Of a DNA stretch of 64,000 bases, positions 1 to 64,000 are shown one piece after another (the first letter of the stretch is position 1; every line of letters starts with the position of its first letter). Below the pieces are notes generated by a model, which was not told where the DNA came from, ran no database searches, and worked only from the letters and a program-made list of their open reading frames with translations. This DNA is from Methanosarcina sp. KYL-1 (lineage in GTDB: Archaea > Halobacteriota > Methanosarcinia > Methanosarcinales > Methanosarcinaceae). The stretch lies in the NCBI RefSeq assembly GCF_024372725.1, contig NZ_VOUA01000017.1:1-64000 (forward strand), read 5' to 3'. Position numbers and translations under genes: made by a program.

Positions 1-621
1 ATCCAAGGTTCTTTGTGACAGAAGAAAAAGCTCTTGCAAAAGTTCAGAGAAAGCTTTCCAAACTTGAAAAAGGAACACCAAAAAGAGCAAAAGCTTTGAA
101 AGCTGTTCAACGTGTTCATGAAAGAATCGCAAACAAGAGAGAAGATTTTGTACAAAAAGTAAGTCTTAATCTGGTCAGAGCTTACGACTTGATCATATTT
201 GGCTCTTCGTTGTTTTGTGTGGTAAGCCATCACAAAAACCAATGCGGGCTTGAAGTGAAAATCACCTAATCCATAGAGAATGACGAAGAGCCTCATATTT
301 GAAGATCTTAATGTCAAAGGTATGACAAAAAATCATTGCCTGGCAAAGCATATTGCGGATGCAGCATGGAGTAAATTGATAACTATCACGTCTTACAAGG
401 CAGAATGGGCTGGTAAACGTGTAGAGTTTGTCAATCCGTGTAATACGTCTCAAATGTGCTCAGGCTGTGGTCAAATAGTCAAAAAAGAACTATCAGAGAG
501 AATACACAGTTGTCCTTACTGTGGACTGGTTCTCGATAGAGATCATAACGCTGCTATGAATATTCTGAGATTGGGATTACAATCTCTCCAGAATTCTGGT
601 AGATGCCAGTCACTTCAGTGA
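1..621 (+). pseudogene. tnpB: TnpB (IS200/IS605, IS1341-type) endonuclease, truncated by the window edge and split by a MITE
   Basis: TnpB is the RNA-guided RuvC-type nuclease of IS605 elements. The coding frame is already open at base 3 (PRFFVTEEKALAKVQRKLSK), so the gene starts outside the window. It runs to 200 as ...DLIIF and resumes at 301 as EDLNVKGM. Between them lie a 92-bp insert and an 8-bp duplicated target, 100 bp in all. Removing bases 201-300 restores one uninterrupted frame. The EDL motif at the junction is where TnpB proteins carry the second RuvC catalytic Glu, so the insertion hits the active site. Downstream are the Zn ribbon (CSGCG...CPYCG, about 460-525) and the last RuvC motif DRDHNAAMNI (about 534-565), both intact. 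The stop is TGA at 619-621. Apart from the insert the gene looks young and undecayed. Confidence 0.9.
201..292. mobile_element. 92-bp MITE with ISL3-like ends and 8-bp target duplication
   Basis: The insert begins GGCTCTTCGT and ends with its exact reverse complement ACGAAGAGCC, a 10-bp terminal inverted repeat. It is flanked on both sides by TCATATTT (193-200 and 293-300), an 8-bp target-site duplication. Ends starting GGCTCTTCG and an 8-bp duplication are typical of ISL3-family elements, so this is probably a non-autonomous derivative moved in trans by an ISL3 transposase. It contains no gene. Excising the element plus one copy of the duplication exactly repairs the tnpB frame. Confidence 0.88.
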
Positions 622-637
622 CGGGAGTAGTCACGGA
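609..637 (+). other. IS605-type right-end hairpin, possible 3' end of the omega-RNA scaffold
   Basis: The last codons of tnpB overlap a short hairpin, GTCAC-TTCA-GTGAC (609-622), followed by GGGAGTAGTCACGG. IS605-type elements end just downstream of tnpB in such a stem plus a short conserved tail, and in IS1341-type units the same region forms the 3' part of the guide RNA. The position and the hairpin are seen. The assignment as right end or omega-RNA is inferred from family knowledge. Confidence 0.4.
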
Positions 638-1119
638 AGCAATGCATACACACAAAAGGTGTTGCGCTATTTGAAGAGGAGACTATAACACAATATTACA
701 AAGGTTAAATAACATTAGACCAATGATGTAAAATTAGAGAAGTGCAACAATATTAGAAAGAAGTAGTAGCATTATGTGTTACATATATTTTCAAAAGTAT
801 TAAATACCGGAAGGTCGTAGTATACATTGCGTTCTCATCCCTTTAACCCCACAGCGAACACTACTCCACACGAAAGAATGAAAACAGGGAATTAGGGAAA
901 TAAAAATAAAACCAACAAAAGCGCAACCACACATCGAATTCAATATTTTGTATCTCTTCCCAGAAAAAACTCTCTTGAATGCCGTTCAAGAATTCCAGGT
1001 TTTCTTGGGTGGGAACGCAAGTATTTCTTTTTTTAGAGCATCATAAATCAAAATCGTTATATACAGACCCTTCCAATTTTCAAAAATCGAATTAACCTGG
1101 TGGAAGGGAGACTCAAACA
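638..1119. promoter_or_regulatory. Intergenic region with the promoter of the 1120 gene
   Basis: I see no gene here. There is one 7-bp perfect hairpin, TCTTGAA-TGCCG-TTCAAGA (about 973-991). A TATA-like TTATATA near 1055-1063 lies about 60 bp before the next start codon. A purine-rich ribosome binding site (GGAAGGGAG) precedes the ATG at 1120. Confidence 0.5.
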
Positions 1120-1422
1120 ATGGAAGAAAAAGATGAACTTGACCTTTTTATCGATTCCCGGATAAAAACTGAGGAAGAACTGCTGCAGGAAAAGTGTGAG
1201 AAGACCTATAATGCGGCATCCAACCCTGTGCGCAGGGACATTATCAAGGCTGTCTGCTTCCTCGGAAAAAACATGGAAGAACTCCTTAAAGAAACCGGCC
1301 TCAGTGAAGTTTCCCTGAAGTTCCACACCGAGATCCTGATAAGCGCTGATTTCCTTTATCAGGACGAAAAAAAGACCTACAGGCTGACTGAACTCGGGCT
1401 GCGCGTGTTGCCTAAACTCTGA
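1120..1422 (+). CDS. Small winged-helix-like protein (paralogue of the gene at 3044)
   Basis: This is a 100-residue protein with an acidic N-terminus (MEEKDELDLF) followed by an apparent winged-helix fold. NPVRRDIIKAV looks like helix 1, the stretch KNMEELLKETGLSEVSLKFH like a helix-turn-helix, and TYRLTELGLRVL like the wing and last strand. It aligns along its length with the 102-aa protein at 3044-3352: NPVRRDI versus NPARRKL, GKNMEELL versus GKTEEDLK, KFHTEIL versus KFHMDFL, YRLTELG versus YRLTDSG. The two copies flank the CobW-like gene, which suggests a duplication around it. ArsR-like DNA binding is inferred from predicted structure only. No metal-binding cysteines of the ArsR type are conserved. 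Confidence 0.8.
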   Translation: MEEKDELDLFIDSRIKTEEELLQEKCEKTYNAASNPVRRDIIKAVCFLGKNMEELLKETGLSEVSLKFHTEILISADFLYQDEKKTYRLTELGLRVLPKL

Positions 1423-1440
1423 AGAATTTCAACCCCGATT

Positions 1441-1510
1441 TTTACCTCCAATTACCTCCAATTACCTCCAATTACCTCCAATTACCTCCAATTACCTCCA
1501 ATTACCTCAT
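1441..1510. repeat. Tandem 10-bp repeat (ATTACCTCCA, about 7 copies)
   Basis: A 10-bp unit, ATTACCTCCA, is repeated about seven times just after the stop of the 1120 gene. The last copy decays to ATTACCTCAT, and more scattered copies of TTTACCTCATTTTC follow. It is likely a slippage-prone satellite in the 3' untranslated region. No function is apparent. Confidence 0.95.
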
Positions 1511-1586
1511 TTTCACTTTATTTATATCTCATTTACCTCATTTTCATTTCATTTTTTTCCCAGCGTCAGTCAGAAGGATCTGCTAA

Positions 1587-1599
1587 TTTTATATATATC
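1587..1599 (+). promoter_or_regulatory. TATA-like element for the CobW-type gene
   Basis: TTTTATATATATC at 1587-1599 is a strong archaeal TATA-box candidate about 106 bp before the ATG at 1705. That would give an untranslated leader of roughly 80 nt ending in a purine-rich ribosome binding site (AAAAAGGACAGG). Confidence 0.5.
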
Positions 1600-1704
1600 T
1601 GTAAATATATTAGAATAATCATAGCGTCGGAAATAGAAATTTCACTGCATCACAGAAAAAGGGACAGAAAAAACAAAAAAAATGGAAAAAAGGACAGGAA
1701 AAAC

Positions 1705-2769
1705 ATGCAGGTCATGATCATAGGGGGTTTTCTCGGAAGCGGGAAAACAACCACTATTCTGAAATTAAGCAGGCAGCTCAGTTATGCCGGAAAAAAGATC
1801 GCCATCATAGTAAACGAAATAGGGGAAATAGGGCTCGACGGGGACATGCTCACAAGTCCCGGCATTGCGACTGAGGAGCTGACCAGCGGCTGCATCTGCT
1901 GCACCCTGAGGATCAGCATGCAGTATACCCTCCAGACCCTGGAAGAAGAGTTCAAACCCGATGTGGTCATAATCGAGCCCACGGGGATCGCCTTCCCGGG
2001 GCAGATAAGGGAAGAAATCGAGACAATGGGACTTTCCGAACTTTCCTTCGCCCCGGTGGTGACCCTTGTGGACCCTGGCCGCTTTGGAACAGAAGCAAAG
2101 GAGATTCCCAGGTTTATCGAGACCCAGATACGGGAAGCCGAAATCCTCTGCATAAACAAGGTGGATACTGCTCCCGGAGAGATAATCCTGGCCACGGAAA
2201 GGATGCTTCTGGAACTGAACCCCGAAGCCAGAATCCTCAAATTCTCGGCAAAACTGGGAGACGAACAATTCGAAAGCCTATACGGATGCCTTGACCTTCA
2301 GGGACAGGAAAAGCCAAGGCCAGAGAAACTAAATTCCGTGGAGCTTTCGGAGGTCTCGGCTTACTCTGTGGGGTATACCCTTGAATCCGGCCTCCTTTCT
2401 CCCGAAATAAGCATGGCCCTTGTAGAAGAGAGCCTGAAAACCATTCGGGACAGTGTAAAGGAAATTAACCCGGACTTTGTGGGGCATGTAAAGCTCTCGG
2501 TAAAACTCCCGGACTCCATGGTCAAGGGCAGTGTGACATCCTCAAAGGAATCCCCCCAGGTAGAACTTATCCTTAACCGGAGAAGCAAGGAACCTGAGAT
2601 GAGGCTGCTTTCCGCCATAACCAGGGTCCCGAAAGAAAAGCTTACGGGAATTGTAGAAAGCACTCTTGAAGAAAAACTCCGGGAAGCAGGGGTCCCTTTT
2701 GAGAAAAAGGAACAGAAAGAACACGGGCACGGAAGCGGGCAGAACCTTGTAAAATTAACAAGGGCCTGA
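1705..2769 (+). CDS. CobW/P47K-family G3E GTPase, putative metallochaperone
   Basis: This 354-residue G3E-family GTPase belongs to the CobW/COG0523 group, which load or traffic metals. The Walker A motif GGFLGSGKTT is at residues 7-16 and the hallmark CxCC motif (SGCICCTLR) at 61-69. The base-recognition motif NKVD is near residue 150. The C-terminal domain (about 215-330) matches the CobW C-terminal region in outline, and the tail has a short His-rich stretch (EHGHGSG) that could bind metal. The protein is close to the usual family length. The gene sits alone between two copies of a small winged-helix gene, so metal-responsive regulation by those proteins is possible but unproven. The cognate metal (Zn, Co or Ni) cannot be read from sequence. 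Confidence 0.88.
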   Translation: MQVMIIGGFLGSGKTTTILKLSRQLSYAGKKIAIIVNEIGEIGLDGDMLTSPGIATEELTSGCICCTLRISMQYTLQTLEEEFKPDVVIIEPTGIAFPGQIREEIETMGLSELSFAPVVTLVDPGRFGTEAKEIPRFIETQIREAEILCINKVDTAPGEIILATERMLLELNPEARILKFSAKLGDEQFESLYGCLDLQGQEKPRPEKLNSVELSEVSAYSVGYTLESGLLSPEISMALVEESLKTIRDSVKEINPDFVGHVKLSVKLPDSMVKGSVTSSKESPQVELILNRRSKEPEMRLLSAITRVPKEKLTGIVESTLEEKLREAGVPFEKKEQKEHGHGSGQNLVKLTRA

Positions 2770-2904
2770 GCAAAGGGAAAGAGATCTGAACCCGCAAAAA
2801 TAAAAGGAAAGATTGGAAGGGCCCTTAAACTGGCCGGCATACCCAACAAATGCCTTACTTCAATCGTTCCGGAACATTTAAAAATATCGGGACTTAATTC
2901 CTCA

Positions 2905-3004
2905 AAAACCGGTTAATCAAAAAACCGGTTAATCAAAAAACCGGTTAATCAAAAAACCGGTTAATCAAAAAACCGGGTTATCAAAAAACCGGTTAATCAA
3001 AACC
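2905..3004. repeat. Six 16-bp tandem repeats with a palindromic AACCGGTT core
   Basis: CCGGTTAATCAAAAAA repeats at an exact 16-bp pitch from 2909, 2925, 2941, 2957, 2973 (variant CCGGGTTATC) and 2989. With the preceding AA, each unit carries the palindrome AACCGGTT. A TATA-like CATTTAAAAATAT at about 2875-2887 lies just upstream, so the array probably falls in the 5' untranslated region of the 3044 gene. It could be an operator array, an RNA-level element or a neutral satellite. Confidence 0.93.
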
Positions 3005-3043
3005 AATTTAATTAAAAACCAAAACAGAAAAAGGAGTTTCCAC

Positions 3044-3352
3044 ATGAACGAAGACGTCGACGAACTTGATGCCTATCTCGCCAGGCAGGGGGAACCTACT
3101 GAAGGCGAAGCTGTCAAACAGGAACACATCATGATGGAAAAGGTTTCCATAAATCCCGCAAGGAGAAAACTCCTCAGGACAGTGGGGGTCTTCGGGAAGA
3201 CTGAAGAGGATCTGAAAAATGAGTCAGGGTTAAACGATTTCTTTTTCAAGTTCCATATGGATTTCCTGCTCAAGGAAAATATGCTGAAATTGGAAGACGG
3301 GATGTATCGCCTGACAGATTCCGGGATTGCCATGCACGACTCCGTGTGCTGA
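3044..3352 (+). CDS. Small winged-helix-like protein (paralogue of the gene at 1120)
   Basis: This 102-residue protein is homologous over its length to the one at 1120-1422. It has an acidic N-terminus, the helix NPARRKLLRTVGVFG, a helix-turn-helix-like segment (EEDLKNESGLNDFFFKFHMDFLL) and a wing-like YRLTDSGIAMH. The start is supported by AAAAAGGAG nine bases before the ATG. The six-copy AACCGGTT array lies 40-140 bp upstream, so autoregulation is an attractive guess. I do not recognise a named family. Confidence 0.8.
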   Translation: MNEDVDELDAYLARQGEPTEGEAVKQEHIMMEKVSINPARRKLLRTVGVFGKTEEDLKNESGLNDFFFKFHMDFLLKENMLKLEDGMYRLTDSGIAMHDSVC

Positions 3353-3606
3353 GAAAGGAACAGGCATTCGTTCTTATGCCTTTCCGGCCTTTTTTTCCAT
3401 ATTTTTAAAAATATAATTTTTGGTAGCGTGCGCCCCTTTCAATGCGAATTCAGGAGACATGCTTTTTGCTAAAAAGCGATAAGTTTTTATGTTTATCTGA
3501 GTAATGTCGCTATGACTAAAGTTTTCGATATTCTATGGAAGTTTCAAAAACGCCCCTACTAATTTCCAGGACATATATCGAATAATCAAAAGGAGTGTGA
3601 AGAAAT

Positions 3607-3789
3607 ATGCCAGCGATAGTTAATGCAGATGAATGTTCCGGATGCGGAACCTGTGTCGATGAATGCCCCTCCGAGGCAATTACCCTTGACGAAGAAAAGG
3701 GACTCGCAGTAGTCGACCAGGATGAATGTGTAGAATGCGGTGCATGTGAAGAAGCATGCCCGAACCAGGCAATCAAAGTAGAAGAGTAA
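3607..3789 (+). CDS. 2[4Fe-4S] ferredoxin
   Basis: This 60-residue bacterial-type ferredoxin has two complete cluster motifs, [12 protein letters not shown] (residues 10-21) and [12 protein letters not shown] (about 40-51). Each has four cysteines, and the second Cys-Pro pair donates across clusters. It carries low-potential electrons in the cytoplasm and could serve CODH/ACS, formylmethanofuran dehydrogenase or the Rnf complex. The sequence does not say which. AAAGGAGTG precedes the ATG, and a TATA-like stretch (AAGTTTTTATGTTTATC) lies about 110 bp upstream. It is monocistronic, with a T-rich region following. Confidence 0.95.
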
Positions 3790-3882
3790 AAACAACGGTC
3801 ATCATGGAATAATTTTTTTATTCCATTTTTCTTTTTCCTTTTTATCGAATTATTTCTTTTCTCTCCGGAGGTAGCTTTTTAA

Positions 3883-4911
3883 ATGGTAGCAGTTAAAGCG
3901 GGTATTTTAGGCGCCACTGGCGCTGTAGGGCAGAGATTTGTAGAAGCACTTGCAAACCACCCCTGGTTTGAGATCACAGCCCTTGCAGCATCCGAAAGAA
4001 GCGCCGGCAAAACATACAAAGAAGCGGCAAACTGGAGGCTTGACACCCCCATGCCGGAAAGTGTAGAAAACCTAGAAGTTGTCCCCGTAGACCCGAGAGC
4101 TGTGGATGCGGACGTGGTCTTTTCGGCCCTTCCTGCAGACCTTGCCCTTACAGTTGAGCCCGATTTTGCAAAAGCCGGGTTTGCAGTGGCAAGCAACGCT
4201 TCGGCCTACAGGATGGAAAAAGACATCCCTCTTGTTATACCCGAGGTAAACCCCGATCACCTGGGACTCCTTGAAGTCCAGCAGGACACACGGGGCTGGG
4301 ACGGGTACATTATCACAAATCCCAACTGTTCCACCATCGTCATGACCGTGACCTTAAAGCCCCTCATGCAGTTCGGGCTTGAGACTATCCAGGTCGCAAC
4401 CATGCAGGCGATTTCAGGCGCAGGCTTCTCCGGAGTTGCCGCAATGGCAATCTACGACAATGTAATTCCTTACATAGGAAGCGAAGAGAAGAAGATGGAA
4501 ACCGAAACCTTAAAGCTCCTCGGAGAGTTCAACGGTTCCGAAGTCCTGCCTGCGGACATAAAGGTAAGCGCCTCCTGCCACAGGGTCCCCGTGGTTGACG
4601 GGCACACCGAAGCCATCTGGGCCGGAATGAGAGACAACCCGACCCCTGAAGAGGTCAGGAAAGCCTTCCTGGACTTCGACCCGAAACTGGGAGAACTCCC
4701 CTCGGAACCGAAAAGGTCCCTTATCGTAAGAGACGAAGCAGACAGGCCACAGCCGCGCCTTGACCGCAACATGGGCAAAGGCATGAGCGTTTCTGTCGGC
4801 AGGATAAGGGAAGGAATCCGCTATATCGCAATGGGCCACAACACCATCCGCGGAGCTGCCGGGGCAAGCGTCCTTAATGCGGAACTCCTGCACTCCATGG
4901 GCAAACTCTGA
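3883..4911 (+). CDS. asd: Aspartate-semialdehyde dehydrogenase
   Basis: The enzyme reduces aspartyl-4-phosphate to aspartate semialdehyde with NADPH, the branch point to lysine, methionine and threonine. It has 342 residues, close to the archaeal/fungal-type length. The NADP-binding loop [10 protein letters not shown] is at residues 10-19, the nucleophile motif NPNCS has Cys149, and the substrate-binding region [10 protein letters not shown] and the HTEAIW segment follow. The start is fixed by TCCGGAGGTAG nine bases before the ATG. It stands alone, and a pyrimidine-rich repeat follows that probably ends transcription. Confidence 0.96.
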
Positions 4912-4990
4912 AATAATCAGTAAAAATATTCTCAAATCGAAAATTGGAAAGTAAAAGGCCGGATTTCAGGCCTTTACTTTTCTCTCAATT

Positions 4991-5053
4991 CTTTTCTCTT
5001 AGTCCTTTTCTCTTAGTCCTTTTCTCTTAGTCCTTTTCTCATAGTCCTTTTTT
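4991..5053 (+). repeat. Four 14-bp pyrimidine-rich tandem repeats, probable terminator zone
   Basis: CTTTTCTCTTAGTC repeats four times (4991-5046, last copy CTCATAGTC), then a run of seven T. It lies between the convergent ends of asd and larC. T-rich tracts terminate archaeal RNA polymerase, so each unit could act as a weak stop for asd transcripts. Confidence 0.85.
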
Positions 5054-5057
5054 TAGA

Positions 5058-6248
5058 TCAGGCAAAAAGCTTCCTCGCAGTCTCTTCGGCCCTGCGCATG
5101 ACCTCTTTTACCGGGACTCCGCTCTTCCTTGCAATCTGCTTGCAGTCCTCAAACTCGGCAGAGATATTGAGCAGGACACCTTCCGAGTCACGTGCAATTT
5201 TGACCGCCGTTTCAAATTCCTGCCCCTCAACCTCAAAGCTTATTATCTCTATATTCCGGGCTGCCATCAGCCTGTGCCTGGTAGGGACCACTCTTATCCC
5301 CAGAGAGCCCGTCTCAACAATTATTTTCCGGGCAAGCTTTGCACTGTCCTCAGGTTTTGCTATGACTTTGATAACATGGGCAGGCCTGCCTTTTTTCATG
5401 GTTGCAGGAATAATAGCGACATCCCTGGCTCCCATCGCAAGCAGTTCTTCAAAGAGGTTGCCCAAAACTTCCCCGCTCACATCGTCGGCATTGGTTTCAA
5501 GGACTTCGATCATGTCAGGGATCAGGCAGGAGTCAAGTTCCGAAAGTACGCCCTGGAGCACGTTCGGGCCCGGAAGGTCGGCATCCCCTGCCCCGTACCC
5601 TACTGAAGTTACCCTGCCCTGGGGAAAAGCCTCGACAGGCCTTGCAAAATGGGCAAGGACAGCTGCCCCGGTTGGAGTCAGCAGCTCTTTTTTCACGTTG
5701 CTGCCCTTAAAGTAGAGCTTGCCCCTCCTGAGAATTTCAAGGGTTGCAGGGGCAGGCACAGGGAGAGTCCCGTGGGCGGCTTCGATAGTGCCGCTGCCCA
5801 CATTGATAGGGGTGCAGTAGACTGAGTCGCAGCCCAGGGCATGGACGGCTGCCGAGGAGCCGATAACATCGGCAAGGGCGTCGCTCTGTCCCACTTCATG
5901 AAAATGAAGGTCTGCAAGGTCGCTTTTCCCGTGGACGGCAGCTTCGGCCTCAGCCATCTTCAAAAAGATGTCAAGGGCACTTGCCTCCACTTTAGGGGGC
6001 AGTTTTGCGGATTTAACCATATCCACAAGTTCCGGGTATGTACGGACCGCCTCTTTTTCGGGCACATTTATCCGGACATCCAGAGCTTTTATGCCCTTTT
6101 TTACCACTTCCCGGACTTCCATGGAGACGTCCACGGAAGCTTCCACCAGTTCCCGGACATACTCCCGGTCAGCCCCGAGGTCAAGGGCACACCCGAGGAT
6201 CATGTCCCCCGCAGCCCCCGAAAAAGGATTGAAGATCAATGCTTTCAT
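5058..6248 (-). CDS. larC: LarC, nickel insertion protein for the nickel-pincer cofactor
   Basis: LarC inserts Ni into pyridinium-3,5-bisthiocarboxylic acid mononucleotide, a CTP-dependent cyclometallase step that finishes the nickel-pincer nucleotide cofactor. The 396-residue protein has the family N-terminus (FNPFSGAAGDMILGCALDLG), the HFHEVG segment near residue 120, and a complete C-terminal domain (ETNADDVSGE...KKGRPAHVIKVIA...ETGSLGIRV). Unlike Lactobacillus, no frameshift is needed to join LarC1 and LarC2. It is the last gene of a minus-strand set, 27 bp after larB. No larA racemase or larE sulphur transferase is in the window, so the user enzyme lies elsewhere. Confidence 0.92.
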   Translation of the reverse strand: MKALIFNPFSGAAGDMILGCALDLGADREYVRELVEASVDVSMEVREVVKKGIKALDVRINVPEKEAVRTYPELVDMVKSAKLPPKVEASALDIFLKMAEAEAAVHGKSDLADLHFHEVGQSDALADVIGSSAAVHALGCDSVYCTPINVGSGTIEAAHGTLPVPAPATLEILRRGKLYFKGSNVKKELLTPTGAAVLAHFARPVEAFPQGRVTSVGYGAGDADLPGPNVLQGVLSELDSCLIPDMIEVLETNADDVSGEVLGNLFEELLAMGARDVAIIPATMKKGRPAHVIKVIAKPEDSAKLARKIIVETGSLGIRVVPTRHRLMAARNIEIISFEVEGQEFETAVKIARDSEGVLLNISAEFEDCKQIARKSGVPVKEVMRRAEETARKLFA

Positions 6249-6275
6249 GGGAATTCCTGTACTCTTATTTTCAAT

Positions 6276-7109
6276 TTATTCCTGCGGATCTTTATTTTCC
6301 GGTTTTGCCCCGGCCCCGGATGCGTCTGCAATCATGTTGGCAATCCGGGCTGCGTAAGCCCCTGCCACAAAACCGGCATCGATGTTCACCACGGCAAGGA
6401 TGGAACAGGACTGGAGCATTGACAGGAGAGCCGCTTTTCCTCCCCCGCCTGCCCCGTAGCCGGTGGACACCGGAAGCCCGATTACAGGCACGTCTACAAG
6501 CCCGGACACTACGGTCGGAAGCGTCCCTTCCCTGCCTGCGGCAACAACGATCGCTCCCGGATTCCTGGCTTTGAGTTTCTGGAGTTCGGGGATCAGTCTG
6601 TGGATGCCTGCAACCCCCACGTCGTAGACCGAGACGACCTCGCACCCCATCTCGGAAGCAACGACCCCGGCCTCTTCTGCTGCAGGGATGTCAGCCGTGC
6701 CTGCGGAAATTACCCCGACTACCCCGCCTGTCCTCGGGGCAGGAGTCCCGTCATGGACCACAACTGTGCGGGCGCGGCTGTTCCATTCAAGTTTATCCGG
6801 GGAAAAGGCCGCTTTCAAAGCTTCCAGGTGGGAAGCCGAAACCCGGGTGATCAGGGCCCTCCGGCTCTCCGAAGCCATGATCCTTGCAATCTCCACAACA
6901 TCTTCAGGCTCTTTGCAGTCGGCAAGGACAGCTTCCATGATCCCGGTCCGGTTCTTCCTGTGGGTGTCTACCTTTGCAATGCTAGAGTAACTGACAAAAC
7001 CCATGGACCGGATCTGTTCTTCCGCAGCTTCAAGCCCGATTTTTCCGTTTTTGATATCCTGTAAAACCTTTGCTAGATCCAGAGGGACCACCTTCCAAGC
7101 TATGGACAT
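6276..7109 (-). CDS. larB: LarB, pyridinium-3,5-biscarboxylate mononucleotide synthase
   Basis: LarB carboxylates and hydrolyses nicotinate adenine dinucleotide to give the biscarboxylated pyridinium nucleotide, the first step of the nickel-pincer cofactor pathway. The 277-residue protein has the variable N-terminal segment and then the PurE/AIR-carboxylase-like domain: GVVGVISAGTADIPAAEEA, DVGVAGIHRL, VVAAGREGTLPTVVSGLV and the glycine-rich GYGAGGGGKAALLSML. It lies upstream of larC on the same strand and was probably cotranscribed with it and with the LarC-like fragment at 7202. Confidence 0.92.
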   Translation of the reverse strand: MSIAWKVVPLDLAKVLQDIKNGKIGLEAAEEQIRSMGFVSYSSIAKVDTHRKNRTGIMEAVLADCKEPEDVVEIARIMASESRRALITRVSASHLEALKAAFSPDKLEWNSRARTVVVHDGTPAPRTGGVVGVISAGTADIPAAEEAGVVASEMGCEVVSVYDVGVAGIHRLIPELQKLKARNPGAIVVAAGREGTLPTVVSGLVDVPVIGLPVSTGYGAGGGGKAALLSMLQSCSILAVVNIDAGFVAGAYAARIANMIADASGAGAKPENKDPQE

Positions 7110-7201
7110 TTTAAGATAATAACTTCCACGATAAAAATATTCCAGAAAAAGAACTACTTTTTGAAAAACCCGTAAACCCGAAAAAGGTTAAAAAACAGGA
7201 A

Positions 7202-7792
7202 TTAGTTCCTGAAACAGGTTTTCGCCTTATCCGTACAGCACAGTTTTTTCGAAACAGGAGCCAGAGGAGAGACTGTCCCTTCTTCTGCCTGTTCACCGAA
7301 ATTCAGGGTGAAGTCCTTTATACCCTTCAGGGCTTTTCCTTCGATAAGCTCTTTTAGCTCGTACATTGAAAGTTCGAGGCCCGCCTTCCGGACACTGGAT
7401 GCCAGTTCCCTCAACTCCTCATACTCCACCCGGGCAGAAAGAGGCTTTTGTTCTTTTCCTATAACTACCTTTACATTGACTTCCCCCTCCCAGAGAGGCA
7501 AATCCTCTTCGTCCCTTAAGGAAAAGTAAAGTTTTATTAGTTCATAGGCAAAGGGGTAGTGTTCGGTCTTCAGAACCCTGACACCGAGAGTGCCGGTCTC
7601 AAGGGCCATGAACTCAGCAAGGGAATCAAGGGCAGCATCCCCGCTGTCAATAAGGAAAATATATTCGCTCCGGCCCTTCTTTGTAAAAGCGGGCACTACA
7701 TGTACATTTTTAGCCCCTAGTTTCATCAACTCCTCAATCAGGTAGGGCACCTGGTCGCAGGTAATGTTGTCAACATTGGTCATTAACAGCAA
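7202..7792 (-). CDS. Stand-alone LarC C-terminal domain protein
   Basis: This 196-residue protein matches only the C-terminal half of LarC. NVDNITCDQVPYLIEELMKLGAKNVHVVPAFTKKGRSEY corresponds to NADDVSGEVLGNLFEELLAMGARDVAIIPATMKKGRPAH in the full LarC at 5058, and ETGTLGVRVL corresponds to ETGSLGIRVV. A TTG start at 7790-7792 is preferred because GGAGGG lies six bases upstream; an in-frame ATG is at 7781-7783. The 92-bp gap to larB allows cotranscription. The paralogue lacks the N-terminal domain, so it may modulate or partner with LarC, or bind nucleotide alone. The C-terminal 30 residues are Lys/Cys-containing and unlike LarC. Confidence 0.82.
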   Translation of the reverse strand: MLLMTNVDNITCDQVPYLIEELMKLGAKNVHVVPAFTKKGRSEYIFLIDSGDAALDSLAEFMALETGTLGVRVLKTEHYPFAYELIKLYFSLRDEEDLPLWEGEVNVKVVIGKEQKPLSARVEYEELRELASSVRKAGLELSMYELKELIEGKALKGIKDFTLNFGEQAEEGTVSPLAPVSKKLCCTDKAKTCFRN

Positions 7793-7944
7793 AGCAAGCC
7801 CTCCGGAAAACTTTTAGAAAGAAAAATTGAGAGGGCAGAGATGGAAAGGGCAGCAAATGCCTGAAGAGATGGATTTCTTTCCTCTCTGCCGAAGTAAACC
7901 GTTTTTCCTTTCTGGATTGGTGGGGTTCAGATATTTTTCATGGA

Positions 7945-7998
7945 TTCCATTATCCTGAGGAATTCCATTATCCTGAGGAATTCCATTATCCTGAGGAT
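7945..7998. repeat. Three 18-bp tandem repeats
   Basis: TTCCATTATCCTGAGGAA occurs three times head to tail (7945, 7963, 7981; the last ends GAT), finishing two bases before the stop codon of the 8001 gene. It separates that gene from the lar cluster on the same strand. Its role is unknown. Confidence 0.93.
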
Positions 7999-8000
7999 GT

Positions 8001-9788
8001 TCAGATGCCTTCCATAGACTCTATTATCCGGACTGCAAGTTTTGCAACGTCAAAAGCTTTTTCCCGGGCTCCGGGGATTGCAGCAGTACCGGCTTTTCCA
8101 CCCTTTTCAGCAAGCTTTGCAGCCTCTTTTGGATCAAGTATCTTCATTGCTGCAGCCACGGCTGCAGGCACGGTGATGTTGATCACGGAGTGGCCCGAAA
8201 GCTGCAGTTCACAGACAGGGATGGCTGCCAGGGGTATGATCTCCAGGAGGTCCTGCTTGTCGTTGAATATGGCATCAGGGATCACGGTCTGTCCTAGCCC
8301 GCGGAGCTCGAACTTGTTCCCGTCCACGGTCACGTCCACGTCGGCGTCCGTGTCAAAGCCGTAGTAAGAATTCGTGAAGGGGTGGTCCCTGCGGGCTCCA
8401 CCGACCAGTTTCTTGATTTCAATCTTTAGTTCATGGCCGGTCATGGCCCCGAGCATAGCTGCGGCCCTGGTCTCAACGGTTGTCTTCCGCTCGATGTCAA
8501 GTTCCCGGACAACGTCTTCCACTGACTTTCCGGCCTTCAGGTCATCATAGGCTTTCTGGGCCCTCCGGAAAATTGCAGCCGAGCGCACGCCGTCGGTCCC
8601 GAGGATCATTGTACGGGTAACCGGACCTCTCCTGACCTGCTCGGTCTTCCGGGAAATGGTGTTCAGGGCAACAGCAGCAATTTCGGGGTCCAGCCATTCG
8701 TTCTTTTTGACTTCCGCAATTATATCTGCAGCTTTTTCGACGTCAGATTCGCATTTGATCAGGGCTCTCAGGGCGATGATACAGTCTCCGGTCATATGTC
8801 CAAGAGGAGGCATGATAGGGCCGCCGGAGAAACCTGCTCCTATCTGGACTGATTCCTGGAAAGCACAGAGCATTTCCCCAAAAGACATCATTCCGACAAC
8901 GGTTGGGGCACCGATGTCCTTTATAATGACTCCCAGGTCTCCTACAAGCCTGGCGGAATCGTATTCTTCGCCTGTTCCCCTCATGTGGAGCTTTTCCGGA
9001 ATACCTGCGGCTTCACAGGCAGCCTTTCCTGCGAGGTAAGCACTGTTTACGTCAAAGAACCCTCCGTACTCTTCACCAACGAAAGCGTCAGGATGAACGA
9101 TTTCCAGGGATGCCGCAGCCCCAAGGATTGCCGAAATGACCGGGCTTGCGGAAACTCCTGCTCCCCAGTAAGCTTTCATCATCGCTTCGGTCCCGATTTT
9201 TGCCGCGTTCATGGCGACTTCAGGGAACCCGATATCTTCACCAAGGGTGTTGTGCCCGTAGAGCGGACCTCCGGCAACGCCCAGGGGAAGTTTGCGCCCG
9301 TCGATCCGGGTAAGTTTTCCTTCCTCCATGGCTCTGTAGATTGCCTGGACCGCTGCAAAGCCCGAGACCTTGTTGTTGGACTTGGGAGTCGGGACTGAAA
9401 TGACCCCTGTCCTGTCCGCGCCTGCGATCATGCGGGCAAGAGCCCCTATCTTCCGGTTCCCTGCAGGGACCCCTGCCTGAGCATTGGAACCTGCAAAGTA
9501 GCAGATGCTGGCGGCAAAAAGGGCGGCGTTTGCCGGACTTGCCCCCGCTTCCCTTGCGGCTTCGATCCCCTTTTCGAGTACATGGTCAATTTGAAGGCTG
9601 CCGCTATCCTCATCCGTTAGCTTGATGTTGGCGCCCCTGAAGAGCTCGGTAGCGATGGCATTTGCAGCGCACATTGCGCCGATGTTTGTCATTCCATGGC
9701 CTTTGGTAAGGGCTTCGATTCTGTCGTTCGTAAGGTTCTGAATACTGGAGACCGCAGCCATAACCGCAGCACATACTTCGTTATTCAA
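8001..9788 (-). CDS. Conserved-looking 595-aa protein of unknown function
   Basis: I do not recognise this family with confidence. The 595-residue protein has no signal peptide and no clear membrane helices. It is rich in Ala/Gly and has long motif-like stretches, for example GMTNIGAMCAANAIATELFRG (about 31-51), GGPLYGHNTLGEDIGF (about 170), GAGVSASPVISAILGAAASLE, GGPIMPPLGHMTGDCI and SYYGFDTDADVDVTVDG. The many glycine-rich turns with conserved-looking His, Asp and Glu suggest a soluble enzyme. The TTG start at 9786-9788 is supported by GAAGGAGG nine bases upstream. It lies directly upstream of the lar genes on the same strand, so a link to nickel-pincer cofactor use is a guess from context only. 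Confidence 0.7.
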   Translation of the reverse strand: MNNEVCAAVMAAVSSIQNLTNDRIEALTKGHGMTNIGAMCAANAIATELFRGANIKLTDEDSGSLQIDHVLEKGIEAAREAGASPANAALFAASICYFAGSNAQAGVPAGNRKIGALARMIAGADRTGVISVPTPKSNNKVSGFAAVQAIYRAMEEGKLTRIDGRKLPLGVAGGPLYGHNTLGEDIGFPEVAMNAAKIGTEAMMKAYWGAGVSASPVISAILGAAASLEIVHPDAFVGEEYGGFFDVNSAYLAGKAACEAAGIPEKLHMRGTGEEYDSARLVGDLGVIIKDIGAPTVVGMMSFGEMLCAFQESVQIGAGFSGGPIMPPLGHMTGDCIIALRALIKCESDVEKAADIIAEVKKNEWLDPEIAAVALNTISRKTEQVRRGPVTRTMILGTDGVRSAAIFRRAQKAYDDLKAGKSVEDVVRELDIERKTTVETRAAAMLGAMTGHELKIEIKKLVGGARRDHPFTNSYYGFDTDADVDVTVDGNKFELRGLGQTVIPDAIFNDKQDLLEIIPLAAIPVCELQLSGHSVINITVPAAVAAAMKILDPKEAAKLAEKGGKAGTAAIPGAREKAFDVAKLAVRIIESMEGI

Positions 9789-10092
9789 AAAATGTTGCCT
9801 CCTTCAAAAGTAAAATTGGGATTTATTTTCCCTCAATAGTTTAAAATTAGTCACGTAAATAGTTATCCATTAACACTGTTACAACCCGGAATAAATTAAT
9901 ATTAAAGTTCAAAAAATAGGAAATCAAGAAAAATTGAGTAAAATATTCGGTGTGAACCCCATAAAGGCTTAACTTAAAAAGGCATCGTGGGCCCTGTCGC
10001 AACCCGGAGATCTAAAAACAACGCGAAACAGGAAAGATAAAATATTCAGCGATACATTTAAAAATCCGAATCGTTAATGTGTAGAGATCATC
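9789..10092. promoter_or_regulatory. Divergent promoter region between the 8001 gene and pyrH
   Basis: This 304-bp gap separates divergent genes. AT-rich TATA-like blocks occur at about 9893-9910 (AATTAATATTAAAG, leftward) and 10045-10060 (ACATTTAAAAATCC, rightward, about 35 bp before pyrH). CAACCCGGA appears twice (about 9881 and 10000). No RNA gene is seen. Confidence 0.5.
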
Positions 10093-10794
10093 ATGCTCAT
10101 AGTACTCTCATTAGGCGGTTCAATACTTGCAAAAGACCTTGATTCGGATCGTTTTTTAAAATATGCGGAAGCTCTCCGGAACCTGTCAAAGAAGCATACG
10201 CTGCTCGTGATAACCGGAGGGGGGGAAGCTGCCAGAAACTACATCGGCGCAGCCCGCGCCATGGGAGCCGATGAAGTAACCTGCGACTATATAGGCATCG
10301 AGATCACTCGCCTGAACGCAAGGCTCCTTATCGCTGCTCTCGGACCCGACGCCTACCCAGAAATCCCGGCCAGCTACCTTGAAGCCTCAAAGGCCCTGGG
10401 CTCCGGAAAGATAGTGGTCATGGGAGGAATCACCCCTGGACAGACCACGGACGCGGTTTCGGCAATCCTGGCAGAATTCCTGCGGGCAGACCTGCTGACA
10501 ATTGCAACCTCCATTGACGGAGTTTATTCCGCAGACCCGAAAAACGACCCCAGCGCAGTGAAATACGACAAAATCTCTCCTGAAAAGCTCATCAGTATCG
10601 TCATGGCAATCGAGATGAAGGCAGGCTCAAAGTCCCCGGTAGACCCCGTAGCCGCAAAGATCATCGAACGCTGCAAACTCGATACCCTCGTCCTGGACGC
10701 AAGGGACCCAACCCTGCTTGAAAAAGTCCTTAACGAAGAGGCAGCCAAGAAGTCCCCTATCCCCGAAGGAACCTGGATCACGGCCAGGAAATAA
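10093..10794 (+). CDS. pyrH: UMP kinase (uridylate kinase), archaeal type
   Basis: This amino-acid-kinase-fold enzyme phosphorylates UMP to UDP in pyrimidine nucleotide synthesis. Its 233 residues match the archaeal length. The N-terminal phosphate loop is LSLGGSILAKD (residues 5-15), followed by VITGGGEAARNYIG, VVMGGITPGQTTDAV and the nucleotide-binding TSIDGVYSADPKNDPSA; DPVAAKIIERC is near the C-terminus. It is monocistronic, with a TATA-like element about 35 bp upstream, implying a very short leader. Confidence 0.95.
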   Translation: MLIVLSLGGSILAKDLDSDRFLKYAEALRNLSKKHTLLVITGGGEAARNYIGAARAMGADEVTCDYIGIEITRLNARLLIAALGPDAYPEIPASYLEASKALGSGKIVVMGGITPGQTTDAVSAILAEFLRADLLTIATSIDGVYSADPKNDPSAVKYDKISPEKLISIVMAIEMKAGSKSPVDPVAAKIIERCKLDTLVLDARDPTLLEKVLNEEAAKKSPIPEGTWITARK

Positions 10795-10988
10795 AAGGCA
10801 GGAAAAAAGATAGCATAAACAGGCTTAAAAAGAAGGCAGAAAAAAAGACTTAAACCCCTCCCCCTCCGGAACATCAAAACTTAAACATAGAGGTTCCGGC
10901 ATATATTATACTGCATTCACGTTTCAGAGAGCCAGGCGGAAAATCCGGCCCTGGCCGCCTGCAATTTTCAAAAGAGGAGGACCAGGGT

Positions 10989-12197
10989 TTGAACCTGCCG
11001 GGAAAAATGAACTTTTCAAAACCAGAAGCATTTATTTTCTGTTTCTTTGTTTTATCCGCACTTCTGACCGCCTTTTTCATTGCATCCCCCCCTGCCGCAG
11101 GAGCGGAAAATATGGGATATGGGGAAGTAAAAGCATCAGAAAATGAAGAAACTGCCCTTATAACTTACTTTTTTTCCGACCACGACATCTGCGATGCCAG
11201 GGTCCTTTTCAGAGAGCCTCTTGAAGACGCCTCTCTCCGCTTCACCCTGAGCTCCGGAAAAGAGGTCCTGAAATCCGAAACCCTGCAACTGGGCCCTGTG
11301 GAAGAGGGACAGGAAGTCACAAAAATCCTCTTCTGGGGGCTTCCCGAAGACTTCGGAAAAGAACGGGACTCCTACACGGCCCGGATCTTCGTTGAAAACG
11401 GGAATGAGACCCTTGAGACCCGGAAACTCTCCTTTTCTTACAGGAACGCGGTCCTTTCAAACCTCAAGGTCCTGGACTTTTCCGCAGACTCCGAAAAAGC
11501 CTCGGCCCTGATCAGCCTTGCGAGCCCGACAGGTTTCGGATACGTGCAGATGCCGGAGCCTGGCATGGTAGACCTGGACTTAAAACTCCTTACAGGGGGA
11601 GAAATCGTCTACTCCGAAAAACTGGAAAACATCCCGGTGATGGACGCTTACTACAAAGCAATTTACTGGCCTTTCCTCCTTGAAAAGGGCAGGAACTATA
11701 CGGCCCTCCTGAAGGTCCGCTCTCACTCCCCTGCCCTTACCACGGCTTATATCTCGGAGTTTGAGGCTGAGGAAAAAGTGGAAATCCTGGACGCCGACGT
11801 GGACGTGGATGAGTACGGGGCCAGCGTCACGGTAGTAGGAAAGTCCCAGGTGCCTTTTGACGGGATTATAAGAGTGGTGCTGACTCCCGAAGGAGGAGAA
11901 CCGCAGGTCTTTGAGGAGACAGCCGACATCCTGACCGCAGGCAAGGAAGATACCGTAGGGATCATCTGGCAGGGGGCTCCCAGGGGTGATTACAATGTCA
12001 TGATCTACGTAATTAACCCGGAAGGCGAAGTCCTGGACAGCTATGAGACAGTGCTCCGGGTCTTTGAACCTGTGGCGGTTGTAACTCCTTCGGAAAAATC
12101 CCCGGCTTCCGGCCTTCCGGCAGTTCTCGGGATATTCCTCTGCTCTGGAGTTTTGCTCGGGAGAAAAAAGGAAAAGGGCAGGAGAAGAGGAAGATGA
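10989..12197 (+). CDS. Secreted, membrane-anchored surface protein linked to an ABC exporter
   Basis: This 402-residue protein has an N-terminal signal or anchor helix (FIFCFFVLSALLTAFFIASPPAAGAE, residues about 15-40). Several beta-rich extracellular repeats follow, with segments of the type YTARIFVENG and YTALLKVRSH. At the C-terminus is a membrane segment (LPAVLGIFLCSGVLLG) followed by the basic tail RKKEKGRRRGR. The TTG start is supported by GAGGAGGACC seven bases upstream; the first ATG is at 11007. The next gene, 60 bp downstream, is a MacB/FtsX-type permease, so this is probably the extracytoplasmic partner of that transporter, in the place an accessory protein holds in bacterial MacAB. 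Its ligand is unknown. Confidence 0.75.
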   Translation: MNLPGKMNFSKPEAFIFCFFVLSALLTAFFIASPPAAGAENMGYGEVKASENEETALITYFFSDHDICDARVLFREPLEDASLRFTLSSGKEVLKSETLQLGPVEEGQEVTKILFWGLPEDFGKERDSYTARIFVENGNETLETRKLSFSYRNAVLSNLKVLDFSADSEKASALISLASPTGFGYVQMPEPGMVDLDLKLLTGGEIVYSEKLENIPVMDAYYKAIYWPFLLEKGRNYTALLKVRSHSPALTTAYISEFEAEEKVEILDADVDVDEYGASVTVVGKSQVPFDGIIRVVLTPEGGEPQVFEETADILTAGKEDTVGIIWQGAPRGDYNVMIYVINPEGEVLDSYETVLRVFEPVAVVTPSEKSPASGLPAVLGIFLCSGVLLGRKKEKGRRRGR

Positions 12198-12257
12198 GGA
12201 GGAAAATGAAGGGCCCCAGAACCTCGAAATGCCCTGAAATCCGGAAGCGGGATTGAC

Positions 12258-13373
12258 ATGCTTGACCTGATAATCCGAAACATCACGAACCGTAAAGTCC
12301 GAAGCGCCCTTACCATCTGCGGGATCGCCCTCGGGATCTTTGCGGTCATTGTCATGGGTGCCATGTCGGAAAACTTCCACCAGACCTTCGAGCGTTCCAT
12401 GAGCGTGACCAGCGACAAGATCAGGGTCTTTGCGGAGAGCGGGGTCTTTGGAGGAGGGCTTACGGACAATAAGGTCAGCGACGTCCTGCGGGTTGCCGGG
12501 GTAAAAGATGCCTACGGGCTTTTGATGACCACCTTTGACGAGGACAAGATGGGGATGACCGGAAAACAGATCCTGGGCGTCCCCCCGGAAAAGTCCAGTG
12601 TTGCCCTCTACCCCGTGGAGTTGAAAGCGGGCCGTTATTTGAACCCGGGCGACTCCTACCACGTGGTGGTGGGAAACAACATCAAGAGGGAGTACGAGCT
12701 CCAGGTTGGGAGCAAGTTCGAAATCCACGACAAGTACTTTACCGTTGTCGGGATCCTTGACTACACGGGCTCGATCTTCGACAACGCCGTGATCATTCCC
12801 CTTAAGACTGCCCAGGACCTGTACAACGTGGGAGACTCCGTGTCCTATATCTTTGCCGTGCCCGATGAGCGGGTGGACGCCGAGATGCTCTCAAAGCGCA
12901 TCGAACTCAGCGTCAAAGGGACAAGCACCCTTTCCCCCGGGGAACTCGAAGTTCAGGCCAGGCAGTCCTTTATGATCTTCAGTGTGATTACCATCAGCTC
13001 CGGGCTCCTTGCCGCAATTATCGGAGGCCTCTGCGTTATGAACACCATGCTCATGTCCGTGGCCGAGCGGACCCGGGAGTTCGGGATTTTAAAAGCCATG
13101 GGAGCCGAGACCAGGGACATCCTGCTCCTGACCCTTGGAGAAGCTTCCTGCATGGGCCTTTTCGGAGGAGTCCTGGGAATCCTTGTGGGAGTGGGATCCG
13201 TATTCATAATGAACACCTGGCTTGCAAAGACCAGGATAGTGCTCTTTTTGATAACCCCCAGGCTCCTTGTGATTGCCATGCTCTTTGCCCTGTTGATCGG
13301 GGCTCTCTCAGGCCTCTATCCTGCATACCGGGCCTCGAAGATGAGCCCGATGGAGGCGTTAAAACATGCCTGA
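12258..13373 (+). CDS. MacB/FtsX-family ABC transporter permease
   Basis: This 371-residue permease has the MacB layout. TM1 (RSALTICGIALGIFAVIVMGAM) is near the N-terminus, a periplasmic-core-like external domain covers about residues 45-235, and three C-terminal membrane helices follow (ISSGLLAAIIGGLCVMNTML, MGLFGGVLGILVGVGSVFIMN, LLVIAMLFALLIGALSGLYPAYRAS). The motif ERTREFGILKAMGA between TM2 and TM3 is the usual coupling segment. Proteins of this type transmit ATP-driven motion across the membrane rather than forming a pore. The gene overlaps the ATPase gene by 8 bp, so the two are translationally coupled. Confidence 0.92.
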   Translation: MLDLIIRNITNRKVRSALTICGIALGIFAVIVMGAMSENFHQTFERSMSVTSDKIRVFAESGVFGGGLTDNKVSDVLRVAGVKDAYGLLMTTFDEDKMGMTGKQILGVPPEKSSVALYPVELKAGRYLNPGDSYHVVVGNNIKREYELQVGSKFEIHDKYFTVVGILDYTGSIFDNAVIIPLKTAQDLYNVGDSVSYIFAVPDERVDAEMLSKRIELSVKGTSTLSPGELEVQARQSFMIFSVITISSGLLAAIIGGLCVMNTMLMSVAERTREFGILKAMGAETRDILLLTLGEASCMGLFGGVLGILVGVGSVFIMNTWLAKTRIVLFLITPRLLVIAMLFALLIGALSGLYPAYRASKMSPMEALKHA

Positions 13374-14049
13374 AGAGCAAGAAATAATCCTGAAAATCGA
13401 AAACCTTTCCAGGACCTACACCCAGGGAAAAATTCCGGTCCATGCCCTGCGCTGTGCCTGCATATCCGTAAGAAAAGGAGAGCTCCTTGCCATCATGGGC
13501 CCCTCGGGATCCGGGAAGTCAACCCTGCTGGCCCTTGTCGGGACCCTTGAGAAAGCCAGCGGAGGAACGGCTGTCCTGGACGGGACGGACCTGACAAAGG
13601 TACCGGAAAAGCTGCTTCCCCGTGTGAGGAGGGAGAAAATCGGGTTTGTCTTCCAGCACTATAACCTGATCCCCACGCTTTCGGCCCTTGAAAATGTAGA
13701 ACTTGCAATGCGCTTTTCCGGAGTGCCTAAAAAAGAGAGGAAGCAGAGGGCAAAGGTACTTCTGGAAGAACTGGGCCTGGGAGAACGGCTGGACCACAAG
13801 CCTACAGAACTCTCGGGAGGAGAACAGCAGCGCGTCTCCATTGCCAGGGCCCTTGCAAATAACCCGGCCCTCATCCTTGCCGACGAGCCCACGGGAGAAG
13901 TGGACTCAAAGACCAGGGACTCCATTATCCGGATCTTCAAAGAGTTAAGCACAAAAGGGCAGACGATTATCGTGGTCACCCATGACCCGGAAGTTGCAAA
14001 AGAATGCACCCGCGTGCTCCGGATCACGGACGGGATGATTAAAGATTGA
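13366..14049 (+). CDS. ABC transporter ATPase, LolD/MacB type
   Basis: This 227-residue ATPase powers the permease encoded immediately upstream. Walker A GPSGSGKSTLL is at residues 45-55, the Q-loop is FVFQHYNL, the signature is LSGGEQQRVSIARAL and Walker B is ALILADEPTGEVD. The H-loop is VVTHD. The ATG at 13366 overlaps the end of the permease gene. The three genes from 10989 form one plus-strand operon: surface protein, permease, ATPase. Confidence 0.95.
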   Translation: MPEEQEIILKIENLSRTYTQGKIPVHALRCACISVRKGELLAIMGPSGSGKSTLLALVGTLEKASGGTAVLDGTDLTKVPEKLLPRVRREKIGFVFQHYNLIPTLSALENVELAMRFSGVPKKERKQRAKVLLEELGLGERLDHKPTELSGGEQQRVSIARALANNPALILADEPTGEVDSKTRDSIIRIFKELSTKGQTIIVVTHDPEVAKECTRVLRITDGMIKD

Positions 14050-14302
14050 AAATAAAAGACTAAAGATCAAAGGTTAAAAAGTAAAGATAAAAGGGCTTTG
14101 TAGAAAACCTCTCGGAATCGGCCTCAAGAGGCGGAAGATAAAAATGTAAAAATATTAAATAGACCAATCTTTCAATGAAGTTTCAATCCACAGAAAAAGG
14201 ATTTAACCCGACTAATCCGACAGGGCAGCTGTAAATTACCCATTATACGAGTTACCCCTAAAAACCTTTTTTTAATCTGCTTTTCAGGTACCGACACTCT
14301 CA

Positions 14303-14328
14303 CCGGTCGTCTTCGACGACCGGCTTTT
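14303..14328. terminator. Perfect 9-bp hairpin with trailing T-run
   Basis: CCGGTCGTC-TTC-GACGACCGG (14303-14323) is a perfect 9-bp stem followed by CTTTTCC. It lies 250 bp past the ABC ATPase gene in a convergent gap. It may act as a terminator or as part of a transcript; orientation is not decided. Confidence 0.5.
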
Positions 14329-14362
14329 CCAGACAGTACTTTGCATAAATAAAAATAGTGTT

Positions 14363-14466
14363 GGGCGACCGAAAAATATAGTACGATGACTAAAAAGGTC
14401 ATTGCAGTGACTGAATAAATACAGCCGGATGACTAAAAAGGTCATCCTGGCGACTGAAAAGTAAGT
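14363..14466. repeat. Degenerate ~42-bp repeat (GATGACTAAAAAGGTCAT...GACTGAA family), copy cluster 1
   Basis: Two full units (about 14385-14426 and 14427-14466) and a partial one share GATGACTAAAAAGGTCAT, then a short spacer and GACTGAA. A second cluster of the same family lies at 34040-34172. In each unit GATGAC and GTCATC can pair around AAAAAG, so the unit may form small hairpins. Confidence 0.75.
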
Positions 14467-14471
14467 TATAG

Positions 14472-14569
14472 AAAGCAGGATATCGAAAGCAAGATGGCGA
14501 AAGTAATGTGTTGAAGGTGGGATCTCAAAAGTAAGATGTCGTAAGCAGAATATCGAAAGCAGGATGAAA
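14472..14569. repeat. Seven degenerate 14-bp tandem repeats
   Basis: Units of the form AAAGCAGGATATCG occur at an exact 14-bp pitch from 14472 to 14569 (AAAGCAAGATGGCG, AAAGTAATGTGTTG, AAGGTGGGATCTCA, AAAGTAAGATGTCG, TAAGCAGAATATCG and others). This is a diverged satellite in the convergent intergenic region. I see no coding potential. Confidence 0.85.
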
Positions 14570-14638
14570 AATCAGAGTGAAGGATTTCCTCTCCATCATT
14601 TTTTTATAAGCAATTTTACTCAGTGAATTAGGAAAAGG

Positions 14639-14658
14639 CCGCCCGCTGAGGCGGGCGG
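14639..14658. other. Perfect 8-bp GC-rich hairpin with TGAG loop
   Basis: CCGCCCGC-TGAG-GCGGGCGG, preceded by AGGAAAAGG. A similar stem with the same loop (reverse strand of 41824-41839, CCGCGC-TGAG-GCGCGG, preceded by AGGAAAGCG) occurs elsewhere in the window. The shared loop and flank suggest a repeated structured element. The rest of the convergent gap (14659-14809) holds another small stem, CCTGAC...GTCAGG, and no gene. Confidence 0.6.
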
Positions 14659-14809
14659 TGAGAGAGCCGGGAACGATATGAGTATAAAGCCCTGACTTAA
14701 TTTGGGTCAGGAATCGGTCACACTCCGGGCTTTTCCAGCAATGCGGCAGGATTTCTACGGGGCCGATAAAAGATAAAGCCCTTCTTGAATCCAGCTGGAA
14801 ACCAGACCG

Positions 14810-15733
14810 TCAAAGGTCCCCGAGTTCCCAGCCAAGATGCTCTTTTATAATCGTGTAGGCCATGGCAGGGGGGATGATCCCTACATCGGTTATGATCATG
14901 TCGATGTATTCGGCAGGGGTGAAGTCAAATGCCGGGTTTTTCACCTTCACGTAAGGGAGGTCTGCCAGAATTGAAAGGTCGATTACTTCTTCTGCAGCCC
15001 TTTCTTCGATTTCGATCGGGTTTCCGACGATGGTGCTCGGGCTGAACTTGTAGGTTTCGGCAGCGACCATGAAACTTTTCCGGGCTTCGTGAGCCGCAAG
15101 GGCGAGCTGCGAGGTCCCTACCTTGTTCACCAGGGCTCCATTTGCAGCAATCGCATCAGCTCCCACGATGACCTTGTCCACCTCTTTCATATAGTAGCGC
15201 ACCGCCGAGTCCACGATAAGGGTTGTAGGGATCCCGAAACCGTTCAGGTGCCGGATGGTTAATAAGCCCTGGCGGCGGGGGCGGCTTTCCGTGGCAAAGA
15301 CCGAGATATCCTTTCCTTCCTCAAAAGCCGTTGTGATAATCGAAAGGGCTGCATGGGAGTTGCAGTGGGTCATGATGACGTCCCCGTCCTGAATCCTCCT
15401 GGCTCCCATTTTTCCGATCCTTTCAAGAGCTTTATCGGCTCTTTCTATAAAACGGGAAGCATTTTCGAGGATCTCCTGCCTTGCTTCTTCCACATTCCCG
15501 GAGGAGTAGCGAGAAGAGAGCTTAACAGCGTTAGGGAGGGAGACAGCTGTCGGGCGGGTGCTGATGAGGAGGTCAGAAACTTCCCGAATTCGGGCACTGA
15601 AATCCTCCATTGAAGCTGCCTCAAGCCCTGCAGTATAATCCCTGATGGCTTCAGCCGCAGCTTTTGCAATCCTGCCTGCACCCCGGATTTCCATTGTCCG
15701 GATCTTTTCCGCAGTTTCCTGAACTTTTTTCAT
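14810..15733 (-). CDS. Ribose-1,5-bisphosphate isomerase
   Basis: The enzyme converts ribose 1,5-bisphosphate to ribulose 1,5-bisphosphate, feeding form III RuBisCO in the archaeal AMP-degradation pathway. The 307-residue protein belongs to the eIF2B-alpha/MtnA-like family. Diagnostic stretches are GAGRIAKAAAEAI at the N-terminus, VIMTHCNSHAAL (catalytic Cys region), VFATESRPRRQG, VDKVIVGADAIAANGALVNKVGTSQLAL and the C-terminal NPAFDFTPAEYIDMIITDVGIIPP. It is monocistronic and convergent with the ABC operon. RuBisCO and AMP phosphorylase are not in the window. Confidence 0.93.
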   Translation of the reverse strand: MKKVQETAEKIRTMEIRGAGRIAKAAAEAIRDYTAGLEAASMEDFSARIREVSDLLISTRPTAVSLPNAVKLSSRYSSGNVEEARQEILENASRFIERADKALERIGKMGARRIQDGDVIMTHCNSHAALSIITTAFEEGKDISVFATESRPRRQGLLTIRHLNGFGIPTTLIVDSAVRYYMKEVDKVIVGADAIAANGALVNKVGTSQLALAAHEARKSFMVAAETYKFSPSTIVGNPIEIEERAAEEVIDLSILADLPYVKVKNPAFDFTPAEYIDMIITDVGIIPPAMAYTIIKEHLGWELGDL

Positions 15734-15805
15734 AGTGTACAGGATAGAAGGGGTCCGATTTATAGGTATCTTCCGGCTTCTGCAGGCATCCGGCAGGCAA
15801 AATCG

Positions 15806-15854
15806 GATTTCACAAAAAACAGGTTTCGCAAAAAACAGGTTTCACAAAAATCAA
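15806..15854. repeat. Short 16-bp repeat (TTTCRCAAAAAACAGG, three copies)
   Basis: TTTCACAAAAAACAGG, TTTCGCAAAAAACAGG and the partial TTTCACAAAAATC follow each other, ending at the stop codon of the 15851 regulator gene. They lie between it and the isomerase gene on the same strand. Confidence 0.8.
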
Positions 15855-16639
15855 ATTTCCGTTATTTCTTCTGACATGTCCCTGTAATAAGCAAAAAGGT
15901 CTTCTCCCCAGCGCAGGGCTGCAGAGTCAAAACTCAAGACGTCTTCTCTGTGGTCAAAGGTCCCGTCAAAGAAAGGGAGGGAAAGGGAAAGAAAGCGGTC
16001 AGTAACCACATGGGCGAACTCTATGTTTTCCCTGCACACGTAGAAGCTGCTAGTTCCTGCATCCAGGAATGCCCGGAATTCGGCCTGGAATTCCTCCTTA
16101 ACCCTTTCAAAAACAGACTCCGTTACAAGGAGTGAAACTTCCCTTCCACTTTTTGCAAAATCGGTGAAGAGGACCGGGTACATAGGATGGAAAATAGAGG
16201 CAATGCCGTTTATGTACCTTGATTCTTTAAGGTTTTCCACAAATTCCCTGTGGGGATCAAAGAGGCGGGTCCTGTCGGGAGGTTCGGAAAAAGTGCAGTT
16301 CACAAGCTCATCAATCCTGTTCAGGAGGGGAGATGGTATGCATTCGATGGAATGTGTTGCCCAGAACGCATAGTTATTCCCGAAAACATTTAAAATGTCC
16401 ACCATGTCCCGCATTTTTCCGGTTATGGACTGCCCAAGAGGGGACAAACTGTAGACGTCATTTTCCTTGAGGACAATGTTCCTATCCCTCAATTTTTTAA
16501 TCTGGGGAAGGATCGCTACCGGACTGACACCAAGGGAATCCCTTATTTCATCCATGGTTTTCGGGTTCTCCTCCAGGAACAAAAGAAGACTTTTCCTTTT
16601 TTCGGAGAGGAAAATAAGTTCAAGTAGCGTGTTATTCAT
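15851..16639 (-). CDS. Winged-helix regulator with FilR1/DUF1724 C-terminal domain
   Basis: This 262-residue transcription regulator has the two-domain layout common in Methanosarcina (the Msr-type group). The N-terminal winged helix covers about residues 1-75, with recognition region IRDSLGVSPVAILPQIKKLRDRNIV and wing LKENDVYSLSPLGQSI. The C-terminal ligand-sensing domain (about 120-260) carries typical stretches: SRYINGIASIFHPMYP, EVSLLVTESVFERV, FLSLSLPFFDGTFD and LSFDSAALRWGEDLFAYYR. Relatives control methylotrophic and CO-related genes. The ligand and targets of this copy are unknown. It faces away from the 1.6-kb gene-free region that holds two small-RNA candidates. Confidence 0.88.
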   Translation of the reverse strand: MNNTLLELIFLSEKRKSLLLFLEENPKTMDEIRDSLGVSPVAILPQIKKLRDRNIVLKENDVYSLSPLGQSITGKMRDMVDILNVFGNNYAFWATHSIECIPSPLLNRIDELVNCTFSEPPDRTRLFDPHREFVENLKESRYINGIASIFHPMYPVLFTDFAKSGREVSLLVTESVFERVKEEFQAEFRAFLDAGTSSFYVCRENIEFAHVVTDRFLSLSLPFFDGTFDHREDVLSFDSAALRWGEDLFAYYRDMSEEITEI

Positions 16640-16996
16640 GACTCCTCGATATATAGTAAACTTTTAATAAATATCTTTCGTAATTGTGCCACAATTAACC
16701 TATTCCAAGCCAAAAATATACCTTCTTCAGCCCATAAAGCCGGGCAATGAAGGGATGAAATAATCCTGAATGGAATAATCCTGAATGAAAGAATCATCAG
16801 GAAAAATCCACGAGGAAATATAGAAAAAGTATAAAAAAATTCAGAGAATCATTCGGGGAGTAGCCTGGAAAAAGCAATGGAAATCTGAAAAAAGCGAGGA
16901 AAAACAGAAGGCATCAGAATTGCTTTTCAATCCCGGAAGGCGGGATTTTAAGGGTGCTAAATAATTTAATGGGAAGAAAATTTTAAAATCGTTTAG
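16640..16996. promoter_or_regulatory. Intergenic region upstream of the regulator and of small-RNA candidate A
   Basis: I see no gene. TATA-like AT-rich sequence for the leftward regulator lies at about 16650-16675 (AGTAAACTTTTAATAAATATC on the plus strand). The rest is A-rich and runs into the conserved promoter of RNA candidate A (TCGTTTAGGTTATATACC, 16989-17006). Confidence 0.5.
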
Positions 16997-17027
16997 GTTA
17001 TATACCTCCGTAACATAAAGAGAAAGT

Positions 17028-17132
17028 CGACGGTTAAGAGTTAAGGGGTTTTTCTCTTAATCGTATGGGGTTGAATCACACAATTGGGAGCCGAATCAGA
17101 GGTGGCATAAAGGCTCCCAATCAAGAGGGAAA
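17028..17132 (+). ncRNA. Candidate small RNA A (two hairpins, conserved linker)
   Basis: A TATA box, GGTTATATACC (16996-17006), lies about 25-30 bp before a structured segment. Hairpin 1 pairs GGTTAAGAG (17032-17040) with CTCTTAATC (17054-17062). A linker containing ATGGGGTTGAATCA follows, and hairpin 2 pairs ATTGGGAGCC (17083-17092) with GGCTCCCAAT (17112-17121) perfectly over 10 bp. A second locus at 17628 has the same architecture and the same linker, while its stem sequences differ yet still pair. This is covariation, which supports a real RNA. It has no ORF. Ends are estimated from promoter distance and structure. Confidence 0.72.
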
Positions 17133-17380
17133 AATTTTAAAAGGTTCTATTTCATAACATACTCTGCAACTATATAATCTTTTTGAATTGTTAAACATTT
17201 AAAAGAATGATATATGACGTCGAATAAAAATATATGACTTATCCGGCTCTTTCTCTTTTCTACTCATTTGCTTAGTTCCACTCATTCCAACCATTTTGCA
17301 TTTTTTTCCAAATGTTTCCCACCATATCTGTAGGCAGTCGGGTGGAGATTTGTAGGGAAATACACAGGATAAGAATGATC

Positions 17381-17437
17381 AGTTATGAAAGAAGAAGACA
17401 GTTATGAAAGAAGAAGACAGGTATGAAAGAAGGAGCA
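17381..17437. repeat. Three 19-bp tandem repeats
   Basis: AGTTATGAAAGAAGAAGAC occurs at 17381 and 17400, and a diverged copy AGGTATGAAAGAAGGAGCA at 17419. The repeats lie between the two small-RNA candidates. Confidence 0.9.
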
Positions 17438-17627
17438 GTGTGGGGTTTTCGAGGAAAAGATCATATAAAATATTTCAATTGCGTTGAAATTTTAGAGGCA
17501 ATTAAAATATTTGATGCTAACAAAAATTAAAAGATATAGTAAATAATTTAACGTCGTTCAATATTTGAATAATAATGAATATTTTATGTCGTTTATGTTA
17601 TATATTTATAAACCGTAGAAAAAGAAT

Positions 17628-17718
17628 GTAGATTGAGAGTTTAAAGGGTTTCCTCTCAATCTCATGGGGTTGGATCATCGATAGGGGCCTCTGGACGGGA
17701 AACAATGGGTCCCTATCT
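17628..17718 (+). ncRNA. Candidate small RNA B (homologue of A, about 600 bp downstream)
   Basis: The TATA region GTTATATATTTATAAA (17598-17613) is preceded by GTCGTTTAT, as at locus A. Hairpin 1 pairs GATTGAGAG (17631-17639) with CTCTCAATC (17653-17661), a perfect 9-bp stem. The linker TCATGGGGTTGGATCA matches locus A nearly base for base. Hairpin 2 pairs ATAGGGGCC (17681-17689) with GGTCCCTAT (17707-17715), with one G-U pair. Compared with A, several stem positions change on both sides and keep pairing. The two loci are offset by 599 bp, consistent with a tandem duplication of promoter plus RNA. Targets are unknown. Confidence 0.72.
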
Positions 17719-18305
17719 ACTACTCAAAAACTATCGTGAGGCTTGAATTCTTTTCTAATTGGAGCTCTTTTATTTGAAATTCTTTGATCTGGAATTTCTG
17801 TTATTTGAAGTTTCTTTTATTAGAGAGATATTATAAATTTCCATTCCCATGACCCCACATATTATGAAATCATAGAGCTTGATTCAATAAACCATAGTGC
17901 TTGCTTCTAATGATTAGACTATTTTCCGCAAGTAACTAAGTATTTCACCCCTTGACCCGGCCGTAAAGCCAGGTTTCCCTGAAATTCTTAATACAATTAA
18001 AATGAACTATTTTTTATAAGTAATTGATCATAAATAAAACTTGTGAGTGAAATCGCTGATTTCAAAAAAAGAGAGGAAGATCAGGAGACGAATAGAGGAG
18101 ATCCGGACTGTTACCCGATTATTAGGTCCAGAAGTCCTTTTATTAAGAGGTCTCTTTTATTAAGAAGTCCTTTTTATTACTATAAACATCATTTGTAACA
18201 TGAATGAAATACAGAATTTATAAATATTATCCGAAGAATACGAAACAGTCACATAAAAATTAATCACAGATATCCTGAAATAAATAGGAAGTAGGAGATA
18301 ATAAC
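17719..18305. promoter_or_regulatory. Gene-free AT-rich region and leader of the FmdE-like gene
   Basis: I find no gene or clear RNA. Short direct repeats of TCCTTTTTATTA / AGGTCTCTTTTATTAAGAAG lie at about 18130-18178. AT-rich TATA-like stretches at about 18205-18230 may drive the gene at 18306, whose ribosome binding site is GTAGGAGATAAT. Confidence 0.4.
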
Positions 18306-18887
18306 TTGGACTTCGATACCGCTGCGAAATTTCACGGACACGTCTGTCCCGGCCTCTCGATAGGATACAGGGTGGCAACGCTTGCTGCCGACCGCTTCAA
18401 AGACCGGAGTGAAGATGAAGAACTTGTAGCCGTCGTGGAAAACAGGTCATGTTCCGTGGACGCCATCCAGGTTGTCAACGGCTGCACCTGCGGAAAAGGA
18501 AACCTTATCTTTAAGGACCACGGGAAGCACGTATACACCTTCTTCAAGAGAGGAGACAAAAAAGCCCTGAGAATTGCCCTGAGATCCGACGTCCTGCCCC
18601 AGGATGAAAGGCACACGGCTCTTTTTGCAAAACTGAGGGCGGGCACAGCAAGCCCGGAAGAAGCAAAGGAATTCAGGACCTCGCATGAAGCCAAGAGCCG
18701 AAGAGTGCTGGAGATGCCCGAAGAAGAGCTCTTCTGGATCTCGGAAGTGGAAAATGAACCCCCTGAAAAAGCAATAATCTACCCAACCCTGATCTGCAGC
18801 GAATGCGGGGAAGGTTTCATGGAACCCCTCGGCAGGGTGAAGAACGGAAAAATAGTCTGCATCCCCTGCTTTGAAGCAATAAAATGA
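18306..18887 (+). CDS. FmdE-family protein with C-terminal zinc ribbon
   Basis: This 193-residue protein is of the family named for subunit E of molybdenum formylmethanofuran dehydrogenase. It is not a core catalytic subunit and its role is unclear. The hallmark FHGHVCPGLSIGYR is at residues 8-21, with Cys and His likely binding a metal, and a second Cys motif is DAIQVVNGCTCGKGNL (about 53-68). The C-terminal treble-clef or zinc ribbon is CSECGEGF...CIPCFEAIK. The TTG start at 18306 is supported by AGGAG eight bases upstream. The stop overlaps a possible upstream start of the next gene, so the two are cotranscribed. Confidence 0.9.
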   Translation: MDFDTAAKFHGHVCPGLSIGYRVATLAADRFKDRSEDEELVAVVENRSCSVDAIQVVNGCTCGKGNLIFKDHGKHVYTFFKRGDKKALRIALRSDVLPQDERHTALFAKLRAGTASPEEAKEFRTSHEAKSRRVLEMPEEELFWISEVENEPPEKAIIYPTLICSECGEGFMEPLGRVKNGKIVCIPCFEAIK

Positions 18888-18901
18888 GGCAGGGTAGAGA
18901 A

Positions 18902-19318
18902 ATGGATGAAAAAGACCCTGAAACCATAGAATTTGTCCCGATAGGCTACGTGGAAAACGACTATACTGAACCGGCATATGACGAAAAAGTCTACCAGAAG
19001 GTTTCAAAGATTGTCCTCAGGGAAGAACTGACAGCGGGGCTTTACAGGATAGAAGATTTCGAAAAACTGTACATCATCTTTAATTTCAGCAAATCAAAAG
19101 GTTACGAACTTGTACAGCGCCGCCGCTACGACGGGAAGGTCTCAGGCGTCTTTGCATGCAGGAGCCCACACCGCCCCAACGGGATCGGCCTGACCCTGGT
19201 CGAGCTTTTTAAGGTTGAGGACAACGTCCTCCACGTAAAGGGCCTGGACGCAATAAACGGGACCCCGGTCCTGGACATAAAACCTTACATAAAAGAAATA
19301 GAAGAAGGCACGGACTGA
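18902..19318 (+). CDS. trmO: TrmO/TsaA-family tRNA methyltransferase (m6t6A37)
   Basis: Family members N6-methylate t6A37 of tRNA-Thr using S-adenosylmethionine with an unusual beta-barrel fold. Read from the ATG at 18902 the protein has 138 residues. Hallmarks are IGYVENDY, the FEKLYIIFNF strand, VFACRSPHRPNGIGLTLVEL (the TsaA signature with the SPxRPNxIG motif) and LDAINGTPVLDIKPYI. An in-frame ATG at 18884 overlaps the TGA of the FmdE-like gene (ATGA) and would add six residues. I prefer 18902, which has GGCAGGG upstream. It ends in a convergent gap before the CobN-like gene. Confidence 0.88.
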   Translation: MDEKDPETIEFVPIGYVENDYTEPAYDEKVYQKVSKIVLREELTAGLYRIEDFEKLYIIFNFSKSKGYELVQRRRYDGKVSGVFACRSPHRPNGIGLTLVELFKVEDNVLHVKGLDAINGTPVLDIKPYIKEIEEGTD

Positions 19319-19463
19319 AAGAAAAGTAAAATAGGGAAAAAAGAGAAAAAAACAGAGAAAACGAGAAGGGCTTTTTTAGTAACTGAAAAGAAGCATTTTA
19401 TCCCGAAAAGAAGAGAAAAAGGGAAAAAATCCCTTTTTCAAATTTTACTTACATCTTTTTTGT

Positions 19464-22400
19464 TTACATTTTCTTCTTCCGCATCCCCAGGTAAATTCCG
19501 CCGGCTGCGACCAGTACGAAGAGGGTTCCTACAATGTCGGCGCCTGAGAAGGATATGCCTCCTTCATCCTCATTTTCTACAGACTCTTTTGTCATCTCAT
19601 AGCCTTCCACATAATTCGAGTCAGCAGATTTCGGGACAGCGGGTGCAGGTTCAGGGGAATCAACCCCATACCCGGCATCACTCTGGACAAGGGTCTGGTT
19701 GCTGCCCTCTGCACTCCGGACCACCGGAGTAGAACTACCTTTATTTCCGCTGCTGCTGTGTTTTTCAGGTTTATCTTGCTCAAGCTGCTGCTTTGTAGCC
19801 GCTTCGATTGCATCGCTGAAACCGGGCACAGAGACAAGGCCTGCAACATAGCTGTTGAGGGTCGGGTTTCCGCAGGTGTGGTGGCAGCAGGTGACCCCAT
19901 CGTTCACAACGGATTCTGCATATTCCGCAGCCAGGCTTTTGAGGACTTCATCCGAGGCGTCCCAGTTGCCCTTGAGTGCAGTCTCCAGCATCCGTGCAGT
20001 TATGGCCTGGTAGGCATAGGGATTGCTGTCCTTGAGCCAGTCGCTGAGTTCCTGGTCACCGACATAGGTCTGGTACACCCGGTTCCAGACATCGTCGCTG
20101 ATGAGGTCAGGGTTTACGGCTTCCCAGCCCCAGAGGTTTTCAAGGAAATCCGCCATCTCGGCTGCCCCTGCATACCCGTTTTGCTGCATCCCCTCAATCC
20201 AGGTTGGGTTGAAGTACCTGGCATACAGTTCTTTTTCAAGGAAAGAACCGAGGGTTTCCACCATTTCACTGCCAGGTTCCCGGAGATTGAAGATAAAGGA
20301 TTCGGGATACTCCCCCCCGGATGCGTACTTTACGGCAAGGTTCAGGCCTCCGAGGTACTGGAAAAACTCGTCGGTGTCCAGGACACCGTAGGTATTCGAA
20401 CTCCGGCTGTGCAGGGTGACCTCAACATCCCTGAGGTTGTCTGTGAAGAAGGCTTCATTTTCAAGCTCTTCACATCCCGTAAAATCTGCAAGGCTTTCGC
20501 CCCAGATGTATTCGCCGTAAGCATTGCTCATCTTGCTGATGTAAAGTTCGGCAAGCTCATCCGTATCGTTCCAGGTGTTGCTTGCAGAAACCACATTGCT
20601 CATGCCTGTACCGTATGCCCCGTCTGCAGGCCCGAAAATTCTGAGAGTTGCAACCTGCCAGGAAAGGGTCTCGTTTTGCAGGGTCTTGTTCAGTTCGGAA
20701 GCAAGGGTTTTCGTGTTTTCAAGGACATAGTTGGGGTATTCCTCAGTGCCCGGAAACTCGGACCCGTCACATACAGTCCTCACCGCATAATCGATCAACC
20801 GAATGTTGTTCGGGTAAGTGTCCCTGTACAGCCCCGAAATCTGGACCATGACGTCAATACGCGGCCTTCCGAGCTCTTCGTCCGGAATGAAGACCAGGTC
20901 GTCGTAGCTGTCAAAGTCCTCGTCCTCATCTTCAAAGTCCGGTTTGACCCCTAGTAGGTAGAGGATCTGGGCTTCCATGACACCCTCATTGCGGGTAGTC
21001 TCCCCTGCCCAGAGGACATAAGCAACCTTTTGCGGATAGCTGCCGTTGTGGCTTTCCCGGTACTGCCCGAGCATCTCATCAGCCATCTCGGTCCCGAGTA
21101 TCCAGGCTTCTTCGGAGGGAATTTCTTCAGGGTCAAAGGAGTAGAAGTTCCGGCCCGAAGGCAGGGTATCCGGGTCCCTTACAGGGTCTCCCCCGGCATT
21201 CGGTTCGATAAACCTGCCGTCAAGGGCTTTTAAGACCTGGTTGATTTCGTCCTTGCCCCCGGCAAGCAGGGCCGCATATGCACCGGCTGTTTCAAGGTCT
21301 GCAGTAAGGGTTGAGTTCTCGCCGCAGTTCAGCACAAATGCCTGGGCCCCTGCAGGGCTGCTGCCCTGCAGAAGGACACATTCAAGAAGGGCGAATTCGG
21401 CCTCATCGGAATTATTGTATCCGGAAAGAGCCGGGTCAAAGCAGAACTCGACGTGGGCTTCAAAAGGCTGTCCGAGCATGGAGTTTACCATCCCGACCAG
21501 TTCGTCTCCTTCAGGGGACGTCCCGAGAACATGCAGGCCGTAGGGCATGGCGGTGCTTTTGAGTTCTTCGAGAATGTCTCCGAGCTCGTCCAGGAAAATA
21601 TCCTCAAAGACCTGGTCATCTTCGGCAAGGCTCATGTTCAATTGTTCATCCAGGCCCAGTTCTTCGGTAAGGTTCAGGATTTCTGCCTTATGCATCTCCA
21701 CTATTTCTTCTTCCATGCCCATATCCACGGAATTCGTGTACTCAAGGACGGCTTTGTCAAGCTCTGCGTATTTCCCGTAAAGCCCTGCTTCGAGGACCGG
21801 CGGTATGAGATGGTCAATAACGACGGCATTTCCCCTGCGCTTGGCCTGGATTCCTTCCCCGAGCCCGTCCATTACGTACGGGTAAATTACGGGAATATCG
21901 CCGTTCATCAGGGCCGGCCAGTCCTCGCAGGAGAGGAAGAACTGTTTTCCGGGCAGCCATTCCACGGTCCCATGCCTGCCCATGTTCACCATGGCATCAG
22001 CCCCGTATTCATTTTGGAGCCAGAGGTAAAAGGCGATGTACTGGTGATGGGGAGGCAGGTCTTTGGAATGGTAGAGGGCATCATTGTCCTGCAGCCAGCC
22101 CCTGGTAGGCTGGGGAGCAAGGATCACTCCGTCTCCGACTTCGATTTTCGGGATTACGAGGAATTTCCCACTCTCGTTTTCATAGACCATAATCTGCCCG
22201 GGAGCTTCACCCCACTGGGAAATTACTTCCCGCTGCCGCTCTTCAGGCAGGGCTTCGAACCACTCACTGTAAGTAGAATTGGGAATAAGGGCAACGTCCC
22301 CTTCATCAACCAGCCGGTCAAGCTCCCCCGGAGCCCAGGTCCCTATATTCGTGCCCTGCACCAGCATAAGGTCCGTGAGCTCGCTCCCGTTCGGGATGCT

Positions 22401-24710
22401 GGCAGAGTCCACGGCATAACCCGCATCAGCCATTCCCTCAAGGAGATTGCAGATGCTCGGGGCAACATCAAGGTAAGAAGCTCCTATCCCGTCCTTTCCG
22501 CAGCCGTGGTTGTAATAGATAATCGCAACCTTCTTTTCGGCTTCCGGGGTCCTTTCCGGGGAAAGCTCGACCTGGGCCAGGGTGCGGTTTACGAGCCACT
22601 CAACCTGCCCGGGAACGGAAACGTAGATTTCTTCCTCGGTTTCAGGATCAAGATCGATAGTAGAAATCATGATAGGGTCAATGAACCCGTACCATTCAGG
22701 CCTGTAGATCCTCATCATGCTGTCAGCCGGAAGAGGGCTGCTGCTTTCGTTCCATTCCGTGTAGTTCAGGTAACCGTTCAGGACTCCGTTGATAAGGGGG
22801 ATGTCCAGCCCTTCGGTGTCAAAATAGTTCCCACGGTACGTAAAGGAGATGAGGGCGTCCACGTATGTCTCGGTCTCGTTTCTTATGAAGGGGTCACAGG
22901 GATTGGAGGAATCCCCGTAGAAAGTAAGCACGTTAACGCCCCTGGACTCAAACTCCCGGATGAGGGTATCAAAAGGCTCTATCCTGTTAGGGTAGTAAGA
23001 GACATAAAAAGCCATTCCGATGGTAGGGGCGCTTGCATTGTAACGGTGCCCGCCGTCCTCCCGGTTTGCATACCAGGCAAGGTATTCCTCGTAACTTTCG
23101 GCAAAATAAAGCTGTGAGCCGTTAACAAAGTCAGGATGATAGATCGCTCTTGCAGGAGGGCCTATGGGAGCTTCCGCGTTCAGGTCCTCTCTCCCGTAAT
23201 ATTCATTTGCAAGGTAGAAAACCATATAATCCAGGTTCCGGTCATCGGCAGCCAGGTTCGCCCAGTAACCCTGGAGATAGGCTTTCAGTGCAGCTTCATC
23301 TTCAAGCCCTGAGGGGACATAAGGGATATTATCAGGCAGTGTCGTTGTCTGGCCTATGACCACCGCACCGTTTGCAATTGCCTCTGCAATATCATCCTGC
23401 AGCACGTCAGCACTTTGCGTGAACATATTGATGTAAATAATATCCATGCTGCCGAAATCGATCTCATTGTGGCTTTCCAGGTTATTGGGCGTAAAATAAC
23501 TGACAGTGAGGTTCAGGTCACTGTTACTGTTAAGCCTGTTTACCGCAGTCTCAAGCTGGAAGTCGTACCTGTACCCCGTGATAATCGAGACGTTCAGGTG
23601 AGGGCTGTTTGAGAGGTCTGTATACTTTTCTTTTAAAAGCACGACCGTAGCGTTACCTTTTGAGGTACCCTTCGTAGTAACGGTGTAACCGGAAAGAGAA
23701 GACCTGTTAAGGTAGCCCAGTACATCAGCAGGTTCAACAAGACTCTCGGAACTGATGGTAATATTTACGTCACTCAAATCGCTGCCGTTTAAAACAGCAT
23801 CTCCATCGCCTGTGTACCACTGCCATGTTTTGTACATTGAAGAATAGGAATAACAGGCAGAAAGCAGCGCATATTCACCGTTGGGAAGGTCTTCGAAGAA
23901 ATAGTGACCTTCGGAATTGCTGGTGGTATTTGCCATTAATTTCCCGGAACCGTCCGTAAGGACAACGGTAGCATTAGCTTTGGGGGTGCCCTTTGTAGTA
24001 ACGGTGTAACCGGAAAGAGAAGACCTGTTAAGGTAACTCAGTACATCAGCAGGTTCAACAAGACTCTCGGAACTGATGGTAATATTTACGTCACTCAAAT
24101 CGCTGCCGTCTACAAAGGCATCTCCATCGCCTGTGTACCACTGCCAGGTTTTGTACATTGAAGAATAGGAATAACAGGCAGAAAGCAGCGCATATTCACC
24201 GTTGGGAAGGTCTTCGAAGAAATAGTGACCTTCGGAATCGCTGGTGGTATTTGCCATTAATTTCCCGGAACCATCCGTAAGGACAACGGTAGCATTAGCT
24301 TTGGGGGTACCCTTTGTAGTAACGGTGTAACCGGAAAGAGAAGACCTGTTCAGGTAACCCAGTACATCAGCAGGCTCAACAAGACTCTCGGAACTGATGG
24401 TAATATTTACGTCACTCAAATCGCTGCCGTTTACAACAGCATCTCCATCGCCTGTGTACCACTGCCATGTTTTGTACATTGAAGAATAGGAATAACAGGC
24501 AGAAAGCAGCGCATATTCACCGTCGGGAAGGTCTTCGAAGAAATAATAACCTTCGGGATCACTGGTGGTATTTGCAACAAGTTCATACTGAACACCTTCA
24601 CTTCCGGATGCGGGAGCCGAAACCAGAAGCAAAAGCAGTAAAAATACCAATCCAAAAACTTTAGCTTTTTGTGCAGGGTTTTTTAGTACCTCATTTCGAA
24701 TTCTTTTCAT
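19464..24710 (-). CDS. Secreted, membrane-anchored CobN-like chelatase with three N-terminal repeat modules
   Basis: CobN is normally the cytoplasmic large subunit of aerobic cobaltochelatase. This 1748-residue version has a signal peptide (FGLVFLLLLLLVSAPASGSE, about 19-38) and a C-terminal anchor (GADIVGTLFVLVAAGGIYLGMRKKKM). It should therefore sit outside the membrane, away from ATP and from CobS/CobT-type ATPases. Residues about 46-366 are three near-identical 107-residue modules (YFFEDLPNGEYALLSACYSY...) resembling CarboxypepD_reg/Cna-B folds. The CobN core follows with its signatures MGRHGTVEWLPGK and AVVIDHLIPP. A conserved GVTCCHHTCGNP motif precedes a Ser-rich stalk. The ATG has GAGGAGA upstream. 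It is a paralogue of the gene at 25248. It may bind or modify corrinoids, haem or F430-like tetrapyrroles at the surface; this is inference. Confidence 0.88.
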   Translation of the reverse strand: MKRIRNEVLKNPAQKAKVFGLVFLLLLLLVSAPASGSEGVQYELVANTTSDPEGYYFFEDLPDGEYALLSACYSYSSMYKTWQWYTGDGDAVVNGSDLSDVNITISSESLVEPADVLGYLNRSSLSGYTVTTKGTPKANATVVLTDGSGKLMANTTSDSEGHYFFEDLPNGEYALLSACYSYSSMYKTWQWYTGDGDAFVDGSDLSDVNITISSESLVEPADVLSYLNRSSLSGYTVTTKGTPKANATVVLTDGSGKLMANTTSNSEGHYFFEDLPNGEYALLSACYSYSSMYKTWQWYTGDGDAVLNGSDLSDVNITISSESLVEPADVLGYLNRSSLSGYTVTTKGTSKGNATVVLLKEKYTDLSNSPHLNVSIITGYRYDFQLETAVNRLNSNSDLNLTVSYFTPNNLESHNEIDFGSMDIIYINMFTQSADVLQDDIAEAIANGAVVIGQTTTLPDNIPYVPSGLEDEAALKAYLQGYWANLAADDRNLDYMVFYLANEYYGREDLNAEAPIGPPARAIYHPDFVNGSQLYFAESYEEYLAWYANREDGGHRYNASAPTIGMAFYVSYYPNRIEPFDTLIREFESRGVNVLTFYGDSSNPCDPFIRNETETYVDALISFTYRGNYFDTEGLDIPLINGVLNGYLNYTEWNESSSPLPADSMMRIYRPEWYGFIDPIMISTIDLDPETEEEIYVSVPGQVEWLVNRTLAQVELSPERTPEAEKKVAIIYYNHGCGKDGIGASYLDVAPSICNLLEGMADAGYAVDSASIPNGSELTDLMLVQGTNIGTWAPGELDRLVDEGDVALIPNSTYSEWFEALPEERQREVISQWGEAPGQIMVYENESGKFLVIPKIEVGDGVILAPQPTRGWLQDNDALYHSKDLPPHHQYIAFYLWLQNEYGADAMVNMGRHGTVEWLPGKQFFLSCEDWPALMNGDIPVIYPYVMDGLGEGIQAKRRGNAVVIDHLIPPVLEAGLYGKYAELDKAVLEYTNSVDMGMEEEIVEMHKAEILNLTEELGLDEQLNMSLAEDDQVFEDIFLDELGDILEELKSTAMPYGLHVLGTSPEGDELVGMVNSMLGQPFEAHVEFCFDPALSGYNNSDEAEFALLECVLLQGSSPAGAQAFVLNCGENSTLTADLETAGAYAALLAGGKDEINQVLKALDGRFIEPNAGGDPVRDPDTLPSGRNFYSFDPEEIPSEEAWILGTEMADEMLGQYRESHNGSYPQKVAYVLWAGETTRNEGVMEAQILYLLGVKPDFEDEDEDFDSYDDLVFIPDEELGRPRIDVMVQISGLYRDTYPNNIRLIDYAVRTVCDGSEFPGTEEYPNYVLENTKTLASELNKTLQNETLSWQVATLRIFGPADGAYGTGMSNVVSASNTWNDTDELAELYISKMSNAYGEYIWGESLADFTGCEELENEAFFTDNLRDVEVTLHSRSSNTYGVLDTDEFFQYLGGLNLAVKYASGGEYPESFIFNLREPGSEMVETLGSFLEKELYARYFNPTWIEGMQQNGYAGAAEMADFLENLWGWEAVNPDLISDDVWNRVYQTYVGDQELSDWLKDSNPYAYQAITARMLETALKGNWDASDEVLKSLAAEYAESVVNDGVTCCHHTCGNPTLNSYVAGLVSVPGFSDAIEAATKQQLEQDKPEKHSSSGNKGSSTPVVRSAEGSNQTLVQSDAGYGVDSPEPAPAVPKSADSNYVEGYEMTKESVENEDEGGISFSGADIVGTLFVLVAAGGIYLGMRKKKM
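23613..24575 (-). repeat. Three 321-bp in-frame direct repeats in the CobN-like gene
   Basis: The segment encoding the 107-residue module is repeated three times at a 321-bp pitch (for instance the GGTGGTATTTGCCATTAATT stretch recurs 321 bp later near 23925 and 24246). Identity is very high at the DNA level, which indicates recent expansion or ongoing gene conversion. Confidence 0.92.
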
Positions 24711-25059
24711 TGTATCTCCTCATGAAAAATTGGTTATGTAAGTCCTGGTGTGGGCTGGAACACCATGCTCGGGATTGCAAAGAGACGGTATCCAAAAAAC
24801 TAAACTGCCTTCCGTATGAGATCCGGAGAGGGAGCACAGCAGGGAAATACAGTTTCGTACGGACACGTTTCCTGGGGCTGAACGCAAGTTTACTTTCAAA
24901 AAGCCAAACGAATGCCTGAAGAGGTCAACCAGTAAATTATTGATACATTAACCATTAAGAATGTCTCGTTTTTTTGTGACAGTAGATCCCACCTTTTCCA
25001 GTCAACAGTCTCCACTTAGGGAACAACTCAAGTTGAGTTGATTTGTCATATAATCCCTA
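24711..25059 (-). promoter_or_regulatory. Long 5' leader and TATA region of the CobN-like gene at 19464
   Basis: No gene is seen in this gap. On the minus strand a TATA-like GGATTATATGAC (about 25045-25056) lies just downstream of the conserved element at 25060. That would give a leader of about 300 nt. I looked for cobalamin-riboswitch boxes here and saw none. Confidence 0.45.
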
Positions 25060-25103
25060 TTTTTTGGGTAATGTTCATTAGCCAAAAAGGTAACAATGGT
25101 AAC
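25060..25103 (-). promoter_or_regulatory. Conserved upstream element, copy 1 (shared by both CobN-like genes)
   Basis: Plus-strand TTTTTTGGGTAATGTTCATT, then AGCCAAAAAGGTAACAATGGTAAC in two parts, aligns with 30866-30905 upstream of the second CobN-like gene. Shared words are TTTTTGG.TAA, ATTAGC and AGGTAACA.TGGT, in the same order and spacing. In both cases the block lies directly upstream of a TATA-like sequence on the minus strand. A common regulator is the simplest reading. The remaining bases to 25247 hold the 3' flank of the next gene and nothing recognisable. Confidence 0.65.
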
Positions 25104-25247
25104 AAAAAGACAAAACACATGGAAAAAATAGCTCCGAGGTATAGAAAAATCCTTTAAATGAAAAATAATACGCACTTAACCATAAAAAGAGAAGAAGAAA
25201 AGAATTTGAGAGCACTGAAAAAATAATGCCCTCAGCCTATCAAAATC

Positions 25248-28200
25248 TCAAAGCTTCTTTTTCCTGAACCCGAGATAGATTCCTCCCAGACAGGCCAAAA
25301 CGAACAACGCACCCACAATGTCAGCACCCGAGAAAGACATTGAACTTCCTCCCTCGGAACCATCGACAGCTTCTTTCTGCATCTCGTAGCCTTCCACATA
25401 AGGATCGGCTTTAGAGGATGAAGAGCTTTCCGGAGCATCCGGGGTGTCGGTACCATATCCGGCATCGGTTTCCTTAGCAGTGGTCTTGTTCGCACTCATT
25501 ACTACCGGAGTAGAACTGCCCCTGTTACCGCTACTGCTTCTCTTACTGGGAGAGGAAGTAGAGGTACTCGCCGGGGAATCGGTCGCTTCGGTAATCTTTT
25601 TGTTATATGCGTCCTGAAGCTCCTGACTGACGCCCGCAACAGACATCATACCTTTCACGTACTCATCAAGCAGGGGGTTTCCACAGGTGTGGTGGCAGCA
25701 GGTGACTCCGTCCTCTACCACGGACTTTACGTACTCATTGATAAGGGCATTGAGAATCTCCTCATCTGCGCCCCAGTACTTTTCACCATTTGCATTTTCC
25801 TTGCGGGTGGTCTCAAGCATCCTGGCCGTGATTGACTGGTAGGCGTGAGGACAGTTTTCCTTGAACCACTCTTTCATATCCGGATCGTTTATGTAGGTGT
25901 CGTAGACCATTTCCCAGGTGCTGTCGTCCACAAGGTCAGGATCGCAGACTTCCCAGCCCCAGAGGTTGTTGACGAACTCTGACATCATCCAGCCTCCGGC
26001 GTAGCCGGATTCCTTCATGCCATTAATCCACTCTTCATTCAGGTACCTGGACCGGAGGTTTGTGTTAAAGTACTCGTCCAAAGAAACCATACCGCAGCCT
26101 CCGGCTTCCCGATCCCGTGTGTCCGAGACATACATATCCGGAGTCTTGCCTGAGAGATACCTGGTAGCCAGGTTCATTCCCCCGAAATACTGGAAGAAAT
26201 CATCATTATCAAGGGTGTCATAGAGATTGGAGGAATCCGAATGAACGGAAGCATCTACTGTCTTCAGGTTGCCTTCCAGCAGGTCCCGGCAGCTGATGCC
26301 CCAGAAGTCCTCTCCGTAGGCATAGCCCATTTTGTCAAGGTAAACATTTGCAATATCTTCCTCATTGTCCCAGGTCCCGCTGGCCCCGATAGCATTGGAA
26401 ACTCCTATTTCATAAGTTCCGTCCCTGACAGCAAAACAGCGCATAGTGGACAGTTTTCTTGCAGTTTCACTGTCATAGGTCCCATTCAGGGCTTCATAAA
26501 TCGCCTGGGAATTTTCATAAACATAGTTTGTGTAGTCCCCCTCTGTCGCATTATTTGCAAGCTTGACAGCTCCGTCTATCATCTTGATTTTGTCAGGGAA
26601 AGCGTCCCGAATGCCCGCAGTCGCATAGACAATGTCGATCCTGGGCCTTCCAACCGCTGTCATGTTGTCCTGAAGCGATTTCGGAAGCAGGGCGTACATC
26701 TCGGAATCGCTCATGACGTTGGCCTCAGTAAGCTTCTTGACTTTTCCATTTTCATCCCACTCAGGTTTTATCCCCAGCAGATAAAGGATCTCTGCCTCGA
26801 CCGTGCCTTCGTCCCTGATAAACTCCACCCCGAACCTGGAGAAAGAGACCTTGGACGGGAATGTCCCATTATGGTTGTTGTAATAATCCACGAGCAGGGT
26901 ATTCGTAAGGTTTACCGCAAGGTTCCAGGCAGCTTCCGAAGGGTAAAGTTCGGGGTCCACAGAGTAGAAATTCCGGCCCGTGGGTACGGAATCGGGGTTC
27001 AATACGGGGTCCCTGCCAGGGCCCGGAGGAATAAAACCGGCCTCAAGAGCGGATAATACCATGTCCATTTCCTGTGCGGACGCTGCAAGGCTGTCCCTGT
27101 ATTCGAGTCCGGCTTCAAGTTCGGAGTTCACCGAACTGTCATTATAACCGAAAACAAGGTCCTGGGCATCCACGGGTGTGGTATTGTTGCTTACAAGTTC
27201 CCAGACCATCCAGTCCACCTTCCGGTCATCTGCGGGCATGCCGAGCGGATACTCCGGCCCGGAATAGAAAACCGTAACGGCTTCTTCAAAGGAGCTTCCG
27301 AGCATTGACCTGACCATAAGGGACATCTCATCCCGGTAGAGGTCCAGGATTTCGTCCCTGTAGAGAAGGCCTTTTTTGAGGTCCAGGGTTACCGAACTGT
27401 TCTTGGAACCGTAAACAAGGTCCTGAGCCTGAATAGGTTTCGTACAGTTGACGACAACTTCCCAGACCAGAGTGTCCGGTCTCCCGTCATCTGCAGGAAT
27501 TCCGGAGGGGTACTCCGTGACGTTTGAGTAGAAAGCCCCCGTAAGGTTATCCAGGTAAGAAGGCCCGAGCATTTTCATAAGGGTTGAGTTCATTTCCCCG
27601 GGTTTCATTTCGGGGAGGGAAGCCCTGTAAGTAAGCCCGGCTTCGAGGTCCGGGGTTACGGAACTGGAATTGGAGCCGAAAATAATGTCCTGGGCATTTA
27701 CAGGATTTGTATCGTTAACAATGACCTCACTGAGGAGGGCATCGATTTTTCCACTGGCTTCGGGGCCAAAGGTCTCAGTTACGTTTGTCTCAAAGGACTC
27801 ACCCATTATTTTCCGGATAAGCGAACAGAGAGAGTTTCTCTGCACCTCAATATCCCTGACTTCAGGGTTTTCTCCCAGCACATGCATGCCGTAAGGGATG
27901 TTTTCTTCCGAAATATCTTCAAGGTATTCGTGCAGTTCATTTTTGAGGAAAACCTCGAAAAGCGTCTGGTTGCTCTTCAATTCCTCAAGTTCGCTTTCAC
28001 TGACATCCAGATCCACATCAAGGTTGAGTTCGACCATCTCGGAGATTATGCTCTGCCAGTAGCTTTTCCTGAGTTCATCCGTAATCCCTGGCTTATAATA
28101 GCTCTGGATGTCGCTTTCGAGTTTCCCCAGCTTCCCGTGGAGCCCACCCCTCTCCAGGGTAGGAGTCAGGTGGTCGATTATAAGGGCATTTCCCCTGTAT

Positions 28201-30599
28201 TCCGCTGTCAGGCCTTCTCCCACATTAGCTACAATATAGGGGTAAATATTGGGAAGGTCCTGAAGCAGGAGGGGGGCCCAGTCTCCTGTCCGGTTCATCC
28301 CGTATGCAGAGCCTGGCAGCCATTCATGAGTCCCGTGGGTCCCCACATGGACGAGAGCATCAGGCTGCCATTCATTATTTTTGTTCAACCAGAGGTAAAA
28401 GGCAATATACTGGTGCGTAGGGGGCAGGATGCTGCTGTGGTACATTGCATTTTCGTTTTGCATGAAGCCTCTTGAAGGCTGGGGCATGAGCCAGATATTC
28501 CCGTAGCGGACTGTGGGAATTACAACATACCTCCCGGTTTCGTTTTCCCAGATCATTGGGCTTTTTTCCGGGTCAAGGTCCCCTTCCCATGGAGTTCCCC
28601 ACTCCTCAAGCACGGAGTCCCTGAGCTCCTGCGGAAGCTCGGACTCAAACCACTGCCTGTATGTTTCCACGGGCAAAAACACCATGTCCCCGCTTTCAAT
28701 GCCGGCTTCGACCAGCACTTTAAGCTCTCCGGGAGCCCAGCTCCCAACATTCCTTCCGTGGCTCTGGATTCTGTCCAGCAGTTCGGTTGCATTTTCAGGC
28801 AGGTCCCGGACAGTATAATCTTTATCGCTTTCCATCCGCACAAGCAGGTCCTGCATGCTCTGCACGGTGTTGAGGTAACTGGCTCCAATGTTGTCCTTTC
28901 CCGGCGGGTAGTTATAATAGATTAATGCGACATTTTTATCCTGATTTCCCTTCAACTTCAGTTCGGCCCAGTTAATCGAACGGTTTACTATCCAGTTGAT
29001 CTGTGAAGGAATTGCCCTGGGGTGGGACACCCCGGTTTCATCCTTGACATTCCTGGCTATATAAATATATTCAAAAATCCCGTCCCTGTCAGGCCCGAGG
29101 GTCTCACGGCTCACAGCCGAAGAGGGGATACCCCTGTTGGCATCTGACGCTACGTCAGATTCCGTAACAGCGATGGCCTTTAAAACAGGCACATTGAGGA
29201 GCTTCAGCTGGTTAATTCCGTATTCATATGCACTTGGCGTCCTGGAATTGTTCTGGCAGAGCCCAAAGGACTTATATGAAATCATACATTGGACGAGGGG
29301 TGTGCCGTTTGCATCACAGTAGAAGTCCTGCACATCGTCAAAGGTATCAAAACCCGCAATTACATTGCAACCTTTGCTTTCAATGTCTCCTATAAGGGCA
29401 TCAACAGGTTCAAGGTTCCCTTCCCCTATAAAGTCCCTGTGGAACCATATCCCGATCGTCGGTTTGTTGCGGTCGTAGACCCGGTGCCCCTCGGAAGCTG
29501 TGGAATACCATTCAAGGTATTCCTGCAGGTTACTAAAATACCTGACATCGGACCCATTATGATATATTCCCATTGAAGGAATTGTTACAGAAGAGCCCCC
29601 GGTCAGTTCCCACCCATCTGTAAGTTCGGTATTGTTGCCATATTCCTTTGAAAGATAAATCAGCAGTTTTTCAGCATTTTCAAGCAGATGATACTCTTTC
29701 CCCATATTTTCAAAATAATTACTGAACGTACTGTTATCTTTACTATCGTAATAATAGTCAAGGTAGTCCTTATGAAGATCAGAACGGAAGGAGATGAAGG
29801 TCGTGCCGGAAGCATGGGCATTTGAAAATACGCCGTCAACTTTGGAATAAATCCCATCGGAGAACATGTCGCAGATTATGACGTCCTGGCTTTCCAGAAA
29901 CCCGGAGTCACGGGCAGCGAGAAGTTCGGGACTTGCATCTTCGAAACTGGAGTCGTAAGCAGGAAGGAAACTGTATGATATAAACTCACTATACTGGTTT
30001 GTGAGGCTGGCGGTATCAAGCCCTTCATTTGGAAAACCGATGTATGTAATATTTATTGTGGGCCAGGCATCAGTGATTTCAGGACAACTGGCATAGTCCC
30101 TTGCAAGATGCACCAGCAGTTTTTCAGCATTTCTTAGTTGTGGGTATTCTTTTCCCATATTGTTAAAATAATAACAGAAAGTGACGTTCTTTTCCTCTCC
30201 CCCATAATAATAGTCAAGGTAGTCCTTATGAAGATCCGAACGGAAGGAAATGAAAGTCGTACCGGAAGCATGGGCATTTGAAAATACGCTGTCAACTTCG
30301 GAATAAATCCCGGCGGAAAGCATGTCGCAGATTATGACGTCCTGGCTTTCCAGAAGCCCGGAGTCACGGGCAGTGAGAAGTTCGGGACTCACTGTTGTAA
30401 AACTGGGATCGTAGCCGGGAAGATAAGTATAATTTATAGAGTCATTATACTGGTTTGTGATGCTGGCGGCAGCCAGGGCTTCATTTGAAAAACCTATATA
30501 CATTATATCTACATGATTTTCGTCAGCCGATACGTTAGGTGCAAGGAGCAAAAGAAGCACTGCACTTAAAACCAATAACCTGCATTTTATACTGTGCAT
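25248..30599 (-). CDS. Secreted, membrane-anchored CobN-like chelatase (second copy)
   Basis: Read from the ATG at 30597-30599, which has GGGGAT upstream and starts the signal peptide MHSIKCRLLVLSAVLLLLLA, the protein has 1783 residues. A 26-codon extension is open upstream but lacks a signal at its own N-terminus. Two 152-residue tandem modules (DIMYIGFSNEALAAASITNQ..., DVIICDM, HKDYLDYYY) come first. The CobN core follows, with GTHGTHEWLPG and ALIIDHLTP, and inside it are three copies of a roughly 95-residue unit (AQDLVFGYNDSSV type). After GVTCCHHTCGNP come a Ser/Thr-rich stalk and the anchor SFSGADIVGALFVLACLGGIYLGFRKKKL. The last 130 residues closely match the copy at 19464. Surface location seems certain; the substrate is unknown. 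Confidence 0.88.
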   Translation of the reverse strand: MHSIKCRLLVLSAVLLLLLAPNVSADENHVDIMYIGFSNEALAAASITNQYNDSINYTYLPGYDPSFTTVSPELLTARDSGLLESQDVIICDMLSAGIYSEVDSVFSNAHASGTTFISFRSDLHKDYLDYYYGGEEKNVTFCYYFNNMGKEYPQLRNAEKLLVHLARDYASCPEITDAWPTINITYIGFPNEGLDTASLTNQYSEFISYSFLPAYDSSFEDASPELLAARDSGFLESQDVIICDMFSDGIYSKVDGVFSNAHASGTTFISFRSDLHKDYLDYYYDSKDNSTFSNYFENMGKEYHLLENAEKLLIYLSKEYGNNTELTDGWELTGGSSVTIPSMGIYHNGSDVRYFSNLQEYLEWYSTASEGHRVYDRNKPTIGIWFHRDFIGEGNLEPVDALIGDIESKGCNVIAGFDTFDDVQDFYCDANGTPLVQCMISYKSFGLCQNNSRTPSAYEYGINQLKLLNVPVLKAIAVTESDVASDANRGIPSSAVSRETLGPDRDGIFEYIYIARNVKDETGVSHPRAIPSQINWIVNRSINWAELKLKGNQDKNVALIYYNYPPGKDNIGASYLNTVQSMQDLLVRMESDKDYTVRDLPENATELLDRIQSHGRNVGSWAPGELKVLVEAGIESGDMVFLPVETYRQWFESELPQELRDSVLEEWGTPWEGDLDPEKSPMIWENETGRYVVIPTVRYGNIWLMPQPSRGFMQNENAMYHSSILPPTHQYIAFYLWLNKNNEWQPDALVHVGTHGTHEWLPGSAYGMNRTGDWAPLLLQDLPNIYPYIVANVGEGLTAEYRGNALIIDHLTPTLERGGLHGKLGKLESDIQSYYKPGITDELRKSYWQSIISEMVELNLDVDLDVSESELEELKSNQTLFEVFLKNELHEYLEDISEENIPYGMHVLGENPEVRDIEVQRNSLCSLIRKIMGESFETNVTETFGPEASGKIDALLSEVIVNDTNPVNAQDIIFGSNSSSVTPDLEAGLTYRASLPEMKPGEMNSTLMKMLGPSYLDNLTGAFYSNVTEYPSGIPADDGRPDTLVWEVVVNCTKPIQAQDLVYGSKNSSVTLDLKKGLLYRDEILDLYRDEMSLMVRSMLGSSFEEAVTVFYSGPEYPLGMPADDRKVDWMVWELVSNNTTPVDAQDLVFGYNDSSVNSELEAGLEYRDSLAASAQEMDMVLSALEAGFIPPGPGRDPVLNPDSVPTGRNFYSVDPELYPSEAAWNLAVNLTNTLLVDYYNNHNGTFPSKVSFSRFGVEFIRDEGTVEAEILYLLGIKPEWDENGKVKKLTEANVMSDSEMYALLPKSLQDNMTAVGRPRIDIVYATAGIRDAFPDKIKMIDGAVKLANNATEGDYTNYVYENSQAIYEALNGTYDSETARKLSTMRCFAVRDGTYEIGVSNAIGASGTWDNEEDIANVYLDKMGYAYGEDFWGISCRDLLEGNLKTVDASVHSDSSNLYDTLDNDDFFQYFGGMNLATRYLSGKTPDMYVSDTRDREAGGCGMVSLDEYFNTNLRSRYLNEEWINGMKESGYAGGWMMSEFVNNLWGWEVCDPDLVDDSTWEMVYDTYINDPDMKEWFKENCPHAYQSITARMLETTRKENANGEKYWGADEEILNALINEYVKSVVEDGVTCCHHTCGNPLLDEYVKGMMSVAGVSQELQDAYNKKITEATDSPASTSTSSPSKRSSSGNRGSSTPVVMSANKTTAKETDAGYGTDTPDAPESSSSSKADPYVEGYEMQKEAVDGSEGGSSMSFSGADIVGALFVLACLGGIYLGFRKKKL
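29640..30540 (-). repeat. Two 456-bp in-frame direct repeats at the 5' end of the second CobN-like gene
   Basis: The AGGTAGTCCTTATGAAGATC stretch at about 29761 recurs at about 30217, and flanking sequence matches on both sides at the same 456-bp offset. The repeats encode the two 152-residue N-terminal modules. Edges are approximate. Confidence 0.85.
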
Positions 30600-30865
30600 G
30601 ATATCCCCACAACGTGTTGTTACATCCCGGATCACCAATGAAGAGAAATTGCCAGGATGCCGGAAACACAAGTTCATTTTCTTTTAGAATCAAAGTAAGT
30701 TGTACTGGATGTTACAAAGAAATCCGGACAGCCAAGTTGAAAAATGAAGCTGTAAGTTCTCATTCTGCATTCAATATCCAAATCCAGAAACACTAACTAA
30801 CCAAAGCCGATATCGCGGAAATGCAATACTCACGAGCTGTTAGGAGATAAAATACATAAAACACG
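30600..30865 (-). promoter_or_regulatory. 5' leader of the CobN-like gene at 25248
   Basis: No separate gene is seen. On the minus strand a TATA-like TGTTTTATGTATTTTAT lies at about 30846-30862, next to the conserved element, predicting a leader of about 230 nt. The upstream flank (30906-31045) includes the inverted repeat CACCAA-N7-TTGGTG (about 30988-31006). Confidence 0.45.
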
Positions 30866-30905
30866 GTTTTTGGATAACGATTATTAGCTACTCAGGTAAC
30901 ATGGT
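30866..30905 (-). promoter_or_regulatory. Conserved upstream element, copy 2
   Basis: GTTTTTGGATAACGATTATT, then AGCTACTCAGGTAACATGGT, matches the block at 25060-25103 in order and spacing (TTTTTGG.TAA, ATTAGC, AGGTAACA.TGGT). It sits immediately upstream of the TATA-like region for the CobN-like gene at 25248. Confidence 0.65.
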
Positions 30906-31045
30906 CTATTGACTGAATAATGTACCATAAAATGAACAGAGTTTAATTAAAATACTGCCAGTTGACCTATTATTTATCCACTCTTGTCACCAAAACATTA
31001 TTGGTGGCACTAATAGTCCTGAAAATTCCTAAAGAATACCTTTAA

Positions 31046-31747
31046 ACTTTCAAACGCCGATTACAGACGCAACTTTACAATGAGCTCATGCATGACTATT
31101 CCTTTCCCCGTGCAGTCTGCAGATCCCGAGCTGAGCTCTTCATTTCTTATATTGACTTATATTTCAGCAACCACCGCAAGGAAGGCCAGATTATCTTCCA
31201 TGCAGTTTCCAAAGACGTTCCTCCTGGTGTACCGGTAGATGAAATGAATCTGGTCTCTGTTAATATCACCATCTATGACCCTGATGACTGCAAAGTTAAG
31301 GACCAGCAGGAGTTGCTTGATAAATGGATCATGCGCATAAGTAACGAAGCATATGCTCAGGGCGCTTTACTTACCCAGGCTGATACAGCAATTCTTCTGG
31401 GTGAGAGCACAAAGACAATTTCAAGACACATAGCAGCGCTGGAAGAGAAAGGAGAACTGGTACTAACCAGAGGAGGAAGGACATAGGGCCAGGAGTAAGT
31501 CATAAGAAACGGATTCTGGAGCTCTATCTCAAAGGTTATGAATATACGGATATCGAGAGAAAAACCAAACATAGCGGGGAAGCCATCATGCGCTATGTGA
31601 AGGATTTTGCAAGAATACTGGTGCTGACTGAAGAGGGATTTGAAGATGGAGAACTCAGGATCATAACAGGCCTCTCTGAAAAAACAATTCAGGAATAATA
31701 AGGAACTGATTGGGACTTATTCTACCGAGGAATATCAGGAGCGTTTA
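31046..31747 (+). pseudogene. DUF1670-family gene, decayed and interrupted at its 3' end by a MITE
   Basis: Reading from about 31046 (FKRRLQTQLYNELMHDYSFP), the frame encodes typical DUF1670 sequence: GQIIFHAVSKDVPPGVPVDEM, DPDDCKVKDQQELLDKW and ILLGESTKTISRHIAALEEKGEL. A frameshift near 31483 moves the coding to another frame (IGPGVSHKKRILELYLKGYEYTDIERKTKHSGEAIMRY). A second break near 31697 shifts it again (NKELIGTYSTEEYQERL). The MITE at 31748 then interrupts the C-terminus, and an in-frame stop lies at 31043-31045, so the 5' end is also lost. DUF1670 proteins are multicopy in Methanosarcina, contain a helix-turn-helix region and have no settled function. Confidence 0.82.
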
Positions 31748-31843
31748 GAGCGTGTCTTAAAATTCAATTTGACTATACAATTGGGATAGGACTCACGGAT
31801 TACTATCCAAATGTAGAAATTGTTTGAATTTTAAGACAGCCTC
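31748..31843. mobile_element. MITE with GAGcgTGTCTTAAAATTCAA-type ends, internally deleted copy
   Basis: This 96-bp element has inverted ends GAGCGTGTCTTAAAATTCAA and TTGAATTTTAAGACAGCCTC. It is flanked by TTA on both sides (31745-31747 and 31844-31846), a 3-bp target duplication. The inner sequence matches, inverted, both halves of the longer element at 34175-34414, with the middle missing. GAG-type ends and a 3-bp TNA target are usual for IS5-family (IS1031-type) elements, so that family is the likely driver. Confidence 0.85.
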
Positions 31844-31885
31844 TTAAAAATAAAAAATTGTTTAAAAGGATTGTTTTTTGAATCT

Positions 31886-33721
31886 TCACCTCAACCTCCC
31901 AAAGATGCTCTCAAAATAACTCCAGATGCCTCCCATGTTTCCTTCAGAATCCTCGATTTTCATGTATTTGTTTGATGCCGATACGTTCCCATTTGTGGCT
32001 TCCCAGGTCTTGAAGGCTTCATCTGCAGCCTGGCCCCCTCCTCTGGCGGAGATCGTGTCGTTACCTGTGTATATGCCGTAGTAGCACCAGGTGGCGATAC
32101 CGTTTTCGTCGGTCAGGCTTGTGCCCGAGGTCCCAACATGGGGGCCGTCGGTTACGACGAAGGTGATCATTTCTCCGGACACCGGGCTTCCGTTCTCATT
32201 GAGGAGTGTGGCTTTCATTATATGTGAGGTCCCGATTTCGTTGGTCGCTGACCGGGGTTCCACTGTTAGCAGGGTCTGGGCTTCTGCCCCTATTTCCCAG
32301 GTCTTGGAAACCGCATTTGAGGTTTCCCCGCCGCCCGTTGCAACTATGGTATCTGTGCCGGTAGTTATCCCGTAGGACCAGGTGGCAGTCCCGTTGGCAT
32401 CGGTTACGCCCTTGCCTGAAAGCCCTGCAAACGGCCCCTCGCTTACATTGAAAGTTATCGTCTCATTGGCTACGGGTGTCCCGTTTTCATCTACCAGGTT
32501 AGCTCTCAATATGTGAAGGTTCCCGAGTATGTTCGTGGCAGATTCGGGTTCGAGGGTCAGCAGGGGCTTTTGCCCCTGGTCGCTTTCCCAGGTCTTGAAA
32601 GCCTCGTTTGAGGTTTCCCCGCCGCCCGTTGCAACTATGGTATCGGTTCCGGAGTTTTCTCCTGTGTAATTCCAGGTGGCAGTCCCGTTTGCGTCGGTTA
32701 CATCCGTGCCTGAAGTCCCGTTATGGGGCCCGGCTGTTACGTTGAAGGTTATGTTCTCCCCTTCAACCGGAGTTTCGTTTTCATCTACCAGGGTAGCTGT
32801 CAATGTATGAAGTTCGCTGACCTTGTTTGTGGCAGATGCCGGTTCGAGAAGCAGTTTCGGTGAGACAAAACTCTCAGCCCTGATGATCACATTGGAGTCC
32901 AGTGCCCTGTCTCCTGCGTCAGCGATAGCCATTCTTATATGGTTTATCTCTCCGGGGGTTACATTGGCCGTAGCAGTCAGGACCACTGTCAAACCGTCCA
33001 TTTCGGTATCAATTGACCCTCCCCCATCATTCAGGTCGTTGTTTATGTAATACTCCGGATTACTGGAATTCGTACCGAAAGGATTCCCGTTGTTGACATT
33101 GTTTATGGATACCGGCGTGCTAGTTCCCGGAATTAAAGCTATGTTCTCCCCGTTGACAAAGAATCCGAATACATCGTTATATTCCGAATTGACCCATTCG
33201 TTATATTCATCGGAGCTGAAAACGTATTCAAACTGTACAATTTCCGTATCCGGAACAAAATCAAATTCAAGAACTGCAGCATCAAAGGTTGTGAAGCCCG
33301 GGATCAAAGCATTGAGGTCCGTGTCTCCAGGCAGGCCGTTGTCAGCTGTTACGTTATCAAACTCATTGGGGCCCACTACATTTGTAATATTCCCGGTGCT
33401 CAGGATGATGCCGTTTCCAAAGCCTATGATTTCTTCTCCTCCGCTAAATGTTCCGGCTGCTACATTTGCCCCGGTAAATGTAACGTTAGAAACAGTAACT
33501 CCTTCCCCAAGTAGAGTATTCACAAGATCTGAAGAAGTCAACCCCGAATTCAGGTCTGCGGTCTCGATTCCGGGAGAACCGATCTGGTAGGTTATTTTGC
33601 TGGCTCCACCGCGAGATATACTTGTGATTTCTTCTCCGTATGTCAGGCTTACAGTTAATACCGTTAAGATTGTCAGGATAATGACAACTATTGCTGGTGT
33701 TATTACTCTTCTTTTTTCCAT
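31886..33721 (-). CDS. Secreted surface protein: choice-of-anchor L domain plus three Ig-like (Big_1) domains
   Basis: The start is set at the ATG at 33719-33721 (MEKRRVITPAIVVIILTILT), with GAGGGGGA upstream, giving 611 residues; the frame is open 13 codons further. A signal peptide or anchor helix (residues about 7-27) is followed by a choice-of-anchor L domain: TEIVQFEYVFSSDEYNEW, DVFGFFVNGENIALI and IDTEMDGLTVVLTATANVTPGEINHIRMAIADAGD. Three tandem Big_1 domains of about 95 residues each repeat LTLEPESATN...ETITFNVTAGP...GTSGTDVTDANGTATW...GTDTIVATGGG. No C-terminal membrane segment is evident. It is likely an adhesin-like cell-surface protein. It stands alone between mobile elements. Confidence 0.85.
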   Translation of the reverse strand: MEKRRVITPAIVVIILTILTVLTVSLTYGEEITSISRGGASKITYQIGSPGIETADLNSGLTSSDLVNTLLGEGVTVSNVTFTGANVAAGTFSGGEEIIGFGNGIILSTGNITNVVGPNEFDNVTADNGLPGDTDLNALIPGFTTFDAAVLEFDFVPDTEIVQFEYVFSSDEYNEWVNSEYNDVFGFFVNGENIALIPGTSTPVSINNVNNGNPFGTNSSNPEYYINNDLNDGGGSIDTEMDGLTVVLTATANVTPGEINHIRMAIADAGDRALDSNVIIRAESFVSPKLLLEPASATNKVSELHTLTATLVDENETPVEGENITFNVTAGPHNGTSGTDVTDANGTATWNYTGENSGTDTIVATGGGETSNEAFKTWESDQGQKPLLTLEPESATNILGNLHILRANLVDENGTPVANETITFNVSEGPFAGLSGKGVTDANGTATWSYGITTGTDTIVATGGGETSNAVSKTWEIGAEAQTLLTVEPRSATNEIGTSHIMKATLLNENGSPVSGEMITFVVTDGPHVGTSGTSLTDENGIATWCYYGIYTGNDTISARGGGQAADEAFKTWEATNGNVSASNKYMKIEDSEGNMGGIWSYFESIFGRLR

Positions 33722-34039
33722 ATATTTCCCCCTCTGCCGGGCATATGATGCATTTACCACACTATCTTGCCGGTAAACTCCCCTCTCGGATTTTTCAAAG
33801 TGTGGTTTATGTTATGGATTCTTATTCTGGATTTTCTGTTTTGAATATTATTTATCTCTTAAAAATAAATGCTATTTTTATATATATCCACAGGGATTAT
33901 TTATTCTGAAAAATGATTCTTTTTTGGCTTGCATCTCCTGTATTCCTGCTGAATCTCGTATGAAACACGTAAGAGCCTTACTCCTGCAGGTAAAGGACAA
34001 ACAAAAAAACGGTTTACAGGACTGTTCCATGAAGTATAT
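33722..34039. promoter_or_regulatory. AT-rich upstream region of the surface-protein gene
   Basis: I see no gene. A TATA-like stretch on the minus strand lies in the AT-rich block at about 33840-33890 (plus strand TTTTTATATATATCC). Confidence 0.4.
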
Positions 34040-34172
34040 GGGTGCCCAAAAAGGCCCTCCAGATTACTTCAAAATTTATTTGAGTATCCAAAAAGTCTTC
34101 CGGAGGACTGAAATATGTATTGGTATACCTAAAAAGGTCCTCCCAATGACTGAAAAACGTACCGAAATTACT
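34040..34172. repeat. Degenerate ~45-bp repeat family, copy cluster 2
   Basis: Three diverged units of the form GGTATACCTAAAAAGGTCCTCCCAATGACTGAAAAACGTA lie side by side; the other two have CCAAAAAGGCCCTCC and CCAAAAAGTCTTCCGGAGGACTGAA. The core AAAAAGGtC...GACTGAAA matches the cluster at 14363-14466. The cluster abuts the MITE at 34175. Confidence 0.7.
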
Positions 34173-34174
34173 AA

Positions 34175-34414
34175 GAGGCTGTCTTAAAATTCAAAACATT
34201 TCTACATTTGGATGGTAGGCGTTTTTGATCTTAAGTTCAGACTGTAAATTAATTACATAAGACTTATTTGCCCGATGCATAAAATCAAATGCATTAGACA
34301 TCATGGTCAAAATTTACACTTTAGACATTTAACGGTTTAACGCTACCGATTTTTGATCCAAATCCGTGAGTCCTATCCCAATTGTATAGTCAAATTGAAT
34401 TTTAAGACACGCTC
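34175..34414. mobile_element. MITE with GAGgcTGTCTTAAAATTCAA-type ends, longer copy
   Basis: This 240-bp element has ends GAGGCTGTCTTAAAATTCAA and TTGAATTTTAAGACACGCTC and is flanked by TAA on both sides (34172-34174, 34415-34417). Relative to the copy at 31748 it is inverted and carries about 145 bp of extra internal sequence with no ORF. The shared ends, shared internal arms (CTACATTTGGAT...; GTGAGTCCTATCCCAATTGT) and 3-bp duplication show both came from one parent. Confidence 0.87.
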
Positions 34415-34579
34415 TAAGAAAACAGCTAGATGGCTGAAGAAAAGGATGAAACAACATAAGGATTCAATTTGGAATCTGCAAACCAGATAATGGTTTGGCA
34501 AAGCAGATAAGTATGTAGAGAAAGTCGTTAAAAGAGTGTTTTGAAAGGTATGTTTCTTTTTGGAAGGTTGAAATAAAGG

Positions 34580-34775
34580 TGGGGCTGGTGAGATTCGAAC
34601 TCACGATCGACGGGTATCTCCGAACAACTGCCTTAGCAGCTTTAGTTCTGGTGAGCATCTATCAGTGCTCCAACGGTTCGTCACTGTCCTGCCCCGTCGG
34701 GCAAAACTCGGTAGACCCGTTGTTCATCATTTATCCGCTGGAGCCCATCGCCATGCCGGGCTAGGCCACAGCCCC
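34580..34775 (-). tRNA. tRNA-Trp (CCA) with a 122-nt intron
   Basis: On the minus strand the acceptor GGGGCTG (34775-34769) pairs with CAGCCCC, with discriminator A at 34580. The anticodon loop is CTCCAGA once joined, with anticodon CCA. The anticodon stem ATGGG/CCCGT pairs only after intron removal. The T arm is GTGAG-TTCGAAT-CTCAC. The 5' exon ends at 34738 and the 3' exon begins at 34615, so the intron is at the canonical 37/38 site. CCA is not encoded. A TATA box (CTATATAAAAG) lies about 25-35 bp upstream of the 5' end. Confidence 0.95.
34616..34737 (-). ncRNA. tRNA-Trp intron with box C/D guide RNA motifs
   Basis: The intron contains box C ATGATGA (34730-34724), a D'-like CCGA (34711-34708), a C'-like TGACGA (34683-34678) and box D CTGA (34665-34662), in the correct order and spacing. 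In Euryarchaeota the tRNA-Trp intron acts as a box C/D RNA that guides 2'-O-methylation of tRNA-Trp itself. The box order here fits that role. I did not fully align the guide segments to the tRNA. Confidence 0.8.
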
Positions 34776-34850
34776 TTACAGGAGATAAGAAATACTCTTT
34801 CTCTTTTATATAGTTGACGGCAGGAAAGGTGAAATTTACAGAAATTTTTT

Positions 34851-35024
34851 TCAACTTTGCATAAACACCAGATAAATTATTCCTGCCAGGATTGCAAGAA
34901 TAAATATCGTAAATGAGATGAAGCCAAGCAGGCGAACTGCAAAATCATATGCACTAATTTCACCGGTATATTTTCCTGTCCTGCGGCGGTCAAAGTATTT
35001 CATTAGTTTTTTGTTTAACTTCAT
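34851..35024 (-). CDS. 57-aa single-pass membrane protein
   Basis: A short ORF begins at the ATG at 35022-35024, with GGGAGC nine bases upstream, and ends with TGA at 34851-34853. The product begins MKLNKKLMKYFDRRRTGKYT (strongly basic), then GEISAYDFAVRLLG, then a hydrophobic helix (FISFTIFILAILAGIIYLVF, residues 35-54) and MQS. The basic N-terminus should stay inside. It lies between tRNA-Trp and tRNA-Ser on the same strand. No function can be assigned. The good start signal and sensible composition argue that it is real. Confidence 0.7.
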   Translation of the reverse strand: MKLNKKLMKYFDRRRTGKYTGEISAYDFAVRLLGFISFTIFILAILAGIIYLVFMQS

Positions 35025-35267
35025 GGCTTTGAAGCTCCCATTTTAATTTTCCTCTATATCTGGGGTTTTAGAATAAATATTTGGGGTTTTTGAATAAAGA
35101 TGTTCATGTCAATTCCCAGAAGGCAGGAAAATGCATATTCTTAGCTTTAGCATGATATGTATTCAGGATACAGTTCCCTTTTGAGAACTGTGAAGATATG
35201 AAATCGGAAAGATTACAAATGGTCCGGAGACACATTGCAAAAGCACCGGATTGCATGAAAAGAGAAG

Positions 35268-35351
35268 CGCCCAGGGCAGGATTTGAACCTGCGCTCTCCC
35301 AAAGAAGAAACGGTTTTCGAGACCGTCGCCTTACCACTAGACTACCTGGGC
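35268..35351 (-). tRNA. tRNA-Ser (CGA)
   Basis: The 84-nt gene has acceptor GCCCAGG/CCTGGGC with discriminator G. The anticodon arm is ACGGT-CTCGAAA-ACCGT (anticodon CGA). The long variable arm has stem TCTTC/GGAGA and loop TTTG, as in class II tRNAs, and the T arm is GCAGG-TTCAAAT-CCTGC. A TATA box (GGTATATAAG) lies about 40-50 bp upstream on the minus strand. CCA is not encoded. Confidence 0.95.
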
Positions 35352-35419
35352 ATTTTGGAGCAGGGAACTAGAATATACTTTCTATCTTATATACCTTATT
35401 CTGGACAGGGTTCAAACAC

Positions 35420-36793
35420 TTAAAATTCAAAAAGTGATCTCTGGCCCGAAGGCTTTTCTGCTTTTTCTTCCTCCTCCGTTTTTTCCTGCTCTCCCGGGTC
35501 CAGGTCGAAGAGAGATATTTGCTTTGGGGCTTTTTCGGTTTTTTCTTTTTTGCTTGTATTTTCCACTCTTTTCTTTCCTTCTTCTGCTCGCTTATCCTGC
35601 CCCTGTTTTTGCCCCTGTTTTAATGTCTTCAGGTGTTCGGGCAGCTCCAGCCAGCCGTACTGCCCGCCGCCTCCGGGGTGGATGAGGACATCACCTTTTC
35701 TGAAGGCAAGGATCGCATTTAAGACCCTTTCGTCCACGACTTCCAGGGTTTCCGGTTCTGCATATATCAGGGCTCCTACCTCGCTTCCGAAACGCTCCAC
35801 AAGGGTATTCCAGGCCGTCTGGACGCCTTTTGTCTGGATGCCCGCATGGCCGAGGGCCATCTGGATAATCTCGGCGAGAGGGATTAAATGGAGGTAGGGA
35901 GGACGGTGCTCGGGGTGCCTGGGGGCTTCAAAATCGGCAAGCTCGTTGACCCTGTCGAACACTCCTTTCTTGACCATGCCTCCGCATTTGGGACAGTGCC
36001 AGGCGTGTGCCTCGGCTTCAGGCAGTGCGTACTGAGTAAAGCACTTGATGCAGGCTGACTGGTTGTACTTGCCTTCCTGAGGGAAAAACCCGACGTTCAG
36101 GGTAGCCCCGTATCCTTCTTCCCGGATGATGGCTTTTTTCAGGCCGTCAAAGGTGAGGTCAGGGACTTCAAACTGGGTGAACTCCCGGGCCAGCTTATTG
36201 GTCCAGGGGGAATGGGCGTCCGAATTGGAGAGAAAAGTCAGGCGCTGCAGTTCTGCAATTCGGTCTGCGTAGTCGCTGTCCGCACTCAACCCCAGTTCCA
36301 GGAAAGAAACGTAATTGGTCATGTCTCCGTAGCAGCTTTTCAGGTTGTCATGGTAGGCATAGAGGGCTGTCCAGGGGGTAAAAGCGTGACAGGGCCCTAT
36401 AAGGGCTCCCAGGTCTTTTGCAATTTCCGCAATTTCGCAGCCGTCCAGCTTAACTGTGGGGCGGCCGTCTACTTCCAGGTCCCCGAAGGGTGCCATGCGT
36501 TCCGCAAGCTCCTCGGCTTTTGAGATTGAAGGTAAAATCAGGAGGTGGTGGACTCTTTTGTTGTCCTCTATTTCGGTAGTAGGGATAAAAAAAGTATTTT
36601 CGATCCGGATTTTTTCGTCGGAAACGGCTGCTTTTTTGATTTCGGCCAGCCATTTAGGGTGGATACAGTCCCCGGTACCTATCAGTTCCATTCCTTTTTT
36701 TGCGGCTTCTCTCGCAATGGTTGGGAGTTCCATCTTATCGGAACACGCCATGGAATATTTGGAATGGAGATGGAGGTCTGCATTGACTTTCAT
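35420..36793 (-). CDS. Endonuclease Q (deaminated-DNA repair), with two C-terminal PCNA-binding motifs
   Basis: EndoQ nicks DNA 5' to deaminated bases and abasic sites. Read from the ATG at 36793 the protein has 457 residues; 15 codons more are open upstream but fit the family less well. The PHP-type metal site starts with DLHLHSKYSMACS (residues 6-18), with HPKWL, GPCHAFTPW and SNSDAHSPW downstream. A zinc-finger segment (CIKCFTQY...WHCPKCGG) and a helix-hairpin-helix-like part follow. The low-complexity Lys/Glu tail holds QISLFDL and, at the very end, QRSLFEF, both matching the PCNA-interacting box. EndoQ of Thermococcales is known to work with PCNA. It sits beside the replication and translation cluster on the same strand. 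Confidence 0.93.
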   Translation of the reverse strand: MKVNADLHLHSKYSMACSDKMELPTIAREAAKKGMELIGTGDCIHPKWLAEIKKAAVSDEKIRIENTFFIPTTEIEDNKRVHHLLILPSISKAEELAERMAPFGDLEVDGRPTVKLDGCEIAEIAKDLGALIGPCHAFTPWTALYAYHDNLKSCYGDMTNYVSFLELGLSADSDYADRIAELQRLTFLSNSDAHSPWTNKLAREFTQFEVPDLTFDGLKKAIIREEGYGATLNVGFFPQEGKYNQSACIKCFTQYALPEAEAHAWHCPKCGGMVKKGVFDRVNELADFEAPRHPEHRPPYLHLIPLAEIIQMALGHAGIQTKGVQTAWNTLVERFGSEVGALIYAEPETLEVVDERVLNAILAFRKGDVLIHPGGGGQYGWLELPEHLKTLKQGQKQGQDKRAEEGKKRVENTSKKEKTEKAPKQISLFDLDPGEQEKTEEEEKAEKPSGQRSLFEF

Positions 36794-36902
36794 TTCCGGA
36801 CCTTTTGCTGCAAAATTTGGCCGATTTGCGTTTAACACTATTTTGGCAGTCTGCTTATTCCAGCAGCTTGCCTATTTTAGCAGCCCGTTCCTGCGCCAGG
36901 CC

Positions 36903-37673
36903 TTATCCTATGTAGCGCAGGTCTTCTTCCGAGGGTTTTATTTCCTGGATTTTCTGCTGCTCTTCCTTTTCCTTCAGTTTTTCTACGATGTTTTCCATTT
37001 CCTCGGCCTTTTTCTCAAGGGATTCGGTGTTGACTTCGATCCCGAGGATGCTGCAGAGCATCTTTAAAAGGAACTGGGCGCTTTTCGGGTCCATCATGTA
37101 CCCGGGTGTCATGCCCATGAGGCAGGCCGCGTCAATTCCCCGCATCAGGCTGAATGCCACGAGCAGGCCCGATGCCCCTACGATTCCTCCGCTGGGTTCC
37201 GATTCCCTGAACTCGACGCCGTAACCTTTGAGCTCTCCTATCAGGTCAGTGCTGTTGGTTACTCCGAGGATGGTCTCTTCGTAGGTGAGCTTGCCTGTGG
37301 GGTAGCCTCCCAGGGTGTATATCCTGGATACTTTGAGTTCCTCTGCAAGGTCAAGGTACAGGGAGCAGAGTTCGTAGTGTCCGGGGGAGGTTGTGCTCTG
37401 GTGGTCCCCTACAAGGAAAATGATGTCCCTCTCGTTTGCTCGCCCGAGGTATATCGAGTTACTTACGGGACGGACCGTGCAGTCCGCGTTAACCAGGACC
37501 TGGGGTGGGAAATGTGGAGAGTAGACCTCCATGACCTTTTCGGCCTTCAGTTCATCTACCAGGTGTTCTGCCACCAGTTTGCCTACAAGCCCTACGCCCG
37601 GAAGCCCGACTATCATTGTGGGTTTTTCAAGCTCAAGGTCTTCTTTCAGGCGGATAAGTTTACTTTCCAGCAT
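36903..37673 (-). CDS. PAC2-family proteasome assembly chaperone-like protein
   Basis: This 256-residue protein is of the PAC2 (DUF75) family, related to proteasome-assembly chaperones. The N-terminal signature is IVGLPGVGLVGKLVAEHLV (residues 22-40), followed by DIIFLVGDHQ, TLGGYPTGKL and VGASGLLVAFSLMRGIDAACLMGMTPGY. A C-terminal coiled coil (EKKAEEMENIVEKLKEKEEQQK) ends in EDLRYIG, which resembles the HbYX-type tails (hydrophobic-Tyr-X) used to dock on 20S proteasomes. It is the last gene of the operon, 9 bp after nop10; this order is conserved in many Archaea. Confidence 0.92.
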   Translation of the reverse strand: MLESKLIRLKEDLELEKPTMIVGLPGVGLVGKLVAEHLVDELKAEKVMEVYSPHFPPQVLVNADCTVRPVSNSIYLGRANERDIIFLVGDHQSTTSPGHYELCSLYLDLAEELKVSRIYTLGGYPTGKLTYEETILGVTNSTDLIGELKGYGVEFRESEPSGGIVGASGLLVAFSLMRGIDAACLMGMTPGYMMDPKSAQFLLKMLCSILGIEVNTESLEKKAEEMENIVEKLKEKEEQQKIQEIKPSEEDLRYIG

Positions 37674-37682
37674 AATAATCCC

Positions 37683-37838
37683 TTATCCTTTCTTTGCCAG
37701 TCTGCGGTACTTGCCATAAGGGTCTTTAGGAGAAAAGCGAGCCGGACGTGCGGGCAAGCTTTCTTCCCCGCAGACCGGACATTTTTCCTTTAGCGTGTAC
37801 CTGCCGCAATTTTTACATTTGCGGATTTTCTGTCCCAA
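37683..37838 (-). CDS. nop10: Nop10, H/ACA RNP component
   Basis: This 51-residue protein starts at a TTG (37836-37838). The start is supported by GGCGTGATG upstream, which overlaps the TGA of the aIF2-alpha gene. The product reads MGQKIRKCKNCGRYTLKEKC..PVCGEES with a C4 zinc ribbon (CxxC...CxxC), then PARPARFSPKDPYGKYRRLAKKG, the conserved Nop10 C-terminus. With Cbf5, Gar1 and L7Ae it forms the pseudouridine synthase RNP. The location between aIF2-alpha and PAC2 is the standard archaeal order. Confidence 0.95.
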   Translation of the reverse strand: MGQKIRKCKNCGRYTLKEKCPVCGEESLPARPARFSPKDPYGKYRRLAKKG

Positions 37839-37844
37839 AGGGCA

Positions 37845-38660
37845 TCACGCCTTTGCGGATTCTATGTGTCGCTTAAAAGTCCCATGCCCGCCGAGTTTAG
37901 TGATTGTCTCGGTTGCTGCCTGGGCTGATTTTTTCAGGACTGATTCGGCTTTCTTGTAATCCGGGGCTATTACCTTTATCCGGTATCTCGGAGCTCCGGT
38001 GTAGCTTACTTCGAGCCTGACATCTTTCCCGTCCACATCACTGATGGAATCTGCGGCACGCAAGGACTGCTTTATGACCTCGATGCCGTTTGGCAGGTTG
38101 CAGGTGAGGTCCACATACCCTGCGATGTCCACGAAGGGCAGTTTGATGTTTTCGCCTGCAATTTTGACAATGCTCTTTAAGTATTTCTTGTTGACCTTGA
38201 GATTCTTGAAGGCTTTTTCCCCTTCGATAGCAGCTTCTTCGAAGGCTGTATATGCACTTCCGAAATCCTCTACCAGTCTCTCATGAAGGGCCTGAATGCT
38301 CTTCTCATCCGTCTTTGTCTCTTCAGCCACGAACTGGAGCCACTTAGCGGCTTTCTGCTCATTTTTCCATTCCTGGATTTTTGCCCGCCGCTGGTGCTCG
38401 TTCACGTCTTTTAAGGACAGGTCAATGTGGCCGCGGGAAGTGTCCACGTTCAGGACCTTGCAGACTATCTTCTGCCCTTCCCTCACATAGTCCCTTACGT
38501 ATTTGACCCAGCCTGCTTTGATTTCGGAGATGTGGATGAAACCTTCCTTTCCTCCGAACTCCTCAAGCTCGACATAGGCCCCGAAATCGGTCACATTCTT
38601 TACCGTACAGACAACAAATTCTCCGATTTCTGGCCAGTTATCGTTTCCCATTCGCACCAC
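37845..38660 (-). CDS. Translation initiation factor aIF2 subunit alpha
   Basis: This subunit of the aIF2 heterotrimer helps bring initiator tRNA to the small ribosomal subunit. It has 271 residues. The N-terminal S1 domain reads EFVVCTVKNVTDFGAYVELEEF...GFIHISEI, then the helical domain, then the C-terminal alpha/beta domain that binds the gamma subunit (VEVSYTGAPRYRIKVIAPDYKKAESVLKKS). GTG at 38658-38660 and ATG at 38649-38651 are both possible starts; GGGG lies upstream of the first. It is cotranscribed with rps27e upstream and nop10 downstream. Confidence 0.95.
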   Translation of the reverse strand: MVRMGNDNWPEIGEFVVCTVKNVTDFGAYVELEEFGGKEGFIHISEIKAGWVKYVRDYVREGQKIVCKVLNVDTSRGHIDLSLKDVNEHQRRAKIQEWKNEQKAAKWLQFVAEETKTDEKSIQALHERLVEDFGSAYTAFEEAAIEGEKAFKNLKVNKKYLKSIVKIAGENIKLPFVDIAGYVDLTCNLPNGIEVIKQSLRAADSISDVDGKDVRLEVSYTGAPRYRIKVIAPDYKKAESVLKKSAQAATETITKLGGHGTFKRHIESAKA

Positions 38661-38726
38661 TTTCCCCTTGTTTTCTTCGTTTACACTTTATTCCCGTATA
38701 GCGCTTTCCGGTACAGGTATCTGTAC

Positions 38727-38915
<189 letters not shown>

Positions 38916-38922
38916 TTAAATC

Positions 38923-39539
<617 letters not shown>

Positions 39540-40265
39540 TTAACTTTTTCCGGGATTTGCCTGTCCTGCAGGATTTGCCTGTGCTGCAACCAGTTTTGCT
39601 GCGTTGCGTTTTATCAGCCCGGTCGCATTAAGCTGCGGCAAAACAACTACATCTTCGGCGCCGACCGTATAATTCCGGCCGTCCGCACCCGTGAATGTTG
39701 GCAGGTCTTTCAGTATTCGGACAACAACGTAGTCTTCATTTATATTGGTTTTGCCTGCTGCCGTTCCTGTTTCCTGCCTGCCGGCAGCTGCGGGGTTCCC
39801 CGTACCTGCCTCCGTTCCCCCCTGGCCCGGGGCAGAAACCTGTCGTGCCCCTCCTATTTCCGGCCAGGCCGCAGTCTTCCCGGAGTCGGGATACAGGATA
39901 GGCCCTATAAGTTCGATTTTTGCGGCTTCGATTCCCCGGAGCACCAGGTCGTAGAGCCGTTTTTCAGCCGGGAGCAGCTTTTCTATGTCTTTTGAAATCG
40001 GCTTGTCCGCATGGGACTGGTTGGTTGCCCGGGTGATGACCTTACCTATCCGTTTCATGAAGATGGTCTCAAGGTCCGAAAGCGCCCGCTCATGCTCGTC
40101 GTTGAGCATCTTTGATTCGGGAGAACGGGAATTGTTGATTTTCCCTATCTCTGCTTCCAGTTCCCGGACATACTTCTCTGCTTCCCGGTAAAAATCAGCC
40201 GGTATTGCCTTTAAGGCCTGGTTTTTTTCCTTATACAGTGTCTGGCTGATTTCTTCTATGTCCAT
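39540..40265 (-). CDS. gins51: GINS complex subunit Gins51 (Gins15)
   Basis: GINS joins MCM helicase and GAN/RecJ-like protein at the archaeal replication fork. This 241-residue protein has an alpha-helical A domain at the N-terminus (DIEEISQTLYKEKNQALKAIPADFYREAEKYVRELEAEI) and a small beta-rich B domain at the C-terminus (DYVVVRILKDLPTFTGADGRNYTVGAEDVVVLPQLNATGLIKRNAAKLV). This A-B order is Gins51. A Gly/Ala/Thr-rich linker of about 45 residues joins them. The gene overlaps the end of priS by 35 bp, so primase and GINS are cotranscribed, as in many Euryarchaeota. Confidence 0.93.
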   Translation of the reverse strand: MDIEEISQTLYKEKNQALKAIPADFYREAEKYVRELEAEIGKINNSRSPESKMLNDEHERALSDLETIFMKRIGKVITRATNQSHADKPISKDIEKLLPAEKRLYDLVLRGIEAAKIELIGPILYPDSGKTAAWPEIGGARQVSAPGQGGTEAGTGNPAAAGRQETGTAAGKTNINEDYVVVRILKDLPTFTGADGRNYTVGAEDVVVLPQLNATGLIKRNAAKLVAAQANPAGQANPGKS

Positions 40266-41475
40266 ACTCCGCTACACCTCTGCACATCAGATACACGGCT
40301 GCATACTCAGGAACTTCCTGTATGCCCTCTTCTACTCTTAAATCCTTGCCCTTCATCTGCACGGAAAAGGGTTTTGAAACCGTCACCTTCACCGGCCGGT
40401 CCCCGAACACTATCGCATCTTCCAGGGGTTCGAACCCTTCCAGCTCCGACAGCTCCATCTTTTTCACCAGCATCCCCGACCCGCCGTGCAAAGACCCCGG
40501 CACCCTTATCAGGCGCTTAATATCGGCTGTAACCGGTTCGTCCACGCTGGCTCCGAACCTGTGCAGGAAATCCCCGGCAGACTCCTGCATAAAATATGCT
40601 GCAATCTCCTTAAAATTCCTTACGTCGAAGTCCAGCCTTCCATGTTCGAGAATGTCATTTAAGCCGTCTTCGCTTGTTGCAATCCTTAGCAGCTTCTTTG
40701 CCGTCGTATCCCCGACTTTCTCGTGCTTCCGGAGTTCGGGAAACATGTCCTTCTTGTACTTCTTTTCACTTTCCGTCTTCAGGTAATCCGCAAGATACCG
40801 TGCAATCCTCTTTCCCCACCCCGAATCATGCCCTATAAGCATACACTTCGTGGGTACGTTCTTTACTCCCTTAAACGTCTTTGACCCTGCCCCGAAGTCC
40901 CCGTCCATCGCAACTTCCCTGAAGAAGTACTTGAAATCCAGGTCCCTGCCGCTGACGTAATTCACGATCTCCCTCCTCTCGGAACTCCCGAGTGTCAGGA
41001 CTTTCGGGCTCCTGATATGGAAGTGGTACCCCCTCCCTCCCGAAAACACAAGCTCGATCTCCTGTTCCGAAAACCCGAAGTCGTCTAAAAGAAAGTCCAG
41101 CAGCTTGAAGCTTTCCTTTTTCACAAGCTCCAGCATATCCGCATAATTCCTCGGCGCATTCGGCAGGTGGTCTGCGTCCAGGTCAAAGATCAGCTCCGCC
41201 CCGAGCCAGTTCTTATCGTTCATCTTCTTTGCGTCCGGGTACTCGTAATACGCCGTAGAATTATACACATGAGCCGGAGCCATCCCATACAGGTAGTCCA
41301 GCGCCTCTCCCGGCGAGCCGAAAGACTTGTGCCTGTGCATCATCTTTTCCGGCATATCGTCATAGAAGATGAAAGCCCACTCACGGCTGGGCAGGTAGTC
41401 CGGAAGTGAGATCTCGGCGGTTTTGTAGTACTGCTGGAAGCGGGATTTTAAAAAGCGGATCGTTCGGTTGTCCAT
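40231..41475 (-). CDS. priS: DNA primase small (catalytic) subunit
   Basis: PriS makes primers with PriL at the archaeal fork. The 414-residue protein has the catalytic acidic motif FDLDAD (D98 and D100), the SGGRGYHFHI motif and the third catalytic region further on; RVPGSLHGGSG near the C-terminus is also conserved. An apparent GDFGAGSKTFKGVKNVPTKCML stretch lies near residues 190-212. It overlaps gins51 by 35 bp. The start ATG at 41475 begins MDNRTIRFLKSRFQQYYK, normal for the family. Confidence 0.95.
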   Translation of the reverse strand: MDNRTIRFLKSRFQQYYKTAEISLPDYLPSREWAFIFYDDMPEKMMHRHKSFGSPGEALDYLYGMAPAHVYNSTAYYEYPDAKKMNDKNWLGAELIFDLDADHLPNAPRNYADMLELVKKESFKLLDFLLDDFGFSEQEIELVFSGGRGYHFHIRSPKVLTLGSSERREIVNYVSGRDLDFKYFFREVAMDGDFGAGSKTFKGVKNVPTKCMLIGHDSGWGKRIARYLADYLKTESEKKYKKDMFPELRKHEKVGDTTAKKLLRIATSEDGLNDILEHGRLDFDVRNFKEIAAYFMQESAGDFLHRFGASVDEPVTADIKRLIRVPGSLHGGSGMLVKKMELSELEGFEPLEDAIVFGDRPVKVTVSKPFSVQMKGKDLRVEEGIQEVPEYAAVYLMCRGVAEYGHRRNQPDTV

Positions 41476-42003
41476 GGTTTTCTGGGGGTTATGGGTTGTA
41501 GCGGGTATATTTGTGAGGATGAGATATTTTTGATTTTCAGGGTTTTCCTATGATAGAATAACTCATATTTTACTTTTGTTTATCTGTGAGTTTACATAAT
41601 TTATTGTTCGGTGATCAGTCATTAAGAAATTTATTGTTAAGTAGTTTGTTCGGTAATTATTGAGCAGTTTTATTGATCAATTTTAGGGTTGCATTCTTTT
41701 CAGAATTAAGACTGTCCAACGTTCCTGAAATCCGAATTTTTTCATGTACAGGCGACTCAAGGTGGGTTTGCGTGTTCACTTCAAACCGGGACAGCCGTAA
41801 TAGCTTATTCTGTGTGTCCTGTCCCGCGCCTCAGCGCGGCGCTTTCCTTAAGATTTTTTCCGGCTTGTGAGCAGAGTGTTTAGAAACAGGAACTTTGCAA
41901 ATTTTGATTTCCCATATAGCTCTCTTTGATATCACTCTGAAGAGTAAAACATATATCTATCAGCGATAATTAAAATTTAAAGATGTGAAGTTGTTGGTAG
42001 TAG
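41476..42003. other. Intergenic region with three consecutive perfect hairpins (41765-41839)
   Basis: Three adjoining inverted repeats occupy 75 bp: GGTTTG/CAAACC (41765-41770 and 41782-41787), CGGGACAG/CTGTCCCG (41787-41794 and 41819-41826), and CCGCGC-CTCA-GCGCGG (41824-41839). A T-rich tract (CTTTCCTTAAGATTTTTTCC) follows, as a terminator would on the plus strand. The last stem resembles the one at 14639-14658 in opposite orientation. This is a candidate structured RNA or the end of an IS605-like element. A TATA-like AAAACATATATC (41946-41957) near the right side probably serves the gene at 42004. Confidence 0.5.
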
Positions 42004-42396
42004 ATGGAAAAGGTTCCTGAAATATTTGATTTTCAAATAATTATAGAATCTGAGGAGATTGATGAACTCACGGATTACTGGCAAAAACAATGCTCTATTC
42101 TTTGTGGCGAACTTCGTAAAAGCTTGATTTCAGGTTCAATAGAGCCTCTGACCTCTGAATGTGAAAGCGGTGAAAAGGCAGGAATAGATACTCTATTCAA
42201 TATCCTCCTTGCCAGCGGTATAACGTTGAAAGCGTTCGATAGAATGTTTGATGTGACAAAAATCTGGTTAGAATACAGAAGATCCGCAAAAGTTGTACTA
42301 AAATATGAGGATGGGAGCACAATAGAATTAACACACCTGTCAAAATCCGAAGCTTTCGAATTGATAAAAAACCATCAGCAAAGACCCAATGAGTAA
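42004..42396 (+). CDS. EACC1-like effector-associated small protein (putative)
   Basis: This 130-residue protein is encoded 5 bp before the caspase-FGE gene. The layout fits the effector-associated constant component EACC1 described in bacterial conflict systems. There is an N-terminal alpha/beta part (FDFQIIIESEEIDELTDYWQKQ), a hydrophobic glycine-containing middle (AGIDTLFNILLASGITLKAFDRMF), and a C-terminal strand pair of the type WLEYRRSAKVVLKYEDGSTIELTHLSKSEAFELI. The closing pattern (W-hydrophobic, RIRL-like strand, xDGxxIEL) is the strongest match. The assignment is by pattern and gene context, not by a database search. It may recruit or restrain the caspase. Confidence 0.6.
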   Translation: MEKVPEIFDFQIIIESEEIDELTDYWQKQCSILCGELRKSLISGSIEPLTSECESGEKAGIDTLFNILLASGITLKAFDRMFDVTKIWLEYRRSAKVVLKYEDGSTIELTHLSKSEAFELIKNHQQRPNE

Positions 42397-42401
42397 GTGT
42401 C

Positions 42402-44168
42402 ATGGCCGGAAGGAAAATCGGACTCGTAATAGGAACAAATGATTATTCAGATCCAAACCTCTTGAATTTGCATTTTGCAATAAAAGATGCAACAGAAATG
42501 AGAGCGGTTCTCCTCAATCCTGATATCGGAGAATTTGACGACATTGTCCCTTTAGTTGACGAAACAAAAGGTAATGTAAAAAAAGGAATCGAGAAATTAT
42601 TGCTAAAAGATGCAACTTTTGATGACCTGGTTCTTATCTATTTTTCCGGACATGGAAAGCTGGACTTCAACTTTAAACTGAATTTGCTTCTTAAGGACAC
42701 GGAAACGGATTATCTGCTGTCTACTGCCTTACACTATGATTTCATCACAAACTGTATTGCGCAGTCAGAGTGCAGGAAAGTTGTCATAATTCTTGATTGC
42801 TGCCATGGTGGGGCCGCTGGCATAAAAGGGGATGGTTTTGTAAAAACGCTTTCTGAAACTTCCGGTTCAGGCACATTCGTGCTTTCGGCCACTACGGGGG
42901 CTGACCTGGCAAAGGAAGTTCAGGAATTTGAAAATGGGATTTTTACACATTTTTTACTTGAAGGGCTAAAGAACGGGGAAGCTGATTTAGGTGGTGACGG
43001 GTTAATAGACATCCTTGAACTGTATGAATATGCATCTAAAAAATGTAAAAATGAGTATTCCCAGGTTACCACGATAAAAAGCGAGTTTGAAGAAACAATA
43101 GTCATCGGAAGGAATCCTCTAAAAATTAGAGAAAATGAATATAACTTGAATAAGAGTAAGCTTCTTGAAGAATTCGCTACCCAACTCCATCCTCGCATAC
43201 TCAGCGAATCTCTTGCAATTTTAAGGAAAAATTACCAGAACCCCTCTTCTCTGGAACAGGTCGATCTCACCATATATAATTTCTTAGAATCTCTTTTAAA
43301 GGGCGAATTTTTGGTTGATAGTTATAGTGAAGCTGTACAGCACCTGAAAGGAATTGGCATAAACTCTTCTCCTCCTCAAAATGGAAACCGCGGTGGCATC
43401 TTGAAGACTGATGTTCCAAATATTGGGAATGCAGGAATCAATGAGACATCCCGAAAATCTGATGTTCCTAAAACCTTCACCAGCTCTTCCACTGGAATGG
43501 AGTTTGTACTGATTCCAGCCGGAAAGTTCATGATGGGTTCACCTTCTGAAGAGCAGGGCAGGTATGATAACGAAGGTCCAGCTCACAATGTAAGAATTGA
43601 AAAGCCTTTCTACATGGGGAAGTATACAGTTACTCAAAAACAGTGGGATGAAATCATGGGGAGTAACCCTTCACGCTTTAAGGGTGATGATCTACCTGTA
43701 GAATCTGTTTCCTGGGATAACGTTCAGAATTTCGTCAAAAAACTCAATGAAAAAGAAGGCACTGATAAGTACTGCCTGCCTTCTGAAGCTGAGTGGGAAT
43801 ATGCCTGCAGGGCAGGTACTTCCACAAGATATTCTTTTGGAGGTCACGAATTGAAACTTGGGGATTATGCATGGTATGATAAGAATTCAGGTAATCAGAC
43901 TCATCCGGTTGGCCAGAAGCTGCCCAATCCCTGGGGTCTTTACGACATGCATGGTAATGTCTGGGAGTGGGTTCAGGACAGTTATCATTCAAATTATAAT
44001 GGTGCTCCTTCTGATGGTAGTGCATGGGAAGATGGAAATAGCTCCCATGTTTCTAGGGGCGGCAGTTGGTACAGCTTCGCCAGGAACTGCCGGTCGGCTT
44101 TCCGCAACGGGGATGTCCCCGGCGACAGCGGCGTCTTCTGTGGCTTTCGCTTGCTGAGAGACCTATGA
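42402..44168 (+). CDS. Caspase-like protease fused to an FGE/C-type-lectin-fold sensor domain
   Basis: This 588-residue fusion has three parts. (1) A C14 caspase domain (residues about 1-245) with catalytic His84 in YFSGHG and Cys134 in DCCHGG. (2) A helical middle (about 255-330, LLEEFATQLHPRILSESLAILRKN...), possibly an effector-associated death-like adaptor. (3) An FGE-sulfatase-type domain (about 355-588): GMEFVLIPAGKFMMGS, PFYMGKYTVTQKQWDEIMG, LPSEAEWEYACRAGT, YDMHGNVWEWVQD and the terminal RGGSWYSFARNCRSAFRNG...GFRLLRDL. The C-terminal part is the same fold and position used as the variable region in diversity-generating retroelement targets. No reverse transcriptase or template repeat is in the window. 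With the EACC1-like gene it looks like a suicide/defence module. Lower GC than neighbouring genes hints at transfer. Confidence 0.9.
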   Translation: MAGRKIGLVIGTNDYSDPNLLNLHFAIKDATEMRAVLLNPDIGEFDDIVPLVDETKGNVKKGIEKLLLKDATFDDLVLIYFSGHGKLDFNFKLNLLLKDTETDYLLSTALHYDFITNCIAQSECRKVVIILDCCHGGAAGIKGDGFVKTLSETSGSGTFVLSATTGADLAKEVQEFENGIFTHFLLEGLKNGEADLGGDGLIDILELYEYASKKCKNEYSQVTTIKSEFEETIVIGRNPLKIRENEYNLNKSKLLEEFATQLHPRILSESLAILRKNYQNPSSLEQVDLTIYNFLESLLKGEFLVDSYSEAVQHLKGIGINSSPPQNGNRGGILKTDVPNIGNAGINETSRKSDVPKTFTSSSTGMEFVLIPAGKFMMGSPSEEQGRYDNEGPAHNVRIEKPFYMGKYTVTQKQWDEIMGSNPSRFKGDDLPVESVSWDNVQNFVKKLNEKEGTDKYCLPSEAEWEYACRAGTSTRYSFGGHELKLGDYAWYDKNSGNQTHPVGQKLPNPWGLYDMHGNVWEWVQDSYHSNYNGAPSDGSAWEDGNSSHVSRGGSWYSFARNCRSAFRNGDVPGDSGVFCGFRLLRDL

Positions 44169-44345
44169 CTACTTTCTCCTTCACCACTTTATACCTTTAC
44201 GCTGTAAGTGCGAAGTTACTTTGTCGAAGCCGCTGGGACTTAGGCGCGGAATCTCCCGACTTTCAAAAATAATTAAAAAATAATTGGGAAGCAATTCTTT
44301 ACCTGTTTCCTCAATATGCCATCGCTGTTGTCCCTGCGGGCAGGT

Positions 44346-44666
44346 TCATGTCATTTTGCCGAGGGATGTGGTGCATTTTTCGATCTCTCTGCCGCTGGCT
44401 GCTACCCCCAGGCAGATATTGACTTTTATGGTTTCTTTTGAAATACTGATGTCGGCATGGAATTTGACGGTGTTTTTTAAATCCTCTTTCGGGAGCCTGA
44501 ACAGCAAAGAAGCATCCAGGATTTCTATGCCCGCAATGGAATTCTCGCTGCTCACATCCAGTATCATGTATTCGGGGTAGATGGAGTATTCATATTTTGC
44601 ATCGGCAGCATAAAGAAAAATGCTGTCGTTTTCGTGATCATAGTCCCATATGGCTTGCTTTGTCAT
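44346..44666 (-). CDS. DUF2283-like small protein
   Basis: This 106-residue protein begins MTKQAIWDYDHENDSIFLYA and includes YSIYPEYMILDVSSENSIAGIEILDAS, the DUF2283 core (a short beta-rich unit with D-x-E-G/N-x-I-x-G-I-E-I-L-x-A-S). A C-terminal extension of about 50 residues is unusual for the family. It overlaps the HicB-like gene by 29 bp, which suggests translational coupling and a toxin-antitoxin-like pair. Function is not established. Confidence 0.75.
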   Translation of the reverse strand: MTKQAIWDYDHENDSIFLYAADAKYEYSIYPEYMILDVSSENSIAGIEILDASLLFRLPKEDLKNTVKFHADISISKETIKVNICLGVAASGREIEKCTTSLGKMT

Positions 44667-44877
44667 TGGAAACCTCGATTGTCGTGGTCAGGATAGAGCC
44701 TGCAGCAGGGATCTGGACATCCTCATCTTCGAGGTAGAGTTCTACAGCCTCTCTGAGGTTGTTAATGGCTTCCTCAATGGTTTTTTCCTGGCTTGCCACG
44801 TCAAGTTCAGGGCACTAGGAGACGTACCATTTTCCTTCCTTACGGATGACGGCTGAAAACTTATAGGTCTCTTCCAT
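44638..44877 (-). CDS. HicB-like antitoxin gene with an in-frame UAG at codon 21
   Basis: Translating from the ATG at 44875-44877 gives MEETYKFSAVIRKEGKWYVS, then TAG (44815-44817), then CPELDVASQEKTIEEAINNL and REAVELYLEDEDVQIP, ending with TGA at 44638-44640. The sequence on both sides is a normal HicB/UPF0150 fold, in which the TAG position is usually Gln, Glu or a similar polar residue. Apart from the TAG the frame is undamaged over 80 codons. Methanosarcina can read UAG as pyrrolysine, so the gene may make a full-length Pyl protein; otherwise it is a fresh pseudogene (CAG to TAG). It overlaps the DUF2283-like gene. Confidence 0.72.
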
Positions 44878-45304
44878 ATGTGAAAAGAGGTCATGTGTGC
44901 TATTAAAGATTTTCTCAATAGCAGTCGTGTTTGGGCAGTAACCATAAAGCCGTCTCTGTTTCTCATATGGGAGAAAAAGGTTTCAGTTCCTTCTCTTTGG
45001 TAGGAACAAATTAAAAGGTCTTGAAGTAAGAAAGGGGCTTTGCATAAAGTTGTCCCTTTTTTGTTTTGTGTTCTTCTTGCAGCTTCGTATTTTCTTTTTG
45101 GATTATGGAAAAAGCCGTTTGCTTCGCAAACGGAACAAGACAGGTATGGGAAGACATTATGGTTTCCCTGTTTTTTCGAAATTCATGCCAACACCTGTCT
45201 TTTGTCCTCTTGAGCGAACGAAGTGAGCGAAAAGGACGGCGCACTGCAGAGACGCAACTCTGCTGGCAAACACTTATACATGAATCCTCTATTATACTCC
45301 CCTC
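44878..45304. other. Intergenic region with three consecutive inverted repeats (45094-45199)
   Basis: CTTTTT/AAAAAG (45094-45099, 45109-45114), CCGTTTGC-TTC-GCAAACGG (45115-45133, perfect 8-bp stem) and GACAGGT/ACCTGTC (45139-45145, 45193-45199) lie head to tail. GAGCGAACGAAGTGAGCGAA follows. It could be a structured RNA, a relic of a mobile element or a terminator zone. A short TATA-like ACACTTATACATG (about 45269-45281) serves the next gene. I trust no ORF here. Confidence 0.45.
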
Positions 45305-47755
45305 ATGAAACAGGATATGTCAAGTGCCGACGTTGCTGCAGTTGTTGCCGAGCTGTCCGCAGGGCCGAAGTCCATTATTGATGCGAAGATCGGGAAGATA
45401 TACCAGCCCGCAAGTGAGGAAATTCGCATCAACCTTTACGTTTTTCATCAGGGTAGGGACAACCTGATCATTGAGGCTGGGAAGCGCATCCATTTAAGTA
45501 AACACTTCAGGGCAAGTCCTGAGCTTCCACAGTCTTTTCCGATGCTGCTTAGAAAGTACCTGATGGGGGGCAGGATCGTATCCGTGGAGCAGCACGACTT
45601 TGACAGGATCGTGAAGATAGGAATTGAGAGGGCAGGGGTCAGGCACACCCTGATTGTGGAGCTGTTTGCACGGGGAAACGTCCTGATCGTGGATTCGGAA
45701 AACAAGATCATCCTGCCAATGAACCCCGTGACCCTGAAGGACAGGCGGCTCAGGAGCGGGGAGATTTACGAGCTTCCCGAGGCCCAGTTGAGCCCTGTGG
45801 AGGCTGAGGTCCCGGACCTGATGGAGGCATTCTCAAAGTCAACGGCAGACATCGTGCGGACAATTGCGACCCGGTTCAACCTCGGCGGGGTCCTGGCAGA
45901 AGAGGTCTGTTCCCGGGCAGGGATCGACAAGTCAAAGCCTGCAAAGGGAGCCTCGGAAGAGGATGCAGCCCTGCTCCGCAACGCCATGCACGACCTTTTT
46001 TCCCCTCTGTTTGCTGGCAGAGCTGCAGGTGAGGTAGAAGTTGCAGGCGAGGTTGAAGCTGCAGGAGAAGTTGAGGGTGGAGCCGAAGCAATAACCGGAA
46101 TTGAAACTGAAATTGAATCCGGAGTCGAAGCTGAGGTCGAAGCTGAAATCGAAGCTGAAATCGAAGCTGAAATCGAAGCTGAAATCGAATCCGGAGTCGA
46201 AACTGGAATTGAAGCTGAAGTCAAAGCCGGAATAGAGGCCGAAGCTCCGAAACTCAGGCCCCACCACGTCAAGAAAGAAATCAACGGGAAACTGGAAGCT
46301 TTCGATGTTTTGCCTTTTGACCTTATCCGTTATTCAGATTACGAAAAGGAATACTTCGAATCCTTTAATGAGGCACTTGACGAGTTTTTCGGGAAAAAGG
46401 CGCTTGAACAGGTTGCAGAGGTAAAGGCTGCCGAAAAGAAGGAAAAGACCCTCGGGGTTTACGAAAGGCGGCTGCTCCAGCAGGAAGAGTCCCTTACAAA
46501 GTTTGAAAAGGACATCGAAAAAAACAATGCCCTTGCGGAAACAGTTTATGCGAATTACCAGGTTATCGAAGAGCTCTTTTCCGTGCTTAACGGGGCCAGG
46601 GCAAAGGGGTATTCCTGGGACGAGATCCGGGCTATCCTGAAGCAGGCTAAAAAGGCCGTGCCTGCTGCCCAGAAAATTACGAATATCGACCCGAAGACAG
46701 GCACGGTTGCAATTGAGCTTGACGGGAAGAACGTCAATCTTGACATCCGGAAGACAGTGCCCCAGAACGCCCAGGAGTATTATGAAAAGGTGAAGAAATT
46801 CTCCAAAAAGAGGGACGGGGCTATCAGGGCCATCGAGGAAACGAAGAAGATAATGGAGAAAAAGGCTGCGGCAAAGGCTGCAAAGGCGGGACGGAAGCTG
46901 CAGGCTGTCCGGAAAAAACACTGGTACGACCGCTTCCGGTGGTTTGTGTCTTCGGACGGGTTCCTGGTTGTGGGCGGAAGGGACGCCGACACCAACGAGG
47001 AGATTTTCAAGAAGTACATGGAAAAGCGGGACATCGTCTTCCATACCCAGACCCCGGGGGCTCCCCTGACTGTTGTCAAGACCGGAGGAGAGGAAGTCCC
47101 GGAGTCCACTTTACAGGAGGCTGCGCAGTTTGCTGTTTCCTATTCCAGCCTCTGGAAGGCAGGGCATTTCAGCGGGGACTGCTACTGGATCAAGTCCGAG
47201 CAGGTCACAAAGACCCCGGAGTCGGGAGAGTACCTGAGAAAGGGGGCTTTTGTCATCCGCGGGGAGCGCAACTACTTCAGGGACGTGCCCCTGGGCATTG
47301 CCGTGGGGCTTGAGCTGAAAGGCGAGACCCGGGTCATAGGCGGGCCGGCTTCCGCAATCCGCAAGCACGGGGATTATATCCTGGAAATTGCCCCCGGCAA
47401 GTTCAACCAGAACGATATTTCCAAAAAGGTCTACAGGATCTATGCGGACGAACTGAAAGACCCGCGCTTCGTGAAGCAGATAGCGTCCCCTGACCTTGTT
47501 GCGATGATGGTCCCTGCCGGGGAATCGGACCTCAGGAGCCAGAAACCCCGGAGAAAAGGTGAAGGGGCCGGGCAGGAAATCGGGGAAGAATACGAGACAC
47601 CGGAAGCCGCAGAAGAAATGGAAGAATTCGAAGAGGGAGCCGAAGGGGAAACTGAAGTGAAAACCGGCGGCGAATTTGAAGGGGAACTCGAAGAGGAATT
47701 TGAAGAGGAATTTGAAGAGGAATCCGAAGAAATGCCCGGAGGTAAGGGTGCATGA
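45305..47755 (+). CDS. rqcH: RqcH/NEMF-type ribosome quality control factor (NFACT family)
   Basis: NFACT proteins bind stalled 50S-peptidyl-tRNA complexes and add C-terminal tails to nascent chains. The N-terminal NFACT-N domain starts SSADVAAVVAELSAGPKSIIDAKIGKIYQP, and a helix-hairpin-helix region follows (FNLGGVLAEEVCSRAGIDKS). Two coiled-coil segments lie at about 375-440 and 500-535. The NFACT-R domain reads HWYDRFRWFVSSDGFLVVGGRDADTNEEIFKKYMEKRDIVFHTQTPGAPLTVVK. At 816 residues it is long. The extra length is an acidic repeat insert (about 239-316, EAEIEAEIEAEIE) and an acidic tail (EGELEEEFEEEFEEE). The stop overlaps the pelota start (ATGA), giving a ribosome-rescue operon. Confidence 0.93.
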   Translation: MKQDMSSADVAAVVAELSAGPKSIIDAKIGKIYQPASEEIRINLYVFHQGRDNLIIEAGKRIHLSKHFRASPELPQSFPMLLRKYLMGGRIVSVEQHDFDRIVKIGIERAGVRHTLIVELFARGNVLIVDSENKIILPMNPVTLKDRRLRSGEIYELPEAQLSPVEAEVPDLMEAFSKSTADIVRTIATRFNLGGVLAEEVCSRAGIDKSKPAKGASEEDAALLRNAMHDLFSPLFAGRAAGEVEVAGEVEAAGEVEGGAEAITGIETEIESGVEAEVEAEIEAEIEAEIEAEIESGVETGIEAEVKAGIEAEAPKLRPHHVKKEINGKLEAFDVLPFDLIRYSDYEKEYFESFNEALDEFFGKKALEQVAEVKAAEKKEKTLGVYERRLLQQEESLTKFEKDIEKNNALAETVYANYQVIEELFSVLNGARAKGYSWDEIRAILKQAKKAVPAAQKITNIDPKTGTVAIELDGKNVNLDIRKTVPQNAQEYYEKVKKFSKKRDGAIRAIEETKKIMEKKAAAKAAKAGRKLQAVRKKHWYDRFRWFVSSDGFLVVGGRDADTNEEIFKKYMEKRDIVFHTQTPGAPLTVVKTGGEEVPESTLQEAAQFAVSYSSLWKAGHFSGDCYWIKSEQVTKTPESGEYLRKGAFVIRGERNYFRDVPLGIAVGLELKGETRVIGGPASAIRKHGDYILEIAPGKFNQNDISKKVYRIYADELKDPRFVKQIASPDLVAMMVPAGESDLRSQKPRRKGEGAGQEIGEEYETPEAAEEMEEFEEGAEGETEVKTGGEFEGELEEEFEEEFEEESEEMPGGKGA
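46021..46252 (+). repeat. In-frame low-complexity repeat in rqcH (GAAGCTGAAATC units)
   Basis: A 12-bp unit, GAAGCTGAAATC, is repeated exactly several times around 46140-46190, with degenerate versions to either side. It encodes (E-A-E-I)n and related G-E-V-E units. It interrupts the region between the helix-hairpin-helix part and the first coiled coil. Confidence 0.9.
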
Positions 47756-48801
47756 GAGTCACGAACCGTTCCTTGAAAGGCAGGGAAGGGGAAATTGCCG
47801 TAACAGCCGAGACCCTGGATGACCTCTGGCACCTGAAGTACGTCATTGAAAAGGGAGACCTGGTCTTTGCCCTTACCAAGCGGAAGGCCGATACTACAAG
47901 CGACAAACTCCGTCCGGAAAAGGTCGAGAAAGTAAAGGTCAGGCTCGGGATAAGGGTTGAGGAACTGGAGTTTCACAAGTTTGCAAACAGGCTGAGGATC
48001 CACGGGCCGATCGAGCACGGGATGGATGCCGGCTCCTACCACACTCTCAACATAGAGATCGGGACGAACCTTTCCATCATCAAGGAACACTGGAAGAATG
48101 ACCAGCTCCAGCGGATCCAGGATGCCGAAGAGGCCGGAAAACGGCCTAAGGTCGTTCTTGTTGCAGTGGAAGAGGGAGATGCGGACATCGGCTTTGTGCG
48201 CCACTATGGAATCGAGATTTATTCCCATATCCGGCAGTCGTCCGGGAAGCGGGAAACGGGCCTCAGGAATGAGTTTTTCAAAGAGATCGTGGAACAGTTA
48301 AGGCATGCGGTTCCGGAGGATGCCTCCATCGTGGTTGCAGGGCCGGGATTTACCAAGGAAGATTTCATGAAATACTTCCAGGGGGTTGAGCCTGATATGG
48401 CTTCAAAGGCCCTGACAGAAGACACGTCCATGATAGGGATGTCCGGTTTTCAGGAGGTGCTCCGCAGGGGGGCAGTGGACCGGATCATGCAGGAATCAAG
48501 GATTGCCCGGGAGTCGGCTCTCATGGAAGACCTGATCAGGGAAATCTCCATGGACGGAAAAGCCGCTTATGGTTTTGCCGATGTCAAAAATGCTCTCAAC
48601 TACGGGGCCGTTGAAACCCTGCTCATTGCGGATGAGACCCTGCGGGAAGGGCGGGAAAAAGGGGATATCGACAAACTCCTCCTGGAAGTTGAACAGGCTC
48701 AGGGGAAGGTTGTGGTCTTCAGCACGGCTTTTGAGCCCGGGGAGAAGCTTCACAAACTGGGTGGGATTGCAGCTCTGCTCCGTTTCAAAGTGAAGGGCTG
48801 A
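47752..48801 (+). CDS. pelA: Pelota (Dom34) ribosome rescue factor
   Basis: aPelota, with aEF1-alpha and ABCE1, splits stalled ribosomes and also serves mRNA surveillance. This 349-residue protein has the three eRF1-like domains: N-terminal Sm-like (MRVTNRSLKGREGEIAVTAETLDDLWHLKYVIEKGD), central (PKVVLVAVEEGDADIGFVRHYGIEI...VVAGPGFTKEDFMKYF) and C-terminal (AYGFADVKNALNYGAVETLLIADETLRE). No GGQ motif is present, as expected for Pelota. It overlaps rqcH by 4 bp (ATGA), so translation of the two is coupled. Confidence 0.96.
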   Translation: MRVTNRSLKGREGEIAVTAETLDDLWHLKYVIEKGDLVFALTKRKADTTSDKLRPEKVEKVKVRLGIRVEELEFHKFANRLRIHGPIEHGMDAGSYHTLNIEIGTNLSIIKEHWKNDQLQRIQDAEEAGKRPKVVLVAVEEGDADIGFVRHYGIEIYSHIRQSSGKRETGLRNEFFKEIVEQLRHAVPEDASIVVAGPGFTKEDFMKYFQGVEPDMASKALTEDTSMIGMSGFQEVLRRGAVDRIMQESRIARESALMEDLIREISMDGKAAYGFADVKNALNYGAVETLLIADETLREGREKGDIDKLLLEVEQAQGKVVVFSTAFEPGEKLHKLGGIAALLRFKVKG

Positions 48802-49029
48802 GCGGCTTCTTCCAACTATTTATACCTATTTATTCTGCTTTCCTTTATTTTTTTGATGTGGTTTTCGGTTTGTTACCATTTCACAATACTTATCTATCTG
48901 TTTTCTGCCTTATGATAAGGCAAATATATTGCCTACTTTTATAAATATATTTGTCAGTGGTGTGACAAATTTAATAAAAGTTTTGCTTTCGAAAAAAACA
49001 ATAAAAACGCAAAAAGTGGAGTTGCTATA
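48802..49029 (+). promoter_or_regulatory. Promoter region of the first S-layer-type gene with two palindromes
   Basis: GGCAA-ATATA-TTGCC (48919-48933) is a perfect 5-bp-arm palindrome just before the TATA-like TTTTATAAATATAT (48937-48950). TTTGTCA-GTGGTG-TGACAAA (48950-48969) follows, where transcription would start. The first could be an operator. The second may form a hairpin at the mRNA 5' end or also bind a regulator. GTGGAG precedes the GTG start. Confidence 0.55.
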
Positions 49030-51240
49030 GTGGAACTCAGGTTTTCAAAAATGACAGCTTTAGCTGGCGGACTGGTTTTTCTGATTCTGTTGAGTCCGGC
49101 GGTTCTTGCAGTAGGGATTACTCCCAGGACCATATCCTATGACACAGCTGAAACCCATGGTGACGGTTTTGTGTGGGATGCGACCACGTTCGAAGGTTTC
49201 TATTACTCTGTAAACAAGAACGTGAACTACCTCAACGATGGGTGGGGCGAACGGCTTTACTTCCAGGAGGATGAGGGCAGCAGTAACGGGCCTCTCGGAA
49301 GTACGGATAGCCCTGACAATAACATAATCGACGACAGTGAACTTATCTACACCACCACTCCTTACCCCTGCAGCTACAAGCTCGTATCCGAACTCGGGCT
49401 CACTGCCGATACCGTACCTGCGGATGTGGGCGGCACCAGCTACTACGAGCTCTGCTGGTTCGGTGCTCCTTACGTTGCCATTGAAGGGGATGCCACTCAG
49501 CTTTCCAAGCTCGTGTACAAGCAGGACGCTGACTACCAGAAGACCCTTAAGGCCGGGGAAAGCTGGGACCTCGGTTCCGGTTACAGCCTTACTGTCAACC
49601 AGGTTGACGTTGAGGGAGACAAGGTCTGGTTCTCCCTTTATAAGGACGGAGAAAAACTCGAAGACGGTATCCTCAATACCGACGGTGATGTTTCTGACTG
49701 CACCTTTGCAGCCCGTGCCGATTTCGGGGATTCTGACGACCAGCTTTACTTCATGACCTATGCTGAAAGCGTCTTCCAGGGCGCTGTAGATTCCCTTGCC
49801 GTTTTCAGGTACACCTGGCTAATCGACAAAGACAATGCGCTGCTTATCAAAGCCGATGACACTTACCAGGGCTTCAACGTTGATACTGCCGCTGAAGACG
49901 GGCTTGCACTCTCCAACGACAATTCCATCACCCTCAATATTGATGACGGCAAGAGGACCTACTTCACCGAATCCTGGTACTTCCAGACCTCGGACGAAAA
50001 CAAAGGGACAGGTGGAAACGGTTACATAATCTATCCGGTTCTGGATAAAAGCAAACCCGGCACCTATGCCGTAAGGGGTATCCCTGCTGACACGGCTTCA
50101 ACTTCCACCTTCGAGTGGAATCCGGCAACGTTCAGGGGTTTTTACTACTCCGTAAACAAGAACGTGAACTACCTCAACGATGGGTGGGGCGAACGGCTTT
50201 ACTTCCAGGAGGATGAGGGCAGCAGTAACGGGCCTCTCGGAAGTACGGATAGCCCTGACAATAACATAATCGATGATGGTGAACTTATCTACACCACCAC
50301 TCCTTACCCCTGCAGCTACAAGCTCGTATCTGAGCTCGGGCTCACTGCCGATACCGTACCTTCTGATGTAGGCGGCACCAGCTACTACGAGCTCTGCTGG
50401 TTCGGTGCTCCTTACGTTGCCATTGAAGGGGACGCCACTCAGCTTTCCAAACTTGTGTACAAGCAGGACGCTGGCTACCAGAAGACCCTTAAGGCCGGGG
50501 AAAGCTGGGACCTCGGTTCCGGTTACAGCCTTACCGTCAACCAGGTTGACGTCGAGGGAGACAAGGTCTGGTTCTCCCTTTATAAGGATGGGGAAAAACT
50601 CGAAGACGGTATCCTCAATACCAACGGTGATGTTTCCGACTGCACCTTTGCAGCCCGTGCCGATTTCGGGGATTCTGACGACCAGCTTTACTTCATGACC
50701 TATGCTGAAAGCGTCTTCCAGGGCGCTGTAGATTCTCTTGCCGTTTTCAGGTACACCTGGCTAATCGACAAAGATAATGCGCTGCTTATCAAAGCCGATG
50801 ACACTTACCAGGGCTTCAACGTTGATACTGCCGCTGAAGACGGGCTTGCACTCTCCAACGACAATTCCATCACCCTCAATGTTGATGACGGCAAGAGGAC
50901 CTACTTCACCGAATCCTGGTACTTCCAGACCTCGGACGAAAACAAAGGGACAGGTGGAAACGGTTACATAATCTATCCGTCTCAGGCCGTAACCGTAGAA
51001 TCTGAGGACGAGGCGTCCGAAAATGAAGGGGTACCCGAATCCGAAGTCCTTGAACCTGCGGAAGAAGAGCCTTCCGTACAGCCTGAAACAAGGGAAGAGC
51101 AGGTTATATCTGAGTCTGAAGACGCTGAAGAGGGATCTGAAGCTTCGGAGCCTGCAGGTGAGGAAAAGTCTCCGGGTTTTGGCCTTTCAACCGCTATCTT
51201 CGGAGTTTTTGCTGTTTGTTTCCTCATGAGAAAGAAGTAA
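49030..51240 (+). CDS. S-layer-type surface protein with two tandem DUF1608 (Sarcinarray) domains
   Basis: This 736-residue secreted protein resembles the Methanosarcina S-layer tile protein. The GTG start has GTGGAG upstream, and a signal peptide follows (MTALAGGLVFLILLSPAVLAV). Two near-identical domains of about 314 residues (FVWDATTFEGFYYSVNKNVNYLNDGWGERLYF...DDQLYFMTYAESVFQGAVDSLAVFRYTWLIDKDNALLIKADD...FTESWYFQTSDENKG) form the tile. An acidic Glu/Ser-rich stalk (about 665-715) leads to the C-terminal anchor SPGFGLSTAIFGVFAVCFLMRKK, a PGF-CTERM-like end. The 14-residue TTPYPCSYKLVSEL segment includes a Cys, repeated once per domain. It probably contributes to the cell envelope lattice as an alternative or minor S-layer protein. 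Confidence 0.92.
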   Translation: MELRFSKMTALAGGLVFLILLSPAVLAVGITPRTISYDTAETHGDGFVWDATTFEGFYYSVNKNVNYLNDGWGERLYFQEDEGSSNGPLGSTDSPDNNIIDDSELIYTTTPYPCSYKLVSELGLTADTVPADVGGTSYYELCWFGAPYVAIEGDATQLSKLVYKQDADYQKTLKAGESWDLGSGYSLTVNQVDVEGDKVWFSLYKDGEKLEDGILNTDGDVSDCTFAARADFGDSDDQLYFMTYAESVFQGAVDSLAVFRYTWLIDKDNALLIKADDTYQGFNVDTAAEDGLALSNDNSITLNIDDGKRTYFTESWYFQTSDENKGTGGNGYIIYPVLDKSKPGTYAVRGIPADTASTSTFEWNPATFRGFYYSVNKNVNYLNDGWGERLYFQEDEGSSNGPLGSTDSPDNNIIDDGELIYTTTPYPCSYKLVSELGLTADTVPSDVGGTSYYELCWFGAPYVAIEGDATQLSKLVYKQDAGYQKTLKAGESWDLGSGYSLTVNQVDVEGDKVWFSLYKDGEKLEDGILNTNGDVSDCTFAARADFGDSDDQLYFMTYAESVFQGAVDSLAVFRYTWLIDKDNALLIKADDTYQGFNVDTAAEDGLALSNDNSITLNVDDGKRTYFTESWYFQTSDENKGTGGNGYIIYPSQAVTVESEDEASENEGVPESEVLEPAEEEPSVQPETREEQVISESEDAEEGSEASEPAGEEKSPGFGLSTAIFGVFAVCFLMRKK
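49171..50981 (+). repeat. Near-identical 942-bp direct duplication inside the first S-layer-type gene
   Basis: Bases from about 49171 recur 942 bp (314 codons) later, for example TAAACAAGAACGTGAACTAC at 49211 and 50153. Differences are few and mostly at third positions. Such identity suggests recent duplication or gene conversion between the two DUF1608 units. Confidence 0.93.
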
Positions 51241-51720
51241 GCAATAATAGTGTAGAAGTACGTAGTAAGAAGGATAATGTAAGTATAAGCAAAACGGAAT
51301 CTGTAAAATTATATTTGGAAAGGAAAATTGTTGAAGAAGGAAAATTTCTCCTTCTTCTTAGTTTCCTCCTTCTTAGTTTTTTATTTGTTTACTCAATGAT
51401 TTTTTTTAGCAGGCTTATTTTACCTTTTTTTAGGTCAGGCCGGCGTTTTTTCTTTTTCATTTCTTTTTTATTTTTTTTCTTCGACTTTACCTCCTGCTAC
51501 TTTTTCTTTTCCTTTTTCTTTGCTTTAGTCCTGTTTTGTCCAGTTCTCACTGCATTTTTTGGATGTTATCTTTTGACCTTTTCGTTAAAATTAGTAAAAC
51601 TTATTAACTATTATAGTTTATTCGTTGTTACAATAATATATTTTCGTCTTACTGTATGCTTATAATATTCTAAAAATTGTAATTTAAACAATACAATTTA
51701 TGATGGTTTGGTGTTTCTGT
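51241..51720. promoter_or_regulatory. T-rich terminator zone and promoter region between the S-layer-type genes
   Basis: The first half is very T-rich on the plus strand (runs of TTTTTT, 51390-51540), suited to termination after the first S-layer-type gene. A 149-codon open frame here encodes only a Phe/Leu-rich low-complexity string and I do not accept it. AT-rich TATA-like sequences lie at about 51635-51668 before the next gene. Confidence 0.5.
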
Positions 51721-53967
51721 ATGAAGTATGTTCTTTCAAAAACCCTATCTATAATTTCAGTTGCTTTCACAATCTTTTTGATTCTTGTGCCTTCAGGGCT
51801 GGCAGCTCCGGCAGCTCCTGCTATCCGCGGGCTTCCCCTTGATACGAATCTAACGGAAAGCAATGGATTTGCCTGGGACGCTACCACTTTTGGCGGCTTT
51901 TGCTATCCCATAAACAAGCACCAGAATTTTGTTAATGAGGATATTGCCTGGGGGGAACGCCTCTGGATTGAAAACACTGACAATACCCACGGGGCTTTAG
52001 GTGTTTCGGGCCCTTCAAACAACGTTATTGACGAAGAGGAACTTGTCTATTCCACGAGGTCGTACAGCTCCAAGTACAAGCTTGTTTCCGAACTCGGGCT
52101 TAGCGGGGATTCCATTCCCTCGGATCTCGGGAACGGTTTTTACTGGCAGCTCGCCTGGTTTGCTAAGCCTTACATAGCTGTTGAAAATGATGCCACTCAG
52201 CTTGCAAGTCTTGTCCTCAACCAGGACGGCAGCGCCAGGAAGACACTTCGGACCGGTGAGACGTGGGATCTCGGGAAAGGCTACACACTCACCGTCCACC
52301 AGGTTGATGTGGACGGGAAAAAGGTCTGGTTCTCCCTTTACAAGGACGGAGAAGAACTTGAATCTGCAGTTGTTGAAGACGACGGGACTGTTGCAAGCCA
52401 GGCTTTTACCGCTACCGCCGATTTCGGGGATTCTGACGACCAGCTCTACTTCATCACTTACGTTGACTCGGTTTTCCAGGGTGCCGTTGATTCGATTGCC
52501 GTTTTCAAGTACACGTGGCTTATCGATAAGGACAACGTACTGGTCATAAAAAGTGGGGACGAGTATCAGGGCCTGGAAGTAAAGGAAGCCAATGAGAACG
52601 GGCTTGTGCTGAAAAACAAGGACTCTATCACTATATATGTTGATGCGGACAAAAAGACCTACTTCACCGATTCCTGGTACTTCAAGACCTCGGATGAAAA
52701 CAAAGGTTTCGGCGGGCAGGGTTATATCATCTACCCGGCAAAAGACCTCACCACTCCGGGTACCTATACTTTAAGAGGTATTTCCCTTGATACGAATCTA
52801 ACGGAAAGCAATGGATTTGCCTGGGACGCTACCACTTTTGGCGGCTTTTGCTATCCCATAAACAAGCACCAGAATTTTGTTAATGAGGACATTGCCTGGG
52901 GGGAACGCCTCTGGATTGAAAACACTGACAATACCCACGGGGCTTTAGGTGTTTCGGGCCCTTCAAACAACGTTATTGACGAAGAGGAACTTGTCTATTC
53001 CACACGGCAGCACAGCTCCAAGTATAAGGTTGTTTCCGAACTCGGGCTTAGCGGGTCTTCCATTCCTTCCGACCTCGGGAAAGGTTTTTACTGGCAGCTC
53101 GCCTGGTTTGGTAAACCTTACATAGCTGTTGAAAATGATGCCACTCAGCTTGCAAGTCTTGTCCTCAACCAGGATGGCAGCGCTAGGAAGACGCTTCGGG
53201 CCGGTGAGACGTGGGATCTCGGGAAAGGCTACACGCTTACTGTCCACCAGGTTGATGTGGACGGAAAAAAGGTCTGGTTCTCCCTTGAAAAGAACGGGGA
53301 AGAACTTGAGTCTGCCATTGTTGAAGACGACGGCACTGTTGCAAGCAAGACTTTCACTGCTAAAGCCGACTTCGGTGACTCTGACGACCAGCTCTACTTC
53401 GTCACTTACGTTGACTCCGTTTTCCAGAGTGCTGTTGATTCCATTGCCGTTTTCAAGTACACCTGGCTTATCGATAAGGACAACGCGCTGGTCATAAAAA
53501 GTGGGGACGAGTATCAGGGCCTGGAAGTAAAGGAAGCCAATGAGAACGGGCTTGTGCTGAAAAACAAGGACTCTATCACTATAGATGTTGATGCGGACAA
53601 AAAGGCCTACTTCACTGATTCCTGGTACTTCAAGACCTCGGATGAAAACAAAGGTTTCGGCGGGCAGGGTTACATCATCTATCCTGCAACGGATGTCACA
53701 GTGGTGGATGAAACCTTGAATAATGCGGCTGCAGAAGATGAGACTTCCGTAGTTGAGATCGATTCTCAAACTGCAGACTCTACTGAAAACTCTACGAGTT
53801 CCGAGGCCAGCCTTGATTATAAGGCTAGAAACGCCGATTCTGCCGGTGAGGTCGTTGAAGACAAGGCAGGCTCAGAGGAGGAAGTGCCTGAAAAGTCTCC
53901 CGGATTCGGGCTCTTTGTCTCAGTTTTGGGGCTTACTGCTGGACTGATCCTTAAAGGAAGGAAATGA
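51721..53967 (+). CDS. Second S-layer-type surface protein with two tandem DUF1608 domains
   Basis: Read from the ATG at 51721, which begins a good signal peptide (MKYVLSKTLSIISVAFTIFL...SGLAAPAAP), it has 748 residues; an in-frame ATG lies seven codons upstream. Two tandem tile domains of 316 residues (FAWDATTFGGFCYPINKHQNFVNEDIAWGERLWIENTDN...DDQLYFITYVDSVFQGAVDSIAVFKYTWLIDKDN) are followed by an acidic stalk and the anchor KSPGFGLFVSVLGLTAGLILKGRK. It is a diverged paralogue of the gene at 49030, with conserved WLIDKDN and SWYF-TSDENKG blocks. Both genes keep the same architecture, so they likely arose by gene duplication after the internal domain fusion or by parallel conversion. Confidence 0.92.
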   Translation: MKYVLSKTLSIISVAFTIFLILVPSGLAAPAAPAIRGLPLDTNLTESNGFAWDATTFGGFCYPINKHQNFVNEDIAWGERLWIENTDNTHGALGVSGPSNNVIDEEELVYSTRSYSSKYKLVSELGLSGDSIPSDLGNGFYWQLAWFAKPYIAVENDATQLASLVLNQDGSARKTLRTGETWDLGKGYTLTVHQVDVDGKKVWFSLYKDGEELESAVVEDDGTVASQAFTATADFGDSDDQLYFITYVDSVFQGAVDSIAVFKYTWLIDKDNVLVIKSGDEYQGLEVKEANENGLVLKNKDSITIYVDADKKTYFTDSWYFKTSDENKGFGGQGYIIYPAKDLTTPGTYTLRGISLDTNLTESNGFAWDATTFGGFCYPINKHQNFVNEDIAWGERLWIENTDNTHGALGVSGPSNNVIDEEELVYSTRQHSSKYKVVSELGLSGSSIPSDLGKGFYWQLAWFGKPYIAVENDATQLASLVLNQDGSARKTLRAGETWDLGKGYTLTVHQVDVDGKKVWFSLEKNGEELESAIVEDDGTVASKTFTAKADFGDSDDQLYFVTYVDSVFQSAVDSIAVFKYTWLIDKDNALVIKSGDEYQGLEVKEANENGLVLKNKDSITIDVDADKKAYFTDSWYFKTSDENKGFGGQGYIIYPATDVTVVDETLNNAAAEDETSVVEIDSQTADSTENSTSSEASLDYKARNADSAGEVVEDKAGSEEEVPEKSPGFGLFVSVLGLTAGLILKGRK
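51841..53690 (+). repeat. Near-identical 948-bp direct duplication inside the second S-layer-type gene
   Basis: GATACGAATCTAACGGAAAG at 51841 recurs at 52789, an offset of 948 bp (316 codons), and most of the intervening sequence matches. The first about 190 bp of each unit are essentially identical, which points to recent gene conversion. Confidence 0.93.
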
Positions 53968-54225
53968 TCTTTCCTTCCTTCCTTCTTTCCTTCCTCCTAT
54001 ATTTCCAGAACTCATTCTTTCTATAATCTGCTTTTCTCTGCCATGCTTTTCTGGCGTGGTTTTTTAGTTTTCAATTCCTGCTAGTTTTGCTCCCCTGTTT
54101 TGCTCCCCTGTTTTATTCCTTACTCTGTCTGCTTTTTCGGAGGTTTTTCGATATCCTTATAGGGAATAAATGCATACAACCCCTTTCCTTTGGATAGATA
54201 AATTGCGAGATTTACATGAGAAAAT

Positions 54226-55185
54226 ATGAGATCAGGTATCCAGAATCCAATTGGCTCGGAGAAGGCTGTCGAGGTCAAATCCGATGATTTGAGATGCGCA
54301 AAAGCGATGCGTGTGACGAAACTTGCCCTGCTTACAAACATCGTGCTTACAACTTTCAAGTTTTTTGCAGGGGTGGTGGGGAACAGTGCGGCAATGGTTG
54401 CCGATGCTGTCCACTCCCTTTCGGACATGCTGACTGATGTGGCGGTTATGGTCGGATTCAAGCTGTCCCAGAAGCCCAGGGACAGTACTCACAATTACGG
54501 GCACGGTAAGATAGAAACGCTGTCAGCAGGTTTTGTCGGACTGGTACTTTTCCTTGTCGGGCTGGAGATCTTTTACTCGGGACTCGAAAAGGTGCTGGCA
54601 TTTTTTGGCGGGGAAATCCTGCAGGCTCCTGGCTGGATTGCGGTGTTTGCGGCTGTAGCGTCCATCCTGTCTAAAGAAAGCCTTTATCGCTATACGATCC
54701 GGCATTCCAGGGAACTGGAGAGTGATGCCCTTGAGGCAAATGCTTGGCACCAGCGCTCCGATGCCATGTCCTCCGTAGGCACCATGCTTGGGAGCGGTGG
54801 GGCAATTCTGCTCGGCGGCCGGTGGGCCGTGCTCGATCCCCTTGCAGCCCTAATACTCAGTTTCTTTATCCTCAAGGTGGCTTTCGATATCTTTTACCGG
54901 AGCATCAATGAGCTGCTTGAAGCTTCCCTGGGCTCGGATGTCAATGAAGAGATTGAAAAAATTATCCGGTGCACCGACGGAGTCCTTGACTGCCACAAGC
55001 TCAAAACCAGGAAAATCGGCAGTGCAATTGCTGTTGATGTCCATATCGAGGTGGATAGGGGACTTAATATCGTGGATGCCCACCAGATCTCTTCCCATGT
55101 CGAGAATAAGCTGAGGGGAACTTACGGCGGCAACAGCCATCTTTCGATTCACGTGGAACCGCATCCCGGAAATACGGATTTTTAA
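54226..55185 (+). CDS. Cation diffusion facilitator (CDF) family transporter
   Basis: CDF proteins export Zn, Fe, Mn or related divalent metals by antiport. This 319-residue protein has six membrane helices (about residues 32-225). The first site motif is DAVHSLSDMLTD in TM2, and the second is ALEANAWHQRSDAMSS in TM5 (HxxxD). A cytoplasmic C-terminal domain follows (DVNEEIEKIIRCTDGVLDCHKLKTRKIGSAIAVDVHIEVDRGLNIVDAHQISSHVENKLR). The N-terminus before residue 28 is hydrophilic, so a later start (MRVTKLALLTN) is possible. It is monocistronic. The metal is not predictable with confidence. Confidence 0.93.
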   Translation: MRSGIQNPIGSEKAVEVKSDDLRCAKAMRVTKLALLTNIVLTTFKFFAGVVGNSAAMVADAVHSLSDMLTDVAVMVGFKLSQKPRDSTHNYGHGKIETLSAGFVGLVLFLVGLEIFYSGLEKVLAFFGGEILQAPGWIAVFAAVASILSKESLYRYTIRHSRELESDALEANAWHQRSDAMSSVGTMLGSGGAILLGGRWAVLDPLAALILSFFILKVAFDIFYRSINELLEASLGSDVNEEIEKIIRCTDGVLDCHKLKTRKIGSAIAVDVHIEVDRGLNIVDAHQISSHVENKLRGTYGGNSHLSIHVEPHPGNTDF

Positions 55186-55283
55186 TTTCAGGTAGGGATG
55201 CCCCTTCCCTGACATTTTTTCAATCTCTTTTTGAGTTCTCTTTTTGAGTTCTCTTATTCAGCTCCTGATTCAGGTTTTTTCGT

Positions 55284-56003
55284 TCAGATCAGGAGCAGAG
55301 CAATAAACCCGCTTAAAAATATCCCGTCAAAGGTCCCGGCTCCTCCTATACTTGCAACGGGAGCTCCAAGGTTCTTGATTTTTCCCAGGTTCAGGAGGTC
55401 GGCTCCTATCAGGGTTCCGAGCACGCCTCCGGTGTAGGCTGTGACAAAGCGGCACTGGTCAGCCAGGCACTCGGGCATATGGAAAATCGAGGTAAGGATA
55501 ATTGCAACAATGGCTGCTGAAAGGGGAGGGATAAGGGCCGGGGTTGCTATTCCTACTCCCCTTATTGGTTTTGCTACGGAATAGGTCACTGCTGCAACGG
55601 CTGCCACTCCCATCCCCGCCAGGGGGACGGAGGATGGAAATTTCATTAGGAGATACGCGGAAATCAGGACAGGGATGACTGCCCCACCCACATTTACGGC
55701 CAGCAAGGTTTCTTCTTTTATGACTTTACGCATTGGGACCCGGTAGTCAACTCCGAAAACCCGGACATAACTGTCCCGTACAACAGGAATGTCTGACTTG
55801 AGGACTGCCAGAGGGATGTTGATTCCGCTTCCGATGAAGGAAAGGAGCAGGATAAGGAGGGCATCTTCTGCGGAAAAGCCTATTTTCATGAAAGTGGAGA
55901 TTATGATCCCGAGAAAGAGGGATCCAAGCCCAAAGGCAAGGACAACGGCTAAAAGGAGAAGGAACTTCGGGCTGAAAGGGATATAGAAGATCTGTCTTCT
56001 CAT
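55284..56003 (-). CDS. DUF1614 integral membrane protein
   Basis: This 239-residue protein has about seven hydrophobic segments. Typical stretches are FGLGSLFLGIIIS, FIGSGINIPLAVL, ETLLAVNVGGAVIPVLISAYLL, SVAKPIRGVGIATPALIPPLSAAIVAIIL, AYTGGVLGTLIGADLLNL and GAPVASIGGAGTFDGIFLSGFIALLL. These match the DUF1614 family of archaeal membrane proteins of unknown function. It is convergent with the CDF gene and alone in its unit. Confidence 0.85.
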   Translation of the reverse strand: MRRQIFYIPFSPKFLLLLAVVLAFGLGSLFLGIIISTFMKIGFSAEDALLILLLSFIGSGINIPLAVLKSDIPVVRDSYVRVFGVDYRVPMRKVIKEETLLAVNVGGAVIPVLISAYLLMKFPSSVPLAGMGVAAVAAVTYSVAKPIRGVGIATPALIPPLSAAIVAIILTSIFHMPECLADQCRFVTAYTGGVLGTLIGADLLNLGKIKNLGAPVASIGGAGTFDGIFLSGFIALLLI

Positions 56004-56235
56004 GGGATTACTCTCTTCTCCGCGGGTCGGTTTTTCGGTTATGATATATGTGCTTTCTTTATTAATGGGTATCTGAGTTTTTTTTCAGTTAATCTATATG
56101 CTTTTTCTTATGCTGTAGATTTTTTTATAAAGTAAACTTCTCTTTTAGGGTTAAACTTTCTTTTCCGGGGCTGGACTTCCTTATGGAAGCAAGTGGAAAC
56201 AGGTTTTGCTGCATTTTTTTCTTTAATACAGAGGT

Positions 56236-57108
56236 TCATATGTACCTGAAAGCAGGCTGAAAGGATTCGATGCAGATGGTCTCTTTCCCGTCCTTGTAGA
56301 TCCTGAGGACTCCGCCAGACTCGGAAACCGTAATTGAGATTGCCACTGTGTCCCTGCTGATGGCTGCAGCGGAAACATGCCTTCCTCCCAGGCCCTTTTC
56401 AATGTCCACATTTTTCCCGTCCACGTCAAGGTAGCGCCCTGCCGCGTGGATAAGCCCGTTTTCATCTATCACAAAAACCCCGTCCAGCTGCGCGAATTCC
56501 TTTACGGACTCCCAGTTTTTCCTGTCCAGGATGTTTCTCTGCGCTTCTTCATGGCCTGCATAGGGGTTGAGGATCATCTGGTGGGAGCGTTTCAGGACTT
56601 CTTCGGTATCCCCTATTATAAATGCAGTTCCGATTTTTTTGCCTTCCCTCCCCGTAAGGGCGATATCAAATGCAATTTTCAGGACCGCGCTCATAACTTC
56701 CGGTTTGACTCTTTCTTCGCATTCTTTCATGGCTTTTATAAGGGGATTTTCTTCAAGGTTGTGCACGATTATGGAACTTGAACCCCGGGTCTCGACAACA
56801 CCCACGACAATCCCAGTTTTCAGTTCCCCAAGCACGTATTCGATGGCAGAGGCGTGCTGCAGGTGATCTACATTGCCTGCAGTTTCCCGGCCGAGCTGGT
56901 CTATGAGCTCTTTTGCGGGGCTTTTTCCATCTTTCCCCGTAGCGACCAGGTGGTCAATTATACTTTTCGGGCGCATGGAGGTGTAGTAGACCGGTATATC
57001 GGTCTGGATCCCTTCAAAGCTCAGCTCTCCGGAGACCATGATTGCGGCTGCGTTGAGTTCCCGGGCAACCCGGGCTGCCGTTTCTGCGATTATACGTGCT
57101 CTGTCCAT
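56236..57108 (-). CDS. dacZ: Diadenylate cyclase (DisA_N/DacZ type), c-di-AMP synthase
   Basis: The enzyme condenses two ATP to cyclic di-AMP, the osmolyte-balance messenger of many Euryarchaeota. The 290-residue protein has an N-terminal regulatory-like half with a PK-type fold (about 1-110) and the C-terminal DAC domain. DGVFVIDENGLIHAAGRYLDVD corresponds to the DGA region, and LGGRHVSAAAISRDTVAISITVSESGG to the RHR region. The second Arg of the RHR motif is replaced (RHV), as in archaeal forms. It is monocistronic with its promoter in the 57109-57487 gap. Confidence 0.93.
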   Translation of the reverse strand: MDRARIIAETAARVARELNAAAIMVSGELSFEGIQTDIPVYYTSMRPKSIIDHLVATGKDGKSPAKELIDQLGRETAGNVDHLQHASAIEYVLGELKTGIVVGVVETRGSSSIIVHNLEENPLIKAMKECEERVKPEVMSAVLKIAFDIALTGREGKKIGTAFIIGDTEEVLKRSHQMILNPYAGHEEAQRNILDRKNWESVKEFAQLDGVFVIDENGLIHAAGRYLDVDGKNVDIEKGLGGRHVSAAAISRDTVAISITVSESGGVLRIYKDGKETICIESFQPAFRYI

Positions 57109-57487
57109 TTGACCATCCGCTTTTTATTTTTCGCTCCAATACTTTTTATGGTTCTGTTGCCTGCCCCGGAGGTTGACGGTTTCTTTACAGGTTAACATTA
57201 AGGGCGACTGTATACACAATTAAATCTGGTTCACTCAGGTATAATGTTATGTCTACTACATTATAATTGTTCTGTGATGACTCTCTTTTTTCCTCTTTTT
57301 CCCTTCTTATTTTTTTTGCATTTCTTTCTGTCGCTTTTTTGTTTTGTTTTTGTTATTTTCTCCGGGTTCAGGGCAGAAAGGGTTTACAATATTCCTTCTA
57401 GAAGGGGAGCTTCGGCTTTTTTTGAAAAGAAAGGCTAATAGAAATGTTTTTCTTGTCTGGCTTTCTAGTTTATATTGGTGAAAAGCT
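57109..57487. promoter_or_regulatory. Divergent promoter region (dacZ and thpR)
   Basis: The gap holds T-rich plus-strand sequence (57280-57360) and AT-rich patches at about 57235-57265 (ATAATGTTATGTCTACTACATTATAA, containing the imperfect inverted repeat ATAATGT/ACATTAT). GGTGAAAAGC serves as ribosome binding site for the TTG start of thpR. No gene is seen. Confidence 0.5.
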
Positions 57488-58033
57488 TTGATCAGGACGT
57501 TTATAGCAGTGGAGCTCGACCCGGTTTTCATAGAAAAGATCCGGGATATTCAGGAAAAGTTTGAGGACTTTGATCTGAAATTTGTTAAGCCTGAAATTGT
57601 CCACATCACTCTAAAATTTCTGGGGGATGTGGAGGAGTCCAGTATTCCTTCTCTTGCTTCAGCTCTTGATTCCCTTCTCTGTGAGCCATTCGAAGCTAAG
57701 ATCGAGGGCATCGGGGTCTTCCCCAAGCCTGCAAACCCAAAAGTCCTTTGGATTGGGGCTTCAGGGGCTTTCGGTGCCCTTCATGATGAGGTCGAGAAGG
57801 TGCTGAAGCCTTTCAATTTCGAAAAGGATGACAGGGAATTTACAGCTCATGCCACCCTTGCCAGGGTGAAGTTCCTCAAAAAGTCCCAGAAAGGCGCTTT
57901 TCTTGATGCCCTCCGGGATTTAAAGGATATAACTCTTGGCAGCATGCGGGTGAATAAGGTACTTCTTAAGAAAAGTACCCTTACTCCGGAAGGGCCCCTC
58001 TACGAGACCCTGCATACCGCATATCTGGATTAA
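57488..58033 (+). CDS. thpR: RNA 2',3'-cyclic phosphodiesterase (ThpR/LigT family)
   Basis: This 181-residue 2H phosphoesterase hydrolyses RNA 2',3'-cyclic phosphates and can ligate tRNA halves in vitro. The two catalytic HxTx motifs are HITLKFLG (about residue 39) and HATLARVK (about residue 120). The N-terminus IRTFIAVELD is characteristic. The TTG start at 57488 has GGTGA seven bases upstream. It is convergent with apbE, and the 49-bp gap is T-poor. Confidence 0.93.
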   Translation: MIRTFIAVELDPVFIEKIRDIQEKFEDFDLKFVKPEIVHITLKFLGDVEESSIPSLASALDSLLCEPFEAKIEGIGVFPKPANPKVLWIGASGAFGALHDEVEKVLKPFNFEKDDREFTAHATLARVKFLKKSQKGAFLDALRDLKDITLGSMRVNKVLLKKSTLTPEGPLYETLHTAYLD

Positions 58034-58082
58034 ACCTTCTTTTTCACCCTGAAAGATCAGGTCAGGAGGATGATAAAAACTT

Positions 58083-59096
58083 TCAGTTTTCGTATTCTTC
58101 AAACCCGCTGGAGTAAACAAGTCTTCTGTCTTCCGTTACTATAAGGCACTCCACTCCTTCAACGCTTTCGATCATCTCGAGTCCTTCTTCTTCTCCCATC
58201 ACGAAAACTGCGGTTGCAAAGGCATCTGCATCAATAGCATTTTCCGCAATCACCGTGCTGCTGATGAGGCTTGTGGAAGGGTAACCGGTTCTCGGGTCAG
58301 AGATGTGGGAGACTTTTGCGGACTCGTTGAAATAGCGCTCGTAATTTCCACTTGTTGCGACGGCTACGTCCCTGGCTTTAATCACTGTAAGATATTGCTC
58401 ATTTTTGTTAGGGTTCTGAAGTCCCACAAGCCAGGAGGTACCGTCAGGTTTCTGGCCTATATACTTTCCGTCTCCCCCTGCGTTCACGAAGGCGTTTTCG
58501 ATCCCGTCAGCTTGCAGGGATTCGATTGCCCTGTCAACTGCATATCCCTTTGCGATTCCTCCTACCGCGACCTTCATCCCCGGTTTGAGGGTTACGTTTC
58601 CGTTTTCGATCCTGATCTCTGAATAGTTTACGAGTTCAAGGGTTTCATTGAGCTCTTCTGCAGTGGGGGGTTCGTATGTTCCTCCCGGGCTGAATTTGCT
58701 TTTCCAGAGGTCAAGTACCGGCTGGATTGTGATGTCAAAGGCTCCGCCACTGGTTTCCGAATAATACTTAGAGCGTTCAAGTACATTGATGACTGCAGGG
58801 TCCGCACCCTGAAGCTTTCCTTCACTGTTCAGGATGTTCAGCTGGCTTTCTTCTTTTGAGGGAGTCATCAGAGCATCAACCCTGGAAATTTCCACAAAAG
58901 CATTGTCTATTGCTTGCATGGCTTCGGTTTCATTCGGAGCATACACCATTACCGTGACCGTAGTATCCATAATGCTCCGGGTCTGCTGAAACGCCTGAAG
59001 TTCCTGGCTTTCCGCAGGTTCGGTTTGTATGCAGCCTGAAGCAAGAATTGCTGCGGTGATAACCAGTGAAAAGAGTGTTTTGTATCTGGAATCCAT
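58083..59096 (-). CDS. apbE: FAD:protein FMN transferase (ApbE), lipoprotein
   Basis: ApbE covalently attaches FMN to Thr/Ser of Rnf/Nqr subunits outside the membrane. The 337-residue protein has a signal peptide with lipobox LASG-C (Cys near residue 22). Family motifs are IMDTTVTVMVYAPN, FDITIQPVLDLW, VAVGGIAKGYAVDRAIESL, AFVNAGGDGKYIG, VATSGNYERYF and HISDPRTGYPS, and AIDADAFATAVFVMG binds the metal. It lies 1.3 kb upstream of the mmcA-rnf operon on the opposite strand, which makes RnfG and RnfD its expected targets. Confidence 0.95.
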   Translation of the reverse strand: MDSRYKTLFSLVITAAILASGCIQTEPAESQELQAFQQTRSIMDTTVTVMVYAPNETEAMQAIDNAFVEISRVDALMTPSKEESQLNILNSEGKLQGADPAVINVLERSKYYSETSGGAFDITIQPVLDLWKSKFSPGGTYEPPTAEELNETLELVNYSEIRIENGNVTLKPGMKVAVGGIAKGYAVDRAIESLQADGIENAFVNAGGDGKYIGQKPDGTSWLVGLQNPNKNEQYLTVIKARDVAVATSGNYERYFNESAKVSHISDPRTGYPSTSLISSTVIAENAIDADAFATAVFVMGEEEGLEMIESVEGVECLIVTEDRRLVYSSGFEEYEN

Positions 59097-60385
59097 AATC
59101 TATCAACTTTGCTTACGTTATTTATCCCGTTTTTGGTTTTGTTTTTCGTTCTTCTTTATTTTCTGTTTTTATTTTATTTTCTTTACTTTCCTTTCTTTCC
59201 AGGTTTTTTTCAGGTTTTTTTCCAGGGTTTTCTTTAAGTTTTTCTTTAAATTCTTCTTTAAGTTTTTCTTTAAATTCTTCTTTAAGTTTTTCTTTATGGT
59301 TCGTTTTTTCCAGAAGCTTTCTTCTTTTTCAGAGGCTTTCCTCTTTTTCGGATCTACTTAATAAGTCTTTATATTCTGTTTTTGTCAGTTCCTTATATAC
59401 TTACTATTTTTATGTGCATTGTTCTTGTCCTTTTTCTGGAAGTTTTTTGGTTTTTTCCATATTTTTCTTTTATTTTTTAGTCTTCTTACATTTCATATAT
59501 TATTTCTTCTTTTAATTCCAGGTCCGATTTCTTTTTTTGGTCAATCTCATTTTTTGGTTTTCCTGCTGTCTTTTTTTCGTTTTAGGGCATTTTTCCGTCG
59601 AATCTCTTCTATGGTCTTAAAATGTTTTTCCTTTAGCTGTGCGCTTCGATATTTATTTATTACACATTTTATATATATTATATGTTTTTTGTTTCTTCAT
59701 GTTCCAGCAATCCGTTTTTTGCGGGTTAAAAATGCCTTTTTATGTGGTAGCCGATTGTGGAATCTTTTTTTCTAATCCATCATGTATAATCATGTATTTC
59801 TTTTCGGAAAGTTATATATATTAATAATGTGTAATTTTTAAATTATATTGTATATATTTTATATATTTCAATAATATACGCCTCATAATATATATAAAGT
59901 ATATATTTTTAATACTTTATTAACGTATATTGCATTCCCTAAAACTTATTTCGAAAGAAATAAGTAGTACCTCTGGCAAACATTTTTCGTTGAAGTGCAA
60001 TTTACCTTTGTTTTTCAGGAATAAAATGGACTATAGTAAGTAAGAAAAGGAAAAGCCGGTGATCGAAAAAGCCTTCAGGGAAACCAGAAGATGCCAACAG
60101 GGCCATCTAGCTGTGCGTGCCAGTTCCTTCTCTAACTTGAGGTTTCCGTTTTAATTTAATTCCTGTAATCCCGGAATCCGGATGTGCATTGTGCATCTAC
60201 TGAAGGTTGGAGGGGACGGCAGTGTATACCTCCTTCTGGCCGTGTACGATCCAGCCGCGGACATCCTTGAATCTCATTCATCGCCCAAAATAAGAATTAC
60301 TGAAATTTCTTAAAATTTGAAGTATGTTTATTCGGCAAAAATGAACATAACAACGTGAACACAAAAAAGAAAGAATGTGGTCGTT
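59097..60385 (+). promoter_or_regulatory. Long AT-rich region: apbE promoter, 24-bp repeats and leader of the mmcA-rnf operon
   Basis: There is no credible gene in 1.29 kb. The left part is T-rich and includes a 24-bp tandem repeat (TCTTTAAGTTTTTCTTTAAA-TTCT, 59231-59254, 59255-59278 and a partial copy); open frames through it are Phe/Lys strings. A dense TATATA region (59810-59935) holds probable promoters for the operon. From about 59990 base composition returns to normal and short stems appear, for example GATG-N9-CATC (about 60181-60197) and GGAGG-N15-CCTCC (60210-60234). The mRNA leader could thus be about 400 nt and structured. Near the mmcA start ATGAACATAACAACGTGAAC holds no strong ribosome binding site. 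Confidence 0.55.
59231..59297. repeat. 24-bp tandem repeat, 2.8 copies
   Basis: TCTTTAAGTTTTTCTTTAAA plus TTCT at 59231 and 59255, then a partial copy from 59279 that diverges at CTTTATGG. It is pyrimidine/T-rich and lies upstream of apbE. Confidence 0.93.
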
Positions 60386-61891
60386 ATGAATAGGTTAAAT
60401 CTGATGGTGTCGGGAGTCGCGGTGCTGCTTCTCGTGCTCGCGGTCGGATACACCTCCCTTGGTTACAGTGGGAATGATGCAATTTCAACCCACTATATGA
60501 CAAAGGGTGAGTGGTCCGATGCGGTCTGTGGAGTATGTCACTACGGTGCCTACGAGCAAGTAAATAATTCTTATCATGTACAGGTTGATATGGACCGGTG
60601 GTCTCCCCTCACGAATTTTGATCTTGAAACGTCCGGAAAGGACGCCTGGGTTGCTGAGTTTGGAAAGTACCACCCGGGTGGGGGACCACTTGCGGAAGAG
60701 AAATACGGCATCGCAGTCGATTGCTGGATGTGCCATGAACAGTATGGCCTCTACGACTTCGAAGCCAGAGGAGAGGCTATTGCAAACGGGGATTACGAAA
60801 ACGCACACAAGGTGGCAATGGAAGAATCCACAAAGGCTGCCCAGACAAGCCCCATTCAAACCTTTACCTACAGTGCCAATCTTTTAACCCCCTACCCCCT
60901 GCTGTTCTTCTTCCATGGCGCTGTGAACGGGCCCCCGCATGAAACCTCCTGTTCCGAGCAGTGTCACCTGCAGGATGTGCCAGTAAGGGCTGTTACCTGG
61001 GGTTCCGAGGAAGACTACAAAGAATACGATGCTCACGCAAAGAACGGTGTGGAGTGTTTCGAGTGCCACGAAATGGAAGGCTACATCATAACCTCTAACC
61101 ACCAGATCGGGCGTGGAAACGTATCCGATTCCCCTGACCTTCCGGAGAGCCACTTTGATGATACCATGAAGAGCTGTGATGATGAAGGATGTCACATAGG
61201 TATCTCCCACGGGCCCTTTGCAGACTCGCACATGGAGTTCCTTGACTGTACTTCCTGCCACATCCCCATGCTTCCGGGAGGAGAACTGGAAGGTGGCAAG
61301 CCTCTCAAGGCCTTCAGCTGGCAGAACGGAGAAAGGGAAGACGTTTACTGGGAAGAAGACTTCCAGCCTGTCCTTGCCTGGTACAACGGAAACTTCGGAG
61401 ATGTCCTGCCCTCAGTGGACACAAGGAATGACAGTGATGTAAAGCTCACCCCGTTCAACAAGATTACCGGAACCTGGTGGGACGCAGGCACTGACCCCGA
61501 AGTGCTCGCAGACCCGAACAACAGTACCTCTACCGGAGACGCGATCCCGGTACAGTACGTGAAGGCTGCAGATGCTGATGGTAACGGAGAGGTTACGGTT
61601 GAAGAAATGCAGGCTTATGATGCCGATGGAGACGGCCAGCCGGATTACCCGAATGCCGTACTCAGGACTGTCGAACTCTACTACCAGGTGTCTCACAACA
61701 TCGTCAGCAGGGATGTAGGAATGATTGACCCCCTGACCTGTAGGGACTGCCACGGAAGTGCAGCTGTTATCGACTGGCAATCCATCGGGTACGTTGAGGA
61801 CCCGGGAGGAGAGTCGTCAGCAGTCAAGAGCATCGGTGTAACCTACGAGAAGCCGAGGCCTGTGGAAGTTGAACAGGAGCCTGCATTCTAA
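60386..61891 (+). CDS. mmcA: MmcA, multihaem cytochrome c of the Rnf complex
   Basis: MmcA links Rnf to methanophenazine or extracellular acceptors. Read from the ATG at 60386 it has 501 residues; a GTG three codons upstream is possible. The signal/anchor helix is LMVSGVAVLLLVLAVGYTSLG. Five CxxCH haem motifs are seen (CGVCH, CWMCH, CFECH, CTSCH, CRDCH), plus CSEQCH (CxxxCH) and CDDEGCH (CxxxxCH). Seven haems are therefore possible, matching what is reported for MmcA. Near residue 400 lies DADGNGEVTVEE, a canonical 12-residue EF-hand loop, followed by a partial second (DADGDGQPD). It is the first gene of the operon, 14 bp before rnfC. Confidence 0.95.
   Translation: MNRLNLMVSGVAVLLLVLAVGYTSLGYSGNDAISTHYMTKGEWSDAVCGVCHYGAYEQVNNSYHVQVDMDRWSPLTNFDLETSGKDAWVAEFGKYHPGGGPLAEEKYGIAVDCWMCHEQYGLYDFEARGEAIANGDYENAHKVAMEESTKAAQTSPIQTFTYSANLLTPYPLLFFFHGAVNGPPHETSCSEQCHLQDVPVRAVTWGSEEDYKEYDAHAKNGVECFECHEMEGYIITSNHQIGRGNVSDSPDLPESHFDDTMKSCDDEGCHIGISHGPFADSHMEFLDCTSCHIPMLPGGELEGGKPLKAFSWQNGEREDVYWEEDFQPVLAWYNGNFGDVLPSVDTRNDSDVKLTPFNKITGTWWDAGTDPEVLADPNNSTSTGDAIPVQYVKAADADGNGEVTVEEMQAYDADGDGQPDYPNAVLRTVELYYQVSHNIVSRDVGMIDPLTCRDCHGSAAVIDWQSIGYVEDPGGESSAVKSIGVTYEKPRPVEVEQEPAF
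61571..61639 (+). other. EF-hand-like calcium-binding segment inside mmcA
   Basis: Bases 61571-61606 encode DADGNGEVTVEE, with ligand positions 1, 3, 5, 7, 9 and 12 all suited to Ca2+. Bases from 61619 encode DADGDGQPD, the start of a second loop. The segment sits between the sixth and seventh haem motifs. Confidence 0.75.
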
Positions 61892-61905
61892 GGAGGTGGC
61901 AAACG

Positions 61906-63213
61906 TTGAGCGACGTTATCAAACTGGATAAATTGCCTGAAAAGGCGATCATACCCTTAAGGCAGCATGATGGGATTGCATGTGCCCCTCTTGTCAAGAA
62001 AGGCGACGAAGTTATCTTTGGGCAGAAGCTCGGGGACTGTGAAGGCAGCGACCTCGCTTATGTCCATTCCCCCTTCTGCGGGACTGTCGCATCTATTGAG
62101 TTGATGCCGAATCCCAGCGGAAAAAGGATCTTAAGCGTTGTGCTCACACCTTCGGAGTGCGCACAGTCCGTCGATTTCGTGCCGGAAAAGAACGCTTCCC
62201 CTTCAAGGCTAATTGAACTCATCAAGGAAGCGGGCATTGTAGAATACTACGAAAAGCCCACATACCTTGCCTTAAAGCCGGGAAAGAGGGTCGACACTCT
62301 GCTTATGAATGCAACTTTCCCCCTGATCACCCATGCTTACCTGAATTCCCTGGACAAGGTCCTCAAGGGGTTCAAGCTCATGCTCGAAGCAGGCGGGATT
62401 TCCAGGGGGGCAATTATAGTCCGGGCGGACGACAAGGAATCCATTAAAGCATTCAAAAATGCAACTTTTGAAGGAAAACCCCTTACCGTTGCCCCGATTA
62501 TCGGAAAGAGGCACGCAGACTACTACTTCGAAGACTCAGAGGACGAAATTCTCGTGCTTGCAGCAGGAAAAGTCACCTATACCCCAACTATGATGAACCT
62601 GCTCTCGGCCGATGTGATGGGCAGGAAGATCCCTCTGGGGCACGGACCTGCAGATGAGCATATTGTGGTATGCGGAGTAAAGTCTGCAAAGGCCGTATAT
62701 GATGCTATATATGAAGGCAAGCCCTACCTCGAAAACGCGGTTACGGTAACTGGAGCTGTCAACAACCCAAGAAGTGTATTCGTCAGGTTTGGCACCCCGA
62801 TAAAAGATGTGATCGAAGCCTGCGGAGGCTACAAGGGCGAACCTGGCAAGCTTATTGTCAACGGGTCCAGGGGCGGAGTGGCTGTGTACACGGACGAAGC
62901 CCCGGTGGTCAAGAACACAACCGGAATCGTTGTCCAGACAAAGGACGAAGTTCTGAGAGATGAAGCGGGGGCCTGTATCCACTGCGCTCGCTGTGTGGAT
63001 GTCTGTCCTATGAACCTGCTTCCGACCAGGATTGCTTCCTACTCGGATCTCGGAAGATACGAGGAATGTGAGCAGCTGTATGCCATGAACTGCATTGAGT
63101 GCGGAGCATGTGCTGTAGTCTGTCCCTCAAAGAGGCATCTTGTGCAATTAATCAGATATTCAAAGCTTCAGATCAACAATATGTGTGCTGCTGAGGCAAG
63201 AGGAGGCGACTAA
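61906..63213 (+). CDS. rnfC: Rnf complex subunit C
   Basis: RnfC is the peripheral cytoplasmic subunit that takes electrons from ferredoxin. The 435-residue protein has the N-terminal RnfC barrel-sandwich (IIPLRQHDGIACAPLVKKGDEVIFGQKLGD), the NQO1-like Rossmann and SLBB parts (VTVTGAVNNPRSVFVRFGTPIKDVIEACGG) and two C-terminal [4Fe-4S] motifs, CIHCARCVDVCP and CIECGACAVVCP. The TTG start is set by AAGGAGGTGG, an ideal ribosome binding site. Its TAA stop is followed at once by the rnfD ATG. Confidence 0.96.
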   Translation: MSDVIKLDKLPEKAIIPLRQHDGIACAPLVKKGDEVIFGQKLGDCEGSDLAYVHSPFCGTVASIELMPNPSGKRILSVVLTPSECAQSVDFVPEKNASPSRLIELIKEAGIVEYYEKPTYLALKPGKRVDTLLMNATFPLITHAYLNSLDKVLKGFKLMLEAGGISRGAIIVRADDKESIKAFKNATFEGKPLTVAPIIGKRHADYYFEDSEDEILVLAAGKVTYTPTMMNLLSADVMGRKIPLGHGPADEHIVVCGVKSAKAVYDAIYEGKPYLENAVTVTGAVNNPRSVFVRFGTPIKDVIEACGGYKGEPGKLIVNGSRGGVAVYTDEAPVVKNTTGIVVQTKDEVLRDEAGACIHCARCVDVCPMNLLPTRIASYSDLGRYEECEQLYAMNCIECGACAVVCPSKRHLVQLIRYSKLQINNMCAAEARGGD

Positions 63214-64000
63214 ATGCCCTTTACTGTATCCCCACCTCCTCACATAAAGGCAGGTGTGTCGGTTAAGTCATTAATGTGGAGCAGATTTATTGTTCTTCTC
63301 CCTGTATGTTTAGCTTCGATTTACTTATTTGGGTTCCCTGCTCTTGGCAATCTTATTGCCGGAGTGCTGGGTGCAGTCTTTATCGAACTGGCAATCCAAA
63401 AAACTTTCAAACAAAGAGTCACAATCGGTGATGGAAATGCAGCATACCTGGGTCTGCTGATCGCACTGATGGTTCCCCCTACAGTGCCTTTCTGGATGCC
63501 ATTTATCGCTGCAGTCTTCGGGGTAGGAGTTGTAAAGCATGCTTTCGGAGGGCTTGGTTCTTATATGTTCCACCCTGCGCTGGCTGCCTGGGTCTTTTTG
63601 AAGCTCTCCTGGACCCAGACTATGGTTCCTGCTTCAATTCCTCAGCTTGGTGGGTTCTCAGACCTTATCATTGAAAATGGAGCAGGGTTCCTGGTAGATG
63701 CTTCCCCCATTGCAATGATCGGCGTACTGTACCTGATTGCTCGGAAGTACATCGAATGGAGAATCCCCCTGACGTATCTCCTGACAACAGTTTTGCTGGT
63801 TGTTTTGCTTGGAGATCCTCTGTCTTATGTCTTTACAGGTTCCTTCCTGCTCGGAGTGTTTTTCATTGCAACTGAAACCTCGACTTCCCCAATTACCCGG
63901 AATGGAAGGCTTGTTTACGGTATTGCATGTGGATTTTTAACGGTGATTTACGGGTACTTCACCGGGAATTATATCGAGGGAACTTTTTATGGACTGCTGC
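63214..64000 (+). CDS. rnfD: Rnf complex subunit D (partial, runs off the window)
   Basis: The frame opens at the ATG at 63214 directly after the rnfC stop (GGAGGCGACTAAATG) and remains open to base 64000, 262 codons. It begins MPFTVSPPPHIKAGVSVKSL and has several membrane helices (RFIVLLPVCLASIYLFGFPALGNLIAGVLGAVF, GLLIALMVPPTVPFWMPFIAAVFGVGVV and others). The HPALAAWVFLKLSW stretch and ATETSTSPITRNGR near the end fit RnfD/NqrB; the latter is where related subunits carry a covalent FMN on Thr. RnfD with RnfG, RnfE, RnfA and RnfB should follow outside the window. Confidence 0.95.
   Translation, partial: MPFTVSPPPHIKAGVSVKSLMWSRFIVLLPVCLASIYLFGFPALGNLIAGVLGAVFIELAIQKTFKQRVTIGDGNAAYLGLLIALMVPPTVPFWMPFIAAVFGVGVVKHAFGGLGSYMFHPALAAWVFLKLSWTQTMVPASIPQLGGFSDLIIENGAGFLVDASPIAMIGVLYLIARKYIEWRIPLTYLLTTVLLVVLLGDPLSYVFTGSFLLGVFFIATETSTSPITRNGRLVYGIACGFLTVIYGYFTGNYIEGTFYGLL

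Follow-up and report, generated by a model that had tools for sequence, protein, structure and literature searches.

In Bacteroidota, the HmuS and BtuS proteins are anchored in the membrane, lie outside the cytoplasm and do not depend on ATP (PMC12583661, PMC6460266). When purified, HmuS takes the iron out of haem with NADH, needing neither ATP nor an ExbB partner, and haem is held at the junction of its head and neck (PMC12583661). The hmuTUV genes of Bacteroidota encode the same ExbB-type (HmuU) and DUF2149 (HmuV) proteins as those that accompany the archaeal genes described here, and papers credit HmuU and HmuV with powering the TonB receptor HmuR. In Methanosarcina barkeri, the copies MSBRM_0518 and MSBRM_1640 were already named BtuS in a 2024 paper, and the BtuS proteins of this species were higher in Fe(II)/Cys- and FeS2-grown cells than in Fe(II)/sulfide-grown cells (PMC10846266), a pattern that fits any metal-limited setting. 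The use that archaea make of HmuS homologues has been called unclear (PMC12583661); the partner genes reported below give a testable answer. The initial annotation of this DNA saw a paradox in CobN-like proteins outside the cell and suggested a new kind of chelatase, a view that is superseded because HmuS and BtuS of the same clade already have that location and independence of ATP. Extracytoplasmic CobN-like proteins are already known, and what is new is, first, the ExbB/DUF2149 partner in cells that lack TonB, second, the CCHHTC signature and, third, the association with cobalt genes.

The window (the whole stretch of 64,000 nucleotides that was analysed) holds two giant CobN-like genes in tandem on the minus strand, as first annotated, and both ORFs are intact. 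Protein A (positions 19464–24710; 1748 residues) is a surface CobN-like chelatase of the NCBIfam NF004645 family, and protein B (25248–30599) is a second one, with 1783 residues if translation starts at the ATG of position 30599; the ORF at its longest begins at 30677. The PF02514 model of the CobN/Mg-chelatase core is covered end to end in both, with 1046 bits in A (residues 487–1589; 19944–23252) and 932 bits in B (residues 332–1640; 25758–29684) against a cut-off of 24.5, and matches of this length and strength rule out chance. In A, the hydrophobic core of a signal peptide (residues 12–40; 24591–24677) is followed by three CarboxypepD_reg-like β-sandwich repeats of about 107 residues (residues 38–363; 23622–24599; PF13620, E = 1.5e-23), with repeat markers at residues 78, 185 and 292, and by a chelatase head domain (residues 365–500; 23211–23618). 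In B, the signal peptide (30519–30599), with its signal-peptide-like segment placed at residues 26–53 by hydropathy, leads into two copies of the head domain, copy 1 at residues 53–197 (30087–30521) and copy 2 at residues 208–352 (29622–30056), which are 70% identical. The 145-residue module of the B type occurs singly at residues 25–172 in paralogues of 1449 residues and in up to four copies in others.

An AlphaFold model of residues 41–520 of B (pLDDT 82) matches ChlH, CobN and HmuS (Foldseek E values of 5e-12 to 1e-8), and an hhalign comparison links the head of A to that of B (E = 7.5e-7, probability 92%). On these model and profile matches, the extra N-terminal modules are best described as duplicated or decorated head domains. 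The N-terminal modules had initially been thought unrelated to each other; this does not hold for the heads, one in A and two in B, which are homologous, and stands for the three β-sandwich repeats, which are additional in A. The HmuS haem ligands at the head/neck junction, Met79 and His254, lie in a region for which A and B were compared by fold match only. Inside its core B carries three copies of a unit of about 88 residues (residues 991–1194; 27096–27707) that is absent from A; HmuS has a methionine-rich insertion in domain IV, where B has this insertion-like triplication.

Several neighbouring genes were identified in the window. An FmdE-like protein with a zinc ribbon (18306–18887, plus strand; PF02663) and a TrmO-like protein (18884–19318, plus strand; PF01980) recur beside A-type genes, the former at loci L047 and L049 and the latter at these and at L041 and L044. 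A choice-of-anchor L/bacterial Ig-like surface protein is encoded directly upstream of B (31886–33760, minus strand), and a tRNA gene with the C/D box RNA sR3 in its intron is at 34580–34775 (minus strand). Within about 18 kb of the chelatase genes, positions 1705–2769 and 5058–6248 encode a GTPase of the CobW type (COG0523), a metal chaperone, and a LarC-like protein for nickel insertion.

Export signals and anchors were called from hydropathy and from counts of N-glycosylation sequons. Both proteins end in a hydrophobic anchor (19479–19562 in A, 25263–25343 in B) followed by KKK, and they contain 34 (A) and 32 (B) sequons as compared with one in the cytoplasmic CobN paralogue of the same genome. 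The same difference separates the two groups of archaeal sequences as a whole, with 19 sequons per 1000 residues in 60 surface proteins and 1.7 in 32 cytoplasmic ones. The sequences thus bear out the signal peptides and C-terminal anchors of the initial annotation, and both proteins are predicted to be extracytoplasmic and anchored at the C terminus. The genome (4.04 Mb) has four PF02514 genes, namely A, B, a surface type of 1515 residues on contig C2 and a cytoplasmic type of 1286 residues on contig C11 that adjoins a ChlI/VWA gene. Surface CobN genes are multiplied, reaching ten copies in one genome.

In a tree of 70 sequences, in which HmuS was entered only as the alignment segments printed for its PDB entry, all 43 archaeal surface proteins grouped with HmuS and all 23 cytoplasmic proteins with CobN and ChlH (FastTree support 0.996–0.997). 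The same split was obtained with IQ-TREE (topology alone), and it holds with support of 0.999 when eight exported bacterial proteins are added. By sequence, A and B are assigned to the extracytoplasmic BtuS/HmuS clade of class-I chelatases, apart from cytoplasmic CobN and ChlH. The family NF004645, which is named "cobaltochelatase subunit CobN" and which A matches with 2276 bits (cut-off 1619), is this surface family. The database name, which is that of the biosynthetic protein, is therefore misleading.

The genes that precede surface CobN genes encode DUF2162 (PF09930), which is usual but not constant, an ExbB-type protein (PF01618) and DUF2149 (PF09919). An AAA+/VWA gene lies within 8 kb of 18 of the 24 cytoplasmic archaeal CobN genes and of none of the 45 surface CobN genes, in agreement with the earlier view that CobS and CobT are not available as partners. 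The DUF2162-ExbB-DUF2149 adjacency at 30 of the 45 surface genes is partly circular, as many of these loci were chosen through DUF2149, and the unbiased evidence is the co-occurrence across whole genomes, in counts that ignore shared ancestry: of 31 Methanosarcina genomes, 24 have DUF2149 together with surface CobN and the other 7 have neither (p = 3.8e-7), and among 247 Halobacteriota genomes CobN is present in 78 of the 80 with DUF2149 as compared with 75 of the 167 without it (p = 2.5e-18). In the Methanosarcina genomes a surface CobN gene is no more than 10 kb away from 25 of the 26 DUF2149 genes. The window itself has no DUF2162, ExbB or DUF2149 gene and no CbiMNQO or B12-binding neighbour, so that the link is in trans here and in cis only in relatives; the sole MotA/ExbB gene of this genome is on contig C2, beside the third surface CobN. 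At locus L055, a DUF2162-ExbB-DUF2149 set is followed directly by B-like and A-like genes, which indicates that A and B are part of the ExbB/DUF2149 system even though no such set accompanies them in the window.

The first matches of the ExbB profile are the solved structures of ExbB and TolQ (E about 6e-5). In the single membrane helix of DUF2149 an invariant Asp occupies the position at which ExbD has its proton-carrying residue, also an Asp, and the DUF2149 profile gave no ExbD match. TonB was found in none of the 31 Methanosarcina genomes, and TonB receptors in none save one incomplete assembly. With no TonB, and with the only ExbB gene located beside a surface CobN, the ExbB/DUF2149 pair cannot be a TonB energizer here. 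Moreover, Trichlorobacter lovleyi has in one cluster an ExbB/DUF2149 pair and then a separate, canonical ExbB-ExbD-TonB set. The retention of the pair with the chelatase in TonB-less archaea and the presence of both sets in T. lovleyi argue against a general role of HmuU/HmuV as an energizer of TonB receptors, and call into question the model in which it energizes HmuR. We infer, with somewhat better than even confidence, that the chelatase is the target of the ExbB/DUF2149 motor.

The first position of the gene set varies, being occupied by DUF2162 in archaea and T. lovleyi, by the unrelated HmuT in Bacteroidota and by a NicO/UreH-like permease in Runella, as would be expected of a metal-specific importer. 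Of two identities considered for DUF2162, HmuT was rejected, since the DUF2162 profile misses the HmuT of B. finegoldii and of Aureibacter; a CcdA-like electron carrier, suggested by conserved Cys residues in helices 1 and 4, gained no support from an AlphaFold model (pLDDT 81), which has no significant PDB match. ExbB-DUF2149 pairs, mostly without DUF2162, also adjoin other giant exported proteins of up to 3038 residues with no CobN nearby (loci L109, L110, L113, L116, L120 and L121), and surface machines of more than one kind may be powered by proton motors in archaea. A second, partial DUF2149 (a frame of 69 residues) at 167948–168106 of contig C4 of this genome (G000), with no ExbB or CobN found nearby, is probably a remnant.

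The CobN signatures noted initially are intact in both proteins, with IDHLIP in A and IDHLTP in B. Alignment with HmuS (PDB 9d26) shows that His506, the catalytic His538, Glu542 and Glu577 are all retained in A and B, the equivalent of His538 being in GRHGTVEWLPG of A (21948–21980) and GTHGTHEWLPG of B (28311–28343); the GxHGxxEWLPG motif is thus kept, which answers the initial proposal to check the catalytic residues. His538 and the two conserved Glu residues are retained in 56–60 of 60 surface members (the His itself in 56). The opposing ligand, His1209 of HmuS, is replaced by Glu in A and by Asp in B and in 52 of 60 surface proteins, and at the position of Glu1212 both proteins have Gln, a residue found in 44 of the 60. 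The LSLDHxxEFMGG sequence that defines HmuS is absent from the alignment in A, which reads LDTDEFFQYLGG (20346–20381), and in B, which reads LDNDDFFQYFGG (26178–26213). Mycobacterial and other CobN proteins carry the same Asp/Gln pair as B; among bacterial relatives, the hmu proteins of Bacteroidota have His/Glu and the T. lovleyi copy in a B12 cluster has LDNDDFFQY, as in B.

These substitutions bear on the possibility that A and B are haem dechelatases like HmuS, stripping Fe(II) from external or endogenous haem for import by FeoB. HmuS is their best match among solved structures (476 and 388 bits) and shares their clade and the ExbB/DUF2149 partners. However, LSLDHxxEFMGG is retained in true haem operons, the loss of His1209 and Glu1212 in A and B sets them apart from these, DUF2162 is not homologous to HmuT, and no haem genes were seen nearby, so that we regard a haem substrate as unlikely.

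A GxTCCHHTCGN signature towards the C-terminal end of the core (CCHHTCGNP at 19863–19889 in A and 25674–25700 in B) is present in 59 of 60 surface proteins and in none of 32 cytoplasmic archaeal proteins; at this site T. lovleyi has CCDHTC, Runella CGHTTC and HmuS CSGFVC. The signature matches the catalytic His in conservation (59 as compared with 56 of 60) and persists where the His is lost, and it may serve in metal relay. The surface protein at L097:3488–8251 and three similar paralogues have lost the catalytic His motif (for example, FSIFSNICLMPGK) and kept CCHHTC, and these four are probable non-catalytic members, in some of which binding alone may suffice. In a separate observation, cytoplasmic methanogen CobN proteins (such as that of locus L001, on contig C11 of this genome) have GCCCYFG, with three consecutive Cys residues, in 22 of 32 sequences at the site of Asp-Asp in CobN and Asp-His in HmuS, and a different metal or redox chemistry is possible for them.

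Paralogues that lack the catalytic His are also what would be seen if A and B were receptors at the cell surface with no catalytic activity, capturing corrinoids or metal chelates for delivery to an importer, with ExbB/DUF2149 driving release as TonB does for its receptors. The proteins are large, modular and multiplied and have duplicated heads and surface repeats, and head domains also occur as stand-alone secreted proteins. The conservation of His538 and two Glu residues in 56–60 of 60 members goes beyond the need of a binder, however, and the homologue HmuS is catalytic; we consider a pure receptor improbable. The surface handling of tetrapyrroles or metals that was first suggested remains the likely function, judged from the retained catalytic His and its motif.

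In Methanosarcina, the neighbours of surface CobN genes include a gene for a secreted protein whose B12-binding domain (E = 9e-24) has GDSHTFG, a fit to DxHxxG, and a divergent CbiM-CbiN-CbiQ-CbiO set. CbiM is 1.3–1.6 kb from a full-length surface CobN in three genomes (G005, G026 and G030), of which the last two have A-type genes. Such cobalt/B12 neighbours are confined to a minority of the Methanosarcina genomes, partly through shared ancestry. Secreted B12-binding-domain proteins with DxHxxG are at L043:19375–19926, L202:12813–13367, L203:7054–7653 and L204:200–679, where they adjoin surface CobN or CbiMNQO genes, and by their sequences would be extracytoplasmic corrinoid-binding proteins in an archaeon. 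Secreted proteins of about 190–220 residues that consist of a signal peptide and one chelatase head (L203:575–1231, L205:4230–4805, L206:11158–11811 and L209:4790–5365) adjoin NosD-like and secreted B12-binding genes, and are either free tetrapyrrole shuttles or truncated remnants. No cobalamin riboswitch was found near the A and B genes with Rfam models at gathering scores.

The Asp/Gln active site, together with the B12-binding and CbiMNQO neighbours, favours corrinoid cobalt over haem; as the actual substrate of A and B we give corrinoid cobalt an even chance. By analogy with HmuS, metal removal is the probable direction of the reaction rather than insertion. The metal may vary between members, as the neighbours of bacterial relatives suggest nickel in Runella and Azospirillum and haem in Bacteroidota. 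Nickel from external F430 or other nickel tetrapyrroles could accordingly be what A and B handle in place of cobalt: hyp genes and one for a NicO/UreH-like permease surround the relative in Runella, the one in Azospirillum is near nikR, methanogens have a high demand for nickel, and the LarC-like and CobW-type genes are in the window. The importer beside the Methanosarcina genes nevertheless includes CbiN, as cobalt importers do, and a B12-binding domain is present in the secreted partner, which makes nickel a distinctly unlikely choice. That A and B are ordinary subunits of a B12-synthesis cobaltochelatase inside the cell with CobS/CobT-like ATPases, as the NCBIfam name would have it, is scarcely credible, CobNST-type biosynthetic enzymes being ruled out by location (signal peptides, anchors and sequons), by the separate clade and by partners, with an AAA+ neighbour in 0 of 45 cases and a separate cytoplasmic CobN beside ChlI/VWA in the genome.

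Our preferred reading is that A and B, as extracytoplasmic members of the BtuS/HmuS clade, act as surface (de)chelatases coupled to the proton-motive force through ExbB/DUF2149 and most likely remove cobalt from corrinoids, a composite on which we judge the chances evenly balanced. A and B would face the cell exterior and receive a metallated tetrapyrrole in the head/neck region and central cleft. Metal exchange would be carried out by the conserved His of GxHG and the opposing Asp/Glu, most likely to take cobalt off corrinoids for salvage. The AAA+ ATPase of cytoplasmic CobN/ChlH would be replaced by a proton-motive-force unit of the ExbB-type channel and the ExbD-like DUF2149, encoded on contig C2 beside the third surface chelatase, and the ion, once freed, would travel through the CCHHTC site at the C terminus to CbiMNQO and/or DUF2162 as importer. 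Because purified HmuS is active alone, a motor is not strictly required for dechelation in vitro, and it may serve to load the substrate, release the product or move the head instead of driving the chemistry. We tentatively extend this to a second power mode for class-I chelatases, in which the proton-driven ExbB/DUF2149 pair works directly on the chelatase outside the cell, HmuU/HmuV serve the dechelatase and not the TonB receptor, and Methanosarcina mines cobalt from external corrinoids. If this is true, class-I chelatases are of two energy types, ATP-driven inside and proton-driven outside, methanogens can draw metals from tetrapyrroles shed by other cells, and a widespread "cobaltochelatase subunit CobN" annotation error in methanogen genomes is corrected.

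Among known systems, HmuS of Bacteroides thetaiotaomicron (PDB 9d26; PMC12583661) is like A and B in being extracytoplasmic, membrane-anchored, of one clade and in possession of His538 and Glu542/Glu577, and its ExbB-like and DUF2149 partners are like the archaeal ones. In contrast to HmuS, A and B have Asp/Glu and Gln in place of the second axial His and its Glu, the CCHHTC signature and extra head or β-sandwich modules, and the archaeal setting has no TonB receptor or outer membrane and has DUF2162 in place of HmuT. BtuS1 and BtuS2 of Bacteroides fragilis (PMC6460266) and BtuS of M. barkeri (PMC10846266), the latter from the same genus as A and B and likened to them by description, not by sequence, are predicted to be exported and membrane-attached and are not tied to B12 synthesis; the papers on them point to haem iron, whereas for A and B the evidence leans towards cobalt/corrinoid and towards a motor partner. 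Cobaltochelatase CobNST (PDB 7c6o, 9uk9) has a homologous core, GxHGxxEWLPG and an acidic-acidic...Gln (DD..Q) active-site segment, but is cytoplasmic, ATP-dependent with AAA+ CobS/CobT and of a separate clade. The T. lovleyi CobN of plasmid pGLOV01/pSZ77 (PMC3403914) resembles the archaeal type in its export, the DUF2162-ExbB-DUF2149-CobN gene order, LDNDDFFQY as in B and CCDHTC, although the organism is Gram-negative and has TonB receptors and its own canonical ExbB-ExbD-TonB set. The archaeal motor pair shares with the ExbBD, TolQR and MotAB stators the ExbB-type signature PMLGLMGT...TTVxGL and a partner with one membrane helix and an invariant Asp; unlike these it occurs where TonB, TolA and a flagellum are lacking, and its proposed load is the chelatase.
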